From positions 1 through 64,000 of the forward strand of contig JAFIFE010000028.1 of NCBI GenBank assembly GCA_020832185.1: 64,000 bases of DNA. Direction: 5' to 3'. The notes beneath the pieces were generated by a model. The model was not told the DNA's origin. It did not search any database and saw nothing but the letters and a program-made list of their open reading frames with translations. Shown here one piece after another: positions 1 to 64,000 of the stretch (position 1 is its first letter; each line of letters begins with the position of its first letter). The translations under genes and the position numbers were made by a program. The stretch comes from Alkalibacterium sp. (GTDB lineage Bacteria > Bacillota > Bacilli > Lactobacillales > Carnobacteriaceae_A).

Positions 1-6
1 GAGTCA

Positions 7-127
7 CTGTGCGGTGACGATGGCGGGAAGGATCCACCTGTTCCCATTTCGAACACAGCCGTTAAGCTTCCCAGCGCCGAGGATAGTGAAGGGTTTCCCT
101 TTGTGAAAGCAGGACGTTGCCGTGCAG
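7..127 (+). rRNA. rrf: 5S ribosomal RNA
   Basis: This is the 5S rRNA that closes an rRNA operon whose 16S and 23S genes lie before the window. The conserved core (CCCATTTCGAACAC, then GTTAAGC, then AGCGCCGA) is visible. The ends were set from the terminal helix: CTGTGCGG at 7-14 pairs with CCGTGCAG at 120-127, with two G-U pairs. The length of about 121 nt is normal for Bacillota. A short T-run and then tRNA-Asn follow. Confidence 0.93.
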
Positions 128-158
128 CTCTTTTTTTGTTACAATAGACTTACATTAT

Positions 159-231
159 TCCGCAATAGCTCAGTTGGTAGAGCGCACGACTGTTAATCGT
201 GTTGTCGCAGGTTCGAGCCCTGCTTGCGGAG
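159..231 (+). tRNA. tRNA-Asn (GTT)
   Basis: A full cloverleaf is visible. The acceptor stem TCCGCAA/TTGCGGA is perfect, the D-loop has TTGG, the anticodon loop CTGTTAA carries GTT, and the T-arm is GTTCGAGCC. The discriminator is G231. The 3' CCA is not encoded, so it must be added enzymatically. It lies 31 nt after the 5S gene and is probably co-transcribed with it. Confidence 0.96.
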
Positions 232-257
232 TTTTTGTTTGAGAAAAATTACATACT

Positions 258-330
258 GCCGCTTTAGCTCAGTAGGTAGAGCGCATCCATGGTAAGGATG
301 AGGTCGCCGGTTCAAATCCGGCAAGTGGCT
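258..330 (+). tRNA. tRNA-Thr (GGT)
   Basis: The acceptor stem GCCGCTT/AAGTGGC closes the cloverleaf with one G-U pair. The anticodon loop ATGGTAA gives anticodon GGT (Thr ACC/ACU), and the T-arm is GGTTCAAATCC. CCA is not encoded. This is the last gene of the 5S-Asn-Thr run, and a hairpin terminator follows within 10 nt. A second Thr tRNA with anticodon CGT lies at 2418-2490. Confidence 0.95.
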
Positions 331-336
331 CTTATG

Positions 337-365
337 AAGACAATGTTTAAGGACATTGTCTTTTT
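337..365 (+). terminator. Terminator of the rRNA/tRNA operon
   Basis: AAGACAATGT and ACATTGTCTT form a 10-bp stem with a 6-nt loop, followed by a T-run to 365. It directly follows tRNA-Thr. Confidence 0.88.
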
Positions 366-494
366 GCGTATCTGGAATAAACCAGTGATGTGTAAAGGGA
401 GAGAAACGCAGATCCCAAAAAAACGGCCAATAAAAAAAGAAGATACGGTCGATCGTTACCGCTTCTTCTTTTAATTTTAGACTAGTCCACCAGA

Positions 495-1331
495 TTATAT
501 GAGCCCAAAGTGCTTGAATGCATGATGTAAGCCATCCTCAGCTACATCATGAGTGATGTAGTCCGCCATTGCTTTTATTTCTTTCCCGCCGTTCCCCATT
601 GCGACTCCAGTTTGACAATACTCAAGCATTGGAATATCTACTTTCGCATCTCCAAAGGCAATCGTTTTCTGATCTAATGCATTCAGGTGATCCAGGAGAA
701 GATGTAGTGCTGTACTTTTGTCAATATTACTTAAAGCGATGTCTCCAAAGAGAGCTGTTTCGCCCATTCCGCCCCATGAGCCTACTTTAAATTCAGGGAA
801 AAATTCTTTTGCTTCAAGGTAATCACTGTAGTCGTCTAATAAAAAGCTGACTTTGTTTACCTTATCACGGTAAAGATCCTCAGTGAAGATCATATTAGGA
901 AATACATCTTTCACTTTTAATGCAGGTGCATTTGTATTTCCTTTACGTGCAGCGTATACCTGGATAGTGTCTACTGCCTTATCTTCGAAATGGACACTGC
1001 CAAACAAGCCGTCATTACTTTCCAGATAGAATTCCAGGCCTTTCATATGGAGCCAGTCAACAATTTTTCTGCAGTCTTCACTGCTTAATGTTCTCTCGGA
1101 AACGACTTTGTCATTACTTTCGATGTAACTTCCATTTCCTCCAATGTATCCGTCAAAACCGACAGCTAGAATGTCCGTATACATTTCAGCTTTACTCCGG
1201 CCGGTGACGGTATACACCTTATGTCCATTTTCTTGAGCTTGCTTGATCGCTGTAACGGCACTTTCTGGAAGTTCGTTTTCATAAGTCACTAATGTGCCAT
1301 CTACGTCTAAAAATACATAATAAGTATCCAA
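495..1331 (-). CDS. Cof-type HAD superfamily phosphatase
   Basis: A cytosolic Mg-dependent sugar-phosphate or flavin-phosphate type hydrolase of the Cof/YidA branch; the substrate cannot be told from sequence. HAD motif I is DVDGT (Asp9 nucleophile, Asp11), motif II is in TVTGRS near residue 43, and motif IV is GDAKVDIPML near residue 222 followed by GVAMGNG. The large C2 cap between motifs II and III fits the length of 278 residues. The start is TTG (complement of 1329-1331), placed 10 nt after AAGGAGG. It is a single gene transcribed towards the tRNA operon; an AT-rich hairpin at about 418-475 may end both. Confidence 0.88.
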   Translation of the reverse strand: MDTYYVFLDVDGTLVTYENELPESAVTAIKQAQENGHKVYTVTGRSKAEMYTDILAVGFDGYIGGNGSYIESNDKVVSERTLSSEDCRKIVDWLHMKGLEFYLESNDGLFGSVHFEDKAVDTIQVYAARKGNTNAPALKVKDVFPNMIFTEDLYRDKVNKVSFLLDDYSDYLEAKEFFPEFKVGSWGGMGETALFGDIALSNIDKSTALHLLLDHLNALDQKTIAFGDAKVDIPMLEYCQTGVAMGNGGKEIKAMADYITHDVAEDGLHHAFKHFGLI

Positions 1332-1955
1332 TTAGCTGAGTCCTCCTTAGCGTATTTAATAGTGATTGTACTATCCGACCATTTTCAGCTGAAGACTAAT
1401 GCTGAGAAATAAAAAAACCTGAATAGCTATACGAAAGGATGGACATCACTCTCGATCAGCTATTCAGGTTTTGCCTAGTCGTACTAGTCACAATCCTTAT
1501 TTAACTATAGTATACCTTACTAGTCTCCCGATTTCTATTTGTTTTTCATTTAAACACCTAACTAACAGGAATCATGTATCACGGATAATACACGCTTACA
1601 CTGTCATCAGTCAAGAGACCAACTGTTTATACCCTTGAGCACTATAAAAAGCTCATAAAGTCGGCAATTGCTTTCATACGTGGTTTAGCCTCTATCTTCT
1701 TTCAATATATCGGGATGAATCAGGTGCTTATCCAAGAAAGAACGGATTTATTGAGGAAGGATGAGAGACTGCTAGTAAAAGGGACGATTCCCTGATTAAA
1801 AGTAAGGGTGATGTGCCAGACGTCATATGCTAAAAGTATACCAAATAGTGTATAGTCTTTAATGAAGATAATGGGTGAAGTGTCCAGGTCAAGAATCTTT
1901 CTAAGCCATTTTTAGTGTGCTACAATTGTGATAGACAGAAAAAGGAGTTGAGATC
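1332..1955. other. 624-bp stretch without a convincing gene
   Basis: No start-to-stop gene with a ribosome binding site was found on either strand. The stretch holds the long inverted repeat at 1414-1472. It also has a start-less open frame at 1589-1795 (+), described in the findings, which could be a decayed gene. The right end serves as upstream region for the GNAT gene, whose start is preceded by AAAAAGGAG. Confidence 0.5.
1404..1472 (-). terminator. Long inverted repeat; minus-strand terminator or attenuator
   Basis: Perfect 15-bp arms at 1414-1428 and 1458-1472 (core CCTGAATAGCT) enclose a 29-nt loop. Read on the minus strand, the stem is followed by seven T residues, so it is a terminator on that strand. 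It lies about 80 nt upstream of the HAD phosphatase start. It could therefore attenuate that gene or end a short RNA started further right. A weak minus-strand -10 (TATACT, complement of 1509-1514) lies just beyond. Confidence 0.55.
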
Positions 1956-2231
1956 ATGGATTTTACTAAAGGGAATAATCGTTTTTACAAAGAAGAAGAG
2001 GGGAAATTGCTTGCAGAAGTGACTTGGGTTCCTCAAGGGGATACGGTTTCCGTGGACCACACATTTGTTGATCCGTCATTAAGAGGTCAAGGTGTTGCAG
2101 AAAAGCTTGTTGATCAGGTTGTTGAAGAGATGCAGAAAGAGCAGAAAAAAATAAAACCAGCATGTCCGTATGTTGCTGAATTATTTAAACGGAAACCCGA
2201 CAAGTATGAACATGTTCAATCTTTTGATTAG
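1956..2231 (+). CDS. Small GNAT-family N-acetyltransferase (YjdJ type)
   Basis: A 91-residue protein matching the compact GCN5-related acetyltransferase family that consists of little more than the acetyl-CoA binding core. The pattern VDHTFVDPSLRGQGVAEKLV (about residues 31-50) is the beta4-turn-helix that binds the CoA pyrophosphate (RGQGVA). The C-terminal CPYVAELFKRKPDKY is typical of this family. The natural acceptor substrate is unknown. The start is fixed by AAAAAGGAG about 8 nt upstream. It is a single gene placed between two tRNA clusters. Confidence 0.88.
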   Translation: MDFTKGNNRFYKEEEGKLLAEVTWVPQGDTVSVDHTFVDPSLRGQGVAEKLVDQVVEEMQKEQKKIKPACPYVAELFKRKPDKYEHVQSFD

Positions 2232-2256
2232 AATAGTCTAAAGTTACTAAATAGGG

Positions 2257-2285
2257 TTGACATTTCGACCGATCCGTTATAGAAT
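2257..2285 (+). promoter_or_regulatory. Sigma-A promoter of the second tRNA cluster
   Basis: A consensus -35 TTGACA (2257-2262), a 17-nt spacer and -10 TAGAAT (2280-2285) lie just before tRNA-Glu. Confidence 0.85.
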
Positions 2286-2318
2286 ATATCTTGTGCTTAA
2301 AAAAAGTACAAGATGTCA

Positions 2319-2390
2319 GGCCCCTTGGTCAAGCGGTTAAGACACCGCCCTTTCACGGCGGTAACACGGGTTCGAATCCCGTAGGGGTCA
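2319..2390 (+). tRNA. tRNA-Glu (TTC)
   Basis: The acceptor GGCCCCT/AGGGGTC pairs with one G-U. The anticodon stem CCGCC/GGCGG encloses CTTTCAC, giving TTC. The T-arm is GGGTTCGAATCC. It is the first gene of the Glu-Thr-Tyr-Gln cluster, about 34 nt after the -10 box. CCA is not encoded. Confidence 0.96.
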
Positions 2391-2417
2391 TACACTTTTG
2401 TCAGGTGTAAAAGTAAT

Positions 2418-2490
2418 GCCGGCTTAGCTCAGCTGGTAGAGCAACTGAATCGTAATCAGTGGGTCGAGGGTTCAAATCCTTTAGCCGGCA
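2418..2490 (+). tRNA. tRNA-Thr (CGT)
   Basis: The acceptor GCCGGCT/AGCCGGC is perfect. The anticodon stem ACTGA/TCAGT encloses ATCGTAA, giving CGT, which reads ACG. The T-stem GAGGG/CCTTT contains two G-U pairs. CCA is not encoded. Together with the GGT isoacceptor at 258-330 it covers part of the Thr codon box. Confidence 0.95.
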
Positions 2491-2514
2491 TTTTCTACAA
2501 AATCGACATTTTTC

Positions 2515-2595
2515 GGAGGGATAGCGAAGTGGCTAAACGCGGCGGACTGTAAATCCGCTCCTTCGGGTTCGTAGGTTCGAATCCTACTCCCTCCA
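2515..2595 (+). tRNA. tRNA-Tyr (GTA)
   Basis: A class II tRNA with a long variable arm (CTCCTTCGGGTTCG region). The acceptor is GGAGGGA/TCCCTCC, and the anticodon stem GCGGA/TCCGC encloses CTGTAAA, giving GTA. The length is 81 nt and CCA is not encoded. Confidence 0.96.
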
Positions 2596-2606
2596 TTTGC
2601 AATTTT

Positions 2607-2678
2607 TGGGCTATAGCCAAGCGGTAAGGCAGCGGGTTTTGATCCCGTCATTCCTAGGTTCGATCCCTAGTAGCCCAG
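2607..2678 (+). tRNA. tRNA-Gln (TTG)
   Basis: The acceptor TGGGCTA/TAGCCCA begins with U1-A72, as expected for glutamine tRNA. The anticodon loop TTTTGAT gives TTG. It is the last gene of the cluster, only 11 nt after tRNA-Tyr, and a terminator follows immediately. CCA is not encoded. Confidence 0.95.
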
Positions 2679-2684
2679 TAAAAT

Positions 2685-2721
2685 AAAAGCTGTGTGGCAT
2701 CTTATGCTGCACAGCTTTTTT
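2685..2721 (+). terminator. Terminator of the Glu-Thr-Tyr-Gln tRNA cluster
   Basis: AAAAGCTGTG (2685-2694) pairs with CACAGCTTTT (from 2710) and runs into TTTTTT. Confidence 0.92.
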
Positions 2722-2831
2722 GATGGATATAACTCCTGTACTGATGCTGACAGCCTGTAAATATCTAAATAAGAATATTGTAAGATTTTTAAATTTAATC
2801 ACATTTCGAATACTTACCCGTTAATATTGTA

Positions 2832-2840
2832 TGGTATACT
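2832..2840 (+). promoter_or_regulatory. Extended -10 promoter of cdaA-cdaR-glmM
   Basis: ATGGTATACT contains TGN directly before TATACT (2835-2840), an extended -10 box. No good -35 is visible. The cdaA start is 36 nt downstream. Confidence 0.6.
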
Positions 2841-2875
2841 AACACCGTGTATGTGCAGATTTTGGAGGTGGCGAC

Positions 2876-3736
2876 ATGCCCATAGAATTTATTACAAACT
2901 TTGACTGGTCAAGGTTACTTGCTTGGCGTACAGCTGTAAATATCATTGATATTCTGATCGTGGCTTTTTTCATGTATCAGTTGATGCGTATCGTAAAAGG
3001 GACGCGTGCAGTTGAATTATTAAAAGGAATTGGAGTTATATTGCTCCTGAAAGTATTTAGTGTTTTTCTTCAGTTAAACACGACCGAATTCGTTGTCGAC
3101 TTTGTTATTCAGTGGTCGGCTTTGGCATTGATTATTATTTTTCAGCCAGAGTTAAGAAGGGGACTTGAGCACCTCGGGAGAGGGTCTGTCTTTGGAAGGA
3201 AACGGCGTTCCAATCCCAGTGAGATGATTGTCGATAATTTATCCCATGCCATACAATATATGGGTAAAAGACGCATCGGTGCTTTAATTTCAATCGAGAT
3301 GGAAACGGGTTTAGATGAGTATATTGCAACGGGTATTCCCATTAATGCTGATCTGACTTCAGAATTACTTATCAATATCTTTATTCCTAATACCCCGCTG
3401 CATGATGGGGCCGTTATTATTAAAAACTATAAAATAGCGACAGCTGCCAGTTATTTGCCTTTATCTGAGAGCCCAGCTATTCCCAAGAAGTTAGGAACGC
3501 GTCACAGAGCAGCTATTGGGTTGTCTGAAGTTTCAGATGCAATCACTATCATCGTATCTGAAGAAACCGGTGAAGTAAGTATTTCCAGACGAGGAAATCT
3601 AATCAATGCAATGACGCATGATGAAGTGTTGAATTACTTAACGAGAGAATTAGTCGAATCTGAGAAAGAAAAAGAGACACAGGGACCGCTTCAGCGATTT
3701 GTTGAGGCAGTCAGGAAAGGGGTGTCTAACAAGTGA
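2876..3736 (+). CDS. cdaA: Membrane diadenylate cyclase CdaA
   Basis: Converts two ATP into cyclic di-AMP, a second messenger for turgor, potassium and cell-wall homeostasis. Three hydrophobic segments at about residues 19-90 anchor the N-terminus. The DAC (DisA_N) domain follows, with the catalytic DGA motif at Asp177 and the RHR motif at residues 209-211. The length of 286 is typical of CdaA/DacA. TTTTGGAGG precedes the ATG. It overlaps cdaR, which is followed by glmM; this three-gene order is conserved in Bacillota. In that family CdaR and GlmM are known to modulate the cyclase. Confidence 0.96.
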   Translation: MPIEFITNFDWSRLLAWRTAVNIIDILIVAFFMYQLMRIVKGTRAVELLKGIGVILLLKVFSVFLQLNTTEFVVDFVIQWSALALIIIFQPELRRGLEHLGRGSVFGRKRRSNPSEMIVDNLSHAIQYMGKRRIGALISIEMETGLDEYIATGIPINADLTSELLINIFIPNTPLHDGAVIIKNYKIATAASYLPLSESPAIPKKLGTRHRAAIGLSEVSDAITIIVSEETGEVSISRRGNLINAMTHDEVLNYLTRELVESEKEKETQGPLQRFVEAVRKGVSNK

Positions 3737-4743
3737 AGTGGAATATGGATAATCCATGGATTGCAAAGCTAGTGGCACTTGTTTTCGCTATTACACTGTT
3801 TTCGTTTGTAGCACTGGAAAATCAATCTCGCATTCGCTCAACGAGTCCCACTGACGGAGCAAGCATCACGAGCTCTGAAGTGATTACTAATTTACCTATT
3901 GATATAAATATCGACAGAGACATGTACTTTGTGTCGGGAATTCCAGAAACAGCAACGATACGTCTGGAAGGGCCACAAGCTATATTGACACAAACACTGG
4001 CCACACAAAATTTCAATGTGGCGACGCCTGATTTGAATGAACTGGGAACCGGACGCCATACAGTGAGACTAGAGGCTGAAGGATTGAGCAGCCAGCTTAA
4101 TTACAGTATCATGCCTACAGAACTGAATTTGGAAATTGAAGAAAAAGTGGTGCAGGAACACGATGTAAGAATCCAGTTTAATGAAAACACTCATTTGGCT
4201 AACGGGTATACGGCTGATGAGCCAGTACTGTCCAACGAAACGGTAGTCATTTCTGGAGCTGCGTCAACAATGGAACAGATCAGTGACGTAACTGTAGTCG
4301 TCATGCCGGATGGCAGCGACATTACAGATGATATCACTATGACATTAAACGTGCTGGTTTTAGATGAGACGGGGGACCCGCTGAATGTAAATATATCACC
4401 TCAGCAAATTGATGTGACGATTCCGGTTCGGGGCACTCAACGGACATTGCCTATGAACCTTGAAGAGATTGGCCTTCCTCATGAGGAATACGAGTTTGCT
4501 CTGGAATTTGCTCAAGGGGAACCGGAAAATATCAATCTTACAGGTGAATCCGATGTTCTTGAAGAGATGAATAACTTTAATGTAGAAGTGGATGTATCAG
4601 GTATAACGGAATCAACTATACGGACGGTACCCATTACTTTACCTGATGGGATCTCAGAATCAGAGCCTACAGAGGTAGATGTACTGATCAGAGTATCACC
4701 AATCGAAGAAGATGAAGACGACAGCGATCCCGAACAAGACTAA
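3733..4743 (+). CDS. cdaR: CdaR, YbbR-domain regulator of CdaA
   Basis: An extracellular-facing regulator of the cyclase: one N-terminal membrane helix (about residues 11-28) and then a series of YbbR repeats to about residue 320. It ends in an acidic tail rich in Glu and Asp. The GTG start at 3733 overlaps the cdaA stop and lies about 10 nt after AGGAAAGGGG. An ATG four codons in (3745) would give MDNPWIAKL and is also possible. Tight coupling to cdaA supports a shared membrane complex. YbbR domains have no known catalytic activity. Confidence 0.92.
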   Translation: MKWNMDNPWIAKLVALVFAITLFSFVALENQSRIRSTSPTDGASITSSEVITNLPIDINIDRDMYFVSGIPETATIRLEGPQAILTQTLATQNFNVATPDLNELGTGRHTVRLEAEGLSSQLNYSIMPTELNLEIEEKVVQEHDVRIQFNENTHLANGYTADEPVLSNETVVISGAASTMEQISDVTVVVMPDGSDITDDITMTLNVLVLDETGDPLNVNISPQQIDVTIPVRGTQRTLPMNLEEIGLPHEEYEFALEFAQGEPENINLTGESDVLEEMNNFNVEVDVSGITESTIRTVPITLPDGISESEPTEVDVLIRVSPIEEDEDDSDPEQD

Positions 4744-4766
4744 TAATAGGATAAGGAGTTTGAATT

Positions 4767-6119
4767 ATGGGAAAATATTTTGGAACTGATGGCGTTAGAG
4801 GAGTAGCAAATGAGGAATTAACACCTGAACTCGCGTTTAAATTAGGGCGTTTTGGTGGTTATGTATTAGCACAGCATGCTGGAGAAACTCACCCAAGAGT
4901 ATTAGTAGGAAAAGACACACGTATTTCTGGAAGAATGCTTGAGTACTCTTTAATAGCTGGTCTATTATCTGTTGGAGTTGAAGTGTTGAGACTAGGGGTG
5001 ATTACCACGCCAGGTGTTTCTTACTTGACTCGTCAGCAGAATGCTGCTGCAGGAATCATGATTTCTGCTTCTCATAACCCAGTTCAGGATAACGGCATTA
5101 AGTTCTTTGGTTCAGATGGATTTAAATTATCTGATGACCAGGAAGCTGAAATCGAAGCATTGATCGATAGAGAGTCAGATGATTTGCCTCGTCCGAGTGC
5201 AGATGGAATGGGTACAGCGGAAGAATACAAAGAAGGTATTTTAAAGTACATCCAGTTCCTGACTCAAACGATTTCTGGGGACTTATCAGGGATTCAGGTC
5301 GCTTTAGATGGAGCAAACGGCGCAGCAAGTCCTGTATTGAACCGTTTGTTTGCAGACCTTGACACTGATTTTGATGTGACGGGTGCTTCTCCAAATGGCC
5401 TTAATATCAATGAGGGCGTTGGAAGTACACACCCTGAACATTTAGCTGATTTTGTAAAAGAAAAAGCCGCAGATGTCGGACTGTCATTCGATGGTGATGG
5501 AGACCGTCTGATTGCTGTTGATGAACTGGGAAATATTGTCGATGGAGACAAAATTATGTATATCTGTGGGAAGTTCATGCATGAAGAAGGTCGACTGAAG
5601 CAAAACACAATCGTTTCTACAGTTATGAGTAATATTGGCTTCTACAAAGCCTTGGAAACACACGATCTGCAGTCTGTTAAAACTAAAGTTGGAGACCGTT
5701 ACGTTATGGAAGAAATGGTCAAAAATGGCTATAACCTTGGTGGAGAGCAGTCAGGTCACCTGATTTTCCTTGATTATCATACAACGGGTGATGGTCTGCT
5801 GTCAGGTATTCAATTATTGAATGTGATGAAACAGACGGGCAAAAAATTGTCTGAACTGGCTGAAGAGGTCACCACTTTCCCGCAAAAATTGGTGAATATC
5901 CGTGTTACAGATAAACATAACGTAATGTCTAACCCTGCAATCAGTGAAGTGATTGAACAAGTGGAAGCTGAAATGGCTGGAAATGGCCGTGTCCTGGTTC
6001 GTCCAAGTGGAACAGAATCATTACTGAGAGTCATGGCTGAAGCTGAAACAGAAGATGCGGTCAATGAATACGTGGAGCGTATTGCCAAGGTCGTTAGAAA
6101 AGAATTAGGAACAGAATAA
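4767..6119 (+). CDS. glmM: Phosphoglucosamine mutase
   Basis: Interconverts glucosamine-6-phosphate and glucosamine-1-phosphate on the route to UDP-GlcNAc for peptidoglycan. The phosphoserine loop ISASHNP places the catalytic Ser at residue 102. The metal loop DGDGDR lies near residues 242-247, the sugar-binding GGEQSGH near 325, and the phosphate-binding RPSGTES near 411. The length of 450 is normal. AAGGAG lies about 10 nt before the ATG. It is the third gene of the cdaA operon and ends it. Confidence 0.97.
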
Positions 6120-6137
6120 GCAGAATAGAAATAGGTT

Positions 6138-6179
6138 AAAACTGCAAATGCCCTCTAAAATGGTAATTTGCAGTTTTTT
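6138..6179 (+). terminator. Terminator after glmM
   Basis: The arms AAACTGCAAAT and ATTTGCAGTTT are perfect and are followed by a T-run. Confidence 0.88.
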
Positions 6180-6202
6180 AATACATAAAGGAGTGGATCA
6201 CT

Positions 6203-6928
6203 ATGCAGTCAGTTAATCCATTGTCGATATCAGCAATCAAGAGAGAAGCCAAAGGTCACCTTAGTGGAAAGTGGAGAGAGGTTATTCAGCTCCATCTCAT
6301 TCCAGTGCTTATATCAATTGTTCTGACAGGGGGAATATACGGATTCGACTTGTTCTCAGTCACTCGCATTATCAATGAGGAATCTGAAGGAAGCCTGCTC
6401 TTAAACTTCCTGATCACATTTATAACAGTCGGGATAACATTTGCACTGTTGGATATGGTACGCTCGAACACTTACAGGATCAGTCCGCTGAAAGATAGCT
6501 TCCAGGTCTTTTCAAGTAAATACTTTGTTCCTGTATTTATTATCCAGCTCCTGCAGGTTTTATTTATAACATTGTGGAGTCTATTATTCCTGATCCCAGG
6601 TATTATAAAAAGTTTTTCGTACTCTCAAGCATTTTACGTTTTTAAAGATAAGAGAGAAGAAGGCGTGTACCCAAGTGCTTTAGACTGTATTACCATTAGC
6701 AGGGAGCTGATGAATGGGCATAAACTGGAACTTTTCGTGCTTTATCTCAGCTTTATTGGGTGGTTTATTCTGGAAGGGATCACCTTTGGAGCGGCTGCTT
6801 TGTATGTGCGTCCTTATTTGAATACATCGCTGGCTGTGTTCTACGATCAGCTTGCAGCAAATGACGTGCAGGTGTTGAGTAGCGTTATAAGCGAAGCGGA
6901 TGATGAAGAGGGATTCGGGGAATATTAA
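6203..6928 (+). CDS. DUF975 family integral membrane protein
   Basis: A 241-residue protein of the DUF975 family, whose function is not known. The N-terminal IKREAKGHLSGKWREVI segment is the family's amphipathic lead. About five hydrophobic segments follow, including LHLIPVLISIVLTG, LITFITVGITFALL and a long one around residues 110-140, and the tail is acidic. AAAGGAGTGGATC precedes the ATG. It is a single gene between two terminators. No catalytic motif was seen. Confidence 0.82.
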   Translation: MQSVNPLSISAIKREAKGHLSGKWREVIQLHLIPVLISIVLTGGIYGFDLFSVTRIINEESEGSLLLNFLITFITVGITFALLDMVRSNTYRISPLKDSFQVFSSKYFVPVFIIQLLQVLFITLWSLLFLIPGIIKSFSYSQAFYVFKDKREEGVYPSALDCITISRELMNGHKLELFVLYLSFIGWFILEGITFGAAALYVRPYLNTSLAVFYDQLAANDVQVLSSVISEADDEEGFGEY

Positions 6929-6944
6929 TAAGGCAGGAAACAGG

Positions 6945-6987
6945 AAAAGACGTCTATCAGCTAATTGAGCTGATAAACGTCTTTTTT
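6945..6987. terminator. Bidirectional terminator
   Basis: AAAAGACGT plus TATCAGCT pairs with AGCTGATA plus ACGTCTTTT around a 5-nt loop. T-runs on both strands serve the converging DUF975 and DUF456 genes. Confidence 0.9.
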
Positions 6988-7002
6988 GTCTATAGTCTGT
7001 GT

Positions 7003-7485
7003 TTAGAGCCAAATGGTAATGAAAAACCAGCCGATCATCACGAGCTGGATGATGCCTTCAGCTATGCGCCCACTTAAAAATCCAATGAGTGAACCGACCG
7101 CTGCTCTCATAGCATCTGAGAAGGTTTCCTGCTTCCAGTTTTCAACAATCAGAACGGCTACAAAGGGCAGAATGATTATGCCAAAAGGGGGATAGACAAA
7201 TGTACCGACGATGATGGCCACGGTTGCGACTCTTTCTCCCAATTTACTTCCGCCAAATTTTTTCACAGCCATAGAGCCGGCAAATACATCCGCTAATAAC
7301 AGTATAACAGTGAGGATACCCATTGAAATCCAGAAAAACCACGTCAGCTGCGCTGCATTCAGGAAGAAATGATAGAGTAAAAATCCAATCCATAAGACCA
7401 GTACTGAGGGAACAATCGGGAATAAAAGCCCCACAAAGCTCAATATAAAGAGTCCAATGATAAGAATCCAGAGTATAATATCCAT
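7003..7485 (-). CDS. DUF456 family membrane protein
   Basis: A 160-residue, very hydrophobic protein. The N-terminal pattern GLLFPIVPSVLVLWIG is the DUF456 signature (usually G-LLP-lPG). The central glycine-rich PPFGIIILPFVAVLIVE and GSLIGFLSGRIAEG also match. Four or five membrane helices are likely. The function is unknown. GAAAGGAGCAC precedes the ATG on the minus strand. It is a lone gene, divergent from the cysteine operon. Confidence 0.82.
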   Translation of the reverse strand: MDIILWILIIGLFILSFVGLLFPIVPSVLVLWIGFLLYHFFLNAAQLTWFFWISMGILTVILLLADVFAGSMAVKKFGGSKLGERVATVAIIVGTFVYPPFGIIILPFVAVLIVENWKQETFSDAMRAAVGSLIGFLSGRIAEGIIQLVMIGWFFITIWL

Positions 7486-7580
7486 AAATAGTGCTCCTTT
7501 CTGTACATGCTATAATCAGTATACTAAAGAAGTGGACAGATAAAAAAAGATAAACGTTTAAAATTAATTAAATGCTTTAA

Positions 7581-7609
7581 TTGACAAGAGATTTAGATAA
7601 TGCTAATAT
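7581..7609 (+). promoter_or_regulatory. Sigma-A promoter of the cysteine operon leader
   Basis: -35 TTGACA (7581-7586), a 17-nt spacer and -10 TAATAT (7604-7609): a near-consensus promoter. Transcription would begin near 7616, giving a leader of about 240 nt up to the terminator before mccA. Confidence 0.88.
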
Positions 7610-7663
7610 CAAAAGTGAATCACCTATTACCTATCACGTATCAAGACTAAGGAGTGTTTAATC

Positions 7664-7783
7664 GTGCAAAAGACATTTTCAGAGAAGCAAATGGAGTGTT
7701 GCTGTACTTGCGTGCAGTTTATTTCTCATGCTCTCAAAAATGTTCTAGACGATCATAGTGATGGTACACTAGTAGACATGTAG
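7664..7783 (+). CDS. Cysteine-rich leader peptide (39 aa)
   Basis: A small ORF starting at GTG, 9 nt after AAGGAG (7649-7654), and ending at TAG 7781-7783. It begins MQKTFSEKQMECCCTC, so codons 12, 13, 14 and 16 are Cys (TGT, TGC, TGT, TGC). A run this dense is very unlikely by chance and is what a cysteine attenuator leader needs. The stop codon lies inside a small hairpin, TACACTA/TAGTGTA (7765-7787). The last 20 residues show no recognisable domain. An internal ATG at 7691 lacks a ribosome binding site. Confidence 0.8.
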   Translation: MQKTFSEKQMECCCTCVQFISHALKNVLDDHSDGTLVDM

Positions 7784-7821
7784 TGTAGATTAAATGACTA
7801 ACCGTTAGAATAATTTAGGGC

Positions 7822-7857
7822 GAGCGCATGAGGATCATTCCTTGTGCGCTCTTTTTT
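7822..7857 (+). terminator. Attenuator terminator before mccA
   Basis: GAGCGCA (7822-7828) pairs with TGCGCTC (7845-7851). After a TG/TG internal loop, AGGA pairs with TCCT around a TCAT loop. Six T follow at 7852-7857. It ends only two bases before the mccA ribosome binding site, so it can only act on this operon. Confidence 0.92.
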
Positions 7858-7872
7858 GGAAAGGAGGACATG

Positions 7873-9947
<2,075 letters not shown>

Positions 9948-9968
9948 CCGACAGATGAGGGAGCAATC

Positions 9969-10499
9969 ATGAAGGCTTTTAAAGAGTATATAGATACCTA
10001 CAAGAAGAATGACCCATCTGCAAGGACTACCCTTGAAATCATCCTGACTTATCCTGGTGTATGGGCACTGTTTTATCACCGGATCGCCCATTTTTTGTAT
10101 CAGCACCAGCTGATGCTGATTGCTCGGATGATTTCGATGCATGCACGGTGGCTGACAGGGATTGAAATACATCCAGGTGCCACGATAGGGAAGCGATTTT
10201 TTATTGATCATGGCATGGGGATCGTCATCGGGCAGACAGCCATAATCGGAGACGACGTGATCATTTTTCACGGTGTCACGTTGGGTGGAAGAGGCGATGG
10301 TGTAGGGAAAAGGCATCCAACGATTGAAGACGGAGTGCTCTTATCTGCTCATTCTCAAATAATCGGAAATGTCACAATAGGACGGCAGGCAAAAATCGGA
10401 GCAAGCGCAGTCGTGTTAAAAGATATACCGGAGGGCGTAACAGCAGTAGGTGTGCCAGCTGTAGTGGTTAAAACAAAGGAAGAAAATCAGATCGTGTAG
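9969..10499 (+). CDS. cysE: Serine O-acetyltransferase
   Basis: Makes O-acetylserine from serine and acetyl-CoA, the co-substrate for MccA next to it. After an N-terminal helical part the left-handed beta-helix of hexapeptide repeats runs from about residue 58, including GIEIHPGATIG, the catalytic-loop DHGMGIVIG and HGVTLGG. The length of 176 is the short Bacillota form, without the long N-terminal domain of the enterobacterial enzyme. It lies 21 nt after mccB. The same trio is known as a cysK2-ctl1-cysE2 type cluster in lactobacilli. Confidence 0.93.
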   Translation: MKAFKEYIDTYKKNDPSARTTLEIILTYPGVWALFYHRIAHFLYQHQLMLIARMISMHARWLTGIEIHPGATIGKRFFIDHGMGIVIGQTAIIGDDVIIFHGVTLGGRGDGVGKRHPTIEDGVLLSAHSQIIGNVTIGRQAKIGASAVVLKDIPEGVTAVGVPAVVVKTKEENQIV

Positions 10500-10522
10500 C
10501 TATAGAAACGGAGAGATGAGCT

Positions 10523-11170
10523 ATGGGAAGAGAATTTTTGAATGTGTTTTCGGGATGGGCTAGTGAATACGATTCTTTTGTAGAAGGAAAAGATGATCAG
10601 TACCGCGAAGTATTTAGAGGGTACGACACAATTCTGGAGACGATTGTGTCTCGTTCTGGCAAGTCAGTAATGGAATTTGGAATTGGAACAGGAAACCTGA
10701 CACTGAAATTGCTTGAAGCAGAAAAAAACGTCTGGGCCGTTGAACCCTCAGACGAAATGAGACAGCTGGCTATTGAAAAATTGCCTTCTGATACAGATAT
10801 CAAAGATGGGGATATGCAGGAATACCCGGTACCTGCCTACCCCATTGATACAATCGTCAGTTCATATGTTTTTCACCATCTAAATGACTCAGAAAAGAAA
10901 CGGGCTCTGAGTGACTATGCTAGTCGCTTATCCTCTGGAGGAAAAGTGATCTTCGCAGATACGCTATTCGCCTCAGAAGAAGAAAAAGACGCCATTATTG
11001 AGGAAGCAACAGCGTTAGAGTATGATGAATTAGTAGAAGATTTAAACCGGGAGTATTATCCTATGCTATCGGTTGTCTACAATGCTTTGAAAGAGGCAGG
11101 ATTTACTCAACTCTCATTTACTCAGATGAATGCGTTCGTCTGGATATTTGAAGGGACCGTTAAAAAATAA
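10523..11170 (+). CDS. yrrT: SAM-dependent methyltransferase, YrrT family
   Basis: A class I methyltransferase: motif I is VMEFGIGTGNLT (about residues 49-60), the acidic end of beta2 is VEPSDEM, and motif IV lies in IVSSYVFHHL. It closely resembles Bacillus subtilis YrrT in the opening residues (MGREFLNVFSGWA). B. subtilis yrrT also sits with mccA-mccB. It may produce S-adenosylhomocysteine that feeds LuxS, but its methyl acceptor is unknown. GGAGAGATGAGCT precedes the ATG. An mtnN nucleosidase, present in the B. subtilis operon, is missing here. Confidence 0.88.
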   Translation: MGREFLNVFSGWASEYDSFVEGKDDQYREVFRGYDTILETIVSRSGKSVMEFGIGTGNLTLKLLEAEKNVWAVEPSDEMRQLAIEKLPSDTDIKDGDMQEYPVPAYPIDTIVSSYVFHHLNDSEKKRALSDYASRLSSGGKVIFADTLFASEEEKDAIIEEATALEYDELVEDLNREYYPMLSVVYNALKEAGFTQLSFTQMNAFVWIFEGTVKK

Positions 11171-11191
11171 AAATATGAAGGAGTTTTTTAA

Positions 11192-11674
11192 ATGTCAGAT
11201 AAAAAAATGAATGTTGAAAGTTTTAACTTGGACCACACGAAGGTAAAAGCGCCGTATGTCCGTGTAGCTGATCGTAAGTCCGGATCAAATGGCGACTTGA
11301 TCGTCAAATACGACTTGCGTTTCTCTCAACCTAATAAAGAACACATGGACATGATGGCTGTGCATTCTCTGGAACACCTGACAGCCGAGCATATTCGTAA
11401 CCATGCAGATTACATCGTCGATTTTGGACCGATGGGATGCCAGACCGGTTTTTACCTGACAGTCTTGAATCATGATAACTATGACGAAATCCTGGATGTC
11501 ATCGAAAAAACAATGCAGGATGTACTGGAAGCTGACGAAGTCCCGGCAAGCAATGAAGTCCAGTGCGGATGGGCTGCGCACCATACACTTGAAGGGGCTA
11601 AAGAAGTAGCTGAAACCTTCTTGTCTAAGCGTGACGAGTGGTCGATTGTTTTTGCAGAAGACGCAGTGAAGTAA
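11192..11674 (+). CDS. luxS: S-ribosylhomocysteine lyase LuxS
   Basis: Splits S-ribosylhomocysteine into homocysteine and DPD, the precursor of autoinducer-2. The zinc motif HSLEH is at His58-Glu61-His62, with the third ligand at about Cys125 ([10 protein letters not shown]). The catalytic Cys83 is in [10 protein letters not shown]. The length of 160 is typical. GAAGGAG lies 10 nt before the ATG. It is the last gene of the mccA-mccB-cysE-yrrT-luxS operon, so its homocysteine product is the substrate of the first enzyme. Confidence 0.97.
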
Positions 11675-11687
11675 ATAAATCACAGTT

Positions 11688-11733
11688 AAAAGATCAGCCA
11701 GAGAAGACCGTTTCTCTGGCTGGTCTTTTTTTT
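11688..11733 (+). terminator. Terminator of the cysteine/luxS operon
   Basis: A stem of AAAGA-CAGCCAGAGAA with TTCTCTGGCTG-TCTTT, followed by eight T. It is strong and lies 14 nt after the luxS stop. Confidence 0.92.
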
Positions 11734-11870
11734 GGAGTCAGCACTTGAAACACACATTGACCGGATTAGGTTTGCTAGAGGCAGGGCCCTTGTTAAAACG
11801 TAAGATTGCTATGTGTAACGGGAAATAGGAAATGATATAATAAACACACTAATTAGGGGGAGATGACAGA

Positions 11871-13172
11871 ATGAAACATACACCATACGATTTAGAAAAG
11901 CTACTGGTCAAGGCTTACGATTCAAAACTGTCTGAAAACGGGGTCTCAGGGGAGAGGCTGGCGAAGCGTTTAGGCAGATTATCCAACATTGGATTAACTG
12001 AAGATAACGGCTCCAGGCGTCCAGGATTTTCACTGCAGGAACGGGAAGCGAAAAATTGTGTGATCGAGTGGATGAAAGAAGCCGGACTGAGCGTGAGAGA
12101 AGATGGTGCGGGGAATATTATTGGTAGACTTGACGGAAAGAACCCGGATAAACCAGTCATCATGAGTGGATCACATGTTGATACCGTACCGAACGGTGGC
12201 CATTTCGATGGGGCGATTGGCGTCTTATCAGCGCTTGAAGTTGCGCAGGCATGGAAAGATACGGGGTATGTTCCGGAAAAACCATTTGAGGTAGTCGTCT
12301 TTACCGATGAAGAAGGGTCACGATTTAATGGTGGGCTCACTGGCAGTGAAGCTATGATGGGTGATACAGATATCGATGCGATGATAGCTAAACGTGACTT
12401 TGATGGGCGTCCGTTTGAAGAGGTCATCAGTGATGTCGGATTGACTATTGACGGCTTTAAACATGCTAAAAGAGCCCATACTGAAATTGAATCGTTTGTG
12501 GAAGTCCATATTGAACAGGGGAAACGTCTTGAAAAAGAAGAGTTACCCTGTGGAATCGTTACAGGGATCGCTGGACCGTACTGGCTGAAACTGACATTCC
12601 AGGGTCTTGCAGGTCATGCAGGCAATACGCCGATGACTGACCGTCAGGATGCACTTGTTGCAGCGGGACACTTTATTCACTATATCAGTCACCTTCCAGG
12701 CAAAATAAATGACTCAGCAGTTGCGACTGTCGGGAATATTGAAGTGAAACCGAACGGGACAAATGTGATTCCTGGGGAAGTCATCGTGTATGTTGATATT
12801 AGAGATATTTATGAAGATTCCAGACAAGAGCTTGTTTCTAATATTATTGGATCTGCTCAAACAATCAGTGAATCATGGAATATTCGCCTTGAGTACGAAA
12901 CGGTGCACGATGTTTCTCCGGTTCCGATTAAAGAAGAACTGCAGGAGAAATTGAAAGAAGCGGCACGTAAAGCTGGGATCAGACCGTATTCTCTTCCTAG
13001 TGGCGCAGGACATGATGCCATGATAGTGGGGCAGCACTTGCCTTCAGCCCTTCTTTTCGTCAAGAGTAAGGACGGGATCAGTCATAATCCAGCGGAGTGG
13101 TCAGATTTAAACGACTGTGTCCGAACGGTTCAAGTCTTGAAAAATTATCTGGAAACTAGTCAAAACGATTAA
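11871..13172 (+). CDS. Zn-dependent amidohydrolase, N-carbamoyl-amino acid hydrolase/allantoate amidohydrolase type
   Basis: An M20-family dinuclear metallohydrolase (AmaB/HyuC/AllC group) acting on N-carbamoyl or related acyl amino acids in the cytosol. The metal motifs are SGSHVDTVPNGGHFDG (about residues 99-114) and FTDEEGSRFNGGLTGS (about 144-159). The dimerisation-lid motif is GLAGHAGNTPM, and the final His is in GAGHDAM and GISHNPAEW. The substrate is uncertain. GGGGGAGATGACAGA precedes the ATG, and a weak -10 TATAAT lies at about 11836. It heads a three-gene run with the following two genes. Confidence 0.87.
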   Translation: MKHTPYDLEKLLVKAYDSKLSENGVSGERLAKRLGRLSNIGLTEDNGSRRPGFSLQEREAKNCVIEWMKEAGLSVREDGAGNIIGRLDGKNPDKPVIMSGSHVDTVPNGGHFDGAIGVLSALEVAQAWKDTGYVPEKPFEVVVFTDEEGSRFNGGLTGSEAMMGDTDIDAMIAKRDFDGRPFEEVISDVGLTIDGFKHAKRAHTEIESFVEVHIEQGKRLEKEELPCGIVTGIAGPYWLKLTFQGLAGHAGNTPMTDRQDALVAAGHFIHYISHLPGKINDSAVATVGNIEVKPNGTNVIPGEVIVYVDIRDIYEDSRQELVSNIIGSAQTISESWNIRLEYETVHDVSPVPIKEELQEKLKEAARKAGIRPYSLPSGAGHDAMIVGQHLPSALLFVKSKDGISHNPAEWSDLNDCVRTVQVLKNYLETSQND

Positions 13173-13199
13173 GTTAATATGAATAAAGAGGTGAGTTCC

Positions 13200-13997
13200 G
13201 TGAGACAAGTGACGTATTCCACATTGCCTTTTATTGGTTTAGAGCCATTAAAAGCGATAGAAACATGTTTTGAACAAGGGGCTGATAAAGTTGAAGTCTT
13301 TATGGAAGGACCTCACTGGGCAAACCTGACAAGAGCTGGACGCATTGACTTGGCACAAAAATTAGCCCGTACGCCCTTCGAGTTCAGCGTTCACCCGCCA
13401 CAGTTCGATTTGAATATGGCGAGTGAGTGGGCGACTATTAGAGAAACGGCTCTTGCTGAATACAGTAAAGCTATCGAGTTTGCCGGATGGATAAAGGCGT
13501 CACATGTAGTAATAAACCCTGGTGTAAGACATCTGGGTGTGTTTGATTTAAGTCGATCACGACTGTATGCCAAAGAAGGAATAGACACTTTGTTGCCGTT
13601 AGCGGAAAACCATCAGGTCCAACTGGGAATCGAGAATGGTGGGTCTAAACTAAAAGAGTTATTCGATGAAGACAGCTTTGTTGATTTTGTAAAGGCATTT
13701 GATCATCATTTGATAGGAGCTGTTTTTGACAGTGGTCATGCAAGGGTGACAGGGTGGAATACATCAACTGTCATTAAGGCACTGGATACCAAGCTGATTG
13801 CGCTTCATTTGAATGATACCAGCGGGAATGTAGACAATCATTTGTCTCTTGGTAAAGGAGTCATAAAATGGGAAGGCGTGTTTAATGCTGTACGTCAGCT
13901 GAAGCATAAACCGGATCTTATACTGGAACTGAACACACAGTCGTCTATTGAGCAGATCACTAGCAGTAAAGACTTTATCCTGAGACATTTGGATTAG
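13200..13997 (+). CDS. Sugar phosphate isomerase/epimerase-like TIM-barrel protein
   Basis: An AP-endonuclease-2/xylose-isomerase-like TIM barrel. Metal-site features are visible: GIENGG (Glu) near residue 143, VFDSGHA near 180, HLNDTSGNVDNH near 205-216 and LILELN near 242. The GTG at 13200 is the preferred start because AAAGAGGTG (13185-13193) sits 6 nt before it; an ATG at 13179 would place that site inside the gene. It lies 27 nt after the M20 hydrolase, so the two are probably co-transcribed. The substrate is unknown. Confidence 0.8.
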   Translation: MRQVTYSTLPFIGLEPLKAIETCFEQGADKVEVFMEGPHWANLTRAGRIDLAQKLARTPFEFSVHPPQFDLNMASEWATIRETALAEYSKAIEFAGWIKASHVVINPGVRHLGVFDLSRSRLYAKEGIDTLLPLAENHQVQLGIENGGSKLKELFDEDSFVDFVKAFDHHLIGAVFDSGHARVTGWNTSTVIKALDTKLIALHLNDTSGNVDNHLSLGKGVIKWEGVFNAVRQLKHKPDLILELNTQSSIEQITSSKDFILRHLD

Positions 13998-14024
13998 TCA
14001 GATCCTATGGGAGGTGAAGGACAC

Positions 14025-14498
14025 TTGTCAAGATTAGAAGAGTTGCTTGAGCAGCATAAGGACAAGCTGATTTTTGTCGAACAAAAAAAAGAAGGGTTCG
14101 AGAGTATAAAAGAACTGGTGGATAGTATAGAAGAGCCCATTGGACAACTTTCATCTCCTCATTTAAACAGTATCATTGGCATCTCAATACACTATAAAGA
14201 ACCAGTTGATACTGAGGAGTTGAATATCAAGCTGTATAGAGTAGTAGAGAATGATAAAAGTCTTGTTTACTATGACCATTTAAAAGAAAGGAATAAGTCC
14301 ATATCTCCTGACCCTTTTTATTTTTGGGATAAATCCATTTATTTTGTGGTAAAAGATAACAGAGATATTATGTCACTCAGTGATTCACTACTATGGTATG
14401 ACTACCAGGTCAACCAGGGAATCACTCACAAAGAATTCAGAGATAAAGGGGAAGCTTTATTCCATTATCTACAAGTCTTTGATATGTTTTTAGGATAA
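14025..14498 (+). CDS. Hypothetical protein, 157 aa
   Basis: I do not recognise this protein. It is soluble, has no signal peptide or membrane helix, begins with a charged helix (SRLEELLEQHKDKLIF) and is rich in Tyr, Asp and Glu later on (for example ISPDPFYFWDKSIYF). The start is taken as TTG 14025, 8 nt after GGAGGTG; an ATG at 14007 would lie upstream of that site. It is 27 nt after the TIM-barrel gene and ends the unit at the next terminator. Confidence 0.65.
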   Translation: MSRLEELLEQHKDKLIFVEQKKEGFESIKELVDSIEEPIGQLSSPHLNSIIGISIHYKEPVDTEELNIKLYRVVENDKSLVYYDHLKERNKSISPDPFYFWDKSIYFVVKDNRDIMSLSDSLLWYDYQVNQGITHKEFRDKGEALFHYLQVFDMFLG

Positions 14499-14547
14499 AA
14501 AAAGACACATCGATCATCCTTTTAGAATAGGAATCGGCGTGTCTTTT
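14497..14547. terminator. Terminator between converging genes
   Basis: AAAAGACAC pairs with GTGTCTTTT with an inner CGAT/ATCG helix. It overlaps the last base pairs of the upstream gene, and its minus-strand T-run can serve the peptidase gene. Confidence 0.8.
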
Positions 14548-14560
14548 AGTTTATTGTCTA

Positions 14561-15268
14561 CTATCTGCGACGTCTGCCGCCTCCACCAAAGATAAGGAAG
14601 AGTCGTAAAACGGTCAGGAATGATGCGATTGCAGCTGCGATATAGGTTAAAGCTGCGGCGTTCAACACTTTTTTAGCTTGCGGTAATTCGTCTGATGTTA
14701 ATAAGCCTTGTTCTTCAAGGACACGGATAGCACGTTTTGATGCATCGAATTCAACCGGTAAAGTCACCAGCTGGAACAAGAGTGTCAGTGAAAAGAGTAA
14801 AATACCAATATTGATCAGTGTTTCCTGATAGCCCATAAAGAAACCAAGAAATAAAATAGGAAACGCAGCGGTCTGTCCAAAGTTAGTGATCGGCACTAAA
14901 GCTGCTCTTAAACGCAAAGGACCGTAATTGTCCCGGTCTTGCATAGCGTGGCCGGCCTCATGCGCAGCAACTCCGATGGCGGCTACAGATGTAGAGTTTC
15001 GGGTCGTGTCTGACAAACGCAGCACGCTTTCCTGAGCATTATAATGATCTGTCAAGTTACCTCTAATACCTTCTAAACGGACGTTTTTTAGTTGAGAAGC
15101 GTTTAAAATTTCACGACACACGTCTGATGCAGTGTACCCGCGTTTACTTTTAACATCGCTGTATTTATTGAAAGTGGATTGTACATACATACTGGCAAAT
15201 CCAGAAATAATCATACCAATTATAATAAGGATCATTGTTGGATCCCAGTAAAATGGAAAGAATGGCAT
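14561..15268 (-). CDS. yugP: Membrane zinc metallopeptidase, YugP family
   Basis: A neutral zinc metallopeptidase of the DUF2268-unrelated YugP (Peptidase_M_neutral_2) family. The HEAGH zinc motif is in GVAAHEAGHAMQ near residue 90, with the third ligand likely in VEFDASKRA near 175. Hydrophobic segments lie at about residues 9-28, 130-165 and 205-225. The tail FGGGGRRRR is basic. AAGGAGGACAG lies before the ATG. Its role is unknown; it is a single gene converging on the previous unit. Confidence 0.88.
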   Translation of the reverse strand: MPFFPFYWDPTMILIIIGMIISGFASMYVQSTFNKYSDVKSKRGYTASDVCREILNASQLKNVRLEGIRGNLTDHYNAQESVLRLSDTTRNSTSVAAIGVAAHEAGHAMQDRDNYGPLRLRAALVPITNFGQTAAFPILFLGFFMGYQETLINIGILLFSLTLLFQLVTLPVEFDASKRAIRVLEEQGLLTSDELPQAKKVLNAAALTYIAAAIASFLTVLRLFLIFGGGGRRRR

Positions 15269-15573
15269 AATCTGTCCTCCTTAAATCATCTTATTTTCTC
15301 TCCGTTAATTATACCATAAATCCTCCCCTCTCATCTGAAAAGCAGGTAAATAATGTATGAGTTAAGTGTGAAAAGGAGCTGTTTGTCACAACTTGTATAA
15401 AAATAACAACCGGGTAATAATCGTCAATCAGAATCGGGTTTACTAAGTGCATTAAGACAGGTATTACAAAGTAAAGACACGAGTATAACTCTCAAATAAT
15501 TTAGTAAATTTACTTGTTAATCTTTACTAAAAGGGTTACAATAATAACGACTATAATAAGAGGAGCGGTTGCA
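15269..15573 (+). promoter_or_regulatory. gal operon promoter and candidate GalR operators
   Basis: A promoter -35 TTGTTA (15514-15519), 17-nt spacer and -10 TACAAT (15537-15542) lies upstream of galK. The 12-bp perfect palindrome AGTAAATTTACT (15502-15513) abuts the -35. TTTAGTAAA (15500-15508) and TTTACTAAA (15523-15531) form a wider 9-bp inverted repeat that spans it. These resemble LacI/GalR-family half sites and probably bind the GalR encoded at the end of the operon. Nothing else was seen in this gap. Confidence 0.68.
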
Positions 15574-16749
15574 ATGAATCGAAATGACCTGCTGAAATCA
15601 TTTAAAGAGCAGTTTGGTTACGAAGGAGAGCGCGTTTTTTTCTCACCTGGACGAATCAACCTGATTGGTGAACATACTGACTATAATGGAGGGAAAGTAT
15701 TCCCTTGTGCAATTACTATGGGGACTTATGGCGTAGTAAAGAAGCGGGCAGACAAGGAAGTTCATGCTTTTTCAGGTAACTTCCCGGATGTGGGTCCGAT
15801 TATGTTTGATATCGATTATTTAGCCTTTAGAAAAGAAGACAACTGGACAAACTATGTTAAAGGAATGATGAAGTATATACAGGAACAGACGAAAGAGCTA
15901 ACTCATGGCTTTGATCTGTATATTTATGGCACCATCCCAAATGGCGCATCTTTATCATCCTCTGCATCTTTAGAATTGCTGACAGGTGTGATGGTAAGAG
16001 ATCTATTTGACTTGTCCATTTCACAACTGGACTTAGTTAAGCTGGGCATGCGTACAGAAAACGACTTTCTGGGACTGAACTCGGGTATACTTGATCAGTT
16101 TGCAATCGGTATGGCAAAAAAAGGCAACGCACTGCTCCTGGATACCAATACCTTAGACTATGAACAGATCCCTTTGAATCTGCCAGAGCACAAAATAGTG
16201 ATCATGAATTCAATGACACGAAGAGAACTGGTCGACTCGGAATACAATACGAGACGCCGGCAGTGTGAGGAAGCTCTTGAGGAACTCAAGACAGTAGTCG
16301 ATGTCTCCAGTTTGGGAGAACTGACTGAAGAAGAATTCGAAAAGTACAAACATGTCATTAGTGATGAGGTCCTGCTGAGACGGGCAAGACATGCTGTTTA
16401 TGAAAGTGCGCGAACTGAACGAGCAGCAGAAGCATTAAAAGCAAATGATCTGGAAACATTTGGGAAGTACATGAACGATTCTCATGTCTCTTTACATGAA
16501 GATTATGAAGTGACTGTGAAAGAAACGGATTTACTGCCGCACCTGGCCTGGAAACAGGAAGGAACGATCGGTGCGCGAATGACAGGTGGCGGATTTGGTG
16601 GATGCTGTATCGCTATCGTTGAAAACGATAAAGTTGATGCCTTTATTGATGAAGTTGGCGGAGCTTTTGAAAAAGAAATAGGACATAAAGCAGAATTTTA
16701 TATTGCTGAAACAGAAGACGGAACAAAGGAATGGGTTGCACATGACTAA
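15574..16749 (+). CDS. galK: Galactokinase
   Basis: Phosphorylates alpha-galactose to galactose-1-phosphate (GHMP kinase fold). The signature GRINLIGEHTDYNGG lies at about residues 26-40, the ATP loop PNGASLSSSASLE near 124-136, and the third motif GARMTGGGFGGCC near 334-346. The ATG at 15574 follows AAGAGGAG; an in-frame ATG 60 nt upstream has no ribosome binding site and falls in the promoter. The length of 391 is normal. It is first in galK-galT-galM-galR, and the stop overlaps galT. Confidence 0.97.
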   Translation: MNRNDLLKSFKEQFGYEGERVFFSPGRINLIGEHTDYNGGKVFPCAITMGTYGVVKKRADKEVHAFSGNFPDVGPIMFDIDYLAFRKEDNWTNYVKGMMKYIQEQTKELTHGFDLYIYGTIPNGASLSSSASLELLTGVMVRDLFDLSISQLDLVKLGMRTENDFLGLNSGILDQFAIGMAKKGNALLLDTNTLDYEQIPLNLPEHKIVIMNSMTRRELVDSEYNTRRRQCEEALEELKTVVDVSSLGELTEEEFEKYKHVISDEVLLRRARHAVYESARTERAAEALKANDLETFGKYMNDSHVSLHEDYEVTVKETDLLPHLAWKQEGTIGARMTGGGFGGCCIAIVENDKVDAFIDEVGGAFEKEIGHKAEFYIAETEDGTKEWVAHD

Positions 16750-18247
16750 AGTAGAAACGGACTTGACCATAGATCAGACGGTTACCGATTTTGTCCAGGC
16801 CTATATTGAAATCGGACGGATCCACCGGCACGACGCTATTTATGTAACCAATAGACTGATCGACTTGTTAGGCAAACAATCAATAGAAAAAGTGTCGCCT
16901 TCATTGAATAAGGTGCCTCCTCTTGAGTTGTTCGATGCACTGGTGGCCTATGCAGTGAATACTGACCTCATCGAAAATCTGCCTTCAGCTAAAGATGTAT
17001 TTGGAGCAAAAGTGATGGATCTCCTCACTCCGTCTCCTTCTGAAATCAACCGTGATTTCTGGCAGGCTTACGATAATAGTCCTAAAGAAGCCACGGACAC
17101 TTTTTTTACTATTAGTCAACAGACAAATTACATTAAAACAAGAGAGATTGCGAAAAATATTGAGTACACACATGATACCGACTATGGGGCACTGGATATA
17201 ACCATCAACTTATCCAAACCAGAGAAGGATCCAAAGGAAATTGCTTTAGCTGGCAAAAGTAAAACCAACTATCCGGATTGCATGCTGTGCATGGAGAATG
17301 AGGGGTATGAAGGACACCTGACTCACCCTGGACGAGCTAATCACCGGATCATTCGTATGGATGTCAACGGAGAAGAATGGGGATTTCAGTATTCTCCCTA
17401 CGCCTATTACAATGAGCATGCGATTTTTCTCTCGAAAGTACACAGAGAAATGGATGTCGGCATACAGGCAATCAAAAATCTAATGGATATACTAACCACA
17501 CTGCCTCATTACTTCGTCGGATCTAATGCAGGACTGCCCATTGTGGGAGGATCGATTCTTTCACATGATCATTATCAGGGGGGGCGTCATACATTCCCGT
17601 TAGAACGTGCAGAAGAAGAGTACACATTTAAGCTGAAAGAAACGCCGGATGTCAAGGCAAGTCTCATCAAATGGCCAATGTCGGTGATCCGTTTAAGCAG
17701 TACAAATAAGGATGAAATAATCAAGGCAGCAGATAAAGTGATGACCAGGTGGGAAACATACTCAGATGAATCAGTCGGAATCTATTCAGAAACATATGGC
17801 ACACCTCATAATGCCATAACGCCAATTGCCAGGCGAGACGGCCATGCGTTTGAACTTGATCTGGTCTTGCGTAATAACCGGACATCACAAGAGTATCCAG
17901 ATGGTATTTTCCATCCGCATCCACCTGTTCAGCATATCAAAAAAGAAAATATTGGCCTGATTGAGGTCATGGGGCTGGCTATTTTACCGCCAAGGCTTAA
18001 GGATGAGCTACAGGTTGTAAGAGCTTATTTACTTGGTGAGGGTGAATCAGTTGATCCCATCCATCAGAAATGGGCAGATGAATTAAAAGAAGCGAATCAG
18101 ATCAACAAAGATACGGTTAGTGATATTGTCGATCAGGCAGTAGGAGAAGTTTTCCTGCAGGTTCTTAAAGACGCAGGGGTTTTTAAGCGAGATGAACAAG
18201 GGAAGAAAGCATTTAGAACATTTGTGGACTATTTGGTTACTAGTTAG
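16742..18247 (+). CDS. galT: UDP-glucose-hexose-1-phosphate uridylyltransferase, class II
   Basis: Exchanges galactose-1-phosphate with UDP-glucose in the Leloir pathway. At 501 residues it is the long Bacillota (class II) form, not the 350-residue HIT-type class I enzyme. Visible features are CMLCMENEGYEGH (about 180-192), GSNAGLPIVGGSILSHDHYQGG (about 261-280, with the SHDH active-site histidines) and an acidic C-terminus. Its ATG overlaps the galK stop by 8 nt, so the two are translationally coupled. Confidence 0.95.
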   Translation: MTKVETDLTIDQTVTDFVQAYIEIGRIHRHDAIYVTNRLIDLLGKQSIEKVSPSLNKVPPLELFDALVAYAVNTDLIENLPSAKDVFGAKVMDLLTPSPSEINRDFWQAYDNSPKEATDTFFTISQQTNYIKTREIAKNIEYTHDTDYGALDITINLSKPEKDPKEIALAGKSKTNYPDCMLCMENEGYEGHLTHPGRANHRIIRMDVNGEEWGFQYSPYAYYNEHAIFLSKVHREMDVGIQAIKNLMDILTTLPHYFVGSNAGLPIVGGSILSHDHYQGGRHTFPLERAEEEYTFKLKETPDVKASLIKWPMSVIRLSSTNKDEIIKAADKVMTRWETYSDESVGIYSETYGTPHNAITPIARRDGHAFELDLVLRNNRTSQEYPDGIFHPHPPVQHIKKENIGLIEVMGLAILPPRLKDELQVVRAYLLGEGESVDPIHQKWADELKEANQINKDTVSDIVDQAVGEVFLQVLKDAGVFKRDEQGKKAFRTFVDYLVTS

Positions 18248-18282
18248 ATAGTTTAACACCATTCAACTCAGGAGGAATAAAT

Positions 18283-19335
18283 ATGGAACTGACAAGCAAA
18301 GTGATTGGAACAATCGAGAACAAGGATGTAGTCGAATACACAGTGACAAACGCTAACGGAGTGTCTTTAAGTGCCATGTCCTTAGGAGCGACTTTGACTA
18401 AACTAGTGACTCCGGATAAAAACGGCACGAAAGAAAACATCACACTGAATGTCGAAAATGTAGAGGACTTTAAAACGCACCGTCCATTCTACGGTGCCAC
18501 TATTGGGCGTGTAGCGGGACGAATTACTAAAGGACAATATACTCTAGCCGGAAAAGAGTACCAGCTGGACATAAATGAAGGAGACAATCTGTTGCATGGC
18601 GGGCCGGCTGGACTGGATACAAAACTGTGGGAAGTCGAAGCTGAAACTGCAGAATCAGATGCCAGACTTATCTTCACTTATGAGAGTCCTGAAGGAGAAA
18701 ATGGCTTTCCCGGGAATGTGTCGGTCAAAGTAACGTACACTTTAACAGATGAAAATGAGTGGGTCATTAATTATGAAGCGAAGACGGATGCGCCTACATT
18801 ATTTAACCCAACCAATCATGTGTATTTCAACTTGACTGGTGATATCAAAAAAACGATGCTTGATCATCAGCTGAAACTGAAAAGTGAGTTCTATGGATCG
18901 CTTGGGGAAGAAAATTTACCAAGTGGCAAACTGGAAAAGGTTGATGGCACGCCATTTGATTTTAGAACGTTCAAAGCGATAAAAGAAGCGGCATTATCCG
19001 ACCATGCTCAAATTAAACCATTAAATGGTCTGGATCATCCCTTTGTACTTAATCCAAATGAAAGTGGCGTACAGGCGATTTTGTTTGATCCTGAATCAGG
19101 AAGAGAAGTTGAATTATACACGGATTGCAACAGTGTAGTTATCTTCACTCACAATGCTGAAATAGATGATTATCTGATTGAAGGAGAACCGGCTAAACAA
19201 TATGCAGGCATCACACTCGAAACACAGACCCTTCCTGATGCAATCAATCAGCCTGGATTTGGAAATATCATCCTAAGACCAGAAGAACCGTTCACCTCTC
19301 AGACGACGTACAAATTCAATGTGAGAGAAGCATAG
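18283..19335 (+). CDS. galM: Aldose 1-epimerase (mutarotase)
   Basis: Interconverts beta- and alpha-galactose ahead of GalK. The family pattern TLGATL-like MSLGATLTKL lies near residue 34, and RVAGRITKGQYTLAGKEY with LLHGGPAGLD gives the catalytic His of the LHGG loop near 104. A second active-site region is FNPTNHVYFNLTG near 178. The general base Glu is in AGITLETQTLPDA near 312. CAGGAGGAA precedes the ATG, 35 nt after galT. Confidence 0.93.
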   Translation: MELTSKVIGTIENKDVVEYTVTNANGVSLSAMSLGATLTKLVTPDKNGTKENITLNVENVEDFKTHRPFYGATIGRVAGRITKGQYTLAGKEYQLDINEGDNLLHGGPAGLDTKLWEVEAETAESDARLIFTYESPEGENGFPGNVSVKVTYTLTDENEWVINYEAKTDAPTLFNPTNHVYFNLTGDIKKTMLDHQLKLKSEFYGSLGEENLPSGKLEKVDGTPFDFRTFKAIKEAALSDHAQIKPLNGLDHPFVLNPNESGVQAILFDPESGREVELYTDCNSVVIFTHNAEIDDYLIEGEPAKQYAGITLETQTLPDAINQPGFGNIILRPEEPFTSQTTYKFNVREA

Positions 19336-19344
19336 ACTACTTAA

Positions 19345-20352
<1,008 letters not shown>

Positions 20353-20366
20353 TGGGGTCGGTCTTT

Positions 20367-20409
20367 ATATAGAAGTAGACTCGTCAGCTGACGAGTCTAT
20401 TTCTATATA
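20367..20409 (+). terminator. Terminator of the gal operon
   Basis: ATATAGAA and TAGACTCGTC pair with GACGAGTCTA and TTCTATAT, a stem of about 19 bp with one mismatch. TTTTT follows a few bases later. Confidence 0.85.
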
Positions 20410-20799
20410 CTGAATTTTTGCGTGTGGCGATAAGTCAGGGAAATGGATGATTGCTGTAAAGTATGGGTTCTTTTGAAGGAAGTCGAATAGGATGATGGAA
20501 GTGAGCTCCCTTAAAAACGACTTATAGAGGCAACTGATATAACTAGCATAGATGACTTTACTGAAAAGATAAATGACGCCGCTTGCTCAAACAGTAAGTG
20601 GAAATGAGTTACGTGTATTCTCCTGATTACAGGCAACTCAAACAAGTCTGACAGTTCGAGCACCTAGAATAAATTGTTTTATAGGAAACTCCTGCAGGCC
20701 TTCATTCACGAGTTACCTATAAAACTGGGTTTACTAAAAACCCACACTACCCATACCTGATGAGTATACTGAAAAAGGGAATCAGGACTTTAAATCGAA
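20410..20799. other. Structured non-coding gap after the gal operon
   Basis: No gene with a start, ribosome binding site and plausible protein was seen. From 20676 to 20744 there are two consecutive hairpins. A 16-bp arm pair (GTTTTATAGGAAACTC at 20676-20691 and its near-perfect complement at 20710-20725, one mismatch) is followed at once by TGGGTTT/AAACCCA at 20726-20744. The rest has no visible structure. Confidence 0.5.
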
Positions 20800-20837
20800 G
20801 ACACCCCTGCTCTAGTCAACGAAGGAGCAGGGGTGTC
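20800..20837 (-). terminator. Terminator of the SDR gene
   Basis: Perfect 13-bp arms GACACCCCTGCTC / GAGCAGGGGTGTC with a 12-nt loop, 29 nt past the SDR stop. The T-run on the minus strand is weak. Confidence 0.65.
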
Positions 20838-20865
20838 TGGTATATAGGTAAACACATCATTCAGG

Positions 20866-21612
20866 TTAGAGCTTATTTAATTTTTCAAATGCATTATCTT
20901 GCGGCTGGTATCCTATCTTCACGCGCGCGGATTCAATATCCAGGCGAGGGAAAGAGTTGTTGGACACACCGTTGACCAGAAGGTAAGGTTCTTCCAGTTC
21001 AGCTTTCAGACAGCAGTCGATCAGGTGATTCATATCACGAACAGAAAAATACATGCCTATTGAACGGAAGTAGCCGTCAGGATCCAGTTCAGAATCGTCT
21101 TCTGTATAATTCCCAATACGTATGCCAATCGATTCGACCCCTTTTTTGAAGGCGTAATAGCTGGCTAGCGCCTCAAGATAAGCTTTTGATACTCCATATA
21201 AGTCATCTGGCCGTACCTGATCAGTTGTTTTCACCTGGACGTTATCAGGATACGCATCTGTTGCGTGAATGGAGCTGGCAAAAATAATGCGTTTGACTGT
21301 AGAGGATTGTGCGGCCTTCTTATACAGATTTTGTGGAAGCACATAGTTCAAATCGACAAGTTCATCATAAAAGTCTGCTTCCGGATCAGGATTACCAGCC
21401 AGTTGAATCACATACTCTACGCCATCCAATGCTTCATCCCAATTGTCTAGCTTTGATAAATCTCCTTCAACAAGTTTGGCGCCTTCTTTCAGCTCTTTTG
21501 GGAAGTCTGAAAAATCAAGGTCCGCAAGCACAAGGTCGTGTGACTCTTTTAAATGTTTTGTCAGGTTAGTGCCGATCGAGCCAGTAGCGCCAGTGATCAA
21601 TAGTTTACTCAT
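20866..21612 (-). CDS. NAD-dependent epimerase/dehydratase family protein, uronate dehydrogenase-like
   Basis: An extended short-chain dehydrogenase. The Rossmann loop GATGSIGTN begins at about residue 8, ASSIHATD lies near 107 and the catalytic pair YGVSK near 136-140. The motifs RIGNYTEDD and GYQPQDNAFE resemble uronate dehydrogenases (hexuronate to aldarolactone). The start is ATG with GGAGGG about 10 nt upstream; an in-frame ATG 63 nt further up has no such site. The length of 248 is short but complete for Udh-like enzymes. The substrate assignment is inference. Confidence 0.82.
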   Translation of the reverse strand: MSKLLITGATGSIGTNLTKHLKESHDLVLADLDFSDFPKELKEGAKLVEGDLSKLDNWDEALDGVEYVIQLAGNPDPEADFYDELVDLNYVLPQNLYKKAAQSSTVKRIIFASSIHATDAYPDNVQVKTTDQVRPDDLYGVSKAYLEALASYYAFKKGVESIGIRIGNYTEDDSELDPDGYFRSIGMYFSVRDMNHLIDCCLKAELEEPYLLVNGVSNNSFPRLDIESARVKIGYQPQDNAFEKLNKL

Positions 21613-21646
21613 AAAGTGGTACCCTCCATAGTTTTTATATAAAGAA

Positions 21647-21682
21647 AATCCATCCTCAGATTTCAAAAGGTCCAAGGATGGA
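21647..21682 (-). terminator. Terminator of csbD
   Basis: TCCATCCT / AGGATGGA arms followed on the minus strand by TTTTCTTT. It lies 24 nt after the CsbD stop. Confidence 0.75.
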
Positions 21683-21705
21683 TAGACAAACGTTAAACTT
21701 ACAGG

Positions 21706-21903
21706 TTATTTTCTATCACGGTCTCTGTCTTCTTTTGCTTCTCCGACAGCCTCATGACCATGGCCTTTAGCTTTTTGAGCTTTACCTTCCGCTTGTTTCC
21801 CTTTGTCGTCTGTAGCGTCTCCGAAAGAATCTTTTGCAGCTCCAGCAGCTTTGTCTTTTAACCCTTTTGCTTTATGTTTCAAACTATCTTTGTTTTCACT
21901 CAT
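21706..21903 (-). CDS. CsbD family stress protein
   Basis: A 65-residue, highly hydrophilic protein rich in Lys, Ala, Gly, Asp and Glu with the CsbD pattern KAKGLKDKAAGAAKDSFGD and KGKQAEGKAQKAKG. Family members are small, probably disordered proteins induced by general stress; the biochemical role is unknown. AAAGGATGGAGT precedes the ATG on the minus strand. It has its own terminator and is a single-gene unit. Confidence 0.9.
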   Translation of the reverse strand: MSENKDSLKHKAKGLKDKAAGAAKDSFGDATDDKGKQAEGKAQKAKGHGHEAVGEAKEDRDRDRK

Positions 21904-22070
21904 GTGTACTCCATCCTTTCCTATTAATCGTCAATTTTTGTTCACATTTATTGTAAGTAGTCTAGTAAAATAAATCAAAAGAAACGCTTTACAAAGCACT
22001 GATTCGTTTCTCAACTCAGTGAAAATATGCTAAACTTGTTTTAAATAGATAATGATTGAGGAGCTAGTAT

Positions 22071-22799
22071 ATGAAAATTCTCGGAATCGATACATCTAAC
22101 CAGGTCATGTCAGTGGCTTTGGTTGAAGATTCTACGTTACTCGTCGAAAGAGTCGTCAATATAAAGCGGAATCACAGCATACAACTGATGCCTGCCATAG
22201 AAGCGCTGTTTAAAGAAGCAGGGTGGGAACCGGGAGATATAGATAGAGTTGCCGTGTCTAAAGGACCAGGGTCTTATACCGGAGTGAGGATTGGAGTGAC
22301 AGTGGCCAAGACACTTGCATTCAGTTTAGATACTGAGCTCGTTGGCGTATCCAGTCTGCATGTACTGGCGGGCAATGGTGAACGGATTCCTGATTCTTAT
22401 ATCGTGCCTCTTTTCGATGCAAGAAGAAACAATATCTACACTGGACTGTATCATTATAAAGAAAACATATGTGTTCCTGCAGAACCAGATACGCATGTCT
22501 CAGTAGAAGTATGGGCGGATTATCTGAAAACATTACAGGCGCCCATTCAATTTATCGGATCTGATATTCATAAGCACCGTGACTTACTGGTAGACAAACT
22601 AGGCAGTCAGTTTATTGAACTTCCGATGAGTCGTCACTACCCAAGAGCAAGCGTGCTGGCAGAAATTGCGCGGACACTGGAACCTGTAAATACTCATTTA
22701 TTTGAACCAGAGTATCTGAAGCTAGCTGAAGCAGAACAAAATTGGATGGAGGCTCATCCGGACCAGTCCCAAGGAGGCGGGTGGATTGAAAAACTTTAA
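22071..22799 (+). CDS. tsaB: tRNA threonylcarbamoyladenosine biosynthesis protein TsaB
   Basis: A partner of TsaD in making t6A37 on ANN-decoding tRNAs. It has the ASKHA fold opening MKILGIDTSNQVMSVAL, the conserved NHS in KRNHSIQLMP, and KGPGSYTGVRIGVTVAK near residues 65-81. The length of 242 is typical. TTGAGGAG lies before the ATG. It is first in a tsaB-rimI-GNAT-tsaD run with overlapping ends. tsaE, often next to tsaB in Bacillota, is not here. Confidence 0.95.
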   Translation: MKILGIDTSNQVMSVALVEDSTLLVERVVNIKRNHSIQLMPAIEALFKEAGWEPGDIDRVAVSKGPGSYTGVRIGVTVAKTLAFSLDTELVGVSSLHVLAGNGERIPDSYIVPLFDARRNNIYTGLYHYKENICVPAEPDTHVSVEVWADYLKTLQAPIQFIGSDIHKHRDLLVDKLGSQFIELPMSRHYPRASVLAEIARTLEPVNTHLFEPEYLKLAEAEQNWMEAHPDQSQGGGWIEKL

Positions 22800-23370
22800 A
22801 GAGTGGTTTTCTGACAGAGTAACAAAAACAACAACGAAAACATTTGTCCCATTATCTGTAAGAATCAGATTGGATCAGCCATTCTACCCCCTTTCTGACG
22901 AATGGTTTCTTAGTAGTAAAATAGCGACCGAAGAAGATGCGGACAGTATCTTAACGATTGAAAAATTATGCTACAATGGACAAACACCCTGGAACAGATC
23001 TGCTATTTTACATGAAATTCGCTTTAACAAGAGTGCGTTTTATATTGTCGTATTCGACAAAGATAAACCAGTGGCTTTTGTTGGATCATGGTTTGTGACT
23101 CATGAGGCGCATATCACGAATATTGCGACGATTCCAGAGTACCAGAATAAAGGCATTGCAACGTATCTGCTTAGAGAGATTATCAAAATAGCTGAAAAAG
23201 AAGACATTAAAGAAGTGACGCTGGAGGTCCGTGTCTCCAATAAAACTGCCCAAAGTTTATATTCCACCTTAGGATTTGAAAAAGGACATATAAAAAAAGG
23301 GTACTATGCAAATGATCATGAAGATGCTCTTGAAATGAAGTATCTGATAAAACCCACTGGCAAAGAATAG
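22786..23370 (+). CDS. rimI: Ribosomal protein S18-alanine N-acetyltransferase RimI
   Basis: A GNAT acetyltransferase of the RimI type. The CoA loop is IATIPEYQNKGIATYLL (about residues 106-122), and the C-terminal EVRVSNKTAQSLYSTLGFEKGHIKKGYY is the RimI hallmark. The start is TTG 22786, 8 nt after AAGGAGG and overlapping tsaB by 14 nt. At 194 residues it has about 45 extra N-terminal residues compared with the usual 150. The location between tsaB and tsaD supports the name. Confidence 0.85.
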   Translation: MKNFKEWFSDRVTKTTTKTFVPLSVRIRLDQPFYPLSDEWFLSSKIATEEDADSILTIEKLCYNGQTPWNRSAILHEIRFNKSAFYIVVFDKDKPVAFVGSWFVTHEAHITNIATIPEYQNKGIATYLLREIIKIAEKEDIKEVTLEVRVSNKTAQSLYSTLGFEKGHIKKGYYANDHEDALEMKYLIKPTGKE

Positions 23371-23387
23371 AAAGAGTGCGATAGGTT

Positions 23388-23891
23388 ATGAAAAAAGACA
23401 ATATCTCAATACGTCGGTACCGGCAGGCAGATCATCAAAGCGAGGATTTTTATTCACTGGCGGAGACTGCTTTTACATACGGGTCCCCGTGGTCTAAAGA
23501 ACAGTATGAGCAGACGATCTCTCGAAGTGACCTGGTCTTTTTCATTGCTGAGTATGACCATGAACTGATTGGCTACATTGGCGGGAAATTGTTAGTAGAT
23601 GAAGTTGAAATTTATTCAATTGCGGTAGCAGCCCCTTTTCAGAACAAAAAAGTGGCTTCCAAACTCATTACAGCCTTTAAAACGTACTGTACTATGAACG
23701 AAATGTCGACAATCTTTCTAGAGGTTAGAGAATCGAATGAAACGGCTCGCTATTTCTATCAATCACACGCTTTCTCAGAAATAGCCAGACGAAAAAGATA
23801 CTATACGTATCCAATAGAAGATGCAATTATAATGAAATGTAGTCTTGGAAAGAAGGAAGAAGATGACGAACAAGCGAATTTTAGCGATTGA
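23388..23891 (+). CDS. Second RimI-like GNAT acetyltransferase
   Basis: A 167-residue GNAT paralogue of the gene before it. It has [20 protein letters not shown] (CoA loop, with QNKKVA replacing the usual Gly-rich form) and [29 protein letters not shown]. The loop lacks the glycine normally found in Q/RxxGxG/A, which could weaken acetyl-CoA binding. It overlaps tsaD by 29 nt. Which of the two acetylates S18 is not clear from sequence. Confidence 0.82.
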
Positions 23892-24873
23892 AACGAGTTG
23901 TGATGAAACCAGTGCGGCAGTGATCGAAGACGGAAAAACCATTCTGTCTAATATCGTCGCGTCTCAAGTGAAGAGTCACCAGCGTTTCGGAGGAGTTGTG
24001 CCAGAAATTGCCAGTCGCCATCACGTGGAACAAATTACGCTGATAATAGAAGAGGCCATGCACGAGGCAGGTGTCCGGTACGACGAACTGGATGCCGTTG
24101 CTGTGACTGAAGGACCTGGATTGGTGGGTGCATTACTTATAGGGGTTAATGCTGCCAAAGCGATCGCATTCGCTCACTCTCTTCCCCTCATTGCAGTCAA
24201 TCATATAAAAGGACACATATTTGCGAATCAGCTGATAGCTGAAATGAAGTTTCCTCTACTATCTTTAGTTGTGAGTGGGGGACACACTGAGCTGATTTAT
24301 ATGTCTTCTCCAGATTCATTTGAAATCATTGGGGAAACACGAGATGATGCTGCCGGCGAAGCCTATGACAAAATCGGAAGAGTCATTGGCGTGCCTTATC
24401 CTGGCGGGAAACATATTGATGACATGGCTCACCGGGGGGAAGACACCTACAATTTTCCAAGGGCAATGATGCACGAAGACAATTATGATTTCAGTTTCAG
24501 TGGACTAAAAAGTTCGTTTATCAACACTGTGCACAATGCCAGACAAAAAGGTGAAGAGATCAATTCAGAGGATCTGGCAACCAGTTTTCAGGCAGCAGTC
24601 ACCGATGTGCTGGTAGCTAAAACGATTCGTGCAGCAAAAGAAAAGCAGGTAGAACAGCTGGTTTTAGCCGGAGGCGTAGCTGCTAACAAAGGCTTGCGTC
24701 ATGCGTTGACACAAGCAGTAGAAGAGGAACTGCCCGATGTGGAATTGCTGATTCCTCCCCTCACTTTATGTGGAGATAATGCGGCAATGATAGGTGCAGC
24801 AGCATTTGTTCAACTGGAAAACAACACATTCTCGGATTTTTCACTGAACGGAAAACCAGGACTATCGGTCTGA
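23863..24873 (+). CDS. tsaD: tRNA N6-adenosine threonylcarbamoyltransferase TsaD
   Basis: Transfers the threonylcarbamoyl group to A37 of tRNA. An ASKHA fold with [17 protein letters not shown] at the start, RHHVEQI (metal His) near residue 112, [10 protein letters not shown] near 133 and [13 protein letters not shown] near 266. The ATG at 23863 lies after AAGGAAG; a TTG 18 nt upstream is less likely. The length of 336 is normal. It ends the unit at a strong terminator. Confidence 0.96.
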
Positions 24874-24891
24874 TTAAACAGTCAATACACT

Positions 24892-24927
24892 AAAAAACCT
24901 GTCACTCAATCGAGTGACAGGTTTTTT
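24892..24927. terminator. Bidirectional terminator after tsaD
   Basis: AAAAAACCTGTCACTC pairs perfectly with GAGTGACAGGTTTTTT around AATC. The A-run and T-run make it work for both converging genes. Confidence 0.94.
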
Positions 24928-24935
24928 GTGTCTAG

Positions 24936-25382
24936 TTAATCATCAAAGTCATGCAAGGTCAATCCTCGAGTAGGAACGGGGGTAGAGAAAACAATTTGAG
25001 TATAGGTTTTACCAAACTGTTGAAGATTGTTTATAAAATCATCTAGTTCTGTAGTGGTTGGATAAGAGACTTTGATCAGCATTGAAAATTCTCCTGTCAC
25101 ACAGTTACACTCCAGGACATTAGGAGTGTTTTCAATGTAAGGATAAAAATCAGCTTTCTGATTAGGACTCAAATCCAGTTGAATAAATGCCTGAATGTGA
25201 TAGCCCAGCTTTTTCAAGTTCACACAGGTCATATATTTATCAATGAAGCCTTCTTTTTCTAATTTCGAAATACGATTTGAAATGGCCGGAGAGGACAAAT
25301 AGGTTTCGCTTGCTATTTCCTTCAGTGATGCACGGCTATTTTCTTGTAATATTTGAAGTATTTTCAAATCCATCTGATCCAT
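24936..25382 (-). CDS. Lrp/AsnC family transcriptional regulator
   Basis: A 148-residue regulator with an N-terminal winged HTH (DLKILQILQENSRASLKEIASETYLSSPAISNRISKLEKEGFI) and a C-terminal RAM domain for effector binding and oligomerisation. The effector, probably an amino acid, is not known. AGAGGAACG precedes the ATG. It lies between tsaD and the ABC-F gene, is convergent with the former, and shows no nearby amino-acid gene that would reveal its target. Confidence 0.92.
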   Translation of the reverse strand: MDQMDLKILQILQENSRASLKEIASETYLSSPAISNRISKLEKEGFIDKYMTCVNLKKLGYHIQAFIQLDLSPNQKADFYPYIENTPNVLECNCVTGEFSMLIKVSYPTTTELDDFINNLQQFGKTYTQIVFSTPVPTRGLTLHDFDD

Positions 25383-25436
25383 ATTCGTTCCTCTTTCTTT
25401 TTGATGATTTAAAGCTGTCGGTTGAGAGACTGGCCG

Positions 25437-27392
25437 TTAAAGGGTCTCCAGTGAGTCGTGTAAAAGTTCCCATTCTTCCATCAGCTTTTCCTGTTTTGCC
25501 GAGAGTGTCTGATTCTGGTTGGAAAGTGATTCAGTTTTCTCACTGTCAGAGAAGGTCTCGGGCTGGCTTAACTCATGTTGAATAGCCAGCAGATCTTCCT
25601 CGATTTTTTCCAGTTCTTTTTCAATCGTTTCAATTTCACGCACTAATTTACGTTCTTTTTTCTGTCGTTCTTTTTGGGCTTCAAAAGCTTTCTTTGTGTC
25701 ACTAGCTGATGAGTTTTCCGTTGGGACAGAAGGGTCACCTGCTGCAGTCTTCTGGTCAAGTGTATCCAATGCTTCAAGTTCTGCTTTTTTCTGAAGATAA
25801 TAATCGTAATCTCCAAGGTACATAGTTGCTCCATCTTCAGACAGTTCGACTACTTTCGTAGCCAGACGGTTAATGAAGTAACGGTCATGCGAGACGAACA
25901 GCAAGGTTCCTGAAAAGTCGATCAATGCGTTCTCCAGCACCTCTTTAGAGTCTATATCCAAGTGGTTGGTGGGCTCGTCAAGCAGGAGCATGTTGTTCTT
26001 TTCCAGTGCCAGTTTTGCAAGAGCCACTCGGGCCTTCTCTCCACCACTTAAAGAACTGATTGCTTTTTCGACATCGTCTCCACTGAATAAAAATGACCCT
26101 AATAATGTACGAATGGCCTGTTCAGGCAAGAGCGGGTGATCGTCCCATACTTCATTCAGTACAGATTTTTTATCATTCAATGTCCGCTGTTCCTGGTCAT
26201 AGTAACCTAAGTCCACTTTTGTTCCGTATTTCACTTCTCCATGTACGGGTTCGAGAAAGGTGTTGATCGTTTTCAGCAGGGTCGTTTTTCCGACACCGTT
26301 AGGGCCCACCACAGCGATAGAATCCTCTTTGCGAATATCCAGTTCAATATTTTGAGAAAGAGGGACACCGTCGTATCCGATAGCCAACTCTTTGGTCTGA
26401 ATAACCAGTTGCCCGGACTCTCTGTCCACAGCAAACTGGAAATGGGCACTTTTTTCATCCCCTTGAGGCTTATCCAGTGTATCCATTTTTTCCAGCTGTT
26501 TTCTCCTGGATTGTGCTCGTTTGGTCGTGGATGCTCGAACAAGGTTTCGATTGACAAAATCTTCCAGCTTATCAATTTTCTTCTGCTGTTTCTCAAACAC
26601 TTTCCACTCTCTAGTAATTCGTTCAGCTTTCTGTTTCAGGTAATTAGAATAGTTTCCAGGGTAATAATCGACAGATCCTCGACTGACTTCATATATATCC
26701 TGAACGACTTTATCTAAAAAGTACCGGTCATGGGAAACAATCAGCAATGACTTGGAGTAGTTCTGAAGATAATTTTCCAGCCAGGCCAGGGTTTCAATAT
26801 CCAAATGGTTCGTAGGTTCGTCAAGGATAAGCAGATCTTTCTTTTCCAATAACAACTTGGCAAGTGCCAGACGTGTTTTCTGCCCCCCGGATAGATTAGA
26901 AATAGGGGTGGCATAGTCCTCTTCGTAAAAGCGGAATCCATGCAAGACTGATCTTATTTCACTTTCGATTCCGTACCCGTTGTTGTCTTTAAAGGCCTGC
27001 TGTAAATAATCATAGCGTGTCAGTAAATCTGTGTAATAATCTGACTGCTTATCGAGTGAGGAATCACTCAACTGCTGTTCGATCGTATGCATATCTCTTT
27101 CGATCACTTTGACGGGCTCCGTGAGCTTATCCATTTCTTCCCATATCGTCAAGCTTGATTCAAGGCCAGTATGCTGATCAAGGTAGCCAATCGTACAGTC
27201 TTTCTTCTTATGAATAGTCCCTGCATCAGGTTCTTCTCTTCCAGACAGAATATTCAGCAATGTGGTTTTTCCTGCACCGTTTCGGCCGACGAGACCGACT
27301 CGGGCTTTATCTTTGATTTCAATCGAGACATTTTCGAACAAAATGTCTGCACCAAAGTGTCGTGCTATTTTTTGAGTTTGTAGAAGTATCAT
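25437..27392 (-). CDS. ABC-F family ribosome-associated ATPase (YdiF-like)
   Basis: A soluble ABC-F protein of 651 residues with two nucleotide-binding domains and no membrane segments. Walker A loops are GRNGAGKTTLL (near 37) and GPNGVGKTTLL (near 356). The signatures LSGGQKTRLALAKLLL and LSGGEKARVALAKLAL are each followed by LDEPTNHLD. A P-site tRNA interaction linker rich in Lys/Arg lies between (about 245-300). The C-terminus is a charged coiled coil (about 555-651). Its place between tsaD and rex matches B. subtilis ydiF. A housekeeping translation factor role is likelier than drug resistance. Confidence 0.92.
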   Translation of the reverse strand: MILLQTQKIARHFGADILFENVSIEIKDKARVGLVGRNGAGKTTLLNILSGREEPDAGTIHKKKDCTIGYLDQHTGLESSLTIWEEMDKLTEPVKVIERDMHTIEQQLSDSSLDKQSDYYTDLLTRYDYLQQAFKDNNGYGIESEIRSVLHGFRFYEEDYATPISNLSGGQKTRLALAKLLLEKKDLLILDEPTNHLDIETLAWLENYLQNYSKSLLIVSHDRYFLDKVVQDIYEVSRGSVDYYPGNYSNYLKQKAERITREWKVFEKQQKKIDKLEDFVNRNLVRASTTKRAQSRRKQLEKMDTLDKPQGDEKSAHFQFAVDRESGQLVIQTKELAIGYDGVPLSQNIELDIRKEDSIAVVGPNGVGKTTLLKTINTFLEPVHGEVKYGTKVDLGYYDQEQRTLNDKKSVLNEVWDDHPLLPEQAIRTLLGSFLFSGDDVEKAISSLSGGEKARVALAKLALEKNNMLLLDEPTNHLDIDSKEVLENALIDFSGTLLFVSHDRYFINRLATKVVELSEDGATMYLGDYDYYLQKKAELEALDTLDQKTAAGDPSVPTENSSASDTKKAFEAQKERQKKERKLVREIETIEKELEKIEEDLLAIQHELSQPETFSDSEKTESLSNQNQTLSAKQEKLMEEWELLHDSLETL

Positions 27393-27769
27393 AGGGATCC
27401 TCGTTTTCTATACGTGTTATCTATCTTTAGGTATTAGTGTAGCATACAGACGGAATAAATCACTAGTGCAAATAAAAGAAGGCATCTATATTGTGAAAAA
27501 TATCAGAGGAGGTATACAATAATTGAACTTTGTTCACTTTTTCGAAATTGTTCATTAGAGTACATACTAAGGTCATAACTTTTTGAATATTTTTGTGAAT
27601 CAGGGGCATATATGCTTTATTTTGAAGCGATTAGTGGTATAATATTTAATGGCAACAATTAGTAAGTTTGTGAATGCACAAATTGAAAACAGATACATTT
27701 TCAGGTGAATACTGACAGAAATAGGCAAAAGATGTTTAAAATTTAACGAAATAGACGAGGAGAATGACA
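27393..27769 (+). promoter_or_regulatory. Divergent promoter region before rex
   Basis: An extended -10 promoter TGGTATAAT (-10 at 27638-27643) lies about 130 nt before the rex start. TGAACTTTGTTCA (27524-27536) is a short palindrome further upstream. TTTGTG-AATG-CACAAA (around 27668-27683) is another, but its half-site spacing does not match a Rex operator. No gene was found in this 377-bp gap. Confidence 0.55.
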
Positions 27770-28465
27770 ATGGCTGAAAAGAAAATACCGAAAGCTACAG
27801 CACGAAGACTGCCATTATATTACCGTTATTTACGATTTTTATATGAAGCTGGCAAAGAACGTGTCTCATCAGCTAAATTAAGTGAGGCAGTTAAAGTAGA
27901 TAGCGCAACGATCAGGAGAGATTTTTCATACTTTGGAGCACTAGGTAAAAGAGGGTATGGGTATGATGTTGAAGCATTAATGAACTTCTTCAGCAAAACA
28001 CTCAATCAGGACCGTTTAACTAACGTGGCACTGATAGGAGTAGGTAATTTAGGGCAAGCGTTATTGAATTATAATTTCCGTCGGAACAACAATATACGTA
28101 TTAGTGCTGGTTTTGATGTGAAGGATGAACTGATCGGAACCATTCACCAGGGTGTGCCGATTTATGACATCAATGAAATGGTTGAACAGCTGGAAATGCA
28201 GCAGATCGATGTCGCTATTTTAACTGTTCCATCTGAAATCGCTCAGGAGATGGCTGATAAACTAGTCAAAGGCGGCGTAAGAGGAATCATGAACTTTACA
28301 CCGATTCGAGTCACAGTTCCTCAGGAAATCAGAGTGCATAATGTCGACCTGACAAATGAATTGCAGACACTGATTTATTTTATTAATTACTATCAGGATT
28401 TTGATAAAAAAGAAGAAAAAGAAACGTCTGATAATCCGTTGAATGACCTTTTCTATAACGAATAA
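27770..28465 (+). CDS. rex: Redox-sensing transcriptional repressor Rex
   Basis: A dimeric repressor that senses the NADH/NAD ratio. The N-terminal winged helix ([48 protein letters not shown]) is followed by the Rossmann domain opening [14 protein letters not shown] near residue 86 and ending in a swapped C-terminal helix. The ATG at 27770 is chosen (7 nt after GAGGAG) over the ATG at 27764, which is only 1 nt from it. The length of 231 is slightly longer than usual because of an acidic tail. The position before ydiK-ydiL-groESL is conserved in Bacillota. Confidence 0.95.
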
Positions 28466-28518
28466 AAAAAACCAATCTTCAATTCAGCATTAGGTGCTGA
28501 GTGAAGATTGGTTATTTT
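28464..28518. terminator. Bidirectional terminator between rex and ydiK
   Basis: AACCAATCTTCA / TGAAGATTGGTT with an inner CAGCA/TGCTG helix, flanked by an A-run on the left and TTATTTT on the right. Confidence 0.88.
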
Positions 28519-28747
28519 AGTGCTGATCCTTTTGATCTTTCTGATCATTTTTCCCTTTTTTAATCTGATAAAAAGAGACGGCCATTCGCGTACCTTGTAC
28601 AAAGTCTTTGGTGGCAAATAGAGCAAACAGATAGGAGAAAAATCCCCATCCGCTAGTCCCAACTGAATCAATAGTGAAAAACATGAACAGCAAAAAGAAT
28701 GCAAATTTAAACCCTATTTGAAACATAATTTGTTTTTCTGTCATCAT
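28517..28747 (-). CDS. ydiK: YdiK-like DUF4305 membrane protein
   Basis: A 76-residue protein with two hydrophobic segments (FKFAFFLLFMFFTIDSVG and WGFFSYLFALFATKDFV) and a charged C-terminal tail of Lys/Gln/Asp repeats. Length, topology and position between rex and ydiL match B. subtilis YdiK (DUF4305). The function is unknown. AAAGGATTT precedes tandem ATG codons at 28747 and 28744; either may serve. Confidence 0.75.
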   Translation of the reverse strand: MMTEKQIMFQIGFKFAFFLLFMFFTIDSVGTSGWGFFSYLFALFATKDFVQGTRMAVSFYQIKKGKNDQKDQKDQH

Positions 28748-28774
28748 AAATCCTTTCTTATCCCGTATCGTTTA

Positions 28775-29443
28775 TTATATATAGAGATTAGCTAAAACGG
28801 CAAAGACATTCATCAGGCAATGGGCGATGATGGGTGTCCAGATGTTTTCTGTTTTATAATACAGCCATGCAAAGACGAGACCCATCGAGGAGTAAACCAA
28901 CAGTAAGCCGTCAAAATGAATGAAAGCGAAAATCAGTGAGCTGATCACAGCAGCCCCGATCCCGCCTAATTTCCCTACCATCATGCCGAATAATGCTTTT
29001 CTAAACACAAATTCTTCCATTATAGGTCCGGTGACACCGATCAGTAATAAAAATGCCGGATATCTTCTGACCACTTCAACAAGCATTTGCGTGTTTTCAG
29101 ATTCCATTGAGGAACCTAAGAAATTGACTTCTATTATGCTGGCTATGCTTTGTACTATTAAAGCAATAAACATTCCTGCAAGACCCCATAATAATATGTT
29201 AACTATATTTGCTCGAAAAGGCGTTTCAAAATCAAAATACATTTGTCGTTTTCTTACAATCCAGATCATCCCGATTGCTCCAAGCGTAAAGAGAATCATT
29301 GAAGGCATTAAGAAGCCTACAGTCCCTAATGTATCGGGTAGAAATAACGGAATAATGGCCGAAAGAACCTGAACGGCCAGAAATAAAATAATAATATGTG
29401 CTGCTGTTTTTTTATTTGAATCTTGAGTTTCCATACTGTTCAT
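28775..29443 (-). CDS. ydiL: CPBP family intramembrane metalloprotease (YdiL-like)
   Basis: An Abi/CAAX-processing type membrane protein. The motifs EEFVFRK (EExxxR, near residue 143), FAFIHFDG (near 170) and PIIAHCLMN (near 204) provide the expected Glu and His residues. About six membrane helices are visible. The first ATG (29443) abuts AAAGG; the fourth codon ATG (29434) has better spacing and may be the true start. It lies divergent from groESL, as in Bacillus. Confidence 0.87.
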   Translation of the reverse strand: MNSMETQDSNKKTAAHIIILFLAVQVLSAIIPLFLPDTLGTVGFLMPSMILFTLGAIGMIWIVRKRQMYFDFETPFRANIVNILLWGLAGMFIALIVQSIASIIEVNFLGSSMESENTQMLVEVVRRYPAFLLLIGVTGPIMEEFVFRKALFGMMVGKLGGIGAAVISSLIFAFIHFDGLLLVYSSMGLVFAWLYYKTENIWTPIIAHCLMNVFAVLANLYI

Positions 29444-29537
29444 CCTTTAAACTATATTCCCACAATACTAGTAATTTAACACAAATAGAGAGTGGTTGCC
29501 ACAAACGAAATTTTTCTAAGAAATTTTACGTTAAGGC

Positions 29538-29566
29538 TTGCAAGAAATCAAAGTTTTGAATATACT
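29538..29566 (+). promoter_or_regulatory. groESL promoter
   Basis: -35 TTGCAA (29538-29543), 17-nt spacer, -10 TATACT (29561-29566). The CIRCE operator covers the start site. Confidence 0.85.
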
Positions 29567-29577
29567 AGGTTATGGAG

Positions 29578-29604
29578 TTAGCACTCGGAGGTCGAGAGTG
29601 CTAA
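29578..29604 (+). promoter_or_regulatory. CIRCE operator (HrcA binding site)
   Basis: TTAGCACTC, nine bases, GAGTGCTAA: an exact match to the CIRCE consensus. It lies 12 nt after the -10 box and 77 nt before groES, so HrcA should repress the chaperonin genes until heat shock. Confidence 0.98.
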
Positions 29605-29681
29605 AACTACAAAACCTACTGCTCAGCGGTAGCGAATGATAGTACAAATAGAATATAAATATATTTTGGAGGGGTTACAAC

Positions 29682-29966
29682 ATGTTAAAACCTTTAGGAA
29701 ATCGTGTACTTCTTGAAGTAACAAAAGAAGAAGAAAAAACTGCAAGCGGATTAGTTTTACCTGATTCTGCTAAAGAAAAGCCACAATCAGCGGTCGTCGT
29801 AGCTGTTGGTGAAGGGAAACTTCTGGATAACGGTGGACGAGCTGCAGTATCAGTCACAGTTGGAGACAACGTTATTTTTGAAAAATATGCTGGTTCTGAA
29901 GTGAAGTACCAGGGAACAGAGTATTTAGTCGTTAAAGATACTGACATCATTGCGATTGTAGAGTAA
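29682..29966 (+). CDS. groES: Co-chaperonin GroES
   Basis: A 94-residue heptameric lid for GroEL. It opens [13 protein letters not shown], has the mobile loop [20 protein letters not shown] (residues 15-34) and ends [24 protein letters not shown] precedes the ATG. It is co-transcribed with groEL, 49 nt downstream, under the CIRCE-controlled promoter. Confidence 0.98.
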
Positions 29967-30012
29967 CACTGAAGAACACAGGATACTACTAAAACTTAAG
30001 GAGCGATATTAA

Positions 30013-31641
<1,629 letters not shown>

Positions 31642-31715
31642 GTAAGAGATTAAGTCTGACTTAATCTATCCTTGCAATAGCTTCTTTGGCTTCATAAATA
31701 CAATGAATGAATATG

Positions 31716-31769
31716 AAAGACTGGGTAAAAGAGACAGATTAAGTGTCTGCTCTTTATCCAGTCTTTTTC
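31716..31769 (+). terminator. Terminator after groEL
   Basis: AAAGACTGG-TAAA-GAG pairs with CTC-TTTA-CCAGTCTTT with an inner AGACA/TGTCT helix, then TTTTT. A small perfect dyad, AGATTAAGTC/GACTTAATCT (31647-31667), lies just after the stop. Confidence 0.88.
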
Positions 31770-31878
31770 TGTTTCCAGTGAGAGTGACCTTGTGAGCAGT
31801 CACATTAAATCCCTAAAGAGATTATGGTATGATATGAATCAGATAAAGACTGATCAAAACAGAAAAAGGGGAACGCAA

Positions 31879-32796
31879 ATGACAGAGGGAACAGTAGCAA
31901 TTGTGGGTTTAGGAGCACTAGGTATTTTATATGGGAAGCACTTGTCAGATGCTTTAGGGAAAAATCGAGTTAGAATCATAGTAAATGCAGAAAGAAAGAA
32001 GCGTTATGAGAAAGAGGGGGTTATACTGAATGGCGAGTTCTGCAATTTTAAATATGTTCTTGAAACAGAGCAGGATCGTCCGGCAGACCTGATCATAGTG
32101 GCAACGAAATCACTCACGTTAAATAGTGGGATAGAATCTATGAAGCATCAGGTTGGTGAGCAATCCACTATCCTCTCTTTGATCAATGGGATATCCAGTG
32201 AAGGAATCTTAGGTGAAGCATTTGGGCATGAGAAAGTCATCCCAACCGTGGCGATAGGAATGGATGCGACAAGAGAAGGGCAGAATGTCCGTTCGAAAGT
32301 AAAAGGATGGCTTCAAATCGGTGCAGATACGCCTGAAAAAGAGATAAGGCTATGCAAGGTCATGTCCCTATTTGATGAGGCTGAGTTTCCTTATGTTGTG
32401 GAAGATAATATTACCCTTAAAATCTGGGAAAAATTCATTATGAATGTCGGTGTGAATCAAGTGGTTATGGTCAATGAAACGACATATGGGGGTGTCCAGA
32501 CAGGGGGGCCCTATCATGAACAAGCGCGAGCTGCCATGGCAGAAGTCGTGCGAGTTGCTCAAGCTGAAGGCATTGCCTTGGATGAGACACATATTCAAAA
32601 GGCCTTTGATATTATCGATACGGTTGACCCGGACGGGAGGCCTTCGATGAGACAGGATGGCCTAGCGCGGAGACCCTCAGAAGTGGAGCTTTTCTCAGGG
32701 ACCGTATTAGCTAAGTCAGAAAAATACACTCTCGAAGCCCCTGTTAATGGCTATCTTTATAATGAAGTCAGACGAATGGAATCCGAGTACGAGTGA
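31879..32796 (+). CDS. 2-dehydropantoate 2-reductase family protein
   Basis: A ketopantoate reductase (PanE/ApbA) family enzyme that would reduce 2-dehydropantoate with NADPH on the route to pantothenate. The Rossmann loop VAIVGLGALGILYG lies at residues 6-19, the central lysine is in ATKSLTL near 74, and KIWEKFIMNVGVNQ near 185-198 with a late Ser-rich helix match the C-terminal domain. The ATG at 31879 follows AAAAAGGGG; an ATG 87 nt upstream lies in the terminator-proximal region without such a site. Paralogues act on other keto acids, so PanE itself is not certain. Confidence 0.85.
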   Translation: MTEGTVAIVGLGALGILYGKHLSDALGKNRVRIIVNAERKKRYEKEGVILNGEFCNFKYVLETEQDRPADLIIVATKSLTLNSGIESMKHQVGEQSTILSLINGISSEGILGEAFGHEKVIPTVAIGMDATREGQNVRSKVKGWLQIGADTPEKEIRLCKVMSLFDEAEFPYVVEDNITLKIWEKFIMNVGVNQVVMVNETTYGGVQTGGPYHEQARAAMAEVVRVAQAEGIALDETHIQKAFDIIDTVDPDGRPSMRQDGLARRPSEVELFSGTVLAKSEKYTLEAPVNGYLYNEVRRMESEYE

Positions 32797-32804
32797 TAAT
32801 GGTC

Positions 32805-32945
32805 CTATCCAAACACTGACTCAAGTAAGGACACAACTGACTGGCTGACATCGATGCCAAGATAAATGAGAATTCCATCAATCACTATATAAGTAAAGAC
32901 TCCTAGTAGTCCGGATAAAAAAAGACGCTTCTTTTGCTTTTTCAT
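32805..32945 (-). CDS. 46-aa single-pass membrane microprotein
   Basis: A small ORF starting at ATG (complement of 32943-32945), with GAGGGGTG 6 nt upstream and stop TAG at 32805-32807. The N-terminus is strongly basic (MKKQKKRLFL). One hydrophobic helix follows (GLLGVFTYIVIDGILIYLG), then a short amphipathic tail. This positive-inside arrangement is what a real membrane microprotein would show. It ends 8 nt from the reductase stop and converges on it. I do not recognise a family. Confidence 0.6.
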   Translation of the reverse strand: MKKQKKRLFLSGLLGVFTYIVIDGILIYLGIDVSQSVVSLLESVFG

Positions 32946-33067
32946 CAAAAACACCCCTCTATTATATGGTTATATTAATAATTATGTTTAAAATACAGAG
33001 CGGTGTCAATTCTTGAAAGATAAAAATAGCAAACTTAACTTAAAATAAGCAGTAAAGGGGTATAAGC

Positions 33068-33856
33068 ATGAAAGTGAGTGCAATACAGCTAGCTATTCAA
33101 TTTAACGATCCAGAAAAAAATTATACTCTGATTGAAAATAAGGTGATCGAAACAATCAATAATGAGAAACCTGATGTCGTCCTGCTTCCTGAGATGTGGA
33201 ATGTCTCTTTTTTTCCGGACAACCTGAACGAAACAGCTGATGTTGAGGGGAAACATACAAAAGATCTCCTCAGCCGTCTGGCTCGATCCTATGGAGTCAA
33301 TATTGTAGGGGGATCAGTCGCTACTAAAATAGCAGATAACTTTTACAACACAAGCTATAGCTTTAACAGAGAAGGGGAACTTGTGCACACCTATCATAAG
33401 GTTCACTTGTTTTCTCCCGCGATGGAGCATGAAACGTTTACGGCAGGCAATACATTAGGCGTCTTTGAATTAGACGGTGTGAAAGTGGGAGTGGCAACAT
33501 GCTATGACTTAAGATTTGTAGAGTGGATCCGCATGATGGCTCTGGAAGGAATAGAGATTCTATTTGTCCCTGCAGCCTGGCCACATCCGAGAGTATTCCC
33601 CTGGCAGACCCTTCAGCGTGCACGTGCCATTGAAAATCAGGTATTTGTTGTCGGACTCAACAGCGTAGGCGTGACGGATACCCTATCTTTCTGCGGACAT
33701 TCGATGATCTTAAGTCCTTTAGGAGAAACACTTTCGGAAGCTTTTGAGGAAGAAACTGTTTTGACAGCTGATCTTGACTTGGACTCTAGAAAAGAGATTA
33801 GAGAACAAATAAATGTATTCAACGATCGTCGTCCAGAACTCTATGAAATGAATTGA
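33068..33856 (+). CDS. Carbon-nitrogen hydrolase (nitrilase superfamily)
   Basis: A cytosolic amidase with the Glu-Lys-Cys triad visible: Glu in LLPEMWN near residue 42, Lys in YHKVHLFSP near 112, and Cys in VATCYDLRF near 146. The closest family is the omega-amidase/YafV-type branch, which hydrolyses alpha-ketoglutaramate or similar; the substrate is not proven. The length of 262 is typical. AAAGGGGTATAAGC precedes the ATG. A glycosylase gene follows 64 nt later. Confidence 0.88.
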   Translation: MKVSAIQLAIQFNDPEKNYTLIENKVIETINNEKPDVVLLPEMWNVSFFPDNLNETADVEGKHTKDLLSRLARSYGVNIVGGSVATKIADNFYNTSYSFNREGELVHTYHKVHLFSPAMEHETFTAGNTLGVFELDGVKVGVATCYDLRFVEWIRMMALEGIEILFVPAAWPHPRVFPWQTLQRARAIENQVFVVGLNSVGVTDTLSFCGHSMILSPLGETLSEAFEEETVLTADLDLDSRKEIREQINVFNDRRPELYEMN

Positions 33857-33920
33857 ATCTGAATGACTTTCGACCCGGCTTTGAGAAGATGACGTGAAGA
33901 ATGCAGAAAGGCAGATGACA

Positions 33921-34643
33921 ATGCAGCAAGAACAGAAGGAAACGACTGTGTATTTTAACGTTGAAGACGATGCACTTAATTATTTGAAAGATGCAGATCC
34001 AGTGCTCGGAAAAGTGATAGACGAGATCGGTCCTATAAGAAGGAAGATCAGACCGGACATTTATGCAGCGCTGGTGAACAGTATCATAGGTCAGCAGATT
34101 TCGACCAAAGCTCAGCAGACAATCTGGACCAGGCTGAAAGAAAAGGTGGAAGAAGTCACACCTGATAATATACTCGCATGTTCGGATGAAGATATTCAAT
34201 CTATCGGTATTTCATTCCGGAAAGTCTCGTACATTAAAGACGTTTCTAAAGAAATCGCTCAGGGAGAGCTTGATTTAAGTGGGCTTCAAACAATGAGTAA
34301 TGACGAAGTTGCTCAAAGGTTATCCCAGATCAAGGGAGTCGGAGTATGGACAGCTGAAATGCTGATGATTTTTTCTATGGGCCGAGAGAATATATTAAGC
34401 TGGGATGATCTGGCTATTCATCGAGGGTTACGGATGCTTTACCATCACAGACGGATAACCAAAAAGCTATTTTCAAAATATCAGAGGCGGTACGCTCCTT
34501 ATGCAAGCATTGCCAGTCTATACCTCTGGGAAATTGCCGGAGGAGCTATTTCAAACATGAAAGATTATGCTCCTTTAACAGAAGCTCAAAAAAAGCGGAG
34601 AGCCAGAAATAGAAGAAAAAATGTAAAAAATCCAAAAAGATAA
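33921..34643 (+). CDS. DNA-3-methyladenine glycosylase II (AlkA-like)
   Basis: An HhH-GPD base-excision repair glycosylase removing alkylated purines. The hairpin-helix-hairpin is LSQIKGVGVWTAEMLMIF near residues 138-155, and the catalytic Asp lies in SWDDLAIHRG near 167. NSIIGQQISTKAQQTIW near 50-66 is the conserved first helix of the domain. The start is taken at ATG 33921 (9 nt after AAAGG); ATG 33915 and GTG 33894 are possible. The tail is very basic (KKRRARNRRKNVKNPKR), which may aid DNA binding. Confidence 0.87.
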   Translation: MQQEQKETTVYFNVEDDALNYLKDADPVLGKVIDEIGPIRRKIRPDIYAALVNSIIGQQISTKAQQTIWTRLKEKVEEVTPDNILACSDEDIQSIGISFRKVSYIKDVSKEIAQGELDLSGLQTMSNDEVAQRLSQIKGVGVWTAEMLMIFSMGRENILSWDDLAIHRGLRMLYHHRRITKKLFSKYQRRYAPYASIASLYLWEIAGGAISNMKDYAPLTEAQKKRRARNRRKNVKNPKR

Positions 34644-34707
34644 TGGCATTTACAAATTCACCTGTTGACTACTGCATTTTTAATGAAAAAAATCAGGAGG
34701 TCTCTTT

Positions 34708-36183
34708 ATGTTAAAAAGATATGATTTCAACGCCAGTGAAAATCCCTATAATAAGTTTAAAACTAAAGAACTCGGGGAACGTCTATCCAGAGCCCAGCGA
34801 TTAGTTGGGAATCTGGGCATCCCTGTTTTGATTATTGTAGACGGATGGGAGTCTTCTGGTAAAGGGTTTGTTATCAAAGACCTAGTAAAAGAACTGAATC
34901 CCAAGCACTTTAAAGTCAGTGTCTTTGAGAACCCGACCGAAGATGAATACAGCCGTCCTTTTCTCTGGCGCTTCTGGAATAAACTGCCGAAAAAAGGAGA
35001 TATAGCCATATTTGACCGAAGTTTTTATTTCAAAGTGTTCAACGACCTGTCTTTAACCAGGGAAGATCTGGATAGAGACATTGAAGACATCAGTTCGATT
35101 GAAAAACAGCTCTTAGATGACGATACGATCATTATCAAATTCTTCCTTCATCAGAAAGAGAAGACCCAGCAGAAAAGAATAGATGAGCTGAAAGAGGACG
35201 AGGACCGGTCATTTATGATCAGCGAGCGGGATGAGGATCAATATGACCACTACCCCGACTATCTGAATCACTTTGATGCTGTTTTGAAAAAATCTGACTT
35301 CACTTTCAGCAAATGGCATGTTGTATCTTCAGAAGACAAAAAAGATGCTTCTGATAAAGTGCTGGGCATGACGATCGATTTGATCCATGAGGGGATCGAC
35401 CGTATTATGGGCATGAAAAATGGCGGGTTAAGAAAGGAACTGAGAGACTACTCCCCGCATGAAAAGCCGCTGGACAGGGTGAATTTAAATCTCAAACTGG
35501 AAGATGAAGAATATAATGAGCTTAAAAACGATTTGCAGATGGAAGCTCAAAGGTTATCGTTCAGGCTGTATACAAGTGGAATTCCGACGGTGATGGTCTT
35601 TGAAGGGGTCGATGCAGCCGGTAAAGGCGGTGCCATTGAACGACTGACAAGAGAGATGGACCCGAGAGGATACGAAGTCGTTACGACTGCTGCACCTTCT
35701 GAAGATGAAAAAGCTCATCATTATTTATGGCGCTTTTACAAAAATTTTCCGAAAAAAGGGAACATGAAAATCTTTGACCGCAGCTGGTACGGCAGAGTTA
35801 TGGTGGAGCGGGTCGAACAACTGGCTGAAATGGAAGAATGGGACCGGGCTTATGATGAAATAAATGAAATGGAGCAGCACCTCCATAACTTTAATACACT
35901 GATCTTAAAATTCTTTGTATACATTGACAAGGAAGAACAGCTCAGACGGTTTAAATCGAGGGAAACAGAGCCGGATAAAGTATACAAACTAACCGATGAA
36001 GACTGGCGTAATCGGGAAAAATGGGATGAGTATATTGAAGCTATGAATGAAATGCTGGTGCGGACTGATACTGACTATGCCCCATGGATCATCGTCGAAG
36101 GCCAACAAAAGAAGTACGCACGAATAAAAGTGTTACAGTCATTTATAGAACAGGCTAGACACATACTGGATCAGACAACTTAA
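34708..36183 (+). CDS. pap: Polyphosphate:AMP phosphotransferase (tandem PPK2)
   Basis: Carries two PPK2 domains (about residues 1-235 and 250-491), as in class II PPK2/Pap enzymes that make ADP from AMP and polyphosphate. Walker A-like loops are VDGWESSGKGFVIKDL near 45 and EGVDAAGKGGAIERLT near 299. Lid motifs are IFDRSFY and IFDRSWYGRVMVERV. The first domain has FDRSFYFKV instead of DRSWYGRV, suggesting that only the second is catalytically active, as in characterised tandem enzymes. AGGAGGTC precedes the ATG. It is a single-gene unit ending in a terminator. Confidence 0.9.
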   Translation: MLKRYDFNASENPYNKFKTKELGERLSRAQRLVGNLGIPVLIIVDGWESSGKGFVIKDLVKELNPKHFKVSVFENPTEDEYSRPFLWRFWNKLPKKGDIAIFDRSFYFKVFNDLSLTREDLDRDIEDISSIEKQLLDDDTIIIKFFLHQKEKTQQKRIDELKEDEDRSFMISERDEDQYDHYPDYLNHFDAVLKKSDFTFSKWHVVSSEDKKDASDKVLGMTIDLIHEGIDRIMGMKNGGLRKELRDYSPHEKPLDRVNLNLKLEDEEYNELKNDLQMEAQRLSFRLYTSGIPTVMVFEGVDAAGKGGAIERLTREMDPRGYEVVTTAAPSEDEKAHHYLWRFYKNFPKKGNMKIFDRSWYGRVMVERVEQLAEMEEWDRAYDEINEMEQHLHNFNTLILKFFVYIDKEEQLRRFKSRETEPDKVYKLTDEDWRNREKWDEYIEAMNEMLVRTDTDYAPWIIVEGQQKKYARIKVLQSFIEQARHILDQTT

Positions 36184-36191
36184 TAAATAGT

Positions 36192-36226
36192 AAAAAGAGT
36201 ATTCTTCAGAAATACTCTTTTTTTTC
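36192..36226 (+). terminator. Terminator after the PPK2 gene
   Basis: AAAGAGTATT/AATACTCTTT around a 6-nt loop, then eight T. Confidence 0.92.
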
Positions 36227-36321
36227 GCTGCTTAAAGAAAAGGTGTGAAGAGAGGAGTCGGAACGAGCATCATTCAGGGTAAGTTCACCTGATTTTCGAT
36301 AATAACGTTGTCCTTAGCTTT

Positions 36322-36640
36322 AGAACCAGTTCATTTAAGTCTCTCGTATGAACTGGTTTCAAAACCCTTATTGAGACTAGTTCGTGTGCATAAAGAAACA
36401 GAACTAGTTTCAAAACCGCTATTGAGACTAGTTCATGGGAATATGGAGAAAGAACTGGTATCAAAACTGATATTGAAACTAGTTGCTGGAAAGATGGATC
36501 GAGAAGTGGTTGCAAACCAATTTTTGTCCCCACTTCCCTAGGAAATAGCAGCTGAACTAGTCTCAAAATCATTATAGTGACTAGTTAAGAAAAGGGCGAG
36601 TGATGAACTGGTTTCAAAGCAGACGAAAATCAGATGCACT
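36322..36640. repeat. Array of 51-bp imperfect dyad repeats
   Basis: Six units start at 36350, 36401, 36452, 36503, 36554 and 36605, exactly 51 bp apart; a half unit lies before the first. Each unit opens GAAC(T)(A/G)GTTTCAAAA and, after about 12 bases, has the complementary GAGACTAGTTC. That makes a 34-bp hairpin followed by a 17-bp variable spacer. Unit 4 has changed on both arms (GAAGTGG with CCACTTC), which keeps the pairing. Because 51 is a multiple of three, open frames of 77 and 95 codons appear on both strands with 17-residue repeats, but neither has a ribosome binding site. Confidence 0.85.
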
Positions 36641-36724
36641 TAATCCTTAGGGCATTAATATTGAGAAATAGGTGGGGCCAAAGGTACATGTCATTAAAAT
36701 TTTACCCTTGCCCGATAATAGTAT

Positions 36725-36783
36725 AAAAAAAAGCACGCTCGCTTTAAACAGGATGATCACCTGCTTAAAGCGAGCGTGCTTTC
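36725..36783. terminator. Very strong bidirectional terminator
   Basis: AAAGCACGCTCGCTTTAA with TTAAAGCGAGCGTGCTTT plus an inner CAGG/CCTG helix, and an A-run on the left. It ends the CAP-domain gene on the minus strand and insulates the repeat array. Confidence 0.9.
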
Positions 36784-36829
36784 TGCTGGAGAGTTTTGTC
36801 CCAGCGTTTATTTATTGAGTGATGCTTTT

Positions 36830-37501
36830 TTAAAGTTGTGTTCCGAACAGCTGAGTTGCGTATAGAAATTCGCCATCATAATGAACCCCGACACCGATTT
36901 CTTCAAAATCAGCACGGATCATGTTTTCGTAGTGTCCCTGGCTTTCGACCCAGCCGTTGAAAATCAGCTCCGCCATTTCCTCATCACTTAAGTAATGAGT
37001 CGCCATTCCAAGATTTTCACCTGCCACTCTATAGGGGTAGTGAATCCCTTCTTCGTTGAAGACGGTAAACGTTTCAGACCCATCAGGTCGCGTATGTGAG
37101 AATAGTTCTTCAGTTTCGATTGCACGAATAGTGGCAGCAGCACGTAACATATCATTTGACTGTAAGGTATTGACCCCCAGTTCTGTTCTTAATTCATTCA
37201 CTAATTGAATAATCGTCTGTTCCACGAGAGCGACATCAATGTCTTCGGTTTCCTCACTGGTGATGGACGGAGCCTCGTGTTCTTCCTGCTCAGATTCCTG
37301 ACGTGTAAATGATTCACTGATAAAAGGTGTCGTATCGAACGACAGATTCAATCGGTTAAAATCAATCGTTGAGGGGAGGTAGCTGACAATCGTATGCATC
37401 CAGTCTCCCACCGTTGTTCCATTTATTAATCCAGTTGTACCTAACCAGAATCCTATAATTAAAGTTAAAAGTAAGAAAAAAAGCTTGCGAATATATCTCA
37501 T
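36830..37501 (-). CDS. CAP (SCP-like) domain protein, membrane-anchored
   Basis: An exported protein with an N-terminal hydrophobic anchor (FFLLLTLIIGFWLGTTG, residues 8-24), an acidic linker and a C-terminal YkwD-type CAP/SCP domain (about 95-223). Motifs include LVNELRTELGVNTLQ, ELFSHTRPDG, GENLGMA and WVESQGHYENMI. The start is ATG 37501 (9 nt after GAGAGG); a TTG 9 nt upstream touches that site. The function of bacterial CAP proteins is mostly unknown. No wall-sorting signal is present. Confidence 0.85.
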   Translation of the reverse strand: MRYIRKLFFLLLTLIIGFWLGTTGLINGTTVGDWMHTIVSYLPSTIDFNRLNLSFDTTPFISESFTRQESEQEEHEAPSITSEETEDIDVALVEQTIIQLVNELRTELGVNTLQSNDMLRAAATIRAIETEELFSHTRPDGSETFTVFNEEGIHYPYRVAGENLGMATHYLSDEEMAELIFNGWVESQGHYENMIRADFEEIGVGVHYDGEFLYATQLFGTQL

Positions 37502-37565
37502 TTGAATCAACCTCTCTTGTCTAAAAGTATTGTATCAGAAAGGATTGAAACTAAAAAGAATAAGG

Positions 37566-37628
37566 TATGACATTTTTCATGTCAAATAGTGTCATTTACT
37601 TCATTTTGCAAGGGGGTTTTTGTATAAT
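37566..37628 (+). promoter_or_regulatory. Promoter and candidate operator of the MATE gene
   Basis: TGACAT (37568-37573), five bases, ATGTCA (37579-37584) is a perfect dyad, and TGTCAT (37590-37595) adds a third half site. The -10 TATAAT is at 37623-37628; the -35 is poor. The spacing suggests a regulator site next to the promoter, but no regulator gene lies nearby. Confidence 0.45.
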
Positions 37629-37682
37629 AGAGAAGTTAATTAGAAATCGAGAGTAAACGGGTAGAATAGAGGAGTAGTAATC

Positions 37683-39095
37683 ATGAAAAATATGAGTTCC
37701 GAAGAACTTGGAAAAATGCCCATGAACAGACTGGTACTGACTCTTTCAGTACCTATGATGATTTCAATGTTCATTCAGTCACTTTATAATGTCGTTGACA
37801 GTATGTTTGTGGCACAGATAAGCGAAGAAGCATTAGCGGCACTCTCACTCGTCTTTCCCATTCAGATGCTGATGGTAGCTATAGGGATTGGGACAGGAGT
37901 TGGGATGAACGCAGAACTGTCCAAGCGCTTAGGCGAAGGTGACAGAAAACTGGCGAGTGCGGCAGCAAATAATGGAGTCTTTCTCACATTCATGCACTAC
38001 GGCCTATTTCTTTTGTTCGGGATGTTTTTAGTCCGCCCTTTCTTTGAAATGCAGACGGATAATCCTGAAATCATTCGTTATGGAATGGAGTACACGGTTC
38101 TCATCACTACTCTCTCCATAGGAAAACTGATGCAGTTCACATATGAGCGGATCCTTCAGGCAACCGGCCGGACATTTTATACTATGATCACACAGGGAAC
38201 CGGAGCGATACTAAATATCATTCTGGATCCAATTCTTATCTTTGGATGGATTGGTGTCCCGGCACTAGGCGTTTACGGCGCAGCCATTGCGACAATTATT
38301 GCACAAGTAACTTCAGCGACTCTGGCCATTATTATCAATTCAAAAGTAAATAGTGATATCGACATGCAGTACAAAGGATTCCGTCCTGACTTTGCGGTCA
38401 TCAAACGAATTTATTCCGTTGGTATTCCATCAATGGTTATGACATCGATTACGTCACTGGTAACTCTTCTGTTTAATAATATTCTTTTGCAGTTTACGTC
38501 TACAGCAACAGCTGTCTACGGTGTCTATATCCGTCTTCAGGGATTTATTTTCATGCCTGTATTCGGACTGAACAACGGGATGATTCCAATCGTTTCTTAT
38601 AATTTAGGAGCGAAGAATAAAGAACGAATGACACTGGCAATCAAAATCTGTCTGGCATACGGGGTGGGCATAATGCTGACAGGGACGATATTGTTCCAGA
38701 TTTTCCCGGAACAGCTGCTCTTATTGTTCAATGCGTCAGATGAAATGATGAACATCGGTGTAGCTGCTCTGCGTATAATCAGCCTGAGTTTTGTGTTCGC
38801 AGGAATCAGCATCATGTTGGGAACGGTATTCCAGTCAGTCGGAAATGCGATGTTAGGGTTATGGGTGCAAGTTATTCGACAGCTGGTCGTTCTTGTACCG
38901 GCAGCTTATGCACTCTCGTTATCCGGTGACGTTAATATGGTATGGTGGTCTAAACTGATATCTGAAACCGTGGCACTCATCTTTGCACTCCTTGCCATGA
39001 GGTACGTTTACGCTAAGAAAATAGAGCCGATGGCCGATTTAGAACAAAAAAAAAGACCGCTTAAAAAGCAACCCGTACCCAACAATGTGAAATAA
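37683..39095 (+). CDS. MATE family efflux transporter
   Basis: A multidrug/toxin extrusion type transporter of 470 residues with twelve hydrophobic segments in two bundles. The opening LGKMPMNRLVLTLSVPMMISMFIQSLYNVVDSMFVAQIS is the typical MATE N-terminus, and the repeat IYSVGIPSMVMTSITSL begins the second half. The substrate and coupling ion (Na or H) cannot be told. AGAGGAGTAGTAATC precedes the ATG. It is a single gene between terminators. Confidence 0.92.
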   Translation: MKNMSSEELGKMPMNRLVLTLSVPMMISMFIQSLYNVVDSMFVAQISEEALAALSLVFPIQMLMVAIGIGTGVGMNAELSKRLGEGDRKLASAAANNGVFLTFMHYGLFLLFGMFLVRPFFEMQTDNPEIIRYGMEYTVLITTLSIGKLMQFTYERILQATGRTFYTMITQGTGAILNIILDPILIFGWIGVPALGVYGAAIATIIAQVTSATLAIIINSKVNSDIDMQYKGFRPDFAVIKRIYSVGIPSMVMTSITSLVTLLFNNILLQFTSTATAVYGVYIRLQGFIFMPVFGLNNGMIPIVSYNLGAKNKERMTLAIKICLAYGVGIMLTGTILFQIFPEQLLLLFNASDEMMNIGVAALRIISLSFVFAGISIMLGTVFQSVGNAMLGLWVQVIRQLVVLVPAAYALSLSGDVNMVWWSKLISETVALIFALLAMRYVYAKKIEPMADLEQKKRPLKKQPVPNNVK

Positions 39096-39101
39096 GTAAA
39101 G

Positions 39102-39139
39102 AAAAACCATCTTCTAAGCACCTCAGGAGATGGCTTTTT
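39102..39139 (+). terminator. Terminator after the MATE gene
   Basis: AAAACCATCT pairs with AGATGGCTTTT (one bulge/mismatch) and is followed by T residues. Confidence 0.82.
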
Positions 39140-39220
39140 CTGTTCTAAGCCGATAAGGAGAGCTGCCCTACAGACTGAGCGAGCAGATCACTCTTTATGG
39201 AAACTGATTTAACTAAAACA

Positions 39221-39255
39221 TAAAGACTTCACCGCAACAGCAATGAAGTCTTTAC
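39221..39255 (-). terminator. Terminator of the MBL-rhodanese gene
   Basis: Perfect 11-bp arms TAAAGACTTCA / TGAAGTCTTTA, 20 nt past the minus-strand stop. Confidence 0.78.
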
Positions 39256-39275
39256 GTTTGTATTTATTTAAAAGG

Positions 39276-40634
39276 TCACATTTTCTCTCTCAATGCTCCG
39301 TATCCGTCTTTAATGTTGATGACTCGATTAAATCCTCTTTTTTCTAGGGCACCTAAAGCTATGCCTGAGCGGACGCCGGATTCACAATGGACGAAAAGGG
39401 GTTCCTCTTTATCATACGGGATGTCTTCTTCAAGAAGGTTTCCCAGTAAGACCCGTTTGGCATTTTTTAAATGCCCTTCTTCCCATTCCGACTTGTTTCT
39501 GACATCCAAAATAGCCAGGTTTTCTTTCTTATTCAATTCTAAGAAGTCGTCTGCTTCAATGGTCAGTGAACTCACTGGATTTTCTATATCTTCACTGGGA
39601 AGGTACCCCTTCACTTTATCATATCCTATCTGCTGTAACTGGTGGGCTGCTTCGTCAGCGTCTTCCTTAGTGCCGATTAGAGTCAATTCATGTTCATAAT
39701 CAACAAACCAGCCAATGTAGCTTGAAAATTTATCATTCATAGGAATGTTAAGCGTGCCCTTGATATGACTGGATTGATAAACCTCTTTAGCCCTCAGGTC
39801 GATAACCAGGTCGGTTAAGTCTGACAATGAAAGGGGGTAAACGCGCGTATCCCCAGCTAAAGGAACATCCTCTTTATTAATTTTCTTCATTTCAGCAAAG
39901 TAAGAGGGCGGTTCAGGCTGATCAGTCGTCAGTTCTTTTTTAAACGCGTCTTCATTATCGATCTGATAAGCCCAGTTGTTTTCTTTCTCATATCCTAATG
40001 TTGTCATTGGGACAGCCCCTAATGACTTCCCGCAGGCACTTCCTGCGCCGTGTCCTGGCCAGATTTGTAAATAATCAGGCAAGTCTTCTGATTTTTTTAC
40101 AGACTGAAACATATCTTCTGCTCCCGATTCAGTGGTGCCTTTCGTTTTTGCTGCAGATTCCAGCAAGTCTGGACGGCCAACATCACCCACAAACAAAAAG
40201 TCTCCAGTAAATAGTCCCATCGGTGTAGATGCTCCCCCGCCCTTATCTGTTAAAAGGAAGGAGATACTTTCAGGGGTATGTCCAGGTGTAAACAGTACCT
40301 TCAGTTGAATATTTCCTACATTTATTGTGTCTCCATCATTAAGGTAAACAGTGTCGTCAGGCATATTTTTGTAGGCCCAATCGTCGCCACCCATATTTGA
40401 TACATATAAAGTAGCACCTAATTTACGGTTGACATCTCTTGTTCCGGAAGCAAAGTCAGCATGAATGTGTGTCTCTGCAGCGTGTGTGATTTTCAGACCT
40501 TCAGCTTCTGCATCTTTCACATACGCTTCTATGTCTCTCAAAGGATCGATAATAATCGCTTCACCTGTCTGCTGACATCCGACTAAATAAGCCATTTGCG
40601 CTAACGGTTTATTGAAAAACGACTTGAAATACAT
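39276..40634 (-). CDS. MBL-fold hydrolase with two rhodanese domains (CstB-like persulfide dioxygenase)
   Basis: A 452-residue protein with three parts. The N-terminal metallo-beta-lactamase fold (about 1-240) has the persulfide-dioxygenase type motif ETHIHADFASG and later FTPGHTPESIS. A rhodanese-like domain without an active-site Cys follows (about 255-350), then a second rhodanese with Cys in FVHCESGVRSG near residue 417. This order matches staphylococcal CstB, which oxidises low-molecular-weight persulfide to thiosulfate. A sulfide-detoxifying role is therefore inferred. No CstR, CstA or Sqr is next to it. AAGGAGATGAGTAT precedes the ATG. Confidence 0.85.
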   Translation of the reverse strand: MYFKSFFNKPLAQMAYLVGCQQTGEAIIIDPLRDIEAYVKDAEAEGLKITHAAETHIHADFASGTRDVNRKLGATLYVSNMGGDDWAYKNMPDDTVYLNDGDTINVGNIQLKVLFTPGHTPESISFLLTDKGGGASTPMGLFTGDFLFVGDVGRPDLLESAAKTKGTTESGAEDMFQSVKKSEDLPDYLQIWPGHGAGSACGKSLGAVPMTTLGYEKENNWAYQIDNEDAFKKELTTDQPEPPSYFAEMKKINKEDVPLAGDTRVYPLSLSDLTDLVIDLRAKEVYQSSHIKGTLNIPMNDKFSSYIGWFVDYEHELTLIGTKEDADEAAHQLQQIGYDKVKGYLPSEDIENPVSSLTIEADDFLELNKKENLAILDVRNKSEWEEGHLKNAKRVLLGNLLEEDIPYDKEEPLFVHCESGVRSGIALGALEKRGFNRVINIKDGYGALREKM

Positions 40635-40830
40635 ATACTCATCTCCTTAGTGTTGACTAGTGATTATATAAGAAGTGTAGCACTATATAGAAAAAACACG
40701 CATTGTTTTGCTTGTGTATATGGGGCCCGATTGCTATTGATCGATTTATTCCCCTCACTTTTGGTACACTGTAGTGGAGTTCTCATGGAAATTTCATAAA
40801 CCAGAGTTTTATATAGAAGGAGAGACTATT

Positions 40831-41457
40831 ATGATTCCAAAAATTATCCATTACGCATGGTTCGGTGGAAACCCATTGGGCCCACTTGAAGAAAAATGTC
40901 TGGCGAGCTGGAAAAGGTACTGTCCTGACTGGGAAATAAAGCGCTGGGATGAATCGAATTTTAATCCAGAAGATCACGGCGAATATACAAAGCAGGCGTA
41001 TGAGAGAGAAGAATGGGCGTTTGTTTCAGATGTTGCCCGTCTGCACGCATTGAAAGAATATGGGGGTGTCTATTGTGATACAGATATGGAACTCATCAAA
41101 CCAATAGATAAGTTCCGTAAATTTCCTGCATTTTTCAGTTTTGAGATTGAAACTGAAATTTCAACAGGGATCATAGGGGCAGAACCTCATCATCCATTTA
41201 TAGAGGAATTATATAATGATTATGACGGCAGAGAATTCCTGCTGCCGGATGGCTCGCGTGATGACAAAACGAATGTTATCCGTATTACTGAAATTATGAC
41301 TGAACGTGGGTTAAAGCCTGATAATACCTATCAGGAAATAGAAGGATGTACTATTTTCCCGAGGGAATACTTCTCACCGAAAGATTATTGGACGAGGGAA
41401 ATAGATTCAACTCCGAATACACACGGCATACATCAGTTCACAGGAAGCTGGTTATAA
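40831..41457 (+). CDS. Glycosyltransferase with DXD sugar-binding region (GT32/OCH1-like)
   Basis: A 208-residue protein of the family that transfers sugars in capsule or surface polysaccharide. The opening IPKIIHYAWFGGNPLG with CLASWKRYCPDWEIKRWDE is typical, and the nucleotide-sugar DXD motif lies in GGVYCDTDMEL near residues 84-94. The ATG at 40831 follows AGAAGGAGAG; an upstream in-frame ATG at 40774 lacks such a site. It stands alone, outside any polysaccharide cluster, so its acceptor is unknown. Confidence 0.85.
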   Translation: MIPKIIHYAWFGGNPLGPLEEKCLASWKRYCPDWEIKRWDESNFNPEDHGEYTKQAYEREEWAFVSDVARLHALKEYGGVYCDTDMELIKPIDKFRKFPAFFSFEIETEISTGIIGAEPHHPFIEELYNDYDGREFLLPDGSRDDKTNVIRITEIMTERGLKPDNTYQEIEGCTIFPREYFSPKDYWTREIDSTPNTHGIHQFTGSWL

Positions 41458-41465
41458 ACAATCAA

Positions 41466-41495
41466 GGTCAGAATGAGTCTATTCTGGCTTTTTTT
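41466..41495 (+). terminator. Terminator after the glycosyltransferase
   Basis: GTCAGAAT/ATTCTGGC around a 6-nt loop with one G-U pair, then seven T. Confidence 0.85.
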
Positions 41496-41593
41496 ATGCA
41501 TAATAAATGGATACGGGTACACACCATCACATGATAAGGGTATAATGATGAGTGACGAGCAACAGGACTTAAAAGAAAGTGGGCGACGTGTAT

Positions 41594-43204
41594 ATGAAAT
41601 GGTTTAAAAATGGAAAAATTTACTTGAAAAATAATAAATTTGCAGAAAGTATGATTGTGAAAGACAATCGGATCCTGAAGATTGGTGATGATCACACTCT
41701 TTCTTTTGCTTTTACCGAAGGAGAAATGATCGATTTAGAAGGCAAAACAGTCATACCCGGATTGATTGATTCACATCTTCACTTTCTGATGACTGCGGAA
41801 TTTCTTTCCCTGTTACCTATTACCGGGGTCTCTTCAATGAAGGAACTTATTGAGCGCTGCCGAGATTACATAGTGGAAAAGAAGATGTGTAAAGAAGAAA
41901 TCCTCTATTCAGAAGGGTGGAATCACACGCTTTTCACTGATGAAAAACGAATGCCCAATCGAAGAGATTTAGATCAGGCATCGATGACTGTGCCCATTGT
42001 TCTTGTAAGAGTGGATCGTCATGTGATGAGTTTGAATACTGCAGCCCTTAGATATTTCAATATTACTAAAGAAAGCAAAGTCGAAGGTGGGGGCGCCATT
42101 TTAAAAGATGAGCAGGGAGAACCGACCGGCATCTTAACGGAACGGGCGCTTGATCTAGTTAAAGCCCACCTCCCGAATGTAACAAGTGAGGAGAAAAAAC
42201 GACTGTTAAAAGAAACCATGTCATTAGCTAATCGATTTGGGATCACGTCGATGCATACAAATGATGCAAAAGACGAGTCGATTGAAGAAACGCTTGCTCT
42301 CTATTCAGAACTGGAAGATGAACAGGCATTGACTGTCCGGTTTTATCAGCAGATCTGGTTCAATGACGGCAAATACCTGCCGGAGTTTTTGACCAGAGGA
42401 TTTTCTTTTCGTAAAGGAACGGACTGGAACAGGATTGGTCCAATCAAATTTTTTATCGACGGGACATTAGGCTCTCGTACAGCTGCTTTGAGAGAACCCT
42501 ATTCTGATGAGCAGTCCACCAAAGGAATTATGACTAAATCCGAAGAGACACTGACAAATGAAGTCAAATTGGCAGTCGACAATGGGTTTCAGGTTATCAC
42601 TCACGGAATCGGCGATCAGGGGATCGAAACGATATTAAATGCCTATGATTCTGCACTCGGTGAATTGTCGAATACGCTGCGTTTAGGGATCAATCACATG
42701 CAGATCACTGGTCTGGATTTAATTGACCGTGTAGCAGAAAAAGACTACCTGACCTATGTTCAGCCTGTATTTCTTGAAGATGATCTGCCTATTCTTTACG
42801 ACCGTGTGGGTCCGGAGCGTGCGGAGACCTCTTACTTATTCAATACTATGAAGAAAAAAGGGATCCATCAGTCTTTCAGTAGTGATGCTCCCGTTGTCTC
42901 TTTTAATCCGTTTGACTCTATTCAGTGTGCCGTCACCCGGAACAGGTTGACGGATCCGATGAGTGACCCCTTCCTTCCTGAGGAAGCGATGACGATTTAT
43001 GACGCGATCGATGCTTACACGTTCGAAGGGGCATATGCAAGTTTTGATGAGGATAAAAAAGGACGAATAAAAGAAGGATACCTAGCTGATTTTGCGATCC
43101 TGAATCAGGATATCTTTACGACTGATCCTTCAAAAATAAAACACACAACTATCCAATCCACGTATGTAAATGGAAAACGGGTATACAGTGAGGAGATGGT
43201 GTGA
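41594..43204 (+). CDS. Amidohydrolase family protein (YtcJ-like)
   Basis: A metal-dependent amidohydrolase of the YtcJ/Amidohydro_3 type. The first metal motif is GLIDSHLHF near residue 58, the catalytic-lysine region is near KFFIDGTLGSRTAA (about 285), THGIGDQG near 335 supplies another His, and SFSSDAPVVSFNP near 430 the final Asp. The substrate is unknown. The first ATG (41594) is preferred; a GTG at 41579 is also in frame. Its stop overlaps the next gene's ATG (TGATG), so they are co-transcribed. Confidence 0.85.
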   Translation: MKWFKNGKIYLKNNKFAESMIVKDNRILKIGDDHTLSFAFTEGEMIDLEGKTVIPGLIDSHLHFLMTAEFLSLLPITGVSSMKELIERCRDYIVEKKMCKEEILYSEGWNHTLFTDEKRMPNRRDLDQASMTVPIVLVRVDRHVMSLNTAALRYFNITKESKVEGGGAILKDEQGEPTGILTERALDLVKAHLPNVTSEEKKRLLKETMSLANRFGITSMHTNDAKDESIEETLALYSELEDEQALTVRFYQQIWFNDGKYLPEFLTRGFSFRKGTDWNRIGPIKFFIDGTLGSRTAALREPYSDEQSTKGIMTKSEETLTNEVKLAVDNGFQVITHGIGDQGIETILNAYDSALGELSNTLRLGINHMQITGLDLIDRVAEKDYLTYVQPVFLEDDLPILYDRVGPERAETSYLFNTMKKKGIHQSFSSDAPVVSFNPFDSIQCAVTRNRLTDPMSDPFLPEEAMTIYDAIDAYTFEGAYASFDEDKKGRIKEGYLADFAILNQDIFTTDPSKIKHTTIQSTYVNGKRVYSEEMV

Positions 43205-44112
43205 TGGCGAGCAGCAAAATGATTACAAAGGCACGACTCAAAAATCTTATCCTGATTGTGATCGGCTCTATATTATACGCGACTAGTGTGAATGTATTTA
43301 CTGTCCCAAATGGGTTGTCGGAAGGCGGGCTGACAGGTTTTTCACTTATTTTATTTTACCTGATCGACATTCCCCCATCGTATACGATATTTATCATCAA
43401 TATTTTTATATTAGCTATCGGGTACAAATTTCTGGATAAAAGAACGCTCCATTACACTTTAGTTGCCAATGCGATTATCTCTGTAATGCTGCTCCTAGTG
43501 ACCCGTTACCAGTTTATTCCTGAAACCACACTGCTCGCTCCCATTGGATCAGGGATTTTTATGGGTGCTGGTATAGGGTTGATCATGCTGGGACACGGAA
43601 CAACTGCGGGGAGTGACATCCTGGCAAAACTGCTTGAAAAATACTTAGGCATCAATGTTCCCACCGGACTGCTATTAATAGATGTCTGTATCGTATTGCC
43701 CAGTGCCTTTATCATTGGGGCCGAAAATGTATTTCTGACATTGATCAATCTCTATATCCAAAGCAAAGTGATCGACTTCGTGCTCGAAGGCTTGAATCCA
43801 AGAAAATCCTTCTTTATTATTTCACAGAAACATGTTCAAATAGCCGAAGCAATCGAAAACCAGTTAGGAAGAGGGATTACGATTCTAGATGGAAAAGGGT
43901 ACTTTACGAAAGAAAAGAAAGAGATTCTTTATATCATTATTAGCCGAAGAGAAGTCCTGCCAATCAAGCGAATCGTCGAAGCGATAGATCCAAATGCCTT
44001 TATGACGATATCCCATGTTCAGGAAGTTACCGGTGAAGGGTTTACTTATTTGTCTCCTGAAATGCAGGCGGAACGGATTACTGAGGCGGAAGAAGACTGG
44101 CTCGAGGATTAA
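43204..44112 (+). CDS. YitT family membrane protein
   Basis: A 302-residue protein with five or six hydrophobic segments in the first 200 residues (for example LILIVIGSILYATSVNVFTVPNGL, then GHGTTAGSDILAKLL). A soluble C-terminal DUF2179 domain follows (about 215-285, FFIISQKHVQIAEAIENQLGRGITILDGKG). YitT proteins are conserved in Bacillota; their transport substrate is unknown. The ATG overlaps the previous stop and lies 8 nt after GAGGAG. Confidence 0.9.
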   Translation: MASSKMITKARLKNLILIVIGSILYATSVNVFTVPNGLSEGGLTGFSLILFYLIDIPPSYTIFIINIFILAIGYKFLDKRTLHYTLVANAIISVMLLLVTRYQFIPETTLLAPIGSGIFMGAGIGLIMLGHGTTAGSDILAKLLEKYLGINVPTGLLLIDVCIVLPSAFIIGAENVFLTLINLYIQSKVIDFVLEGLNPRKSFFIISQKHVQIAEAIENQLGRGITILDGKGYFTKEKKEILYIIISRREVLPIKRIVEAIDPNAFMTISHVQEVTGEGFTYLSPEMQAERITEAEEDWLED

Positions 44113-44183
44113 AAAGTTGCGTAAAAATCTGTTTAGTTTATACTTATTATTAGATTATATTAATTATAAAAAGGAGTTTAAGC

Positions 44184-44837
44184 ATGTCAGAATACCAGTT
44201 GAAAATAGAGTCTGTTTCATTCCAGGCAGATGAACAACTTATCCTTGATTCACTATCTTTTAACGTCAGAAAAGGAGAACGTCTCACCATCACGGGTCCT
44301 TCTGGCGGGGGGAAGAGTACCTTGTTAAAAATCATTGCAAGTATCGTCGACCCTACCCAGGGAAAGATATATTTTAATGGAAAAGATATTCAGGAGAACG
44401 ATCCACTGGCTTATCGTCAGAAAGTGGCTTACTTTTTTCAGAATGCGACATTATTCGATCAGACAGTGAGGGACAATGTCTCTTTTCCTTATGAAATCAG
44501 AGATGAAGAGTTTGATGAAGAAAAATGCGTCAGGATGCTGGAGCGAGTGAAGCTGGATCGGTCTTATCTGGATAAACCCATTAAGGATCTATCTGGTGGA
44601 GAGAAACAGCGTGTGGCCTTAGTCAGGAATTTACTCTTTCAGCCGGAAGTTCTTCTTCTGGACGAAGTGACCAGTTCGCTGGATGCAGAAAATAAGGAAA
44701 TCATTTACAGTATGCTCGATGAGTTAAATGAAGAGGAAGCTGTAACCATCCTTGCTGTTACTCATGATGAGCGTGAAATAAATAAAGCGGATAGAGTCCT
44801 GACGATCACGAACGGAAGACTGGAGGATTCAGAATGA
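44184..44837 (+). CDS. fetA: Iron export ABC transporter ATPase FetA-like
   Basis: A 217-residue ABC ATPase. Walker A is GPSGGGKSTLL near residue 37, the Q-loop is FFQNATLFDQ near 86, the signature LSGGEKQRVALVRNLL near 134-149 and Walker B VLLLDEVTSSLD near 155. Together with the FetB/UPF0014 permease next door it fits the FetAB/YbbL-YbbM family, linked to iron export and oxidative stress tolerance in E. coli. AAAAGGAGTTTAAGC precedes the ATG; the stop overlaps fetB by 4 nt. Confidence 0.88.
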   Translation: MSEYQLKIESVSFQADEQLILDSLSFNVRKGERLTITGPSGGGKSTLLKIIASIVDPTQGKIYFNGKDIQENDPLAYRQKVAYFFQNATLFDQTVRDNVSFPYEIRDEEFDEEKCVRMLERVKLDRSYLDKPIKDLSGGEKQRVALVRNLLFQPEVLLLDEVTSSLDAENKEIIYSMLDELNEEEAVTILAVTHDEREINKADRVLTITNGRLEDSE

Positions 44838-45598
44838 ATGAAAGTTTAGAAATCAGTAACTTTGCTTTGATACTTTCTACTGGCCTTTTACTTATTGCCA
44901 TTTTTGTAGACTATAAAGAAAAACTGAATCTCGGAAATGATATTTTTATAGCCGGTATCCGAGCAGTTATTCAGTTGTTTCTGATTGGTTACGTGCTAAG
45001 CTATATCATCCAGGCCAATAATATGGTTGTTACATTAGCCATGGTCTTGTTTATTGTATTCAATGCAGGATTCAATGCACATAAAAGAAGTGAGGGCATA
45101 CCCAAGTCTCTTTTTATTTCTTTATCATCTATCGGGATCGGGACAGTGGTCACACTGGGAATTTTAGTCTTTTCCGGCGCGATTGACTGGGTTCCTTCTC
45201 AGATCGTGCCTATTACAGGAATGATTGCCAGTAATGCCATGATAGGGTTAGGATTGACGTTTCAGGCACTAAATTCAAAATTTGCAGACAGGAGACAGCA
45301 GGTTCTTGAGAAACTGGCTTTGGGCGCAAACGAGAAGCAAGCGTCAATGAGCATTATAAAAGAAAGTATCAAGATCGGAATGTCTCCGTCGATCGACAGA
45401 ACAAAAACAGTCGGACTGGTCAGTTTACCGGGAATGATGTCCGGGCTTATTTTCGCAGGTATCGATCCTATCGAAGCTATCAGGTATCAAATCGTTGTCA
45501 TGTTCATGCTGATCGGCGTTACTAGTATTTCAAGCTTTATCGCAAGCTACCTTGCCTACAGACAATTCTACAATGACAGAAAGCAGTTATTGATTTAA
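44834..45598 (+). CDS. fetB: Iron export permease FetB-like (UPF0014)
   Basis: A 254-residue permease with seven hydrophobic segments. Family features are ITGMIASNAMIGLGLTFQAL near residue 130 and the conserved EKLALGANEKQASMSIIKESIKIGMSPSIDRTKTVGLVSLPGMMSG near 150-197. The ATG overlaps the fetA stop (ATGA), indicating translational coupling. The metal specificity is inferred from the family, not shown here. Confidence 0.9.
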   Translation: MNESLEISNFALILSTGLLLIAIFVDYKEKLNLGNDIFIAGIRAVIQLFLIGYVLSYIIQANNMVVTLAMVLFIVFNAGFNAHKRSEGIPKSLFISLSSIGIGTVVTLGILVFSGAIDWVPSQIVPITGMIASNAMIGLGLTFQALNSKFADRRQQVLEKLALGANEKQASMSIIKESIKIGMSPSIDRTKTVGLVSLPGMMSGLIFAGIDPIEAIRYQIVVMFMLIGVTSISSFIASYLAYRQFYNDRKQLLI

Positions 45599-45620
45599 AA
45601 AGCGGTCATATCGCTTTTTT
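45597..45620 (+). terminator. Terminator after fetAB
   Basis: AAAAAGCG / CGCTTTTTT around a 7-nt loop, starting at the fetB stop. Confidence 0.85.
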
Positions 45621-45838
45621 GTCACACTCCCGACATATCGTCTGTTTTTGTCATCGTCTCGTAAGGATGTAATGAGAACAATACAGACTTACTAAAAACA
45701 AGTAACAGATGCCGTATACCCCTTTTCTTTTCAATACTGCATGGTAAGATACGTACAGTTATCCGGGCAAGACATTATGGATAAATAGTATGGATCGATC
45801 ATAGACAAGTAATGAAGAATATGAAAAGGGGTATAAAT

Positions 45839-46798
45839 TTGTTTATTCAAAAAAATCAATTTATCAAAGCAGGCGTCACTTTCTCAGCTGGAGCACTTTT
45901 ATTTTTTGCTAATCAGACTGAAGCTAGTGCGAACGAATACACAAGCGCTAATTGGGAACCAAGAACTGTATCAGAAATCGAAGCACAAATTTCTGAACAG
46001 AGAAGCAATCAGGATCATGACAAAGATGTAGTCAAATATTCATTCGTATGGGGCGATACTCTATGGGGCGTGTCACAAGCTACAGACATCTCAGTAGATA
46101 AATTAGTCCAGGTCAATGATATTGATAATCGCAGCATGATTCATGTTGGATCTACTATTTATTTAAGTAAAGATTCATCAGTGATTTCTGTTCAAAATGG
46201 CGACGAAGAAGTTGTCAGCTACGATGTATCTAATGGTGATGCTGTTGAAACAGAAACACCTGAAGAAGTAGAGGAATCATCACAAGAAGAAGTCGTTGAA
46301 GAAACTGCTCAGGTTGAGGAAACTCAAGAAGAGGAAGCAGTAGAAGAAACGGTTCAGGAAGCTGAAGTTGAAGAAACAGAATCTGTAGAGGTTACTGTAG
46401 TAGAAGAAGTCGCAGAAACTGAAGCTCAAGAAGAAGTGGTTGAAGAAACAGTAGTAGAAGAAGCTGTAGAGCCAGCCGCACCTGCAGCCTCAAACGCGCA
46501 GTCCAGCGAAAATGGTTACACTATGACCGTTGAAGCAACAGCGTATTCTCGTAATCAGCCTGTATTAAGTAACCACACATTTACAGGAATCGATTTAAGA
46601 GAAAATCCACGTGTCATTGCAGTGGACCCTAATGTCATTCCTTTAGGTTCAACTATTGTCGTTCCAGGATATGGCGAGTACGTTGCTGGAGATACTGGTG
46701 GAGCAATCATTGGTAACAGAATCGATGTTCACATTGAAAGTCTGCAGGAAGCCATCCAGTTCGGAAGACGCACGATCGACATTCAAGTATTCGAATAA
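45839..46798 (+). CDS. Secreted LysM and 3D-domain cell-wall protein
   Basis: An exported wall-associated protein. The signal peptide is visible (basic start, hydrophobic GVTFSAGALLFFA, cleavage near TEASA). One LysM follows (about 65-110, WGDTLWGVSQATDISVDKLVQVNDI). A long Glu/Val-rich linker (about 130-215) leads to a C-terminal 3D domain with the three aspartates in IAVDPNVIPLGS, AGDTGG and IDVHI. 3D domains occur in Sps/RpfB-like murein-cleaving proteins. The start is TTG 45839, 6 nt after AAAAGGGGT; an ATG 27 nt upstream has no ribosome binding site. Confidence 0.87.
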   Translation: MFIQKNQFIKAGVTFSAGALLFFANQTEASANEYTSANWEPRTVSEIEAQISEQRSNQDHDKDVVKYSFVWGDTLWGVSQATDISVDKLVQVNDIDNRSMIHVGSTIYLSKDSSVISVQNGDEEVVSYDVSNGDAVETETPEEVEESSQEEVVEETAQVEETQEEEAVEETVQEAEVEETESVEVTVVEEVAETEAQEEVVEETVVEEAVEPAAPAASNAQSSENGYTMTVEATAYSRNQPVLSNHTFTGIDLRENPRVIAVDPNVIPLGSTIVVPGYGEYVAGDTGGAIIGNRIDVHIESLQEAIQFGRRTIDIQVFE

Positions 46799-46810
46799 TA
46801 TAAAATCACT

Positions 46811-46853
46811 TAACTATAAGTGGGAAGTCACATTCCTGCTTATAGTTTTTTTA
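46811..46853 (+). terminator. Terminator after the 3D-domain gene
   Basis: AACTATAAG plus GG pairs with CC plus CTTATAGTT (one mismatch); seven T follow. Confidence 0.87.
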
Positions 46854-47156
46854 TACATAAAATGTGAATATTCTGAGAAGTATTACAGCGCTGTCATTTT
46901 TGTAAATGTATGTATTTAATTTGTAAAAGCCTTTTCTTTTGAATTGGATTGGGTTCATGGTAGAGTATCGTTATAGCTGAAAATTGCCATTATGAACCTT
47001 TTAAACTCAGCAGAAGTTTTTATAATACTAAATAGGAACAGTCATGTTACTCTATGAGGTTTATTTCTTATTTAAGGCTTATTACTTTTCTTTAGTCTTG
47101 AAATTTGGTAATGTTTCGGTAGATAGACGCAAAACTGTATAAAAGGAGAGAGATAA
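46854..47156 (+). promoter_or_regulatory. Gap before the micro-lipoprotein cluster
   Basis: No gene was found. A -10 like TATAAT lies at 47021-47026, 131 nt before the first lipoprotein start, but its -35 is poor. The stretch is AT-rich and shows no strong hairpin. Confidence 0.4.
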
Positions 47157-47345
47157 ATGAAAAAAATTGCTAAATTCACCGCATTGTCTCTGACTGCAGG
47201 AATGCTATTGGGCGCTTGTGGAGACGGGGAAGACATGGAAGAGGATTTTCCTGGCGTTGAAGACCCAGCCACTGAGGGCGAGACGGATGATGATGGCATG
47301 AATGATGACTTAGATAACGATTTAGATGATGATGTAGACGAATAA
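47157..47345 (+). CDS. Acidic micro-lipoprotein 1 (62 aa)
   Basis: A type II signal peptide (MKKIAKFTALSLTAGMLLGAC) puts the lipid-modified Cys at residue 21. The 41-residue mature part is almost only Asp, Glu, Gly, Met, Asn and Thr, with tail DDDGMNDDLDNDLDDD. The mature part should be disordered, strongly negative and displayed outside the membrane. AAAAGGAGAGAGATAA precedes the ATG. It is first of four paralogues in a row. I do not recognise a named family; cation or metal binding is a guess only. Confidence 0.85.
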   Translation: MKKIAKFTALSLTAGMLLGACGDGEDMEEDFPGVEDPATEGETDDDGMNDDLDNDLDDDVDE

Positions 47346-47382
47346 TCTTTATAGAAAAACTACTTTAAGGAGAGTTTTTATT

Positions 47383-47607
47383 ATGAACAAATTAGCGAAA
47401 TTAACAGCCCTGACGATGACTGCAGGTATGCTATTAGCAGCGTGTGGAGATGCCGATAATGGTGAAGTGGATGATACTTTACCAGGTACAGAAGAGCCAG
47501 CCGATGACGGTATGGACGACGGACTAGAAGATGACGATGGTATGGACGATAATGGATTGGAAGACGACGGACTAGAAGACGATATGGATGACGACGCTGA
47601 CGAATAA
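47383..47607 (+). CDS. Acidic micro-lipoprotein 2 (74 aa)
   Basis: A paralogue of its neighbours with lipobox LLAAC (Cys21) and a mature part with repeated GMDDGLEDD-like units, the longest of the four. Its first 51 residues are identical to those of lipoprotein 4 (47854-48054), which points to a recent duplication. They differ by the number of tail units. TAAGGAGAG precedes the ATG; the gene lies 37 nt after lipoprotein 1. Confidence 0.87.
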   Translation: MNKLAKLTALTMTAGMLLAACGDADNGEVDDTLPGTEEPADDGMDDGLEDDDGMDDNGLEDDGLEDDMDDDADE

Positions 47608-47659
47608 TCTCAGCCGTGAACCTGGCAAGACTTCTTGAACGTGTAGAGGAGCTTTAGTT

Positions 47660-47812
47660 ATGAAAAAGTTAACTAACTTATTGGCTCTAACCATGACAGT
47701 CGGCATGCTGATGGTAGCCTGTGGTGGGACTAACGATGGTGACGATGATCCTGATACAGAACAACCAGCTGGTGGCGGAATGGATGATGGTGTGGAAGAC
47801 ATCGACGAATAA
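47660..47812 (+). CDS. Acidic micro-lipoprotein 3 (50 aa)
   Basis: The shortest and most diverged of the set: signal peptide MKKLTNLLALTMTVGMLMVAC with Cys21, then a 29-residue mature part (GGTNDGDDDPDTEQPAGGG and MDDGVEDIDE). TAGAGGAGC lies about 8 nt before the ATG. It is easy to miss because of its length, but the lipobox, ribosome binding site and shared ending DE make it a real member. Confidence 0.82.
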   Translation: MKKLTNLLALTMTVGMLMVACGGTNDGDDDPDTEQPAGGGMDDGVEDIDE

Positions 47813-47853
47813 TTGTTGACAATTTATAAAAAATTTAAAGGAGAGATTTGATT

Positions 47854-48054
47854 ATGAATAAACTAGCGAAATTAACAGCTCTAACGATGACAGCAGGTAT
47901 GCTATTAGCAGCTTGTGGAGATGCCGATAATGGTGAAGTGGATGATACTTTACCAGGTACAGAAGAGCCAGCCGATGACGGTATGGACGACGGTTTGGAA
48001 GATGACGGCATGGATGATGGATTAGAAGACGACATGGACGACGAGGACGAGTAA
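47854..48054 (+). CDS. Acidic micro-lipoprotein 4 (66 aa)
   Basis: Nearly identical to lipoprotein 2 over signal peptide, lipobox (LLAAC) and the start of the mature part, and shorter by one tail unit. AAAGGAGAG (about 47838-47846) sets the start at ATG 47854; a TTG at 47848 is in frame but too close. It is the last of the four and is followed by the terminator of the unit. Confidence 0.87.
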   Translation: MNKLAKLTALTMTAGMLLAACGDADNGEVDDTLPGTEEPADDGMDDGLEDDGMDDGLEDDMDDEDE

Positions 48055-48074
48055 TAGTTGAATGATTAGTCGCC

Positions 48075-48110
48075 AAAAGGACGACCCCAATTACATGGGG
48101 CGTCCTTTTT
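48075..48110. terminator. Terminator of the micro-lipoprotein cluster
   Basis: AAAAGGACG-CCCC pairs with GGGG-CGTCCTTTT (one bulge) followed by T. It also faces the alanine racemase gene on the minus strand. Confidence 0.9.
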
Positions 48111-48130
48111 CTGTGTGTATTGAATAATTA

Positions 48131-49300
48131 TCAGTCAAGCAGTACATTTTGTTTTGCTTCAACAGTGTTGTTCTTTAAATAGACTCTCGGTATGCGTTTA
48201 CCTATCCCACACAAAATTTCGTAATGAAAGCTGTCTGTTAATTCTGCCATTTTATAGATAGATGGGTGTCCTTTTTGCGGGTCTCCAATGAAGACAAGTT
48301 CATCCTTATTCGAAAAATTCTCAAAATCAGACACATTGACCATCAGCTGATCCATACAGATTCGCCCAACGATAGGAGCTTTCCTGTTTCCGCTCGTCAA
48401 GTGCCATCTGTTGGACAACTCTCTGGGGATTCCGTCTGCATACCCGAGAAGAATTGTCGCAATCGTTTCTTCTTTAGGTGTAGTATAGGTCCGTCCGTAA
48501 CCGATCGGTTCACCTTCAGGGACTTGTTTAACAAAAGCAGCATGTGTGGACAAAGTCATGACAGGTTTTAAATCAATTATATCTTCCAAGGCTTTATCCG
48601 GATGGTAGCCGAAAAGTGAAATGCCTGTTCTGACCATGTCCAGATCATATTCAGGATATAGAAGAGCTGCTGCAGTGTTTGAACAGTGGCGAATCTGAAA
48701 AGTGATCTCATGGCTGCTTAAAAAGGCAACGATATCGCTGAACAAATCAAACTGGTGTTTAGTAAATGATGGGTCAGCAGTATTCTCGGCCTCAGCAAAG
48801 TGAGTATATATGCCTTCAAAAATAATCGTTTCTGATTGTAGTGTCTGACATAAGGTTAAGGCCTCTTCTTTAGTCCGTACCCCTATTCGCCCCATTCCCG
48901 TATCGATTTTCACGTGAACTTTAACAGGGTGATCAGTCTGCAGGGCGTAATAATTAACGGCTTCAGCTATAGATTGAGAAAAAACGGTAATTGCAATATT
49001 GTTTTCAATTGCTGTGGGAATAGTGTCTGGCTCTATCGGACTCAGCAGCAATAGGGGTTTAGTGATGCCGGCTTCTCTTAATTCCATAGCTTCATCAAGA
49101 ACGGCTACAGCTAAGTAGTCAACCTCTTCATTTTCTAAATGCTTTCCTATTTCTACTGCGCCATGACCGTATGCATCTGCCTTGATCACCGCCATTAATT
49201 TAGTGTGTGCTGTCAGGTGATTTTTCATTTGCTGATAATTGTATGATACCTTATCTAAATCGATTTCTGCTTTAGTGTATCTATAACTTCCAAAACTCAT
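48131..49300 (-). CDS. alr: Alanine racemase
   Basis: Makes D-alanine for peptidoglycan and teichoic acids. PLP-Lys is Lys40 in MAVIKADAYGHG; the catalytic Tyr is in GYGRTYTTP near 262; VGRICMDQLMVNV near 306 is a family hallmark. The ATG at 49300 lies 9 nt after AAGGAG; a TTG 9 nt upstream touches that site. The length of 389 is slightly above average because of the last 15 residues. It is a single gene, convergent with the lipoproteins. Confidence 0.95.
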   Translation of the reverse strand: MSFGSYRYTKAEIDLDKVSYNYQQMKNHLTAHTKLMAVIKADAYGHGAVEIGKHLENEEVDYLAVAVLDEAMELREAGITKPLLLLSPIEPDTIPTAIENNIAITVFSQSIAEAVNYYALQTDHPVKVHVKIDTGMGRIGVRTKEEALTLCQTLQSETIIFEGIYTHFAEAENTADPSFTKHQFDLFSDIVAFLSSHEITFQIRHCSNTAAALLYPEYDLDMVRTGISLFGYHPDKALEDIIDLKPVMTLSTHAAFVKQVPEGEPIGYGRTYTTPKEETIATILLGYADGIPRELSNRWHLTSGNRKAPIVGRICMDQLMVNVSDFENFSNKDELVFIGDPQKGHPSIYKMAELTDSFHYEILCGIGKRIPRVYLKNNTVEAKQNVLLD

Positions 49301-49448
49301 GACTTTCAACTCCTTATGGTCTACATTTTAACATGAACCAAGAAGGATTTGCCTGATAAAAAGCTAAATCTTCGTTTTTTTACACCGATATTGGTAAGAT
49401 GAAACTACGAAAAAAATGATGATAGAAGAGTTGAAAGGAGATTGTTTG

Positions 49449-50087
49449 ATGTTTAAAAGAGGGAGACTGGCATTATTGAGCGGTGCCGTATTAACCATGG
49501 TTGCCTGCGCAGATGAGGTTACAGAACTTGAAGAAAGTGGACAGGAAGATGTAGCTGAAGATCAGGAAGAAACGACTGATGACGAGTCCACAGATGTGCT
49601 GGAAGACGGCGGGACAGATGAAGAATACACTTCTATTGATGTAGATATGGTGAACAGTGATTCGACACTCGTAGGATCTGCTGTATTTTCTGAATCTGAA
49701 GAGGGAGTGACATTGACTCTTAACCTGGAAGGACTTCCTGCTGGGGAATACGGGATGCATATCCACGAATTTGGAATAGCAACGCCACCTACTTTCGAAG
49801 ATGCGGGTGGACACTTTAACCCGACGGATGCTGAGCATGGATTTGATTCTGAAGATGGGCATCACTTAGGAGATCTACCTAACTTGGTTGTCCCTGAAAA
49901 TGGAATAGTGAATGAAACTATTGAAGTTTCAGATGTGTCACTTTTGCCTGATGCAGAGTATACGCTGGCTACAGAGGACGGTACGTCTTTAATTATTCAT
50001 ACAGGCCCAGATGATTATGAAACGCAACCCACTGGAGATTCTGGGGAGCGTATGGTCGGAGGCGTGATTTTTGCCCCGCAAGACTAA
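49449..50087 (+). CDS. Lipoprotein Cu/Zn superoxide dismutase family protein
   Basis: A YojM/SodC-like protein: lipobox MVAC puts the lipidated Cys at residue 20, followed by an acidic, low-complexity linker (about 21-58) and a SodC domain. Metal ligands are visible in MHIHEFG, GGHFNP, EDGHHLGDLPNL and IHTGPDD. Whether both metals bind needs checking, since Bacillus YojM lacks full copper ligands. The ATG at 49449 follows AAAGGAG; an ATG 33 nt upstream lacks it. The linker resembles the acidic tails of the micro-lipoproteins 1.5 kb away. Confidence 0.85.
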   Translation: MFKRGRLALLSGAVLTMVACADEVTELEESGQEDVAEDQEETTDDESTDVLEDGGTDEEYTSIDVDMVNSDSTLVGSAVFSESEEGVTLTLNLEGLPAGEYGMHIHEFGIATPPTFEDAGGHFNPTDAEHGFDSEDGHHLGDLPNLVVPENGIVNETIEVSDVSLLPDAEYTLATEDGTSLIIHTGPDDYETQPTGDSGERMVGGVIFAPQD

Positions 50088-50106
50088 TACGATAAGCGGA
50101 TAAATA

Positions 50107-50148
50107 GAAAAGCCGTCAGAGTTAAGGATATCAACTCTGACGGCTTTT
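50107..50148 (+). terminator. Terminator after the superoxide dismutase gene
   Basis: AAAAGCCGTCAGAGTT / AACTCTGACGGCTTTT is perfect, with a 9-nt loop and T-run. Confidence 0.93.
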
Positions 50149-50286
50149 TGTGTACGTGTAAGTGGTGTATATAAAAAAGACAGGGGAAGATCGCTCATTA
50201 AAGTGAATAGGTGATGGATGACACCTTGTCATGAATAGGTTTTTTAGGTATGATTAACTCATTCATAAGAAAAGGATGAGAATAAT

Positions 50287-51624
50287 ATGAAAATAAGTAA
50301 AGAATTATTAAGTCAGTTTCAACAGGATTTCGAATCACATGCACCCAATCATGCAGTGAAAAATGCAATGGCTAAAGTAGGCTTGAATAAGTCTTCTGTA
50401 GATAATAATTTGACCCGTCGTCATTCATTTGTGTTCTCGCACGAGACGAAAAAAGGGGAGATTACGAATCAGAAATCAAGTGGACGATGCTGGATGTTTG
50501 CAGCTTTAAATACGGCGCGGGTAGATACAATGAAAAAGCTGAACGTGAAGACCTTTGAATTTTCTCAAAATTACACCCTGTTCTGGGATAAACTGGAGAA
50601 ATCAAACTATTTCCTAGAAAGCATCATAGAAACAGCAGGCGAACCGCTAAACTCGAGACTTGTTCAACATTTGCTGTTCGACCCTATTCAGGACGGCGGA
50701 CAATGGGATATGTTCTCTGGGCTGCTAGAAAAATATGGTGCAGTCCCTAAATCAGTCATGCCGGAAACCTATCATTCCTCAAATACAAGAGAACTTAATT
50801 CACTCTTAACAGCAAAATTGAGAGATTTCGCTGCAAAACTGAGAGAGGGACATTCAAATGGGAAGACCTCTGAAGAACTGAATGACCTTAAAGAAACGCA
50901 ATTATCGTTTGTCTACGCTTTACTGACTAAGACACTAGGCGAAGTCCCTGAAACCTTTACTTATGGGTACCGTGATGAAGAGGATGCTTTTCATAGAATC
51001 AGTGATATCACACCCCAGGACTTTTTCAAAACATATGTAAACTGGGACTTGGATGAACGTATTTCATTGATCAATGCACCTACTGAAGATAAACCTTTTG
51101 GGAAAGCCTATACTGTGAAATATTTAGGCACAGTAAAAGAAGGCAAAGCGATTACCTACGTGAATGCGCCAATCGATGTCTTAAAAGAAGCGGCTATTGC
51201 ATCAATAAAAGACGGAGAACCTGTATGGTTTGGGTGTGATGTGGGTCAAATGCTGGACAGAGAAGCGGGTATCATGGACGACAAAGCCTATGATTATGAA
51301 GCGACACTAGGTGAAGGCATTGAACTGACCAAAGCTCAGCGTCTGGATTACGGTGAAAGCTTACTGACCCATGCTATGGTATTTGTCGGAGTGGATCTGG
51401 ATGAAAAGGGCAATCCAGTAAAATGGAAAGTAGAAAACAGCTGGGGCGATAAAAACGGAGACAAAGGGATATACTCGATGAGCGATAAATGGTTTGATGA
51501 GTATAACTATCAGGTCGCTGTGAAGAGAAAATATGTTGAGAAGAAATGGTTAAAAGCTTTAGATGAACCTGTAGTAGAACTGGAACCATGGGATCCAATG
51601 GGGTCGCTGGCATTCGTTCACTAA
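50287..51624 (+). CDS. pepC: Aminopeptidase C (bleomycin hydrolase family)
   Basis: A cytosolic cysteine aminopeptidase (C1B), homohexameric in relatives. The triad is visible: Cys68 in SSGRCWMFAALN, His362 in LTHAMVFVG and Asn384 in VENSWG. The length of 445 and the C-terminal end near the active site are typical of PepC. It is characteristic of lactic acid bacteria. AAAAGGATGAGAATA precedes the ATG. It is a single gene with its own terminator. Confidence 0.96.
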   Translation: MKISKELLSQFQQDFESHAPNHAVKNAMAKVGLNKSSVDNNLTRRHSFVFSHETKKGEITNQKSSGRCWMFAALNTARVDTMKKLNVKTFEFSQNYTLFWDKLEKSNYFLESIIETAGEPLNSRLVQHLLFDPIQDGGQWDMFSGLLEKYGAVPKSVMPETYHSSNTRELNSLLTAKLRDFAAKLREGHSNGKTSEELNDLKETQLSFVYALLTKTLGEVPETFTYGYRDEEDAFHRISDITPQDFFKTYVNWDLDERISLINAPTEDKPFGKAYTVKYLGTVKEGKAITYVNAPIDVLKEAAIASIKDGEPVWFGCDVGQMLDREAGIMDDKAYDYEATLGEGIELTKAQRLDYGESLLTHAMVFVGVDLDEKGNPVKWKVENSWGDKNGDKGIYSMSDKWFDEYNYQVAVKRKYVEKKWLKALDEPVVELEPWDPMGSLAFVH

Positions 51625-51627
51625 TGA

Positions 51628-51686
51628 AAAAAAAGGATGGACACTGGGCGGGCTGTATTATCAGCCTCGAAGTGTTCATCCTTTTT
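51628..51686. terminator. Bidirectional terminator after pepC
   Basis: AAAAAGGATG, ACACT and GGCTG pair with CAGCC, AGTGT and CATCCTTTTT. It overlaps the stop codon of the convergent small gene by 2 nt. Confidence 0.9.
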
Positions 51687-51963
51687 AATTCGAATACAGT
51701 TCAATGGCAAGGACAATTGAAGAGCTTACAGCCCCTCCGATAATAAAGTACATAATCATTTGAAGGGGAATAAACCAGGCAATCTCGTCCAGCTCTTTCT
51801 CGTTATCTGATGCAACTTTTGCTGAAATGAAATAGCCGATCCCCACTGTAATACCTAGAACTGGGAATAAACTCTGAATCTGATCTGGACGCAGAGTGCC
51901 AAACACTAGACCTGTCACAAAGCCAAACAATTGAAGCCATCTTCTTTTTGCTTTCTTAGACAT
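51685..51963 (-). CDS. Hypothetical small membrane protein (92 aa)
   Basis: Three hydrophobic segments are visible: LFGFVTGLVFGTL, LFPVLGITVGIGYFIS and the last FIPLQMIMYFIIGGAVSSSIVLAIEL. The N-terminus is basic (SKKAKRRWLQ). AAAAGGAGGCTGCTTC precedes the ATG, so it is translated. No family was recognised. It is a single gene between pepC and the AbgT gene. Confidence 0.75.
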   Translation of the reverse strand: MSKKAKRRWLQLFGFVTGLVFGTLRPDQIQSLFPVLGITVGIGYFISAKVASDNEKELDEIAWFIPLQMIMYFIIGGAVSSSIVLAIELYSN

Positions 51964-52049
51964 GAAGCAGCCTCCTTTTAAACTGTCCTTTATATGCCGA
52001 TCGCTTAAGTTAATCTTATTATAACATGATTACTCAAGCAGACCGGCAC

Positions 52050-52087
52050 AAAAAAAGACATGTTTCCCATTGAAGGAAAACATGTCT
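52050..52087 (-). terminator. Terminator of the AbgT gene
   Basis: GACATGTTT-CC / GG-AAACATGTC, with seven T on the minus strand, 12 nt past the stop. Confidence 0.9.
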
Positions 52088-52098
52088 CAGTTCACTGA

Positions 52099-53637
52099 TT
52101 ATTGAATTGTAACTGGCGCACCAGGTCCTAATGGTAATCCAAAGACGTACCATATAACTAATAGTAATGACCAGGCGATCAGGAATGCAATCGTGTAAGA
52201 TAACATGGTTGAAATGATTGTACCCAACCCGCTCTTCTTGTCGTAACGTTGTGCAAAGACAAGAATCATTGCGAAGTAACTCATTAACGGTGAAATAACG
52301 TTCGAAGATGAATCTGCAATACGGTAAGCCATCAATGTCATTTCAGGTGCAATATTTACACTGTATAACATAGGTGCAAATACAGGACCCATGATTGCCC
52401 ATTTTGCAGAAGCAGAACCCATGAACAAGTTAATGAATGCTGTAACCAGGATGAAGGCTAAGATCAATGGTAATCCCACGAATCCAATAGCTTCAAGGAA
52501 GTCAGCACCACTTACTGCCAGAATAAATCCTAAGTTCGTATAAGCAAAGTAGTTAATGAACTGAGCAGCGAAGAACGCCAGCACCAGGTAACCACCCATT
52601 GAGCTCATTGATTCAGACATCCCTTTTACAAAATCGTGAGATGTATCGATTTTACCGGTTGTTTTACCATAAACGTAACCTGGTATAGCAAATAGTAAGA
52701 AAATCATGAACAGTAAGCCTTGTGAAAGGAAGTTGTTCAATGTCATTTCGCCTGTTGCTTCATCAAGCATTCTTAAAGGTGCGTTTTCTGGAACCATCAG
52801 TAAAGCCATAATACCAAGGAAAACAAGGAGAGCAATTAAAGCGTTACGCATTCCTTTGTTTTCTGTATCAGAGATAGGCTCATCATTTGGTTTGTAATCT
52901 CCATCATACTCGCCAAGTCGTGGTTCGACGAACTTCGCGGTGACGATGGCCCCGACAATAGTCAGTACAAACGTCGAAACGATCATGAAGTACCAGTTAG
53001 CTGTAACAGCCACTTCATAGTTGATCCCTGCGGATGTTAAAGCTTCATTCGTGATACCTACTAGTAGTGCATCAGTTGGTCCGAAAATCAGGTTGGCAGA
53101 GAATCCTGCGGAAACCCCGGCAAACGCTGCTGCAAGTCCAGCAATCGGATGACGACCGGCTCCTGCAAATACGATTGCACCAAGAGGGATAACAACAACA
53201 TAACCGGCATCTGAGGCAATATTTGAGATAATACCTGCAAATACGACAGTAGCTGTCAGTAAGTTAGCTGGAACATTGCTAAGTAATTTTTTGAGTGTAG
53301 TGGAAATTAATCCAGTCCATTCAGCAACCCCAACCCCTAACATAGCAACTAGTACAGTTCCTAAAGGTGCAAAGCCTGTAAAGTTACTGACTGCACTGTT
53401 AAAGATGTGTGCAATTCCTGCACCATTCATTAATGAAATGGCTTCGATCGTTACTTCTTCTCCCGCACTAGCATCAAAGTAATCTACTGTGACACCCAGG
53501 CGGAAAACTAATTCGGAAATCAGGACGATGAAAAGCGCTAAAGCGATAAATATAATAACTGGATGCGGAAGTTTATTTCCGACGCTTTCAATCATGCCTA
53601 GAAATCCTTTATTCGTGTTCTTTTCAGATTCACGCAT
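52099..53637 (-). CDS. AbgT family transporter
   Basis: A 512-residue membrane transporter of the p-aminobenzoyl-glutamate/AbgT family, with about eleven hydrophobic segments. Typical stretches are the N-terminal GFLGMIESVGNKLPHPVIIFIALALFIV, GVSAGFSANLIFGPTDALLVGITNEAL near 193 and MAYRIADSSSNVISPLMSYFAMI near 440. Members import p-aminobenzoyl-glutamate or export sulfonamides; the role here is unknown. GGAGGAACAAATATT precedes the ATG. A long inverted repeat sits in its 5' region. Confidence 0.92.
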   Translation of the reverse strand: MRESEKNTNKGFLGMIESVGNKLPHPVIIFIALALFIVLISELVFRLGVTVDYFDASAGEEVTIEAISLMNGAGIAHIFNSAVSNFTGFAPLGTVLVAMLGVGVAEWTGLISTTLKKLLSNVPANLLTATVVFAGIISNIASDAGYVVVIPLGAIVFAGAGRHPIAGLAAAFAGVSAGFSANLIFGPTDALLVGITNEALTSAGINYEVAVTANWYFMIVSTFVLTIVGAIVTAKFVEPRLGEYDGDYKPNDEPISDTENKGMRNALIALLVFLGIMALLMVPENAPLRMLDEATGEMTLNNFLSQGLLFMIFLLFAIPGYVYGKTTGKIDTSHDFVKGMSESMSSMGGYLVLAFFAAQFINYFAYTNLGFILAVSGADFLEAIGFVGLPLILAFILVTAFINLFMGSASAKWAIMGPVFAPMLYSVNIAPEMTLMAYRIADSSSNVISPLMSYFAMILVFAQRYDKKSGLGTIISTMLSYTIAFLIAWSLLLVIWYVFGLPLGPGAPVTIQ

Positions 53638-53980
53638 AATATTTGTTCCTCCTTAAAATTTTATGAAGCGTAAGCTAATCTTACTAATGACTATCGGTTT
53701 AAGGCTAATCATTAGTAAGATTAAAATTTGGCTCCATTTGATATTGTACTATGAAATCTATTCTAATACAAATGGCATCGTAATTTCAATATAATATAAT
53801 CAATTATAATAAGTTTGCTATAGTTTTTTTCTATAATGCTATTAATTCAATGAATGAGAACGTTTTTATTCAAAAGATTATATGAGTAGATGATTAAAAT
53901 ACAACTGGATGAATTAGAATTGTAATTCATAAGGTTTACTTTTATAATTTAGAGAGACGAATCAGTAAGGAGAAGGAATA
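53638..53980. promoter_or_regulatory. Divergent regulatory region with long inverted repeat
   Basis: A perfect 14-bp inverted repeat (AATCTTACTAATGA at 53677-53690, its complement at 53709-53722, 18-nt loop) lies 40 nt before the AbgT start. It could be an operator or an RNA hairpin in the leader. A minus-strand promoter (TTGAAA, 18 nt, TAGAAT) lies at about 53763-53792. The other side precedes the thioesterase gene, which has AAGGAGAAGGA. The region is very AT-rich and holds no gene. Confidence 0.55.
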
Positions 53981-54721
53981 GTGAGCTTAACTTATACAGA
54001 AAGTAAAGAAATTTCATATTATATGTGTGATCGACATCAGAAGCTGACATTGCCCATGCTAGTCAATCTTTTATTGGATGTGTCAGAAAAACAGTCCGAA
54101 TCGCTCGGAAGAGATGAAGCCTTTGTAAAAGCAAGAGGGTTAAGCTGGATCATTTTACACTACGAATTTATAATCGAACGCATGCCGAAGGTCAAAGAAG
54201 TCGTCCAGATTGAAACGTATGCGACAGAGTACAATAAATTGTTTACTTACCGGGAGTTTAGCGTAAAAGATGCAGATAGCAATGAACTCATTAAAGTGAA
54301 AACAACATTTGCTTTAATGGATACTGAAAAAAGAAAAATGGCTCGGATTACCGAAGACATTGTCGCCCCCTATAAAGCGCAGTTTTCTAAACGGATCAGA
54401 CGAAATCAGAAACCTGTAGAACCTGATCTAACTGACTATAATGAGAAAACGTATGCTGTCCGTTATTTTGATATTGATGGGAACAATCATGTCAACAACT
54501 CGCACTACATAAACTGGCTGATGGATAGTTTAACTAGCGAATTCTTATCGCTTCATGATGTTAAACATGGGGTTATTACATTTGATAAAGAAGTGAATGA
54601 GCATCAGACGGTGATCAGTCGTTCAAGTTTCCGTAAAGAAGAAGATCTTTTTACTGACCATTCTATCATGACGAACGGTGCCACTCACTGTTCAGCGAGT
54701 TTTGAATGGATCAAAGCCTAA
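53981..54721 (+). CDS. Acyl-ACP thioesterase
   Basis: A double hot-dog acyl-[acyl carrier protein] thioesterase (FatA-like, bacterial branch). DVSEKQSESLGRD near 33, the second hot-dog RYFDIDGNNHVNNSHYINWLMDSL near 163-186 with the catalytic Asp/Asn/His, and the length of 246 fit the family. It releases free fatty acids from acyl-ACP. The start is GTG, shortly after AAGGAGAAGGA. It lies 15 nt before scrR and may be co-transcribed with it, although no functional link is obvious. Confidence 0.88.
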   Translation: MSLTYTESKEISYYMCDRHQKLTLPMLVNLLLDVSEKQSESLGRDEAFVKARGLSWIILHYEFIIERMPKVKEVVQIETYATEYNKLFTYREFSVKDADSNELIKVKTTFALMDTEKRKMARITEDIVAPYKAQFSKRIRRNQKPVEPDLTDYNEKTYAVRYFDIDGNNHVNNSHYINWLMDSLTSEFLSLHDVKHGVITFDKEVNEHQTVISRSSFRKEEDLFTDHSIMTNGATHCSASFEWIKA

Positions 54722-54736
54722 AAAGGAGGATACGTT

Positions 54737-55726
54737 GTGGTTACGATCAATGATATTGCTAAAAAAGCAGGGGTAGCAAAAAGTACCGTTTCGAGGTATT
54801 TGAACAATGGGTCTGTCAGTCTGGATACGCGAAGAAAAATTGAAAAAATTATTGAAGAGACGGGGTACAGCCCAAATAATTTTGCGAGAAGCTTGAAAGC
54901 GCAAAAGACGAATATGATTGGGGTCATGATTCCCAGGCTGAATTCAGCTTCTACTAATGAAGTACTTGAAGGTATTGACGAGATGACCAGAAAACTGGGC
55001 TATCAGCTGATCATTACAAACTCGGATCAGAATAATGAACGGGAATATGAAAATATACAGACATTGGCCAAACAAAAAGTAGAAGGGGTCATCATGTTTG
55101 CGAGAGAATTGACGCCGACTCATATTGAAACGGTCAGTAAAACCCAGACTCCTTTTTTGTTTATTGGTCAGAAAGCGGAAGGAATCCACAGCATTATACA
55201 TCAGGACTATCAGGCAGGCTCAAAGATAGGGGCATACGCACTGGAACTGGGTCACCGTCATTTTCTTTATGTGGGTGTTCCTGAAACAGACCGTGCAGTA
55301 GGCGTTGACCGTAGACAGGGATTTATAGATGCAGTCAGGCCAGTAAATGGAACAATAGTTGAGATGATCGAAACGGATTTCTCGAGAACGTCCGCCTATC
55401 AGAAGGCCCTCAAGTTCCTGCCTGAAATGGAAGCGACCTATGTTGTCTGTGCAACTGATAATATTGCAGTGGCTGTATTAAAGGCAGCTAAAGAACTGGG
55501 CTACAGTATTCCGGAAGATTTTTCCCTTTCTGGATTCGGAGGGTACGAAGCGACAGCCTATGTATCCCCGACGATTACGACTGTCAGTTATCCTTTTAGA
55601 GAAATGGGGATAGAGGCTGTCAATAAGTTAGTCAGATTAATTGGAAAAGAAGAGGTTCCTTATATCAGTGAAATGTCCAATGAGCTAGTTATCAACCAGT
55701 CAACGGATTTCTTTGAAAAAAAGTAA
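54737..55726 (+). CDS. scrR: LacI-family regulator of the sucrose genes
   Basis: N-terminal HTH (VTINDIAKKAGVAKSTVSRYLNNGSVSLDTRRKI) with hinge SLKAQKTNMIGVM, then the sugar-binding core to residue 329. The DNA-recognition part KSTVSRYLNNG is typical of ScrR/MsmR-like regulators. The GTG start lies 7 nt after AAAGGAGGA. Its position directly before the sucrose PTS and hydrolase genes, with palindromes between them, makes it the probable repressor of scrA-scrB. Confidence 0.87.
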   Translation: MVTINDIAKKAGVAKSTVSRYLNNGSVSLDTRRKIEKIIEETGYSPNNFARSLKAQKTNMIGVMIPRLNSASTNEVLEGIDEMTRKLGYQLIITNSDQNNEREYENIQTLAKQKVEGVIMFARELTPTHIETVSKTQTPFLFIGQKAEGIHSIIHQDYQAGSKIGAYALELGHRHFLYVGVPETDRAVGVDRRQGFIDAVRPVNGTIVEMIETDFSRTSAYQKALKFLPEMEATYVVCATDNIAVAVLKAAKELGYSIPEDFSLSGFGGYEATAYVSPTITTVSYPFREMGIEAVNKLVRLIGKEEVPYISEMSNELVINQSTDFFEKK

Positions 55727-55745
55727 GAAAGTGCTTTCTTTTCTC

Positions 55746-55826
55746 TTGAAAAGCATTTTGGTTCCTGTTACTATGTAGAGGAACCGGTTCTGTTAAGTAG
55801 ACGGGACAATATGAAAACGGTTAATA
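55746..55826 (+). promoter_or_regulatory. scrA promoter with two candidate operators
   Basis: -35 TTGAAA (55746-55751), 17-nt spacer, -10 TACTAT (55769-55774). The palindrome GAACCGGTTC (55781-55790) sits on the start site. A second element, ATGAAAACGGTTAATA (55811-55826), lies before the ribosome binding site and resembles a ScrR half-operator or an imperfect catabolite-response element. ScrR and possibly CcpA control is inferred. Confidence 0.72.
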
Positions 55827-55844
55827 AGAAAGGATGGAAATCAA

Positions 55845-57233
55845 ATGGCGTATAAAGAAACAATCGATAAGCTGTTCGAAGCAGTCGGTGGAAAAGACAA
55901 TGTTAAGAATTTTGAGCATTGTGCTACGCGCATGCGTATTATTCTTAAAGACGATGATAAGGTAGATAAAGAAAAGGCGGAAGATGTTCCAGAATCTAGA
56001 GGGTACTTTTTCAATACTGGCCAGCATCAGTTTATTTTCGGAACAGGGAAAGTAAACAGAGTGCACGCAGAATTTGAGCAGGCTATGGGAGAAGGCGGAG
56101 GAGGAAATAGCGACTCTGGCGACTTCAAAGATGATGTGTATAAAAACTTGAATCCTGCACAGCGTGTGGTTCGTATACTGGCAGACATTCTGGTTCCTTT
56201 GATTCCTGTATTGGTAACGACCGGTCTGCTTATGGGAGTACGTGGGTTACTTCTTGAATTAGGCCTGGAAATGGATGATAACTGGCTAGCTATTTTTGAA
56301 ATGTTGACTGATACTGCATTTGCATTCTTACCTGTATTGATTACATTCAGTGCAACACGTAAATTTGGCGGGAACCCGACGATTGGTATTGTTGTAGGTT
56401 TAATGATGGTTGCTCCTCAGCTTCCAAACGCCTGGGCAGTCGCCGGTGGAGATGCTGAGCCCCTTCGATTACTAGGCTTAGACATTGTCGGCTATCAAGG
56501 GTCAATTATTCCTGCAATTGTTGCGGGGTATCTTATTTCTAAACTTGAAAAAGGATTGAGAAAATTTGTTCCTGATATGATCGATCTGATTGTCACTCCT
56601 TTTGTGACTATTTCGGTAACGATTTTCACCATGCTTCTTGTTCTTGGACCGCTTTTACAAGCTGTTGAGAGTGGCGTATTAGATGGTATCGTATGGCTGG
56701 TTGAAACACCATTCGGGATAGGGTACGTGGTTTACTCAGCGTTCCAGCAGGTCATTGTTATTACAGGACTTCACCACTCACTTGGAATCGTGGAATTAGG
56801 ATTGTTGAGTGATACAGGTGGAAACGTACTGAACGCTTTAGGTACAGCTTCAATGGCTGGACAATTTGGTGCAGCTGTATCAGCAGCTTATCTTATGAAG
56901 AGTCAGCTTAAACGAGCAAACGCACTGTCGTCTTCAGTCTCTACTTTATTTGGAATTACTGAACCCCTATTATTCGGAGTAAACTTAAGAGTTATGCGCG
57001 TATTCTTCTCCGGTATGATCGGTGGAGCAGCAGGCGGATTGATGGTATCTATCTTTGGATTAGCTGCTACAGGACTAGGGATTACATTCATCCCGGGAAT
57101 TTTACTCTACACACACAGTATCGCAGCGCTAATTCAATATCTAGTGGTTATTGCAGTAGCCTTCGCCGTGGCATTTATCATGGTCCGCGTACAGAGTAAA
57201 CAAATCAAGGCTGAATTAAATGCTGAAGCTTAG
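55845..57233 (+). CDS. scrA: PTS sucrose-type EIIBC component
   Basis: The sugar-specific permease of the phosphotransferase system. The EIIB domain has its phosphorylated Cys26 in HCATRMR. EIIC starts near residue 105 with about ten membrane segments, including PVLVTTGLLMGVRGLLLELG and TGLHHSLGIVELGLL. At 462 residues no EIIA domain is attached, so EIIA must come from another protein. Sucrose is inferred from the sucrose-6-phosphate hydrolase next to it; trehalose-type EIIBC are similar. AAGAAAGGATGG precedes the ATG. Confidence 0.88.
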   Translation: MAYKETIDKLFEAVGGKDNVKNFEHCATRMRIILKDDDKVDKEKAEDVPESRGYFFNTGQHQFIFGTGKVNRVHAEFEQAMGEGGGGNSDSGDFKDDVYKNLNPAQRVVRILADILVPLIPVLVTTGLLMGVRGLLLELGLEMDDNWLAIFEMLTDTAFAFLPVLITFSATRKFGGNPTIGIVVGLMMVAPQLPNAWAVAGGDAEPLRLLGLDIVGYQGSIIPAIVAGYLISKLEKGLRKFVPDMIDLIVTPFVTISVTIFTMLLVLGPLLQAVESGVLDGIVWLVETPFGIGYVVYSAFQQVIVITGLHHSLGIVELGLLSDTGGNVLNALGTASMAGQFGAAVSAAYLMKSQLKRANALSSSVSTLFGITEPLLFGVNLRVMRVFFSGMIGGAAGGLMVSIFGLAATGLGITFIPGILLYTHSIAALIQYLVVIAVAFAVAFIMVRVQSKQIKAELNAEA

Positions 57234-57248
57234 AAAAGGATGGTTAAG

Positions 57249-58694
57249 ATGAGTGAACTGACCAACCAGTATTGGGAAAATCTGGCTCACGTACAAGCGG
57301 AGCTGAAAGAAAAAATCAAGAATGATCCGTGGCGTCTGGCTTTTCACCAGATGCCTGAAACGGGCTGGCTGAATGATCCAAATGGTGCAGTTCAATACAA
57401 AGGCGTTTACCATTTGTATCATCAGTATGTGCCAGACAATCCAGACGGCGGCCTAGTACACTGGGCGCACAAAACGTCAGCAGATATGGTCCACTTCAAA
57501 GAAGAAGATCTGTTTCTGTCACCGGACAAAGCTTACAATAAAGATGGTGTTTATTCAGGCAGTGCATTTGTAAAAGATGACGAGATCCATTTCTTCTACA
57601 CCGGAAACGTTAAACATCCGGGGGAACACGACTATACCTTCAGTGGGCGTGAGCAAAATACTGTTCATATCGTCAGCAAAGATGGCTTCACTGTTGATTT
57701 TGAGGAAGTTGTGATTCCTCATGAGGATTATCCCGAAGGATTTACAGATCATATCCGTGATCCAAAAGTCTTTGAAAAAAATGGAACCTATTATATGGTG
57801 CTGGGATCTCGTGCTTTAAATCACCGCGGAAAGATTCTGCTTTATGTATCATCTGATTTATATGACTGGACATATAAAGGTGTATTTATTGAAGGCGAAA
57901 AGGAAATGGGGTATATGTGGGAATGTCCTGACTTTTTTGAAACAGACGAAAAGGATGTTCTGATATTTTCTCCTCAGGGACTGAAAGCCACATTACATGA
58001 GTTTGAGAACACTCACAATTCCGGCTACTATTTAGGATCAGTAGATTGGGATCAGAATAAGTTTATCTCAGACTCTGATTTTAAAGAACTGGACCGGGGG
58101 TTTGATTTTTATGCTCCCCAGACCTTTGAAGATGAATCAGGCAGACGTATCCTTTGGGGATGGATGGGACTAGGTGATATTGGCCCCGAATATTCCAACC
58201 CGACTGTAGCGAGAGGCTGGCAGCATGCCATGACTCTTCCTAGACAACTGACAGTCGAAAACGGACAGTTGAAACAGCGTCCGTTAAAAGAATATCAGAT
58301 GTTGAGAACAAATAAGGGTGAGAAAGCATTTACCATTCAAGAGTCAGTAGAATTAGATGCTAAGAATCAGAAGACGTTCGAGATGATTATTTCGATAGAA
58401 GAAGTGAAAGATAAATTATCGATTCATTTAAAAGAAGATACCGTACTTTCTTACGATAATCATCTGTTCTCGCTCTCTCATGGGCCATCTGGGTTCGGCA
58501 GATCTGAACGGACTGTAGAACTAGACGATTTAACCCAGATTCATGTCATAGCAGATACATCATCGATTGAAATCTTCTTAAATGATGGAGACTACGTTTT
58601 ATCATCAAGAGTCTATCCAAAACACGAAAGAGACACGATTTTATTTGAAGGTGAATCTACTTTATCTTTAGTGAAATGGGATTTAAAGAGTTAA
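57249..58694 (+). CDS. scrB: Sucrose-6-phosphate hydrolase (GH32)
   Basis: Cleaves sucrose-6-phosphate into glucose-6-phosphate and fructose. The nucleophile Asp43 is in WLNDPNGA, RDPKVF (about 170) stabilises the transition state, and the acid/base Glu is in MWECPDFF (about 221). A C-terminal beta-sandwich completes the family fold. The ATG at 57249 lies 8 nt after AAAAGGA; the ATG at 57240 overlaps that site. It lies 15 nt after scrA. A fructokinase gene is not in the window. Confidence 0.93.
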   Translation: MSELTNQYWENLAHVQAELKEKIKNDPWRLAFHQMPETGWLNDPNGAVQYKGVYHLYHQYVPDNPDGGLVHWAHKTSADMVHFKEEDLFLSPDKAYNKDGVYSGSAFVKDDEIHFFYTGNVKHPGEHDYTFSGREQNTVHIVSKDGFTVDFEEVVIPHEDYPEGFTDHIRDPKVFEKNGTYYMVLGSRALNHRGKILLYVSSDLYDWTYKGVFIEGEKEMGYMWECPDFFETDEKDVLIFSPQGLKATLHEFENTHNSGYYLGSVDWDQNKFISDSDFKELDRGFDFYAPQTFEDESGRRILWGWMGLGDIGPEYSNPTVARGWQHAMTLPRQLTVENGQLKQRPLKEYQMLRTNKGEKAFTIQESVELDAKNQKTFEMIISIEEVKDKLSIHLKEDTVLSYDNHLFSLSHGPSGFGRSERTVELDDLTQIHVIADTSSIEIFLNDGDYVLSSRVYPKHERDTILFEGESTLSLVKWDLKS

Positions 58695-58705
58695 TAATTT
58701 TTTAA

Positions 58706-58758
58706 TAAACAGCGGATCCGTCAGGAGGATGTACACTTCTGACTGATCCGCTGTTTTT
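58706..58758 (+). terminator. Terminator of the scr operon
   Basis: AAACAGCGGATC-GTCAG pairs with CTGAC-GATCCGCTGTTT (one mismatch), with T-run. Confidence 0.93.
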
Positions 58759-58883
58759 GTGTTGGAGCAGTGAAGATGCATGGTTTTAAAGAGTGGTTCC
58801 CCAGATGAGGAGCGAGTAAAGGGTGAGTGGAAGCAGAACTAGTAATGACACCATAATAGGATAAAGGAAGACAGAATAAAGGC

Positions 58884-58920
58884 TTGCAATATAGCGAAGA
58901 GTATACTTCTCTATATTGCA
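58884..58920 (-). terminator. Terminator of the asparaginase/MBL unit
   Basis: TGCAATATAG / CTATATTGCA with an inner GAAG/CTTC pair; TTTATT follows on the minus strand, 29 nt after the asparaginase stop. Confidence 0.7.
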
Positions 58921-58948
58921 GGCTGATATATATTGGTCGAAAGATAGT

Positions 58949-59920
58949 CTACTTCTGGAAACTGTCCGTCATTTCATCGACGCTTAGGTTTTGTTCCAAG
59001 AGTACCAGTAATTTGATTCTAGCTTTTGGACCAGAAAGTCCTGGAGCGAAGATGGCGCCCAGTTCCTTCAAATGTTTTCCGCCACCGGTATAAGCATAAA
59101 TATCTTGTGCAATGCCATTAAATGCTCTGGAAGTGATGACGACAGGAATCTCTTTTTCTAATAGTTTCTTTAATCCATTGAGTGAAGCAGGAGGCATATT
59201 GCCTGCACCTAAAGCTTCGATGACGAGACCGTCAAGTGTTGTTTCATTCAGCGCATCGAATAAAGTGCTGTCCATACCTGCATAGGCTGTCAGCAGGCAG
59301 ACATTTTTGTCAGCAGTTGAAATAGGAAAGGTTTCATCATATACGAGCTTCTGGAAAAAGCGGACCTCGTGCTTTGATACAATACCAATCGGACCAAAAG
59401 TAGGGGTTCTAAATGTAGCTACATTTGTTGTGTGCGTCTTCGTAACATAGCGGGCAGTATGAATTTCCTCATTCATAACCACCAGGACCCCTTTATCTCT
59501 GGCATCCATAGAAAGTGAAGTCCAGATTGCATTCTGCAGATTGCTTACGCCATCTGACCCTAATTCATCGACTGGACGCATCGCACCCGTCAGCACAACT
59601 GGAAAGGGACTGTCGAGTGTCAAGTCAAGGAAATAAGCTGTTTCTTCCAATGTATCTGTTCCATGAGTGATGACCGCTCCGTCAAAGATCCCTTCATCAG
59701 CAGCTTTAAGAAGGCGCTGCTGGAGTAAAAGCATGTGATGTGGAGTGACGTGTGGAGACGGGAGCTGGAAAATATCTTCTTCGACAATTTTTAAGTTTTC
59801 TTCAAACAACTGACTGTATTGATGAAGAGGATGCTCCCCGCTTGGTTTGACTGCCCCCGTCCTCTGGTCAGTACTCATTGAGATGGTTCCGCCTGTATGG
59901 AGAAGTAAAATACGTTTCAC
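58949..59920 (-). CDS. ansA: L-asparaginase, type I
   Basis: Hydrolyses asparagine to aspartate and ammonia; probably cytosolic because there is no signal peptide. The first catalytic Thr is in LLHTGGTISM (residues 8-15) and the second in ITHGTDTLEETAYF near 86. The length of 323 matches AnsA. The start is GTG, 9 nt after AGAGG. The upstream MBL gene ends 17 nt before it, so the two are co-transcribed. Confidence 0.93.
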   Translation of the reverse strand: MKRILLLHTGGTISMSTDQRTGAVKPSGEHPLHQYSQLFEENLKIVEEDIFQLPSPHVTPHHMLLLQQRLLKAADEGIFDGAVITHGTDTLEETAYFLDLTLDSPFPVVLTGAMRPVDELGSDGVSNLQNAIWTSLSMDARDKGVLVVMNEEIHTARYVTKTHTTNVATFRTPTFGPIGIVSKHEVRFFQKLVYDETFPISTADKNVCLLTAYAGMDSTLFDALNETTLDGLVIEALGAGNMPPASLNGLKKLLEKEIPVVITSRAFNGIAQDIYAYTGGGKHLKELGAIFAPGLSGPKARIKLLVLLEQNLSVDEMTDSFQK

Positions 59921-59937
59921 GTTGGTATGCCTCTTTT

Positions 59938-60561
59938 CTAATTAAAATACGGATTGGTTCTTTTTTCGTGTCCGATCGTCGTCTGACTTCCATGACCCGG
60001 GTAAACGATGGTGTCATCAGGTAAAATGAATAACGCCTTTTTGATAGCCGGGACAATTTTTCCAGGTTCGCTCCCAGGGAGATCCGTTCGTCCGATGCTT
60101 CCTCTAAATAAAGCATCACCAGAAATGACGAATCCATCCTGTTCAAAAATAAAACTGACTCCACCCGGAGAGTGTCCGGGAGTAGGGACTACTTTGAATG
60201 AAAAGGGACCCACATGAAGTGTTTCAGTAGGATTAAACAGATACTCTGCAGGATTTGCCTTTATTTCAAACGGATTATATGAGGATAAATTCTTAGAGGG
60301 GTCACCTAACCAGTCCTGTTCCTCTGGACTGACGTATACAGGGATATCGTAGTCGACTCTAATATCTTCAAGTGATCCGATATGGTCATAATGAGTATGT
60401 GTCAACAGCACGGCAAGCGGACGCACACCTAATTCTTCTAATTCATTTTTTATTTTACTCGTCTCGGCACCGGGGTCGATGATCAATGCCTCAGATCCTT
60501 TATGAATGATGTAACAGTTTTCCTCAATGGCTCCTGTCACGATTTGTTTAACTTGATTCAT
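59938..60561 (-). CDS. MBL-fold hydrolase (YqgX/glyoxalase II-like)
   Basis: A 207-residue metallo-beta-lactamase fold protein with LLTHTHYDHIGS (metal motif) near residue 55, VVPTPGHSPGGVSF near 127 and a C-terminal VYPGHGSQTTIGHEK. It resembles the YqgX group of hydroxyacylglutathione-hydrolase-like proteins, whose substrates are thioesters such as those of methylglyoxal detoxification. The substrate is uncertain. AAGGAGGAACTGGT precedes the ATG. It is the first gene of the unit with ansA. Confidence 0.88.
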   Translation of the reverse strand: MNQVKQIVTGAIEENCYIIHKGSEALIIDPGAETSKIKNELEELGVRPLAVLLTHTHYDHIGSLEDIRVDYDIPVYVSPEEQDWLGDPSKNLSSYNPFEIKANPAEYLFNPTETLHVGPFSFKVVPTPGHSPGGVSFIFEQDGFVISGDALFRGSIGRTDLPGSEPGKIVPAIKKALFILPDDTIVYPGHGSQTTIGHEKRTNPYFN

Positions 60562-60869
60562 ACCAGTTCCTCCTTCGTTGTCATGTATTAGTATAACTGA
60601 TTAGTCAATATCTGTCGAAAAAGGTGAGTTTATATTAAGGGAATACCACCTTTTATTCATTAAAAGCAGAAGGGCTGTTTAGCTGAACATTTCCATAACT
60701 TGTTATATTTTCCAACAACTTAAATGAGAATTAAGTAATAATGATTAATAAGTTGAAAAACTATTGCGATAGTGCTCAAGGTATGCTAATCTTTTTTTGT
60801 TAACGTTTTATGAGAAAAAAAGCATAATTATTATAAATCGTTAATAATGAAATAAAAGGAGCAATCAAA
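60562..60869 (+). promoter_or_regulatory. Upstream region of the subtilase gene
   Basis: A likely promoter is -35 TTGCGA (60764-60769), 17-nt spacer, -10 TAATCT (60787-60792). The stretch is AT-rich with no gene and no strong hairpin. AAAGGAG precedes the protease ATG. Confidence 0.55.
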
Positions 60870-63266
60870 ATGAAAAAATCAGTCACTAAAGTATTTGCAT
60901 CAACCATGTCAGTATTGCTAGGGGTAACAGCGTTATTACCGGCTATGAACGTAAGAGCTGAAGGGGCTAATACTGGATCAGGTCCATCAGAACCGAAGCT
61001 GCATCTGGAAGGTGATTTATTATCAGATGAAGTGGTATCCATCATAGTCGAAATTGAAGAAGAAGCAATGTTACAGGCAAAGCAAAAAGGACGTTTTCAA
61101 TCTGAACGTGTCCTGGCAGAAGAACGCGCACGTATTCTAAGTGAACTGGAGTCATTAGGGGCATCAGCAGATGTAAATCACGAATATGATCAGCTGTTCT
61201 CAGGATTCTCCATTGAATTATCTGAGAATGAAATTGGTAAACTGTTAATGATAGATGGCGTAAAATCAGTATTCCCTAATCAGGAGTATGAAGTAACTCA
61301 AGCAGAGCAATTTAGTTTAGAAAGTGTGACACCTGAGATGTTTGACAGCGCCCCTTACATAGAGTCCTTTGCAGCATGGGACGCTGGGTATACTGGCGAT
61401 GGTGTGACAGTAGCAGTAATTGACACAGGTGTCGATTATACTCATCCGGACTTGGCACATGCATTTGGAGAGAACTTGGGATGGGATTTCGTAGACAATG
61501 ATGCTGATCCTCAGGAAACAACTATAGAGGATGTGGCTAATCCTGAACTTGTGACTAACCATGGCACGCATGTAGCTGGAACGATTGCAGCAAATGGTGC
61601 TATAAAAGGGGTCGCGCCGGATGCGAGTCTTCTAGCGTACCGTGTACTGGGACCAGGTGGAAGCGGGTCAACCGATAATGTTATAGCAGCGATCGAACGG
61701 GCAGTTGAAGATGGGGCAGACGTCATGAACCTGTCACTAGGCGCAACGTTGAATAACCCGGACTATCCGACTTCCATCGCTTTGGATACTGCAATGGCAG
61801 AAGGGGTCGTAGCGGTTACTGCAAACGGGAATTCTGGCTCTCAGAACTGGACAGTTGGATCACCAGGGACTTCAAGAGAAGCGATTTCTGTAGGAGCAAC
61901 GCAATTGCCATACAATGTATTTTCTGCATCAATTGATACGACGTCTGAAAGTACGTATCCTTCTGCAGAAGTAATGGGCTACCCAAGTGAGTCAGCTTTA
62001 CTGGAATTAAATGGTGAAACGCTAGAATTGGTTTATGCTGGACTAGGAAGCACGGCAGAACTTAATGAGGTAGATGTTGAAGGCAAAGTGGCATTGATTC
62101 AGCGAGGCGCTTATCCATTTGTGGAAAAAGCTCAAAATGCATTGAATGCAGGAGCAGTGGGTGTCGTTTTATTCAACAATGTTGAAGGTACACAGCCTGA
62201 AATACCAGGAATGGCCGTTCCAACTATCATGCTGTCTTTGGCAGACGGAGAAAAATTATTGGCAGATTTGGAAGCTGGTCATAATGAAGTGACATTCTCA
62301 GTTGAATTCAGTCATGAGGTCGGCGAAACGGTAGCAGACTTTTCTTCTAGAGGTCCGGTTATGAATAACTGGATGATCAAACCAGATGTCGTGGCCCCGG
62401 GTGTCAATATTGTCAGCACAGTACCGAATGGAATGTATGCAAGTCTGCAGGGAACAAGTATGGCCGCCCCTCATGTAGCTGGAGCAGCAGCTTTGATTCT
62501 AGAAGCTCATCCAGAGTGGAGTGTCGAATTTGTCAAAGCCGCTTTAATGAACACAGCGGAACAACTAACTGACAGAACAGGCACTGTTTATCCTCATAAT
62601 ACACAAGGAGCCGGAAGTATTCGTGTGCTTCAAGCAATCGAAGCCGAAACACTGATTATCCCAGGTAGCCATTCTTTCGGAATATTCGATAAAACCAACG
62701 GCAGACAGACGCGTAAACAAAGTTTCGAGATTCACAACTTGACTAACACCAGAAAACGTCATACAGTCAGTTTCTCTGGCAATAATGGAGTCAAAGTCAA
62801 TAACAGCAACAACTTAAATATTCCGGCAGGTAAGACGAGTTCGTTTAACTTTAATGTTCAGGTGGATGCTTCAAACCTGGCCGCTGGATATAATGAAGGA
62901 ACATTTACAGTAAGCGATGGAGTCAAATCTTATGAAGTACCAACGATTTTATTTATACAGGAACCGGATTTCCCTCTACTCAATGATGTTCAATTTGGTT
63001 TGATGGACGGACTACTGGTTGGATTGGCAAGTGTGACAACAGATGTGGATCAGTTCTCACTCCGTGTCAGAAATGCAGAAACCGGTGAATTACTGACGGA
63101 AACAGCAGTCACTCAAAACGTACCACGAGGAGAACACTTCTTTGTATGGGATATGCTGATTGACGGTCAGCCACTGACACCTGGACAGTACCAGCTGAAC
63201 CCGACGGCTGCCTTAGGTGACCGTGTAACTGAACTACAGGGCGCTGTATTAACCATTGGTCAATAA
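60870..63266 (+). CDS. Secreted S8 serine protease (Vpr-like subtilase)
   Basis: An extracellular subtilisin-family protease. Domains in order: signal peptide (about 1-31, cleaved near VRAEG), I9 propeptide (about 50-140), and the peptidase with triad Asp185 (VIDTGVDYTHPDL), His231 (NHGTHVAGT) and Ser530 (GTSMAAPHVAG). A PA domain is inserted at about 355-470, and a beta-sandwich C-terminal region follows (about 590-798). No LPXTG anchor is present, so it is probably released. The PA insert matches Vpr-like proteases. Its target is unknown; nutrient peptides are the usual inference. Confidence 0.93.
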   Translation: MKKSVTKVFASTMSVLLGVTALLPAMNVRAEGANTGSGPSEPKLHLEGDLLSDEVVSIIVEIEEEAMLQAKQKGRFQSERVLAEERARILSELESLGASADVNHEYDQLFSGFSIELSENEIGKLLMIDGVKSVFPNQEYEVTQAEQFSLESVTPEMFDSAPYIESFAAWDAGYTGDGVTVAVIDTGVDYTHPDLAHAFGENLGWDFVDNDADPQETTIEDVANPELVTNHGTHVAGTIAANGAIKGVAPDASLLAYRVLGPGGSGSTDNVIAAIERAVEDGADVMNLSLGATLNNPDYPTSIALDTAMAEGVVAVTANGNSGSQNWTVGSPGTSREAISVGATQLPYNVFSASIDTTSESTYPSAEVMGYPSESALLELNGETLELVYAGLGSTAELNEVDVEGKVALIQRGAYPFVEKAQNALNAGAVGVVLFNNVEGTQPEIPGMAVPTIMLSLADGEKLLADLEAGHNEVTFSVEFSHEVGETVADFSSRGPVMNNWMIKPDVVAPGVNIVSTVPNGMYASLQGTSMAAPHVAGAAALILEAHPEWSVEFVKAALMNTAEQLTDRTGTVYPHNTQGAGSIRVLQAIEAETLIIPGSHSFGIFDKTNGRQTRKQSFEIHNLTNTRKRHTVSFSGNNGVKVNNSNNLNIPAGKTSSFNFNVQVDASNLAAGYNEGTFTVSDGVKSYEVPTILFIQEPDFPLLNDVQFGLMDGLLVGLASVTTDVDQFSLRVRNAETGELLTETAVTQNVPRGEHFFVWDMLIDGQPLTPGQYQLNPTAALGDRVTELQGAVLTIGQ

Positions 63267-63280
63267 ATAGAAAGTCAATC

Positions 63281-63319
63281 AACGCAGATGACCCCTTAGA
63301 GGATCATCTGCGTTTTTTT
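63281..63319 (+). terminator. Terminator after the subtilase gene
   Basis: AACGCAGATGA plus CC pairs with GG plus TCATCTGCGTT, then a T-run. Confidence 0.92.
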
Positions 63320-63401
63320 GACTGAGCATTTCATTTGAGATTGTGAGAAATGTATCATACACTAATTATACGATTAAAAATCACTAGGAGGCGTTCTATT
63401 T

Positions 63402-63866
63402 ATGGCAACAGAAGAAGTGAAAAGTTATTTAAACAATCTCGTCGCGACACAGTCCCTCTTTTACATTAAGCTGCATCAGGTCCACTGGTATATCAAAGGA
63501 CCAGGTTTCTTCGAATTGCATGAAAAATTTGAAGACTATTACGACAAGCTCACTGAACAAATGGATGAAGTTGCTGAAAGGTTATTACAGCTCGGCGGAG
63601 AGCCTTATTCCACCTTGCAGGAGTTTGTAGAACACTCCTTGATAAACGAGTCCCCAAAAGACAAGTATTTGTCTCAAACAGATATGCTGAAATCTGCTGT
63701 TAAAGACTTTGAAAAATTGAGAGATGAATTATCTCGAGGCATCGATCTGATCGATGCAGCAAATGATGATGTCACGGTGGATATGCTTATTGCACAGAAG
63801 GCACACGTAGACCAGGTCATCTGGATGTTATGGGCGTATTTAGGAAAAAATGCATTAGGCAAATAA
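63402..63866 (+). CDS. dps: Dps family ferritin-like protein
   Basis: A dodecameric iron-storage and DNA-protection protein. The intersubunit ferroxidase residues are in KLHQVHWYIKGPGFFELHEKFEDYYDKLTEQMDEVAERLL (about residues 23-62), with the expected His, Asp and Glu spacing. The length of 154 is typical and there is no long basic DNA-binding tail. AGGAGGCG precedes the ATG. It is a single gene. A PerR box was looked for but not recognised. Confidence 0.93.
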   Translation: MATEEVKSYLNNLVATQSLFYIKLHQVHWYIKGPGFFELHEKFEDYYDKLTEQMDEVAERLLQLGGEPYSTLQEFVEHSLINESPKDKYLSQTDMLKSAVKDFEKLRDELSRGIDLIDAANDDVTVDMLIAQKAHVDQVIWMLWAYLGKNALGK

Positions 63867-63878
63867 GATAAGTCACGG

Positions 63879-63905
63879 GAGTCAGCGAGAGCTGGCTCTT
63901 TTTTT
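63879..63905 (+). terminator. Terminator after dps
   Basis: GAGTCAGC/GCTGGCTC (one G-U) around GAGA, then seven T. Confidence 0.88.
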
Positions 63906-63966
63906 ATATGAAAAACCTGATAGAGTGTGGTACTATAAGGTATATTTTTGATGAAGAGGTTTTGCT

Positions 63967-64000
63967 ATGAAAGTTATGACACACAACGAAGAAGAAACGA
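63967..64000 (+). CDS. Partial gene cut by the window end
   Basis: ATG preceded by GAAGAGG; the visible start is MKVMTHNEEET. Only 11 codons are present, so no function can be given. Confidence 0.5.
   Translation, partial: MKVMTHNEEET

Follow-up and report, generated by a model that had tools for sequence, protein, structure and literature searches.

The stretch of Alkalibacterium DNA analysed here (64,000 nucleotides, in the following called the window) carries on its plus strand a leader locus followed by the five genes mccA, mccB, cysE, yrrT and luxS, for which co-transcription is predicted (Table 1). The names mccA, mccB and yrrT were taken over from the initial annotation. The best NCBIfam model for mccA was cysK with 304.5 bits, a score below the cut-off of that model. 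An inverted repeat of 11 pairs at 11695-11722, just past luxS, is a candidate terminator of the operon and was listed by the scan on the minus strand only. The same genome contains a second gene of the CysK/cystathionine beta-synthase type (G000:C23:11276-12190, L002; 40% identical), and no run of Cys codons was evident by eye in the 420 nt upstream of it.

Table 1 Features of the leader locus and of the genes behind it (window coordinates), and the leaders found ahead of permease genes
Feature	Position	Strand	Basis or remark
Promoter-like site: -35 TTGACA, 17-nt spacer, extended -10 TAATAT (TG before -10)	7581..7609	+	consensus scan
Shine-Dalgarno sequence AAGGAG of the leader ORF	7649..7654	+	sequence; nine bases 5' of the GTG start
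Leader peptide ORF, GTG start at 7664, 39 codons, MQKTFSEKQMECCCTCVQFISHALKNVLDDHSDGTLVDM	7664..7783	+	stop codon 7781-7783
Protector hairpin (segment 1:2), including an apical hairpin 7701-7718 over the Cys codons	7672..7744	+	fold
Cys codons 12, 13, 14 (7697-7705) and 16 (7709-7711), proposed stall site	7697..7711	+	read in the sequence
Antiterminator helix A, 5' strand (segment 2), TTCTCATGCTCTC	7723..7735	+	folds, swaps, hand-joined arms, duplex test, model
Antiterminator helix B, 5' strand, TGTTCTAG	7741..7748	+	hand-joined arms, arm swaps
Variable hairpin in the antiterminator loop, contains the stop codon of the leader ORF	7765..7787	+	fold; sequence varies among relatives
Antiterminator helix B, 3' strand, TTAGAATA	7805..7812	+	hand-joined arms, arm swaps
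Segment 3: terminator 5' arm, also 3' strand of helix A	7822..7834	+	folds, hand-joined arms
Intrinsic terminator: stem 7822-7851 (13 pairs), U-tract 7852-7857 (six T)	7822..7857	+	terminator scan; kept in 11/11 distinct leaders
mccA, PLP enzyme of the CysK/cystathionine beta-synthase family; start ATG 7870 or 7873	7870..8805	+	PALP above cut-off
mccB, cystathionine gamma-lyase/homocysteine desulfhydrase family	8808..9947	+	PRK07671 above cut-off; Cys_Met_Meta_PP
cysE, serine O-acetyltransferase	9969..10499	+	above cut-off for cysE and EpsC
yrrT, methyltransferase	10523..11170	+	Methyltransf_25
luxS	11192..11674	+	NCBIfam and domain matches
Permease leaders	L050:1266-1500 (same place as in L035), L059, L060, L062, L063, L064, L071, L072, L073, L077, L079, L153		upstream of an amino-acid ABC permease

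The leader ORF has a Shine-Dalgarno sequence and a start codon and is, as a prediction, translatable. Its 39 codons, its good ribosome binding site and Cys at codons 12, 13, 14 and 16 were recovered exactly as the initial annotation had described them. Cysteine accounts for 61 of 16,082 residues (0.38%) in the 46 ORFs of the window with at least 200 aa, and at this frequency the probability of four or more Cys in 38 codons is about 1.4e-5. The conserved run of Cys codons precedes genes for the conversion of methionine to cysteine (Met-to-Cys genes), and an intrinsic terminator lies between the leader ORF and the first of them. Only GG separates the end of this terminator from the ribosome binding site of mccA (AAAGGAGG, 7860-7867), the two-base distance that had been claimed. 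The promoter-like site was the best of 12 such sites between 6500 and 13500 (mean in shuffles 13.4), and seven terminator-like sites were found in the same interval compared with 5.7 in shuffles. Because these counts, taken together, are not above those of shuffled sequence, a single promoter and a single terminator rest on conservation in relatives; the arrangement of the promoter was also seen in most relatives of alignment A1 and in L017. The consensus promoter of the initial annotation is present as a promoter-like site, with its support coming from conservation and not from the scan.

The Rfam scan of the window matched no family at the leader locus and returned only 5S rRNA and tRNAs, all within 10-2678 (5S rRNA followed by two tRNAs at 10-330, and a cluster of four tRNAs at 2319-2678). 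No Rfam match above the gathering score was obtained in 28 loci, one of which is the window's own, and the T-box model RF00230 matched neither at the leader locus nor anywhere on contig C5. A T-box, an S-box or another known riboswitch was therefore rejected for this locus. The genome itself has 15 T-box matches elsewhere, 10 of them over the cut-off, and therefore very probably uses both T-box and leader-peptide control.

Competing structures in the leader RNA

Three alternative structures were predicted for the leader RNA: a protector hairpin, an antiterminator consisting of two helices (A and B), and the terminator. In the fold, the protector pairs 7672-7679 with 7737-7744, 7682-7685 with 7732-7735 and 7687-7689 with 7729-7731, and it spans most of the leader ORF; its middle stem takes different registers in Alkalibacterium and Marinilactibacillus. 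The initial annotation had drawn a protector between 7682-7693 and 7727-7735; a protector exists, but it is larger than that. The pairing of 7723-7735 with 7822-7834, now helix A, was confirmed with 11 Watson-Crick pairs, one G-U pair and one mismatch, and with a 5' strand that begins 11 nt past the last Cys codon. Complementarity of this quality has a p-value of 0.005 when the interval from the Cys codons to the terminator is shuffled. All parts of a protector/antiterminator/terminator switch are present as claimed, and to them has to be added helix B (7741-7748 with 7805-7812), which had been missed. The last two pairs of helix B take another register in the window's own fold. Since helix B shares 7741-7744 with the last stem of the protector, it competes with the protector and not with the terminator. 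The fold of 7610-7857 was matched by none of 200 dinucleotide shuffles (z = -4.05), and the same was true for 7720-7857 (z = -5.49); without the terminator 3' arm, at 7610-7835, the fold was unexceptional (z = -1.22, 24 of 200 shuffles as good).

Relatives of the leader were sought by way of mccA. A scan of named genomes gave ten mccA loci, with identities of 85-88% in Alkalibacterium olivapovliticus, A. pelagium and A. thalassium and of 68-72% in three Marinilactibacillus species. The other loci belong to Ectobacillus funiculus, Bacillus mediterraneensis and two MAGs, and by eye no such leader was seen upstream of mccA in Ectobacillus and Bacillus. Within the GTDB family of the window (f1), 11 of 27 genomes have an mccA orthologue (E ≤ 1e-80), and exactly these 11 were matched by the leader covariance model R1. 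The 11 matches follow by construction because R1 was built from these sequences, but the 16 absences do not; the underlying alignment was A3, in which L018 is shifted by one position in its last columns.

All 11 distinct leaders, the window's included, contain an in-frame ORF with a start codon and a run of Cys codons. The three adjacent Cys codons 12-14 and the Thr codon that follows them are kept in every one, so that the conserved Cys run which the initial annotation had proposed as a check among Carnobacteriaceae relatives was found. L004, L017 and L019 have another codon in place of the fourth Cys codon, and in L018 this Cys codon lies one codon away from its usual place. Past the Cys run, the Marinilactibacillus leaders and L018 contain an additional base and with it a +1 frame change; despite this, the nucleotides TATT..TCATGC..TCAAAAAT stay aligned (CCATGC in L018). 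Conservation is therefore at the level of codons for the Cys run and at the level of RNA for the block downstream. Complementarity of the kind seen between 7723-7735 and 7822-7834 was kept in all 11 leaders, and no member of the family retained the terminator while lacking either the Cys codons or this complementarity. The comparison within the family thus supports the interpretation as a cysteine attenuator, with corrections concerning the protector, helix B, the prevalence and the kinetics.

Folded as separate truncated stretches, the protector, the antiterminator and the terminator each formed in 11 of 11 leaders. On the MAFFT alignment A2, RNAalifold recovered nothing beyond the apical hairpin and the terminator, and no pair that had changed on both sides. 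The other helices were missed because the arms lose their common register through bulges and indels; duplex energies and a hand-joined alignment of 9 distinct rows and 17 pairs were used instead to compare the arms. In this alignment, which was joined on the proposed pairing and favours it, standard pairs made up 96.7% of the antiterminator cells compared with 91.0% in shuffles, 8 cells were changed on both sides, and the covariation score was 0.304 compared with 0.181; for each of these three measures, 0 of 500 shuffles did as well. Three pairs, all of them in helix B, show changes on both sides; since 154 of 500 shuffles reach that number, this measure alone is not distinctive. Eight of the 17 pairs never vary, and registers slid by 1-3 columns paired in 40-56% of cells. 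When own arms were compared with swapped arms by duplex energies, permutations as good as the real arrangement numbered 104 of 20000 for helix B, 708 of 20000 for helix A and 2 of 20000 for the protector, in a statistic that, like the shuffles, ignores the kinship among the leaders. The mean duplex energy of helix B was -9.37 kcal/mol with own arms and -4.92 kcal/mol across genera. In these comparisons helix B shows covariation between the genera Alkalibacterium and Marinilactibacillus that does not depend on the terminator, and covariation also supports the protector. For f1, the antiterminator is exclusive with both the terminator and the protector and has covariation support in the hand-joined arms. 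Sequence comparison supports the leader ORF, the Cys codons and all three alternative structures.

For the effect of translation, a ribosome stalled with its A site on Cys codons 12-16 was assumed to cover about 7679-7721; this footprint ends 5' of segment 2 and leaves 7723-7735 free. The stall was modelled by holding 7682-7718 unpaired in equilibrium folding of growing transcripts. In transcripts ending at 7832-7840, the model gave a probability of 0.99-1.00 for the antiterminator with a stalled ribosome, compared with 0.00-0.05 without a ribosome, when the protector stood at 0.95-1.00. A ribosome placed at the stop codon left the protector intact in the model (0.95 at 7836). In longer transcripts with a stalled ribosome, the modelled antiterminator probability went down to 0.26-0.37 for ends at 7842-7846 and to 0.06 at 7848; for the full-length RNA, the terminator was favoured with -51.8 kcal/mol compared with -41.6 kcal/mol for an enforced antiterminator. 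As the terminator wins at equilibrium even with a stall, the switch must act kinetically, during transcription. When each of the eleven leaders was folded over the part between its start codon and the terminator 3' arm, the antiterminator reached 1.00 in the stalled state in 11 of 11. Unstalled, it ranged from 0.02 to 1.00 and several relatives favoured it without a ribosome, and default termination in every one of the eleven therefore does not follow from equilibrium folding alone.

A terminator that is constitutive and partial and does no more than lower expression, with the pairing of 7723-7735 as a by-product of repeated CATGC-like sequence, would agree with terminator formation at equilibrium in either ribosome state. 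We nevertheless regard it as extremely improbable, given the independent covariation of helix B between the genera, arms that match better within species than between them, and an L. paracasei operon that differs about 8-fold between cysteine-free and methionine-free medium (PMC6004538).

We propose that the leader in all likelihood senses charged tRNA-Cys as a classical ribosome-mediated transcription attenuator. Under sufficient cysteine supply, the ribosome would clear the Cys codons and the leader RNA would refold into the protector hairpin; segment 3 would then be left to the terminator, and transcription would stop at 7857. When Cys-tRNA is scarce, the ribosome would stall on codons 12-16 and mask the 5' arm of the protector, but not 7723-7735. 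The latter, together with helix B, would pair to 7805-7834 before the terminator 3' arm is made, and RNA polymerase would read through into mccA-mccB-cysE-yrrT-luxS, provided that the antiterminator does not re-equilibrate in time for the terminator. Ribosome stalling at scarce cysteine thus very probably turns on the Met-to-Cys genes; we infer the stalling, its effect on read-through and the role of cysteine as the signal in Alkalibacterium from the arrangement described above.

Cysteine leaders across Lactobacillales

mccA was found in 54 of 295 Lactobacillales genomes (E ≤ 1e-90). Regions of up to 450 nt upstream of all 54 genes, that of L103 re-cut by hand, were searched for a Shine-Dalgarno-led ORF of 8-60 codons with clustered Cys codons; the pattern was relaxed to two adjacent Cys after the regions had been read, and the shuffles were given the same pattern. 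Leaders with two adjacent Cys precede 51 of the 54 genes, compared with 24 of 1,080 shuffles (2.2%); the reverse strand yielded none in the 54 regions. A cluster of three Cys in five codons occurs in 44 of 54 regions (shuffles: 10 of 1,080) and three adjacent Cys in 43 of 54 (1 of 1,080). Ten regions were negative under the stricter pattern, and six of these have leaders with fewer or spaced Cys codons. A hairpin with a T-run was detected after 50 of the 51 leaders, L101 being the exception. In three genomes of one genus (L093, L096 and L097; genus g22, family f2), no Cys leader precedes mccA and the upstream region is a different one. As read from these upstream regions, Cys leaders precede the Met-to-Cys genes in nearly all examined Lactobacillales that carry them. 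The initial annotation had called a cysteine leader-peptide attenuator unusual for Bacillota; it does seem unreported, but on the mccA operons of Lactobacillales a Cys leader is the rule.

A search with R1 in its own draw of 295 Lactobacillales genomes found no leaders outside f1, and the RNA sequences there must therefore be very different. Distant R1 matches in G046 and G053 were rejected as chance, as a Cys run is missing from both and the neighbouring genes are, by eye, of the LutC/LacI type. The antiterminator duplex test gave p ≤ 0.05 in 17 of 56 regions (from 50 genomes and 6 plasmid records), namely in 9 of 11 regions of f1, in 6 of 7 of f2 and in 2 of 38 others. An example from f2 is L088, where CACTCATGTC would pair with the terminator arm GTGCATGAGTG. 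Own and swapped arms did not differ significantly when f1 and f2 were left aside (2142 of 20000 permutations as good). Because of this result and of the 2 in 38, our claim of antitermination is confined to f1 and f2.

Relatives of mccA were also present in 37 plasmid records, seven of which were examined. Four Lacticaseibacillus plasmids (paracasei twice, casei and rhamnosus) carry cysK-ctl-cysE with the leader ...MFNAINCCCRTT(R/L)FWRCSAC, and a plasmid of L. fermentum has the leader MTNVFTKQAVCCCGARQ.... On the E. faecalis plasmid the leader ...ETESCCCMVQN... is annotated as hypothetical protein WP_002355203.1 (L158:2274-2411), which is probably the Cys leader peptide of the E. faecalis cysteine synthase operon. 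The plasmid of Priestia megaterium (Bacillales) showed no Cys leader.

For cysK2-ctl1-cysE2 of L. paracasei FAM18149, the published study reports a log2 difference of 2.9-3.2 (about 8-fold), with higher expression in cysteine-free than in methionine-free medium (PMC6004538). The 5'-UTR of the operon is described as having high read coverage, no T-box and a rho-independent terminator with AAGGGCGCGAAA-N16-TTTCGCGCCCTT, the terminator sequence being GGGCGCGAAA (PMC6004538). Premature termination was hypothesised there, an antisense RNA being named as an additional element, and the mechanism was called "yet to be discovered" (PMC6004538). We located the exact published terminator motif after the Cys leader of the L. 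paracasei plasmid pLC2W. The expression was measured for FAM18149 and the leader was read in pLC2W; taken together they appear to lend independent but indirect support to cysteine attenuation.

In principle, the leader could be an arrest or antibiotic-responsive peptide of the ermC type, in which the nascent chain or a drug would stall the ribosome and the Cys matter as residues and not as codons awaiting Cys-tRNA. The RNA anatomy would be the same, and arrest-type leaders have been proposed in Bacillota, for example uORFC-6-1 ahead of hflX (PMC8632094). We consider this highly improbable, since the 51 leaders share little beyond the Cys cluster (by eye), the downstream genes make cysteine, and the L. 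paracasei operon responds to cysteine supply (PMC6004538). Another improbable reading is that the terminator is under other control, be it by a promoter regulator (CymR, for example), an RNA-binding protein or a riboswitch not yet described, and that the ORF either has no part in it or codes for a small Cys-rich protein with a function of its own, as the annotation of the E. faecalis leader as a hypothetical protein would have it. No Rfam family was found at the locus, though the same genome has its 15 T-box matches elsewhere, and the chance rate of Cys leaders is far below the observed 51 of 54. Moreover, the frame after the Cys run differs in Marinilactibacillus while the nucleotides are conserved, and the downstream peptide is therefore not what selection acts on. 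Codons that await Cys-tRNA in a transcription attenuator remain our preferred explanation of the Cys run.

A second possible carrier of such leaders came from a weak R1 match in G136 (E = 0.054), which precedes two amino-acid ABC permease genes. The permeases match NCBIfam models (GlnP, cystine permease and others) with scores that do not reach the equivalog cut-offs, and the sequences nearest to the binding protein encoded downstream are PDB 2yjp and 1xt8, which we take to be L-cysteine receptors. A Shine-Dalgarno-led leader with two adjacent Cys was found in 12 of 46 orthologue upstream regions (45 from genus g17, one from g35; Table 1), compared with 14 of 920 block shuffles. Several of the other regions have spaced Cys codons and many have none. 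In the permease leaders inspected, terminator-like hairpins were visible and the RNA differs from that of the window; some of the peptides resemble the window's (KCCCSCMQFISHAEKF compared with ECCCTCVQFISHALKN). A DNA search in the genus of G136 gave only short matches, in 13 of 61 genomes with G136 included. The ABC transporter encoded by the operon behind these leaders may possibly carry cyst(e)ine.

Relation to known systems and occurrence beyond the order

The trp operon of E. coli has a classical amino-acid leader-peptide attenuator. The his attenuator is described as another (PMC9413887). The leader of the window resembles them in its run of codons for one amino acid, in its mutually exclusive protector, antiterminator and terminator, and in a terminator located just before the operon. 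It differs in that cysteine would be sensed, and in Bacillota, in that the protector extends over most of the leader ORF, and in that 45 nt separate segment 2 from the stop codon in the window.

Leaders with Cys codons have been described in other phyla. According to PMC8632094, uORFC-8-2 ahead of cysS in Rhodobacterales has two tandem Cys codons and lies in a hairpin that is followed by an intrinsic terminator. It is likewise a predicted case of cysteine attenuation, likened here by its description, and differs in belonging to Alphaproteobacteria and to a tRNA synthetase gene. Short polycysteine ORFs precede mycobacterial cys operons, for which Seliverstov 2005 (PMC1262725) gives no conserved terminator hairpins, and the mycobacterial cysteine leaders of Canestrari 2020 are called translation attenuation in a citing paper. 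These, too, are Cys-run leaders ahead of cysteine genes, with the difference that they occur in Actinobacteria.

A Cys-specific T-box senses the charging of tRNA-Cys. It likewise controls termination ahead of sulfur genes but differs in that the tRNA binds the RNA directly; one is reported for the glnP2 operon of L. paracasei (PMC6004538). Leader-peptide attenuators for histidine have been predicted in Bacillota (Naville and Gautheret 2010, PMC2965389; PMC9413887), which also use leader-peptide attenuation instead of a T-box and differ in amino acid, genes and taxa. In 2010, according to PMC2965389, leader-peptide systems had not been shown outside Proteobacteria and Actinobacteria, except for the atypical ermC and the new His leaders of bacilli. 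Among the matches listed from the open-licence literature, none named a cysteine leader-peptide attenuator in Bacillota in its title or at the start of its abstract. In kind, the mechanism proposed here is classical attenuation, and its cysteine specificity in Bacillota appears to be undescribed in the literature searched.

We think it likely that cysteine attenuation is the standard control of Met-to-Cys operons across Lactobacillales, that it travels on plasmids and that it has also arisen on, or moved to, ABC operons of the cyst(e)ine type. It would then be an undescribed, order-wide class and the missing mechanism of cysK-ctl-cysE. If this is true, a group thought to rely on T-boxes has an order-wide regulatory class of the leader-peptide kind, which would be the usual arrangement on this Lactobacillales operon, in the window's case within a genome that also has T-boxes. 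It would also offer a concrete mechanism for a regulation in L. paracasei whose cause was given as undiscovered in a work aimed at the sulfur flavour of cheese (PMC6004538). Annotated "hypothetical proteins" such as WP_002355203.1 would be explained as probable leaders.

Across the class, 202 of 398 genomes match mccA, and the loci considered were those of the best of these matches. Of the 29 such loci from outside Lactobacillales, one (L185) has a Cys leader; as judged from these loci, the leader on this operon is therefore mostly confined to Lactobacillales. The L185 leader, about 277 nt upstream of mccA, reads MANSKNYVLIKDYCCCMLPISSIQIRHAY and resembles leaders of family f3 such as CCCCMVRKSSIPICHAY, a likeness for which transfer is a possible explanation.
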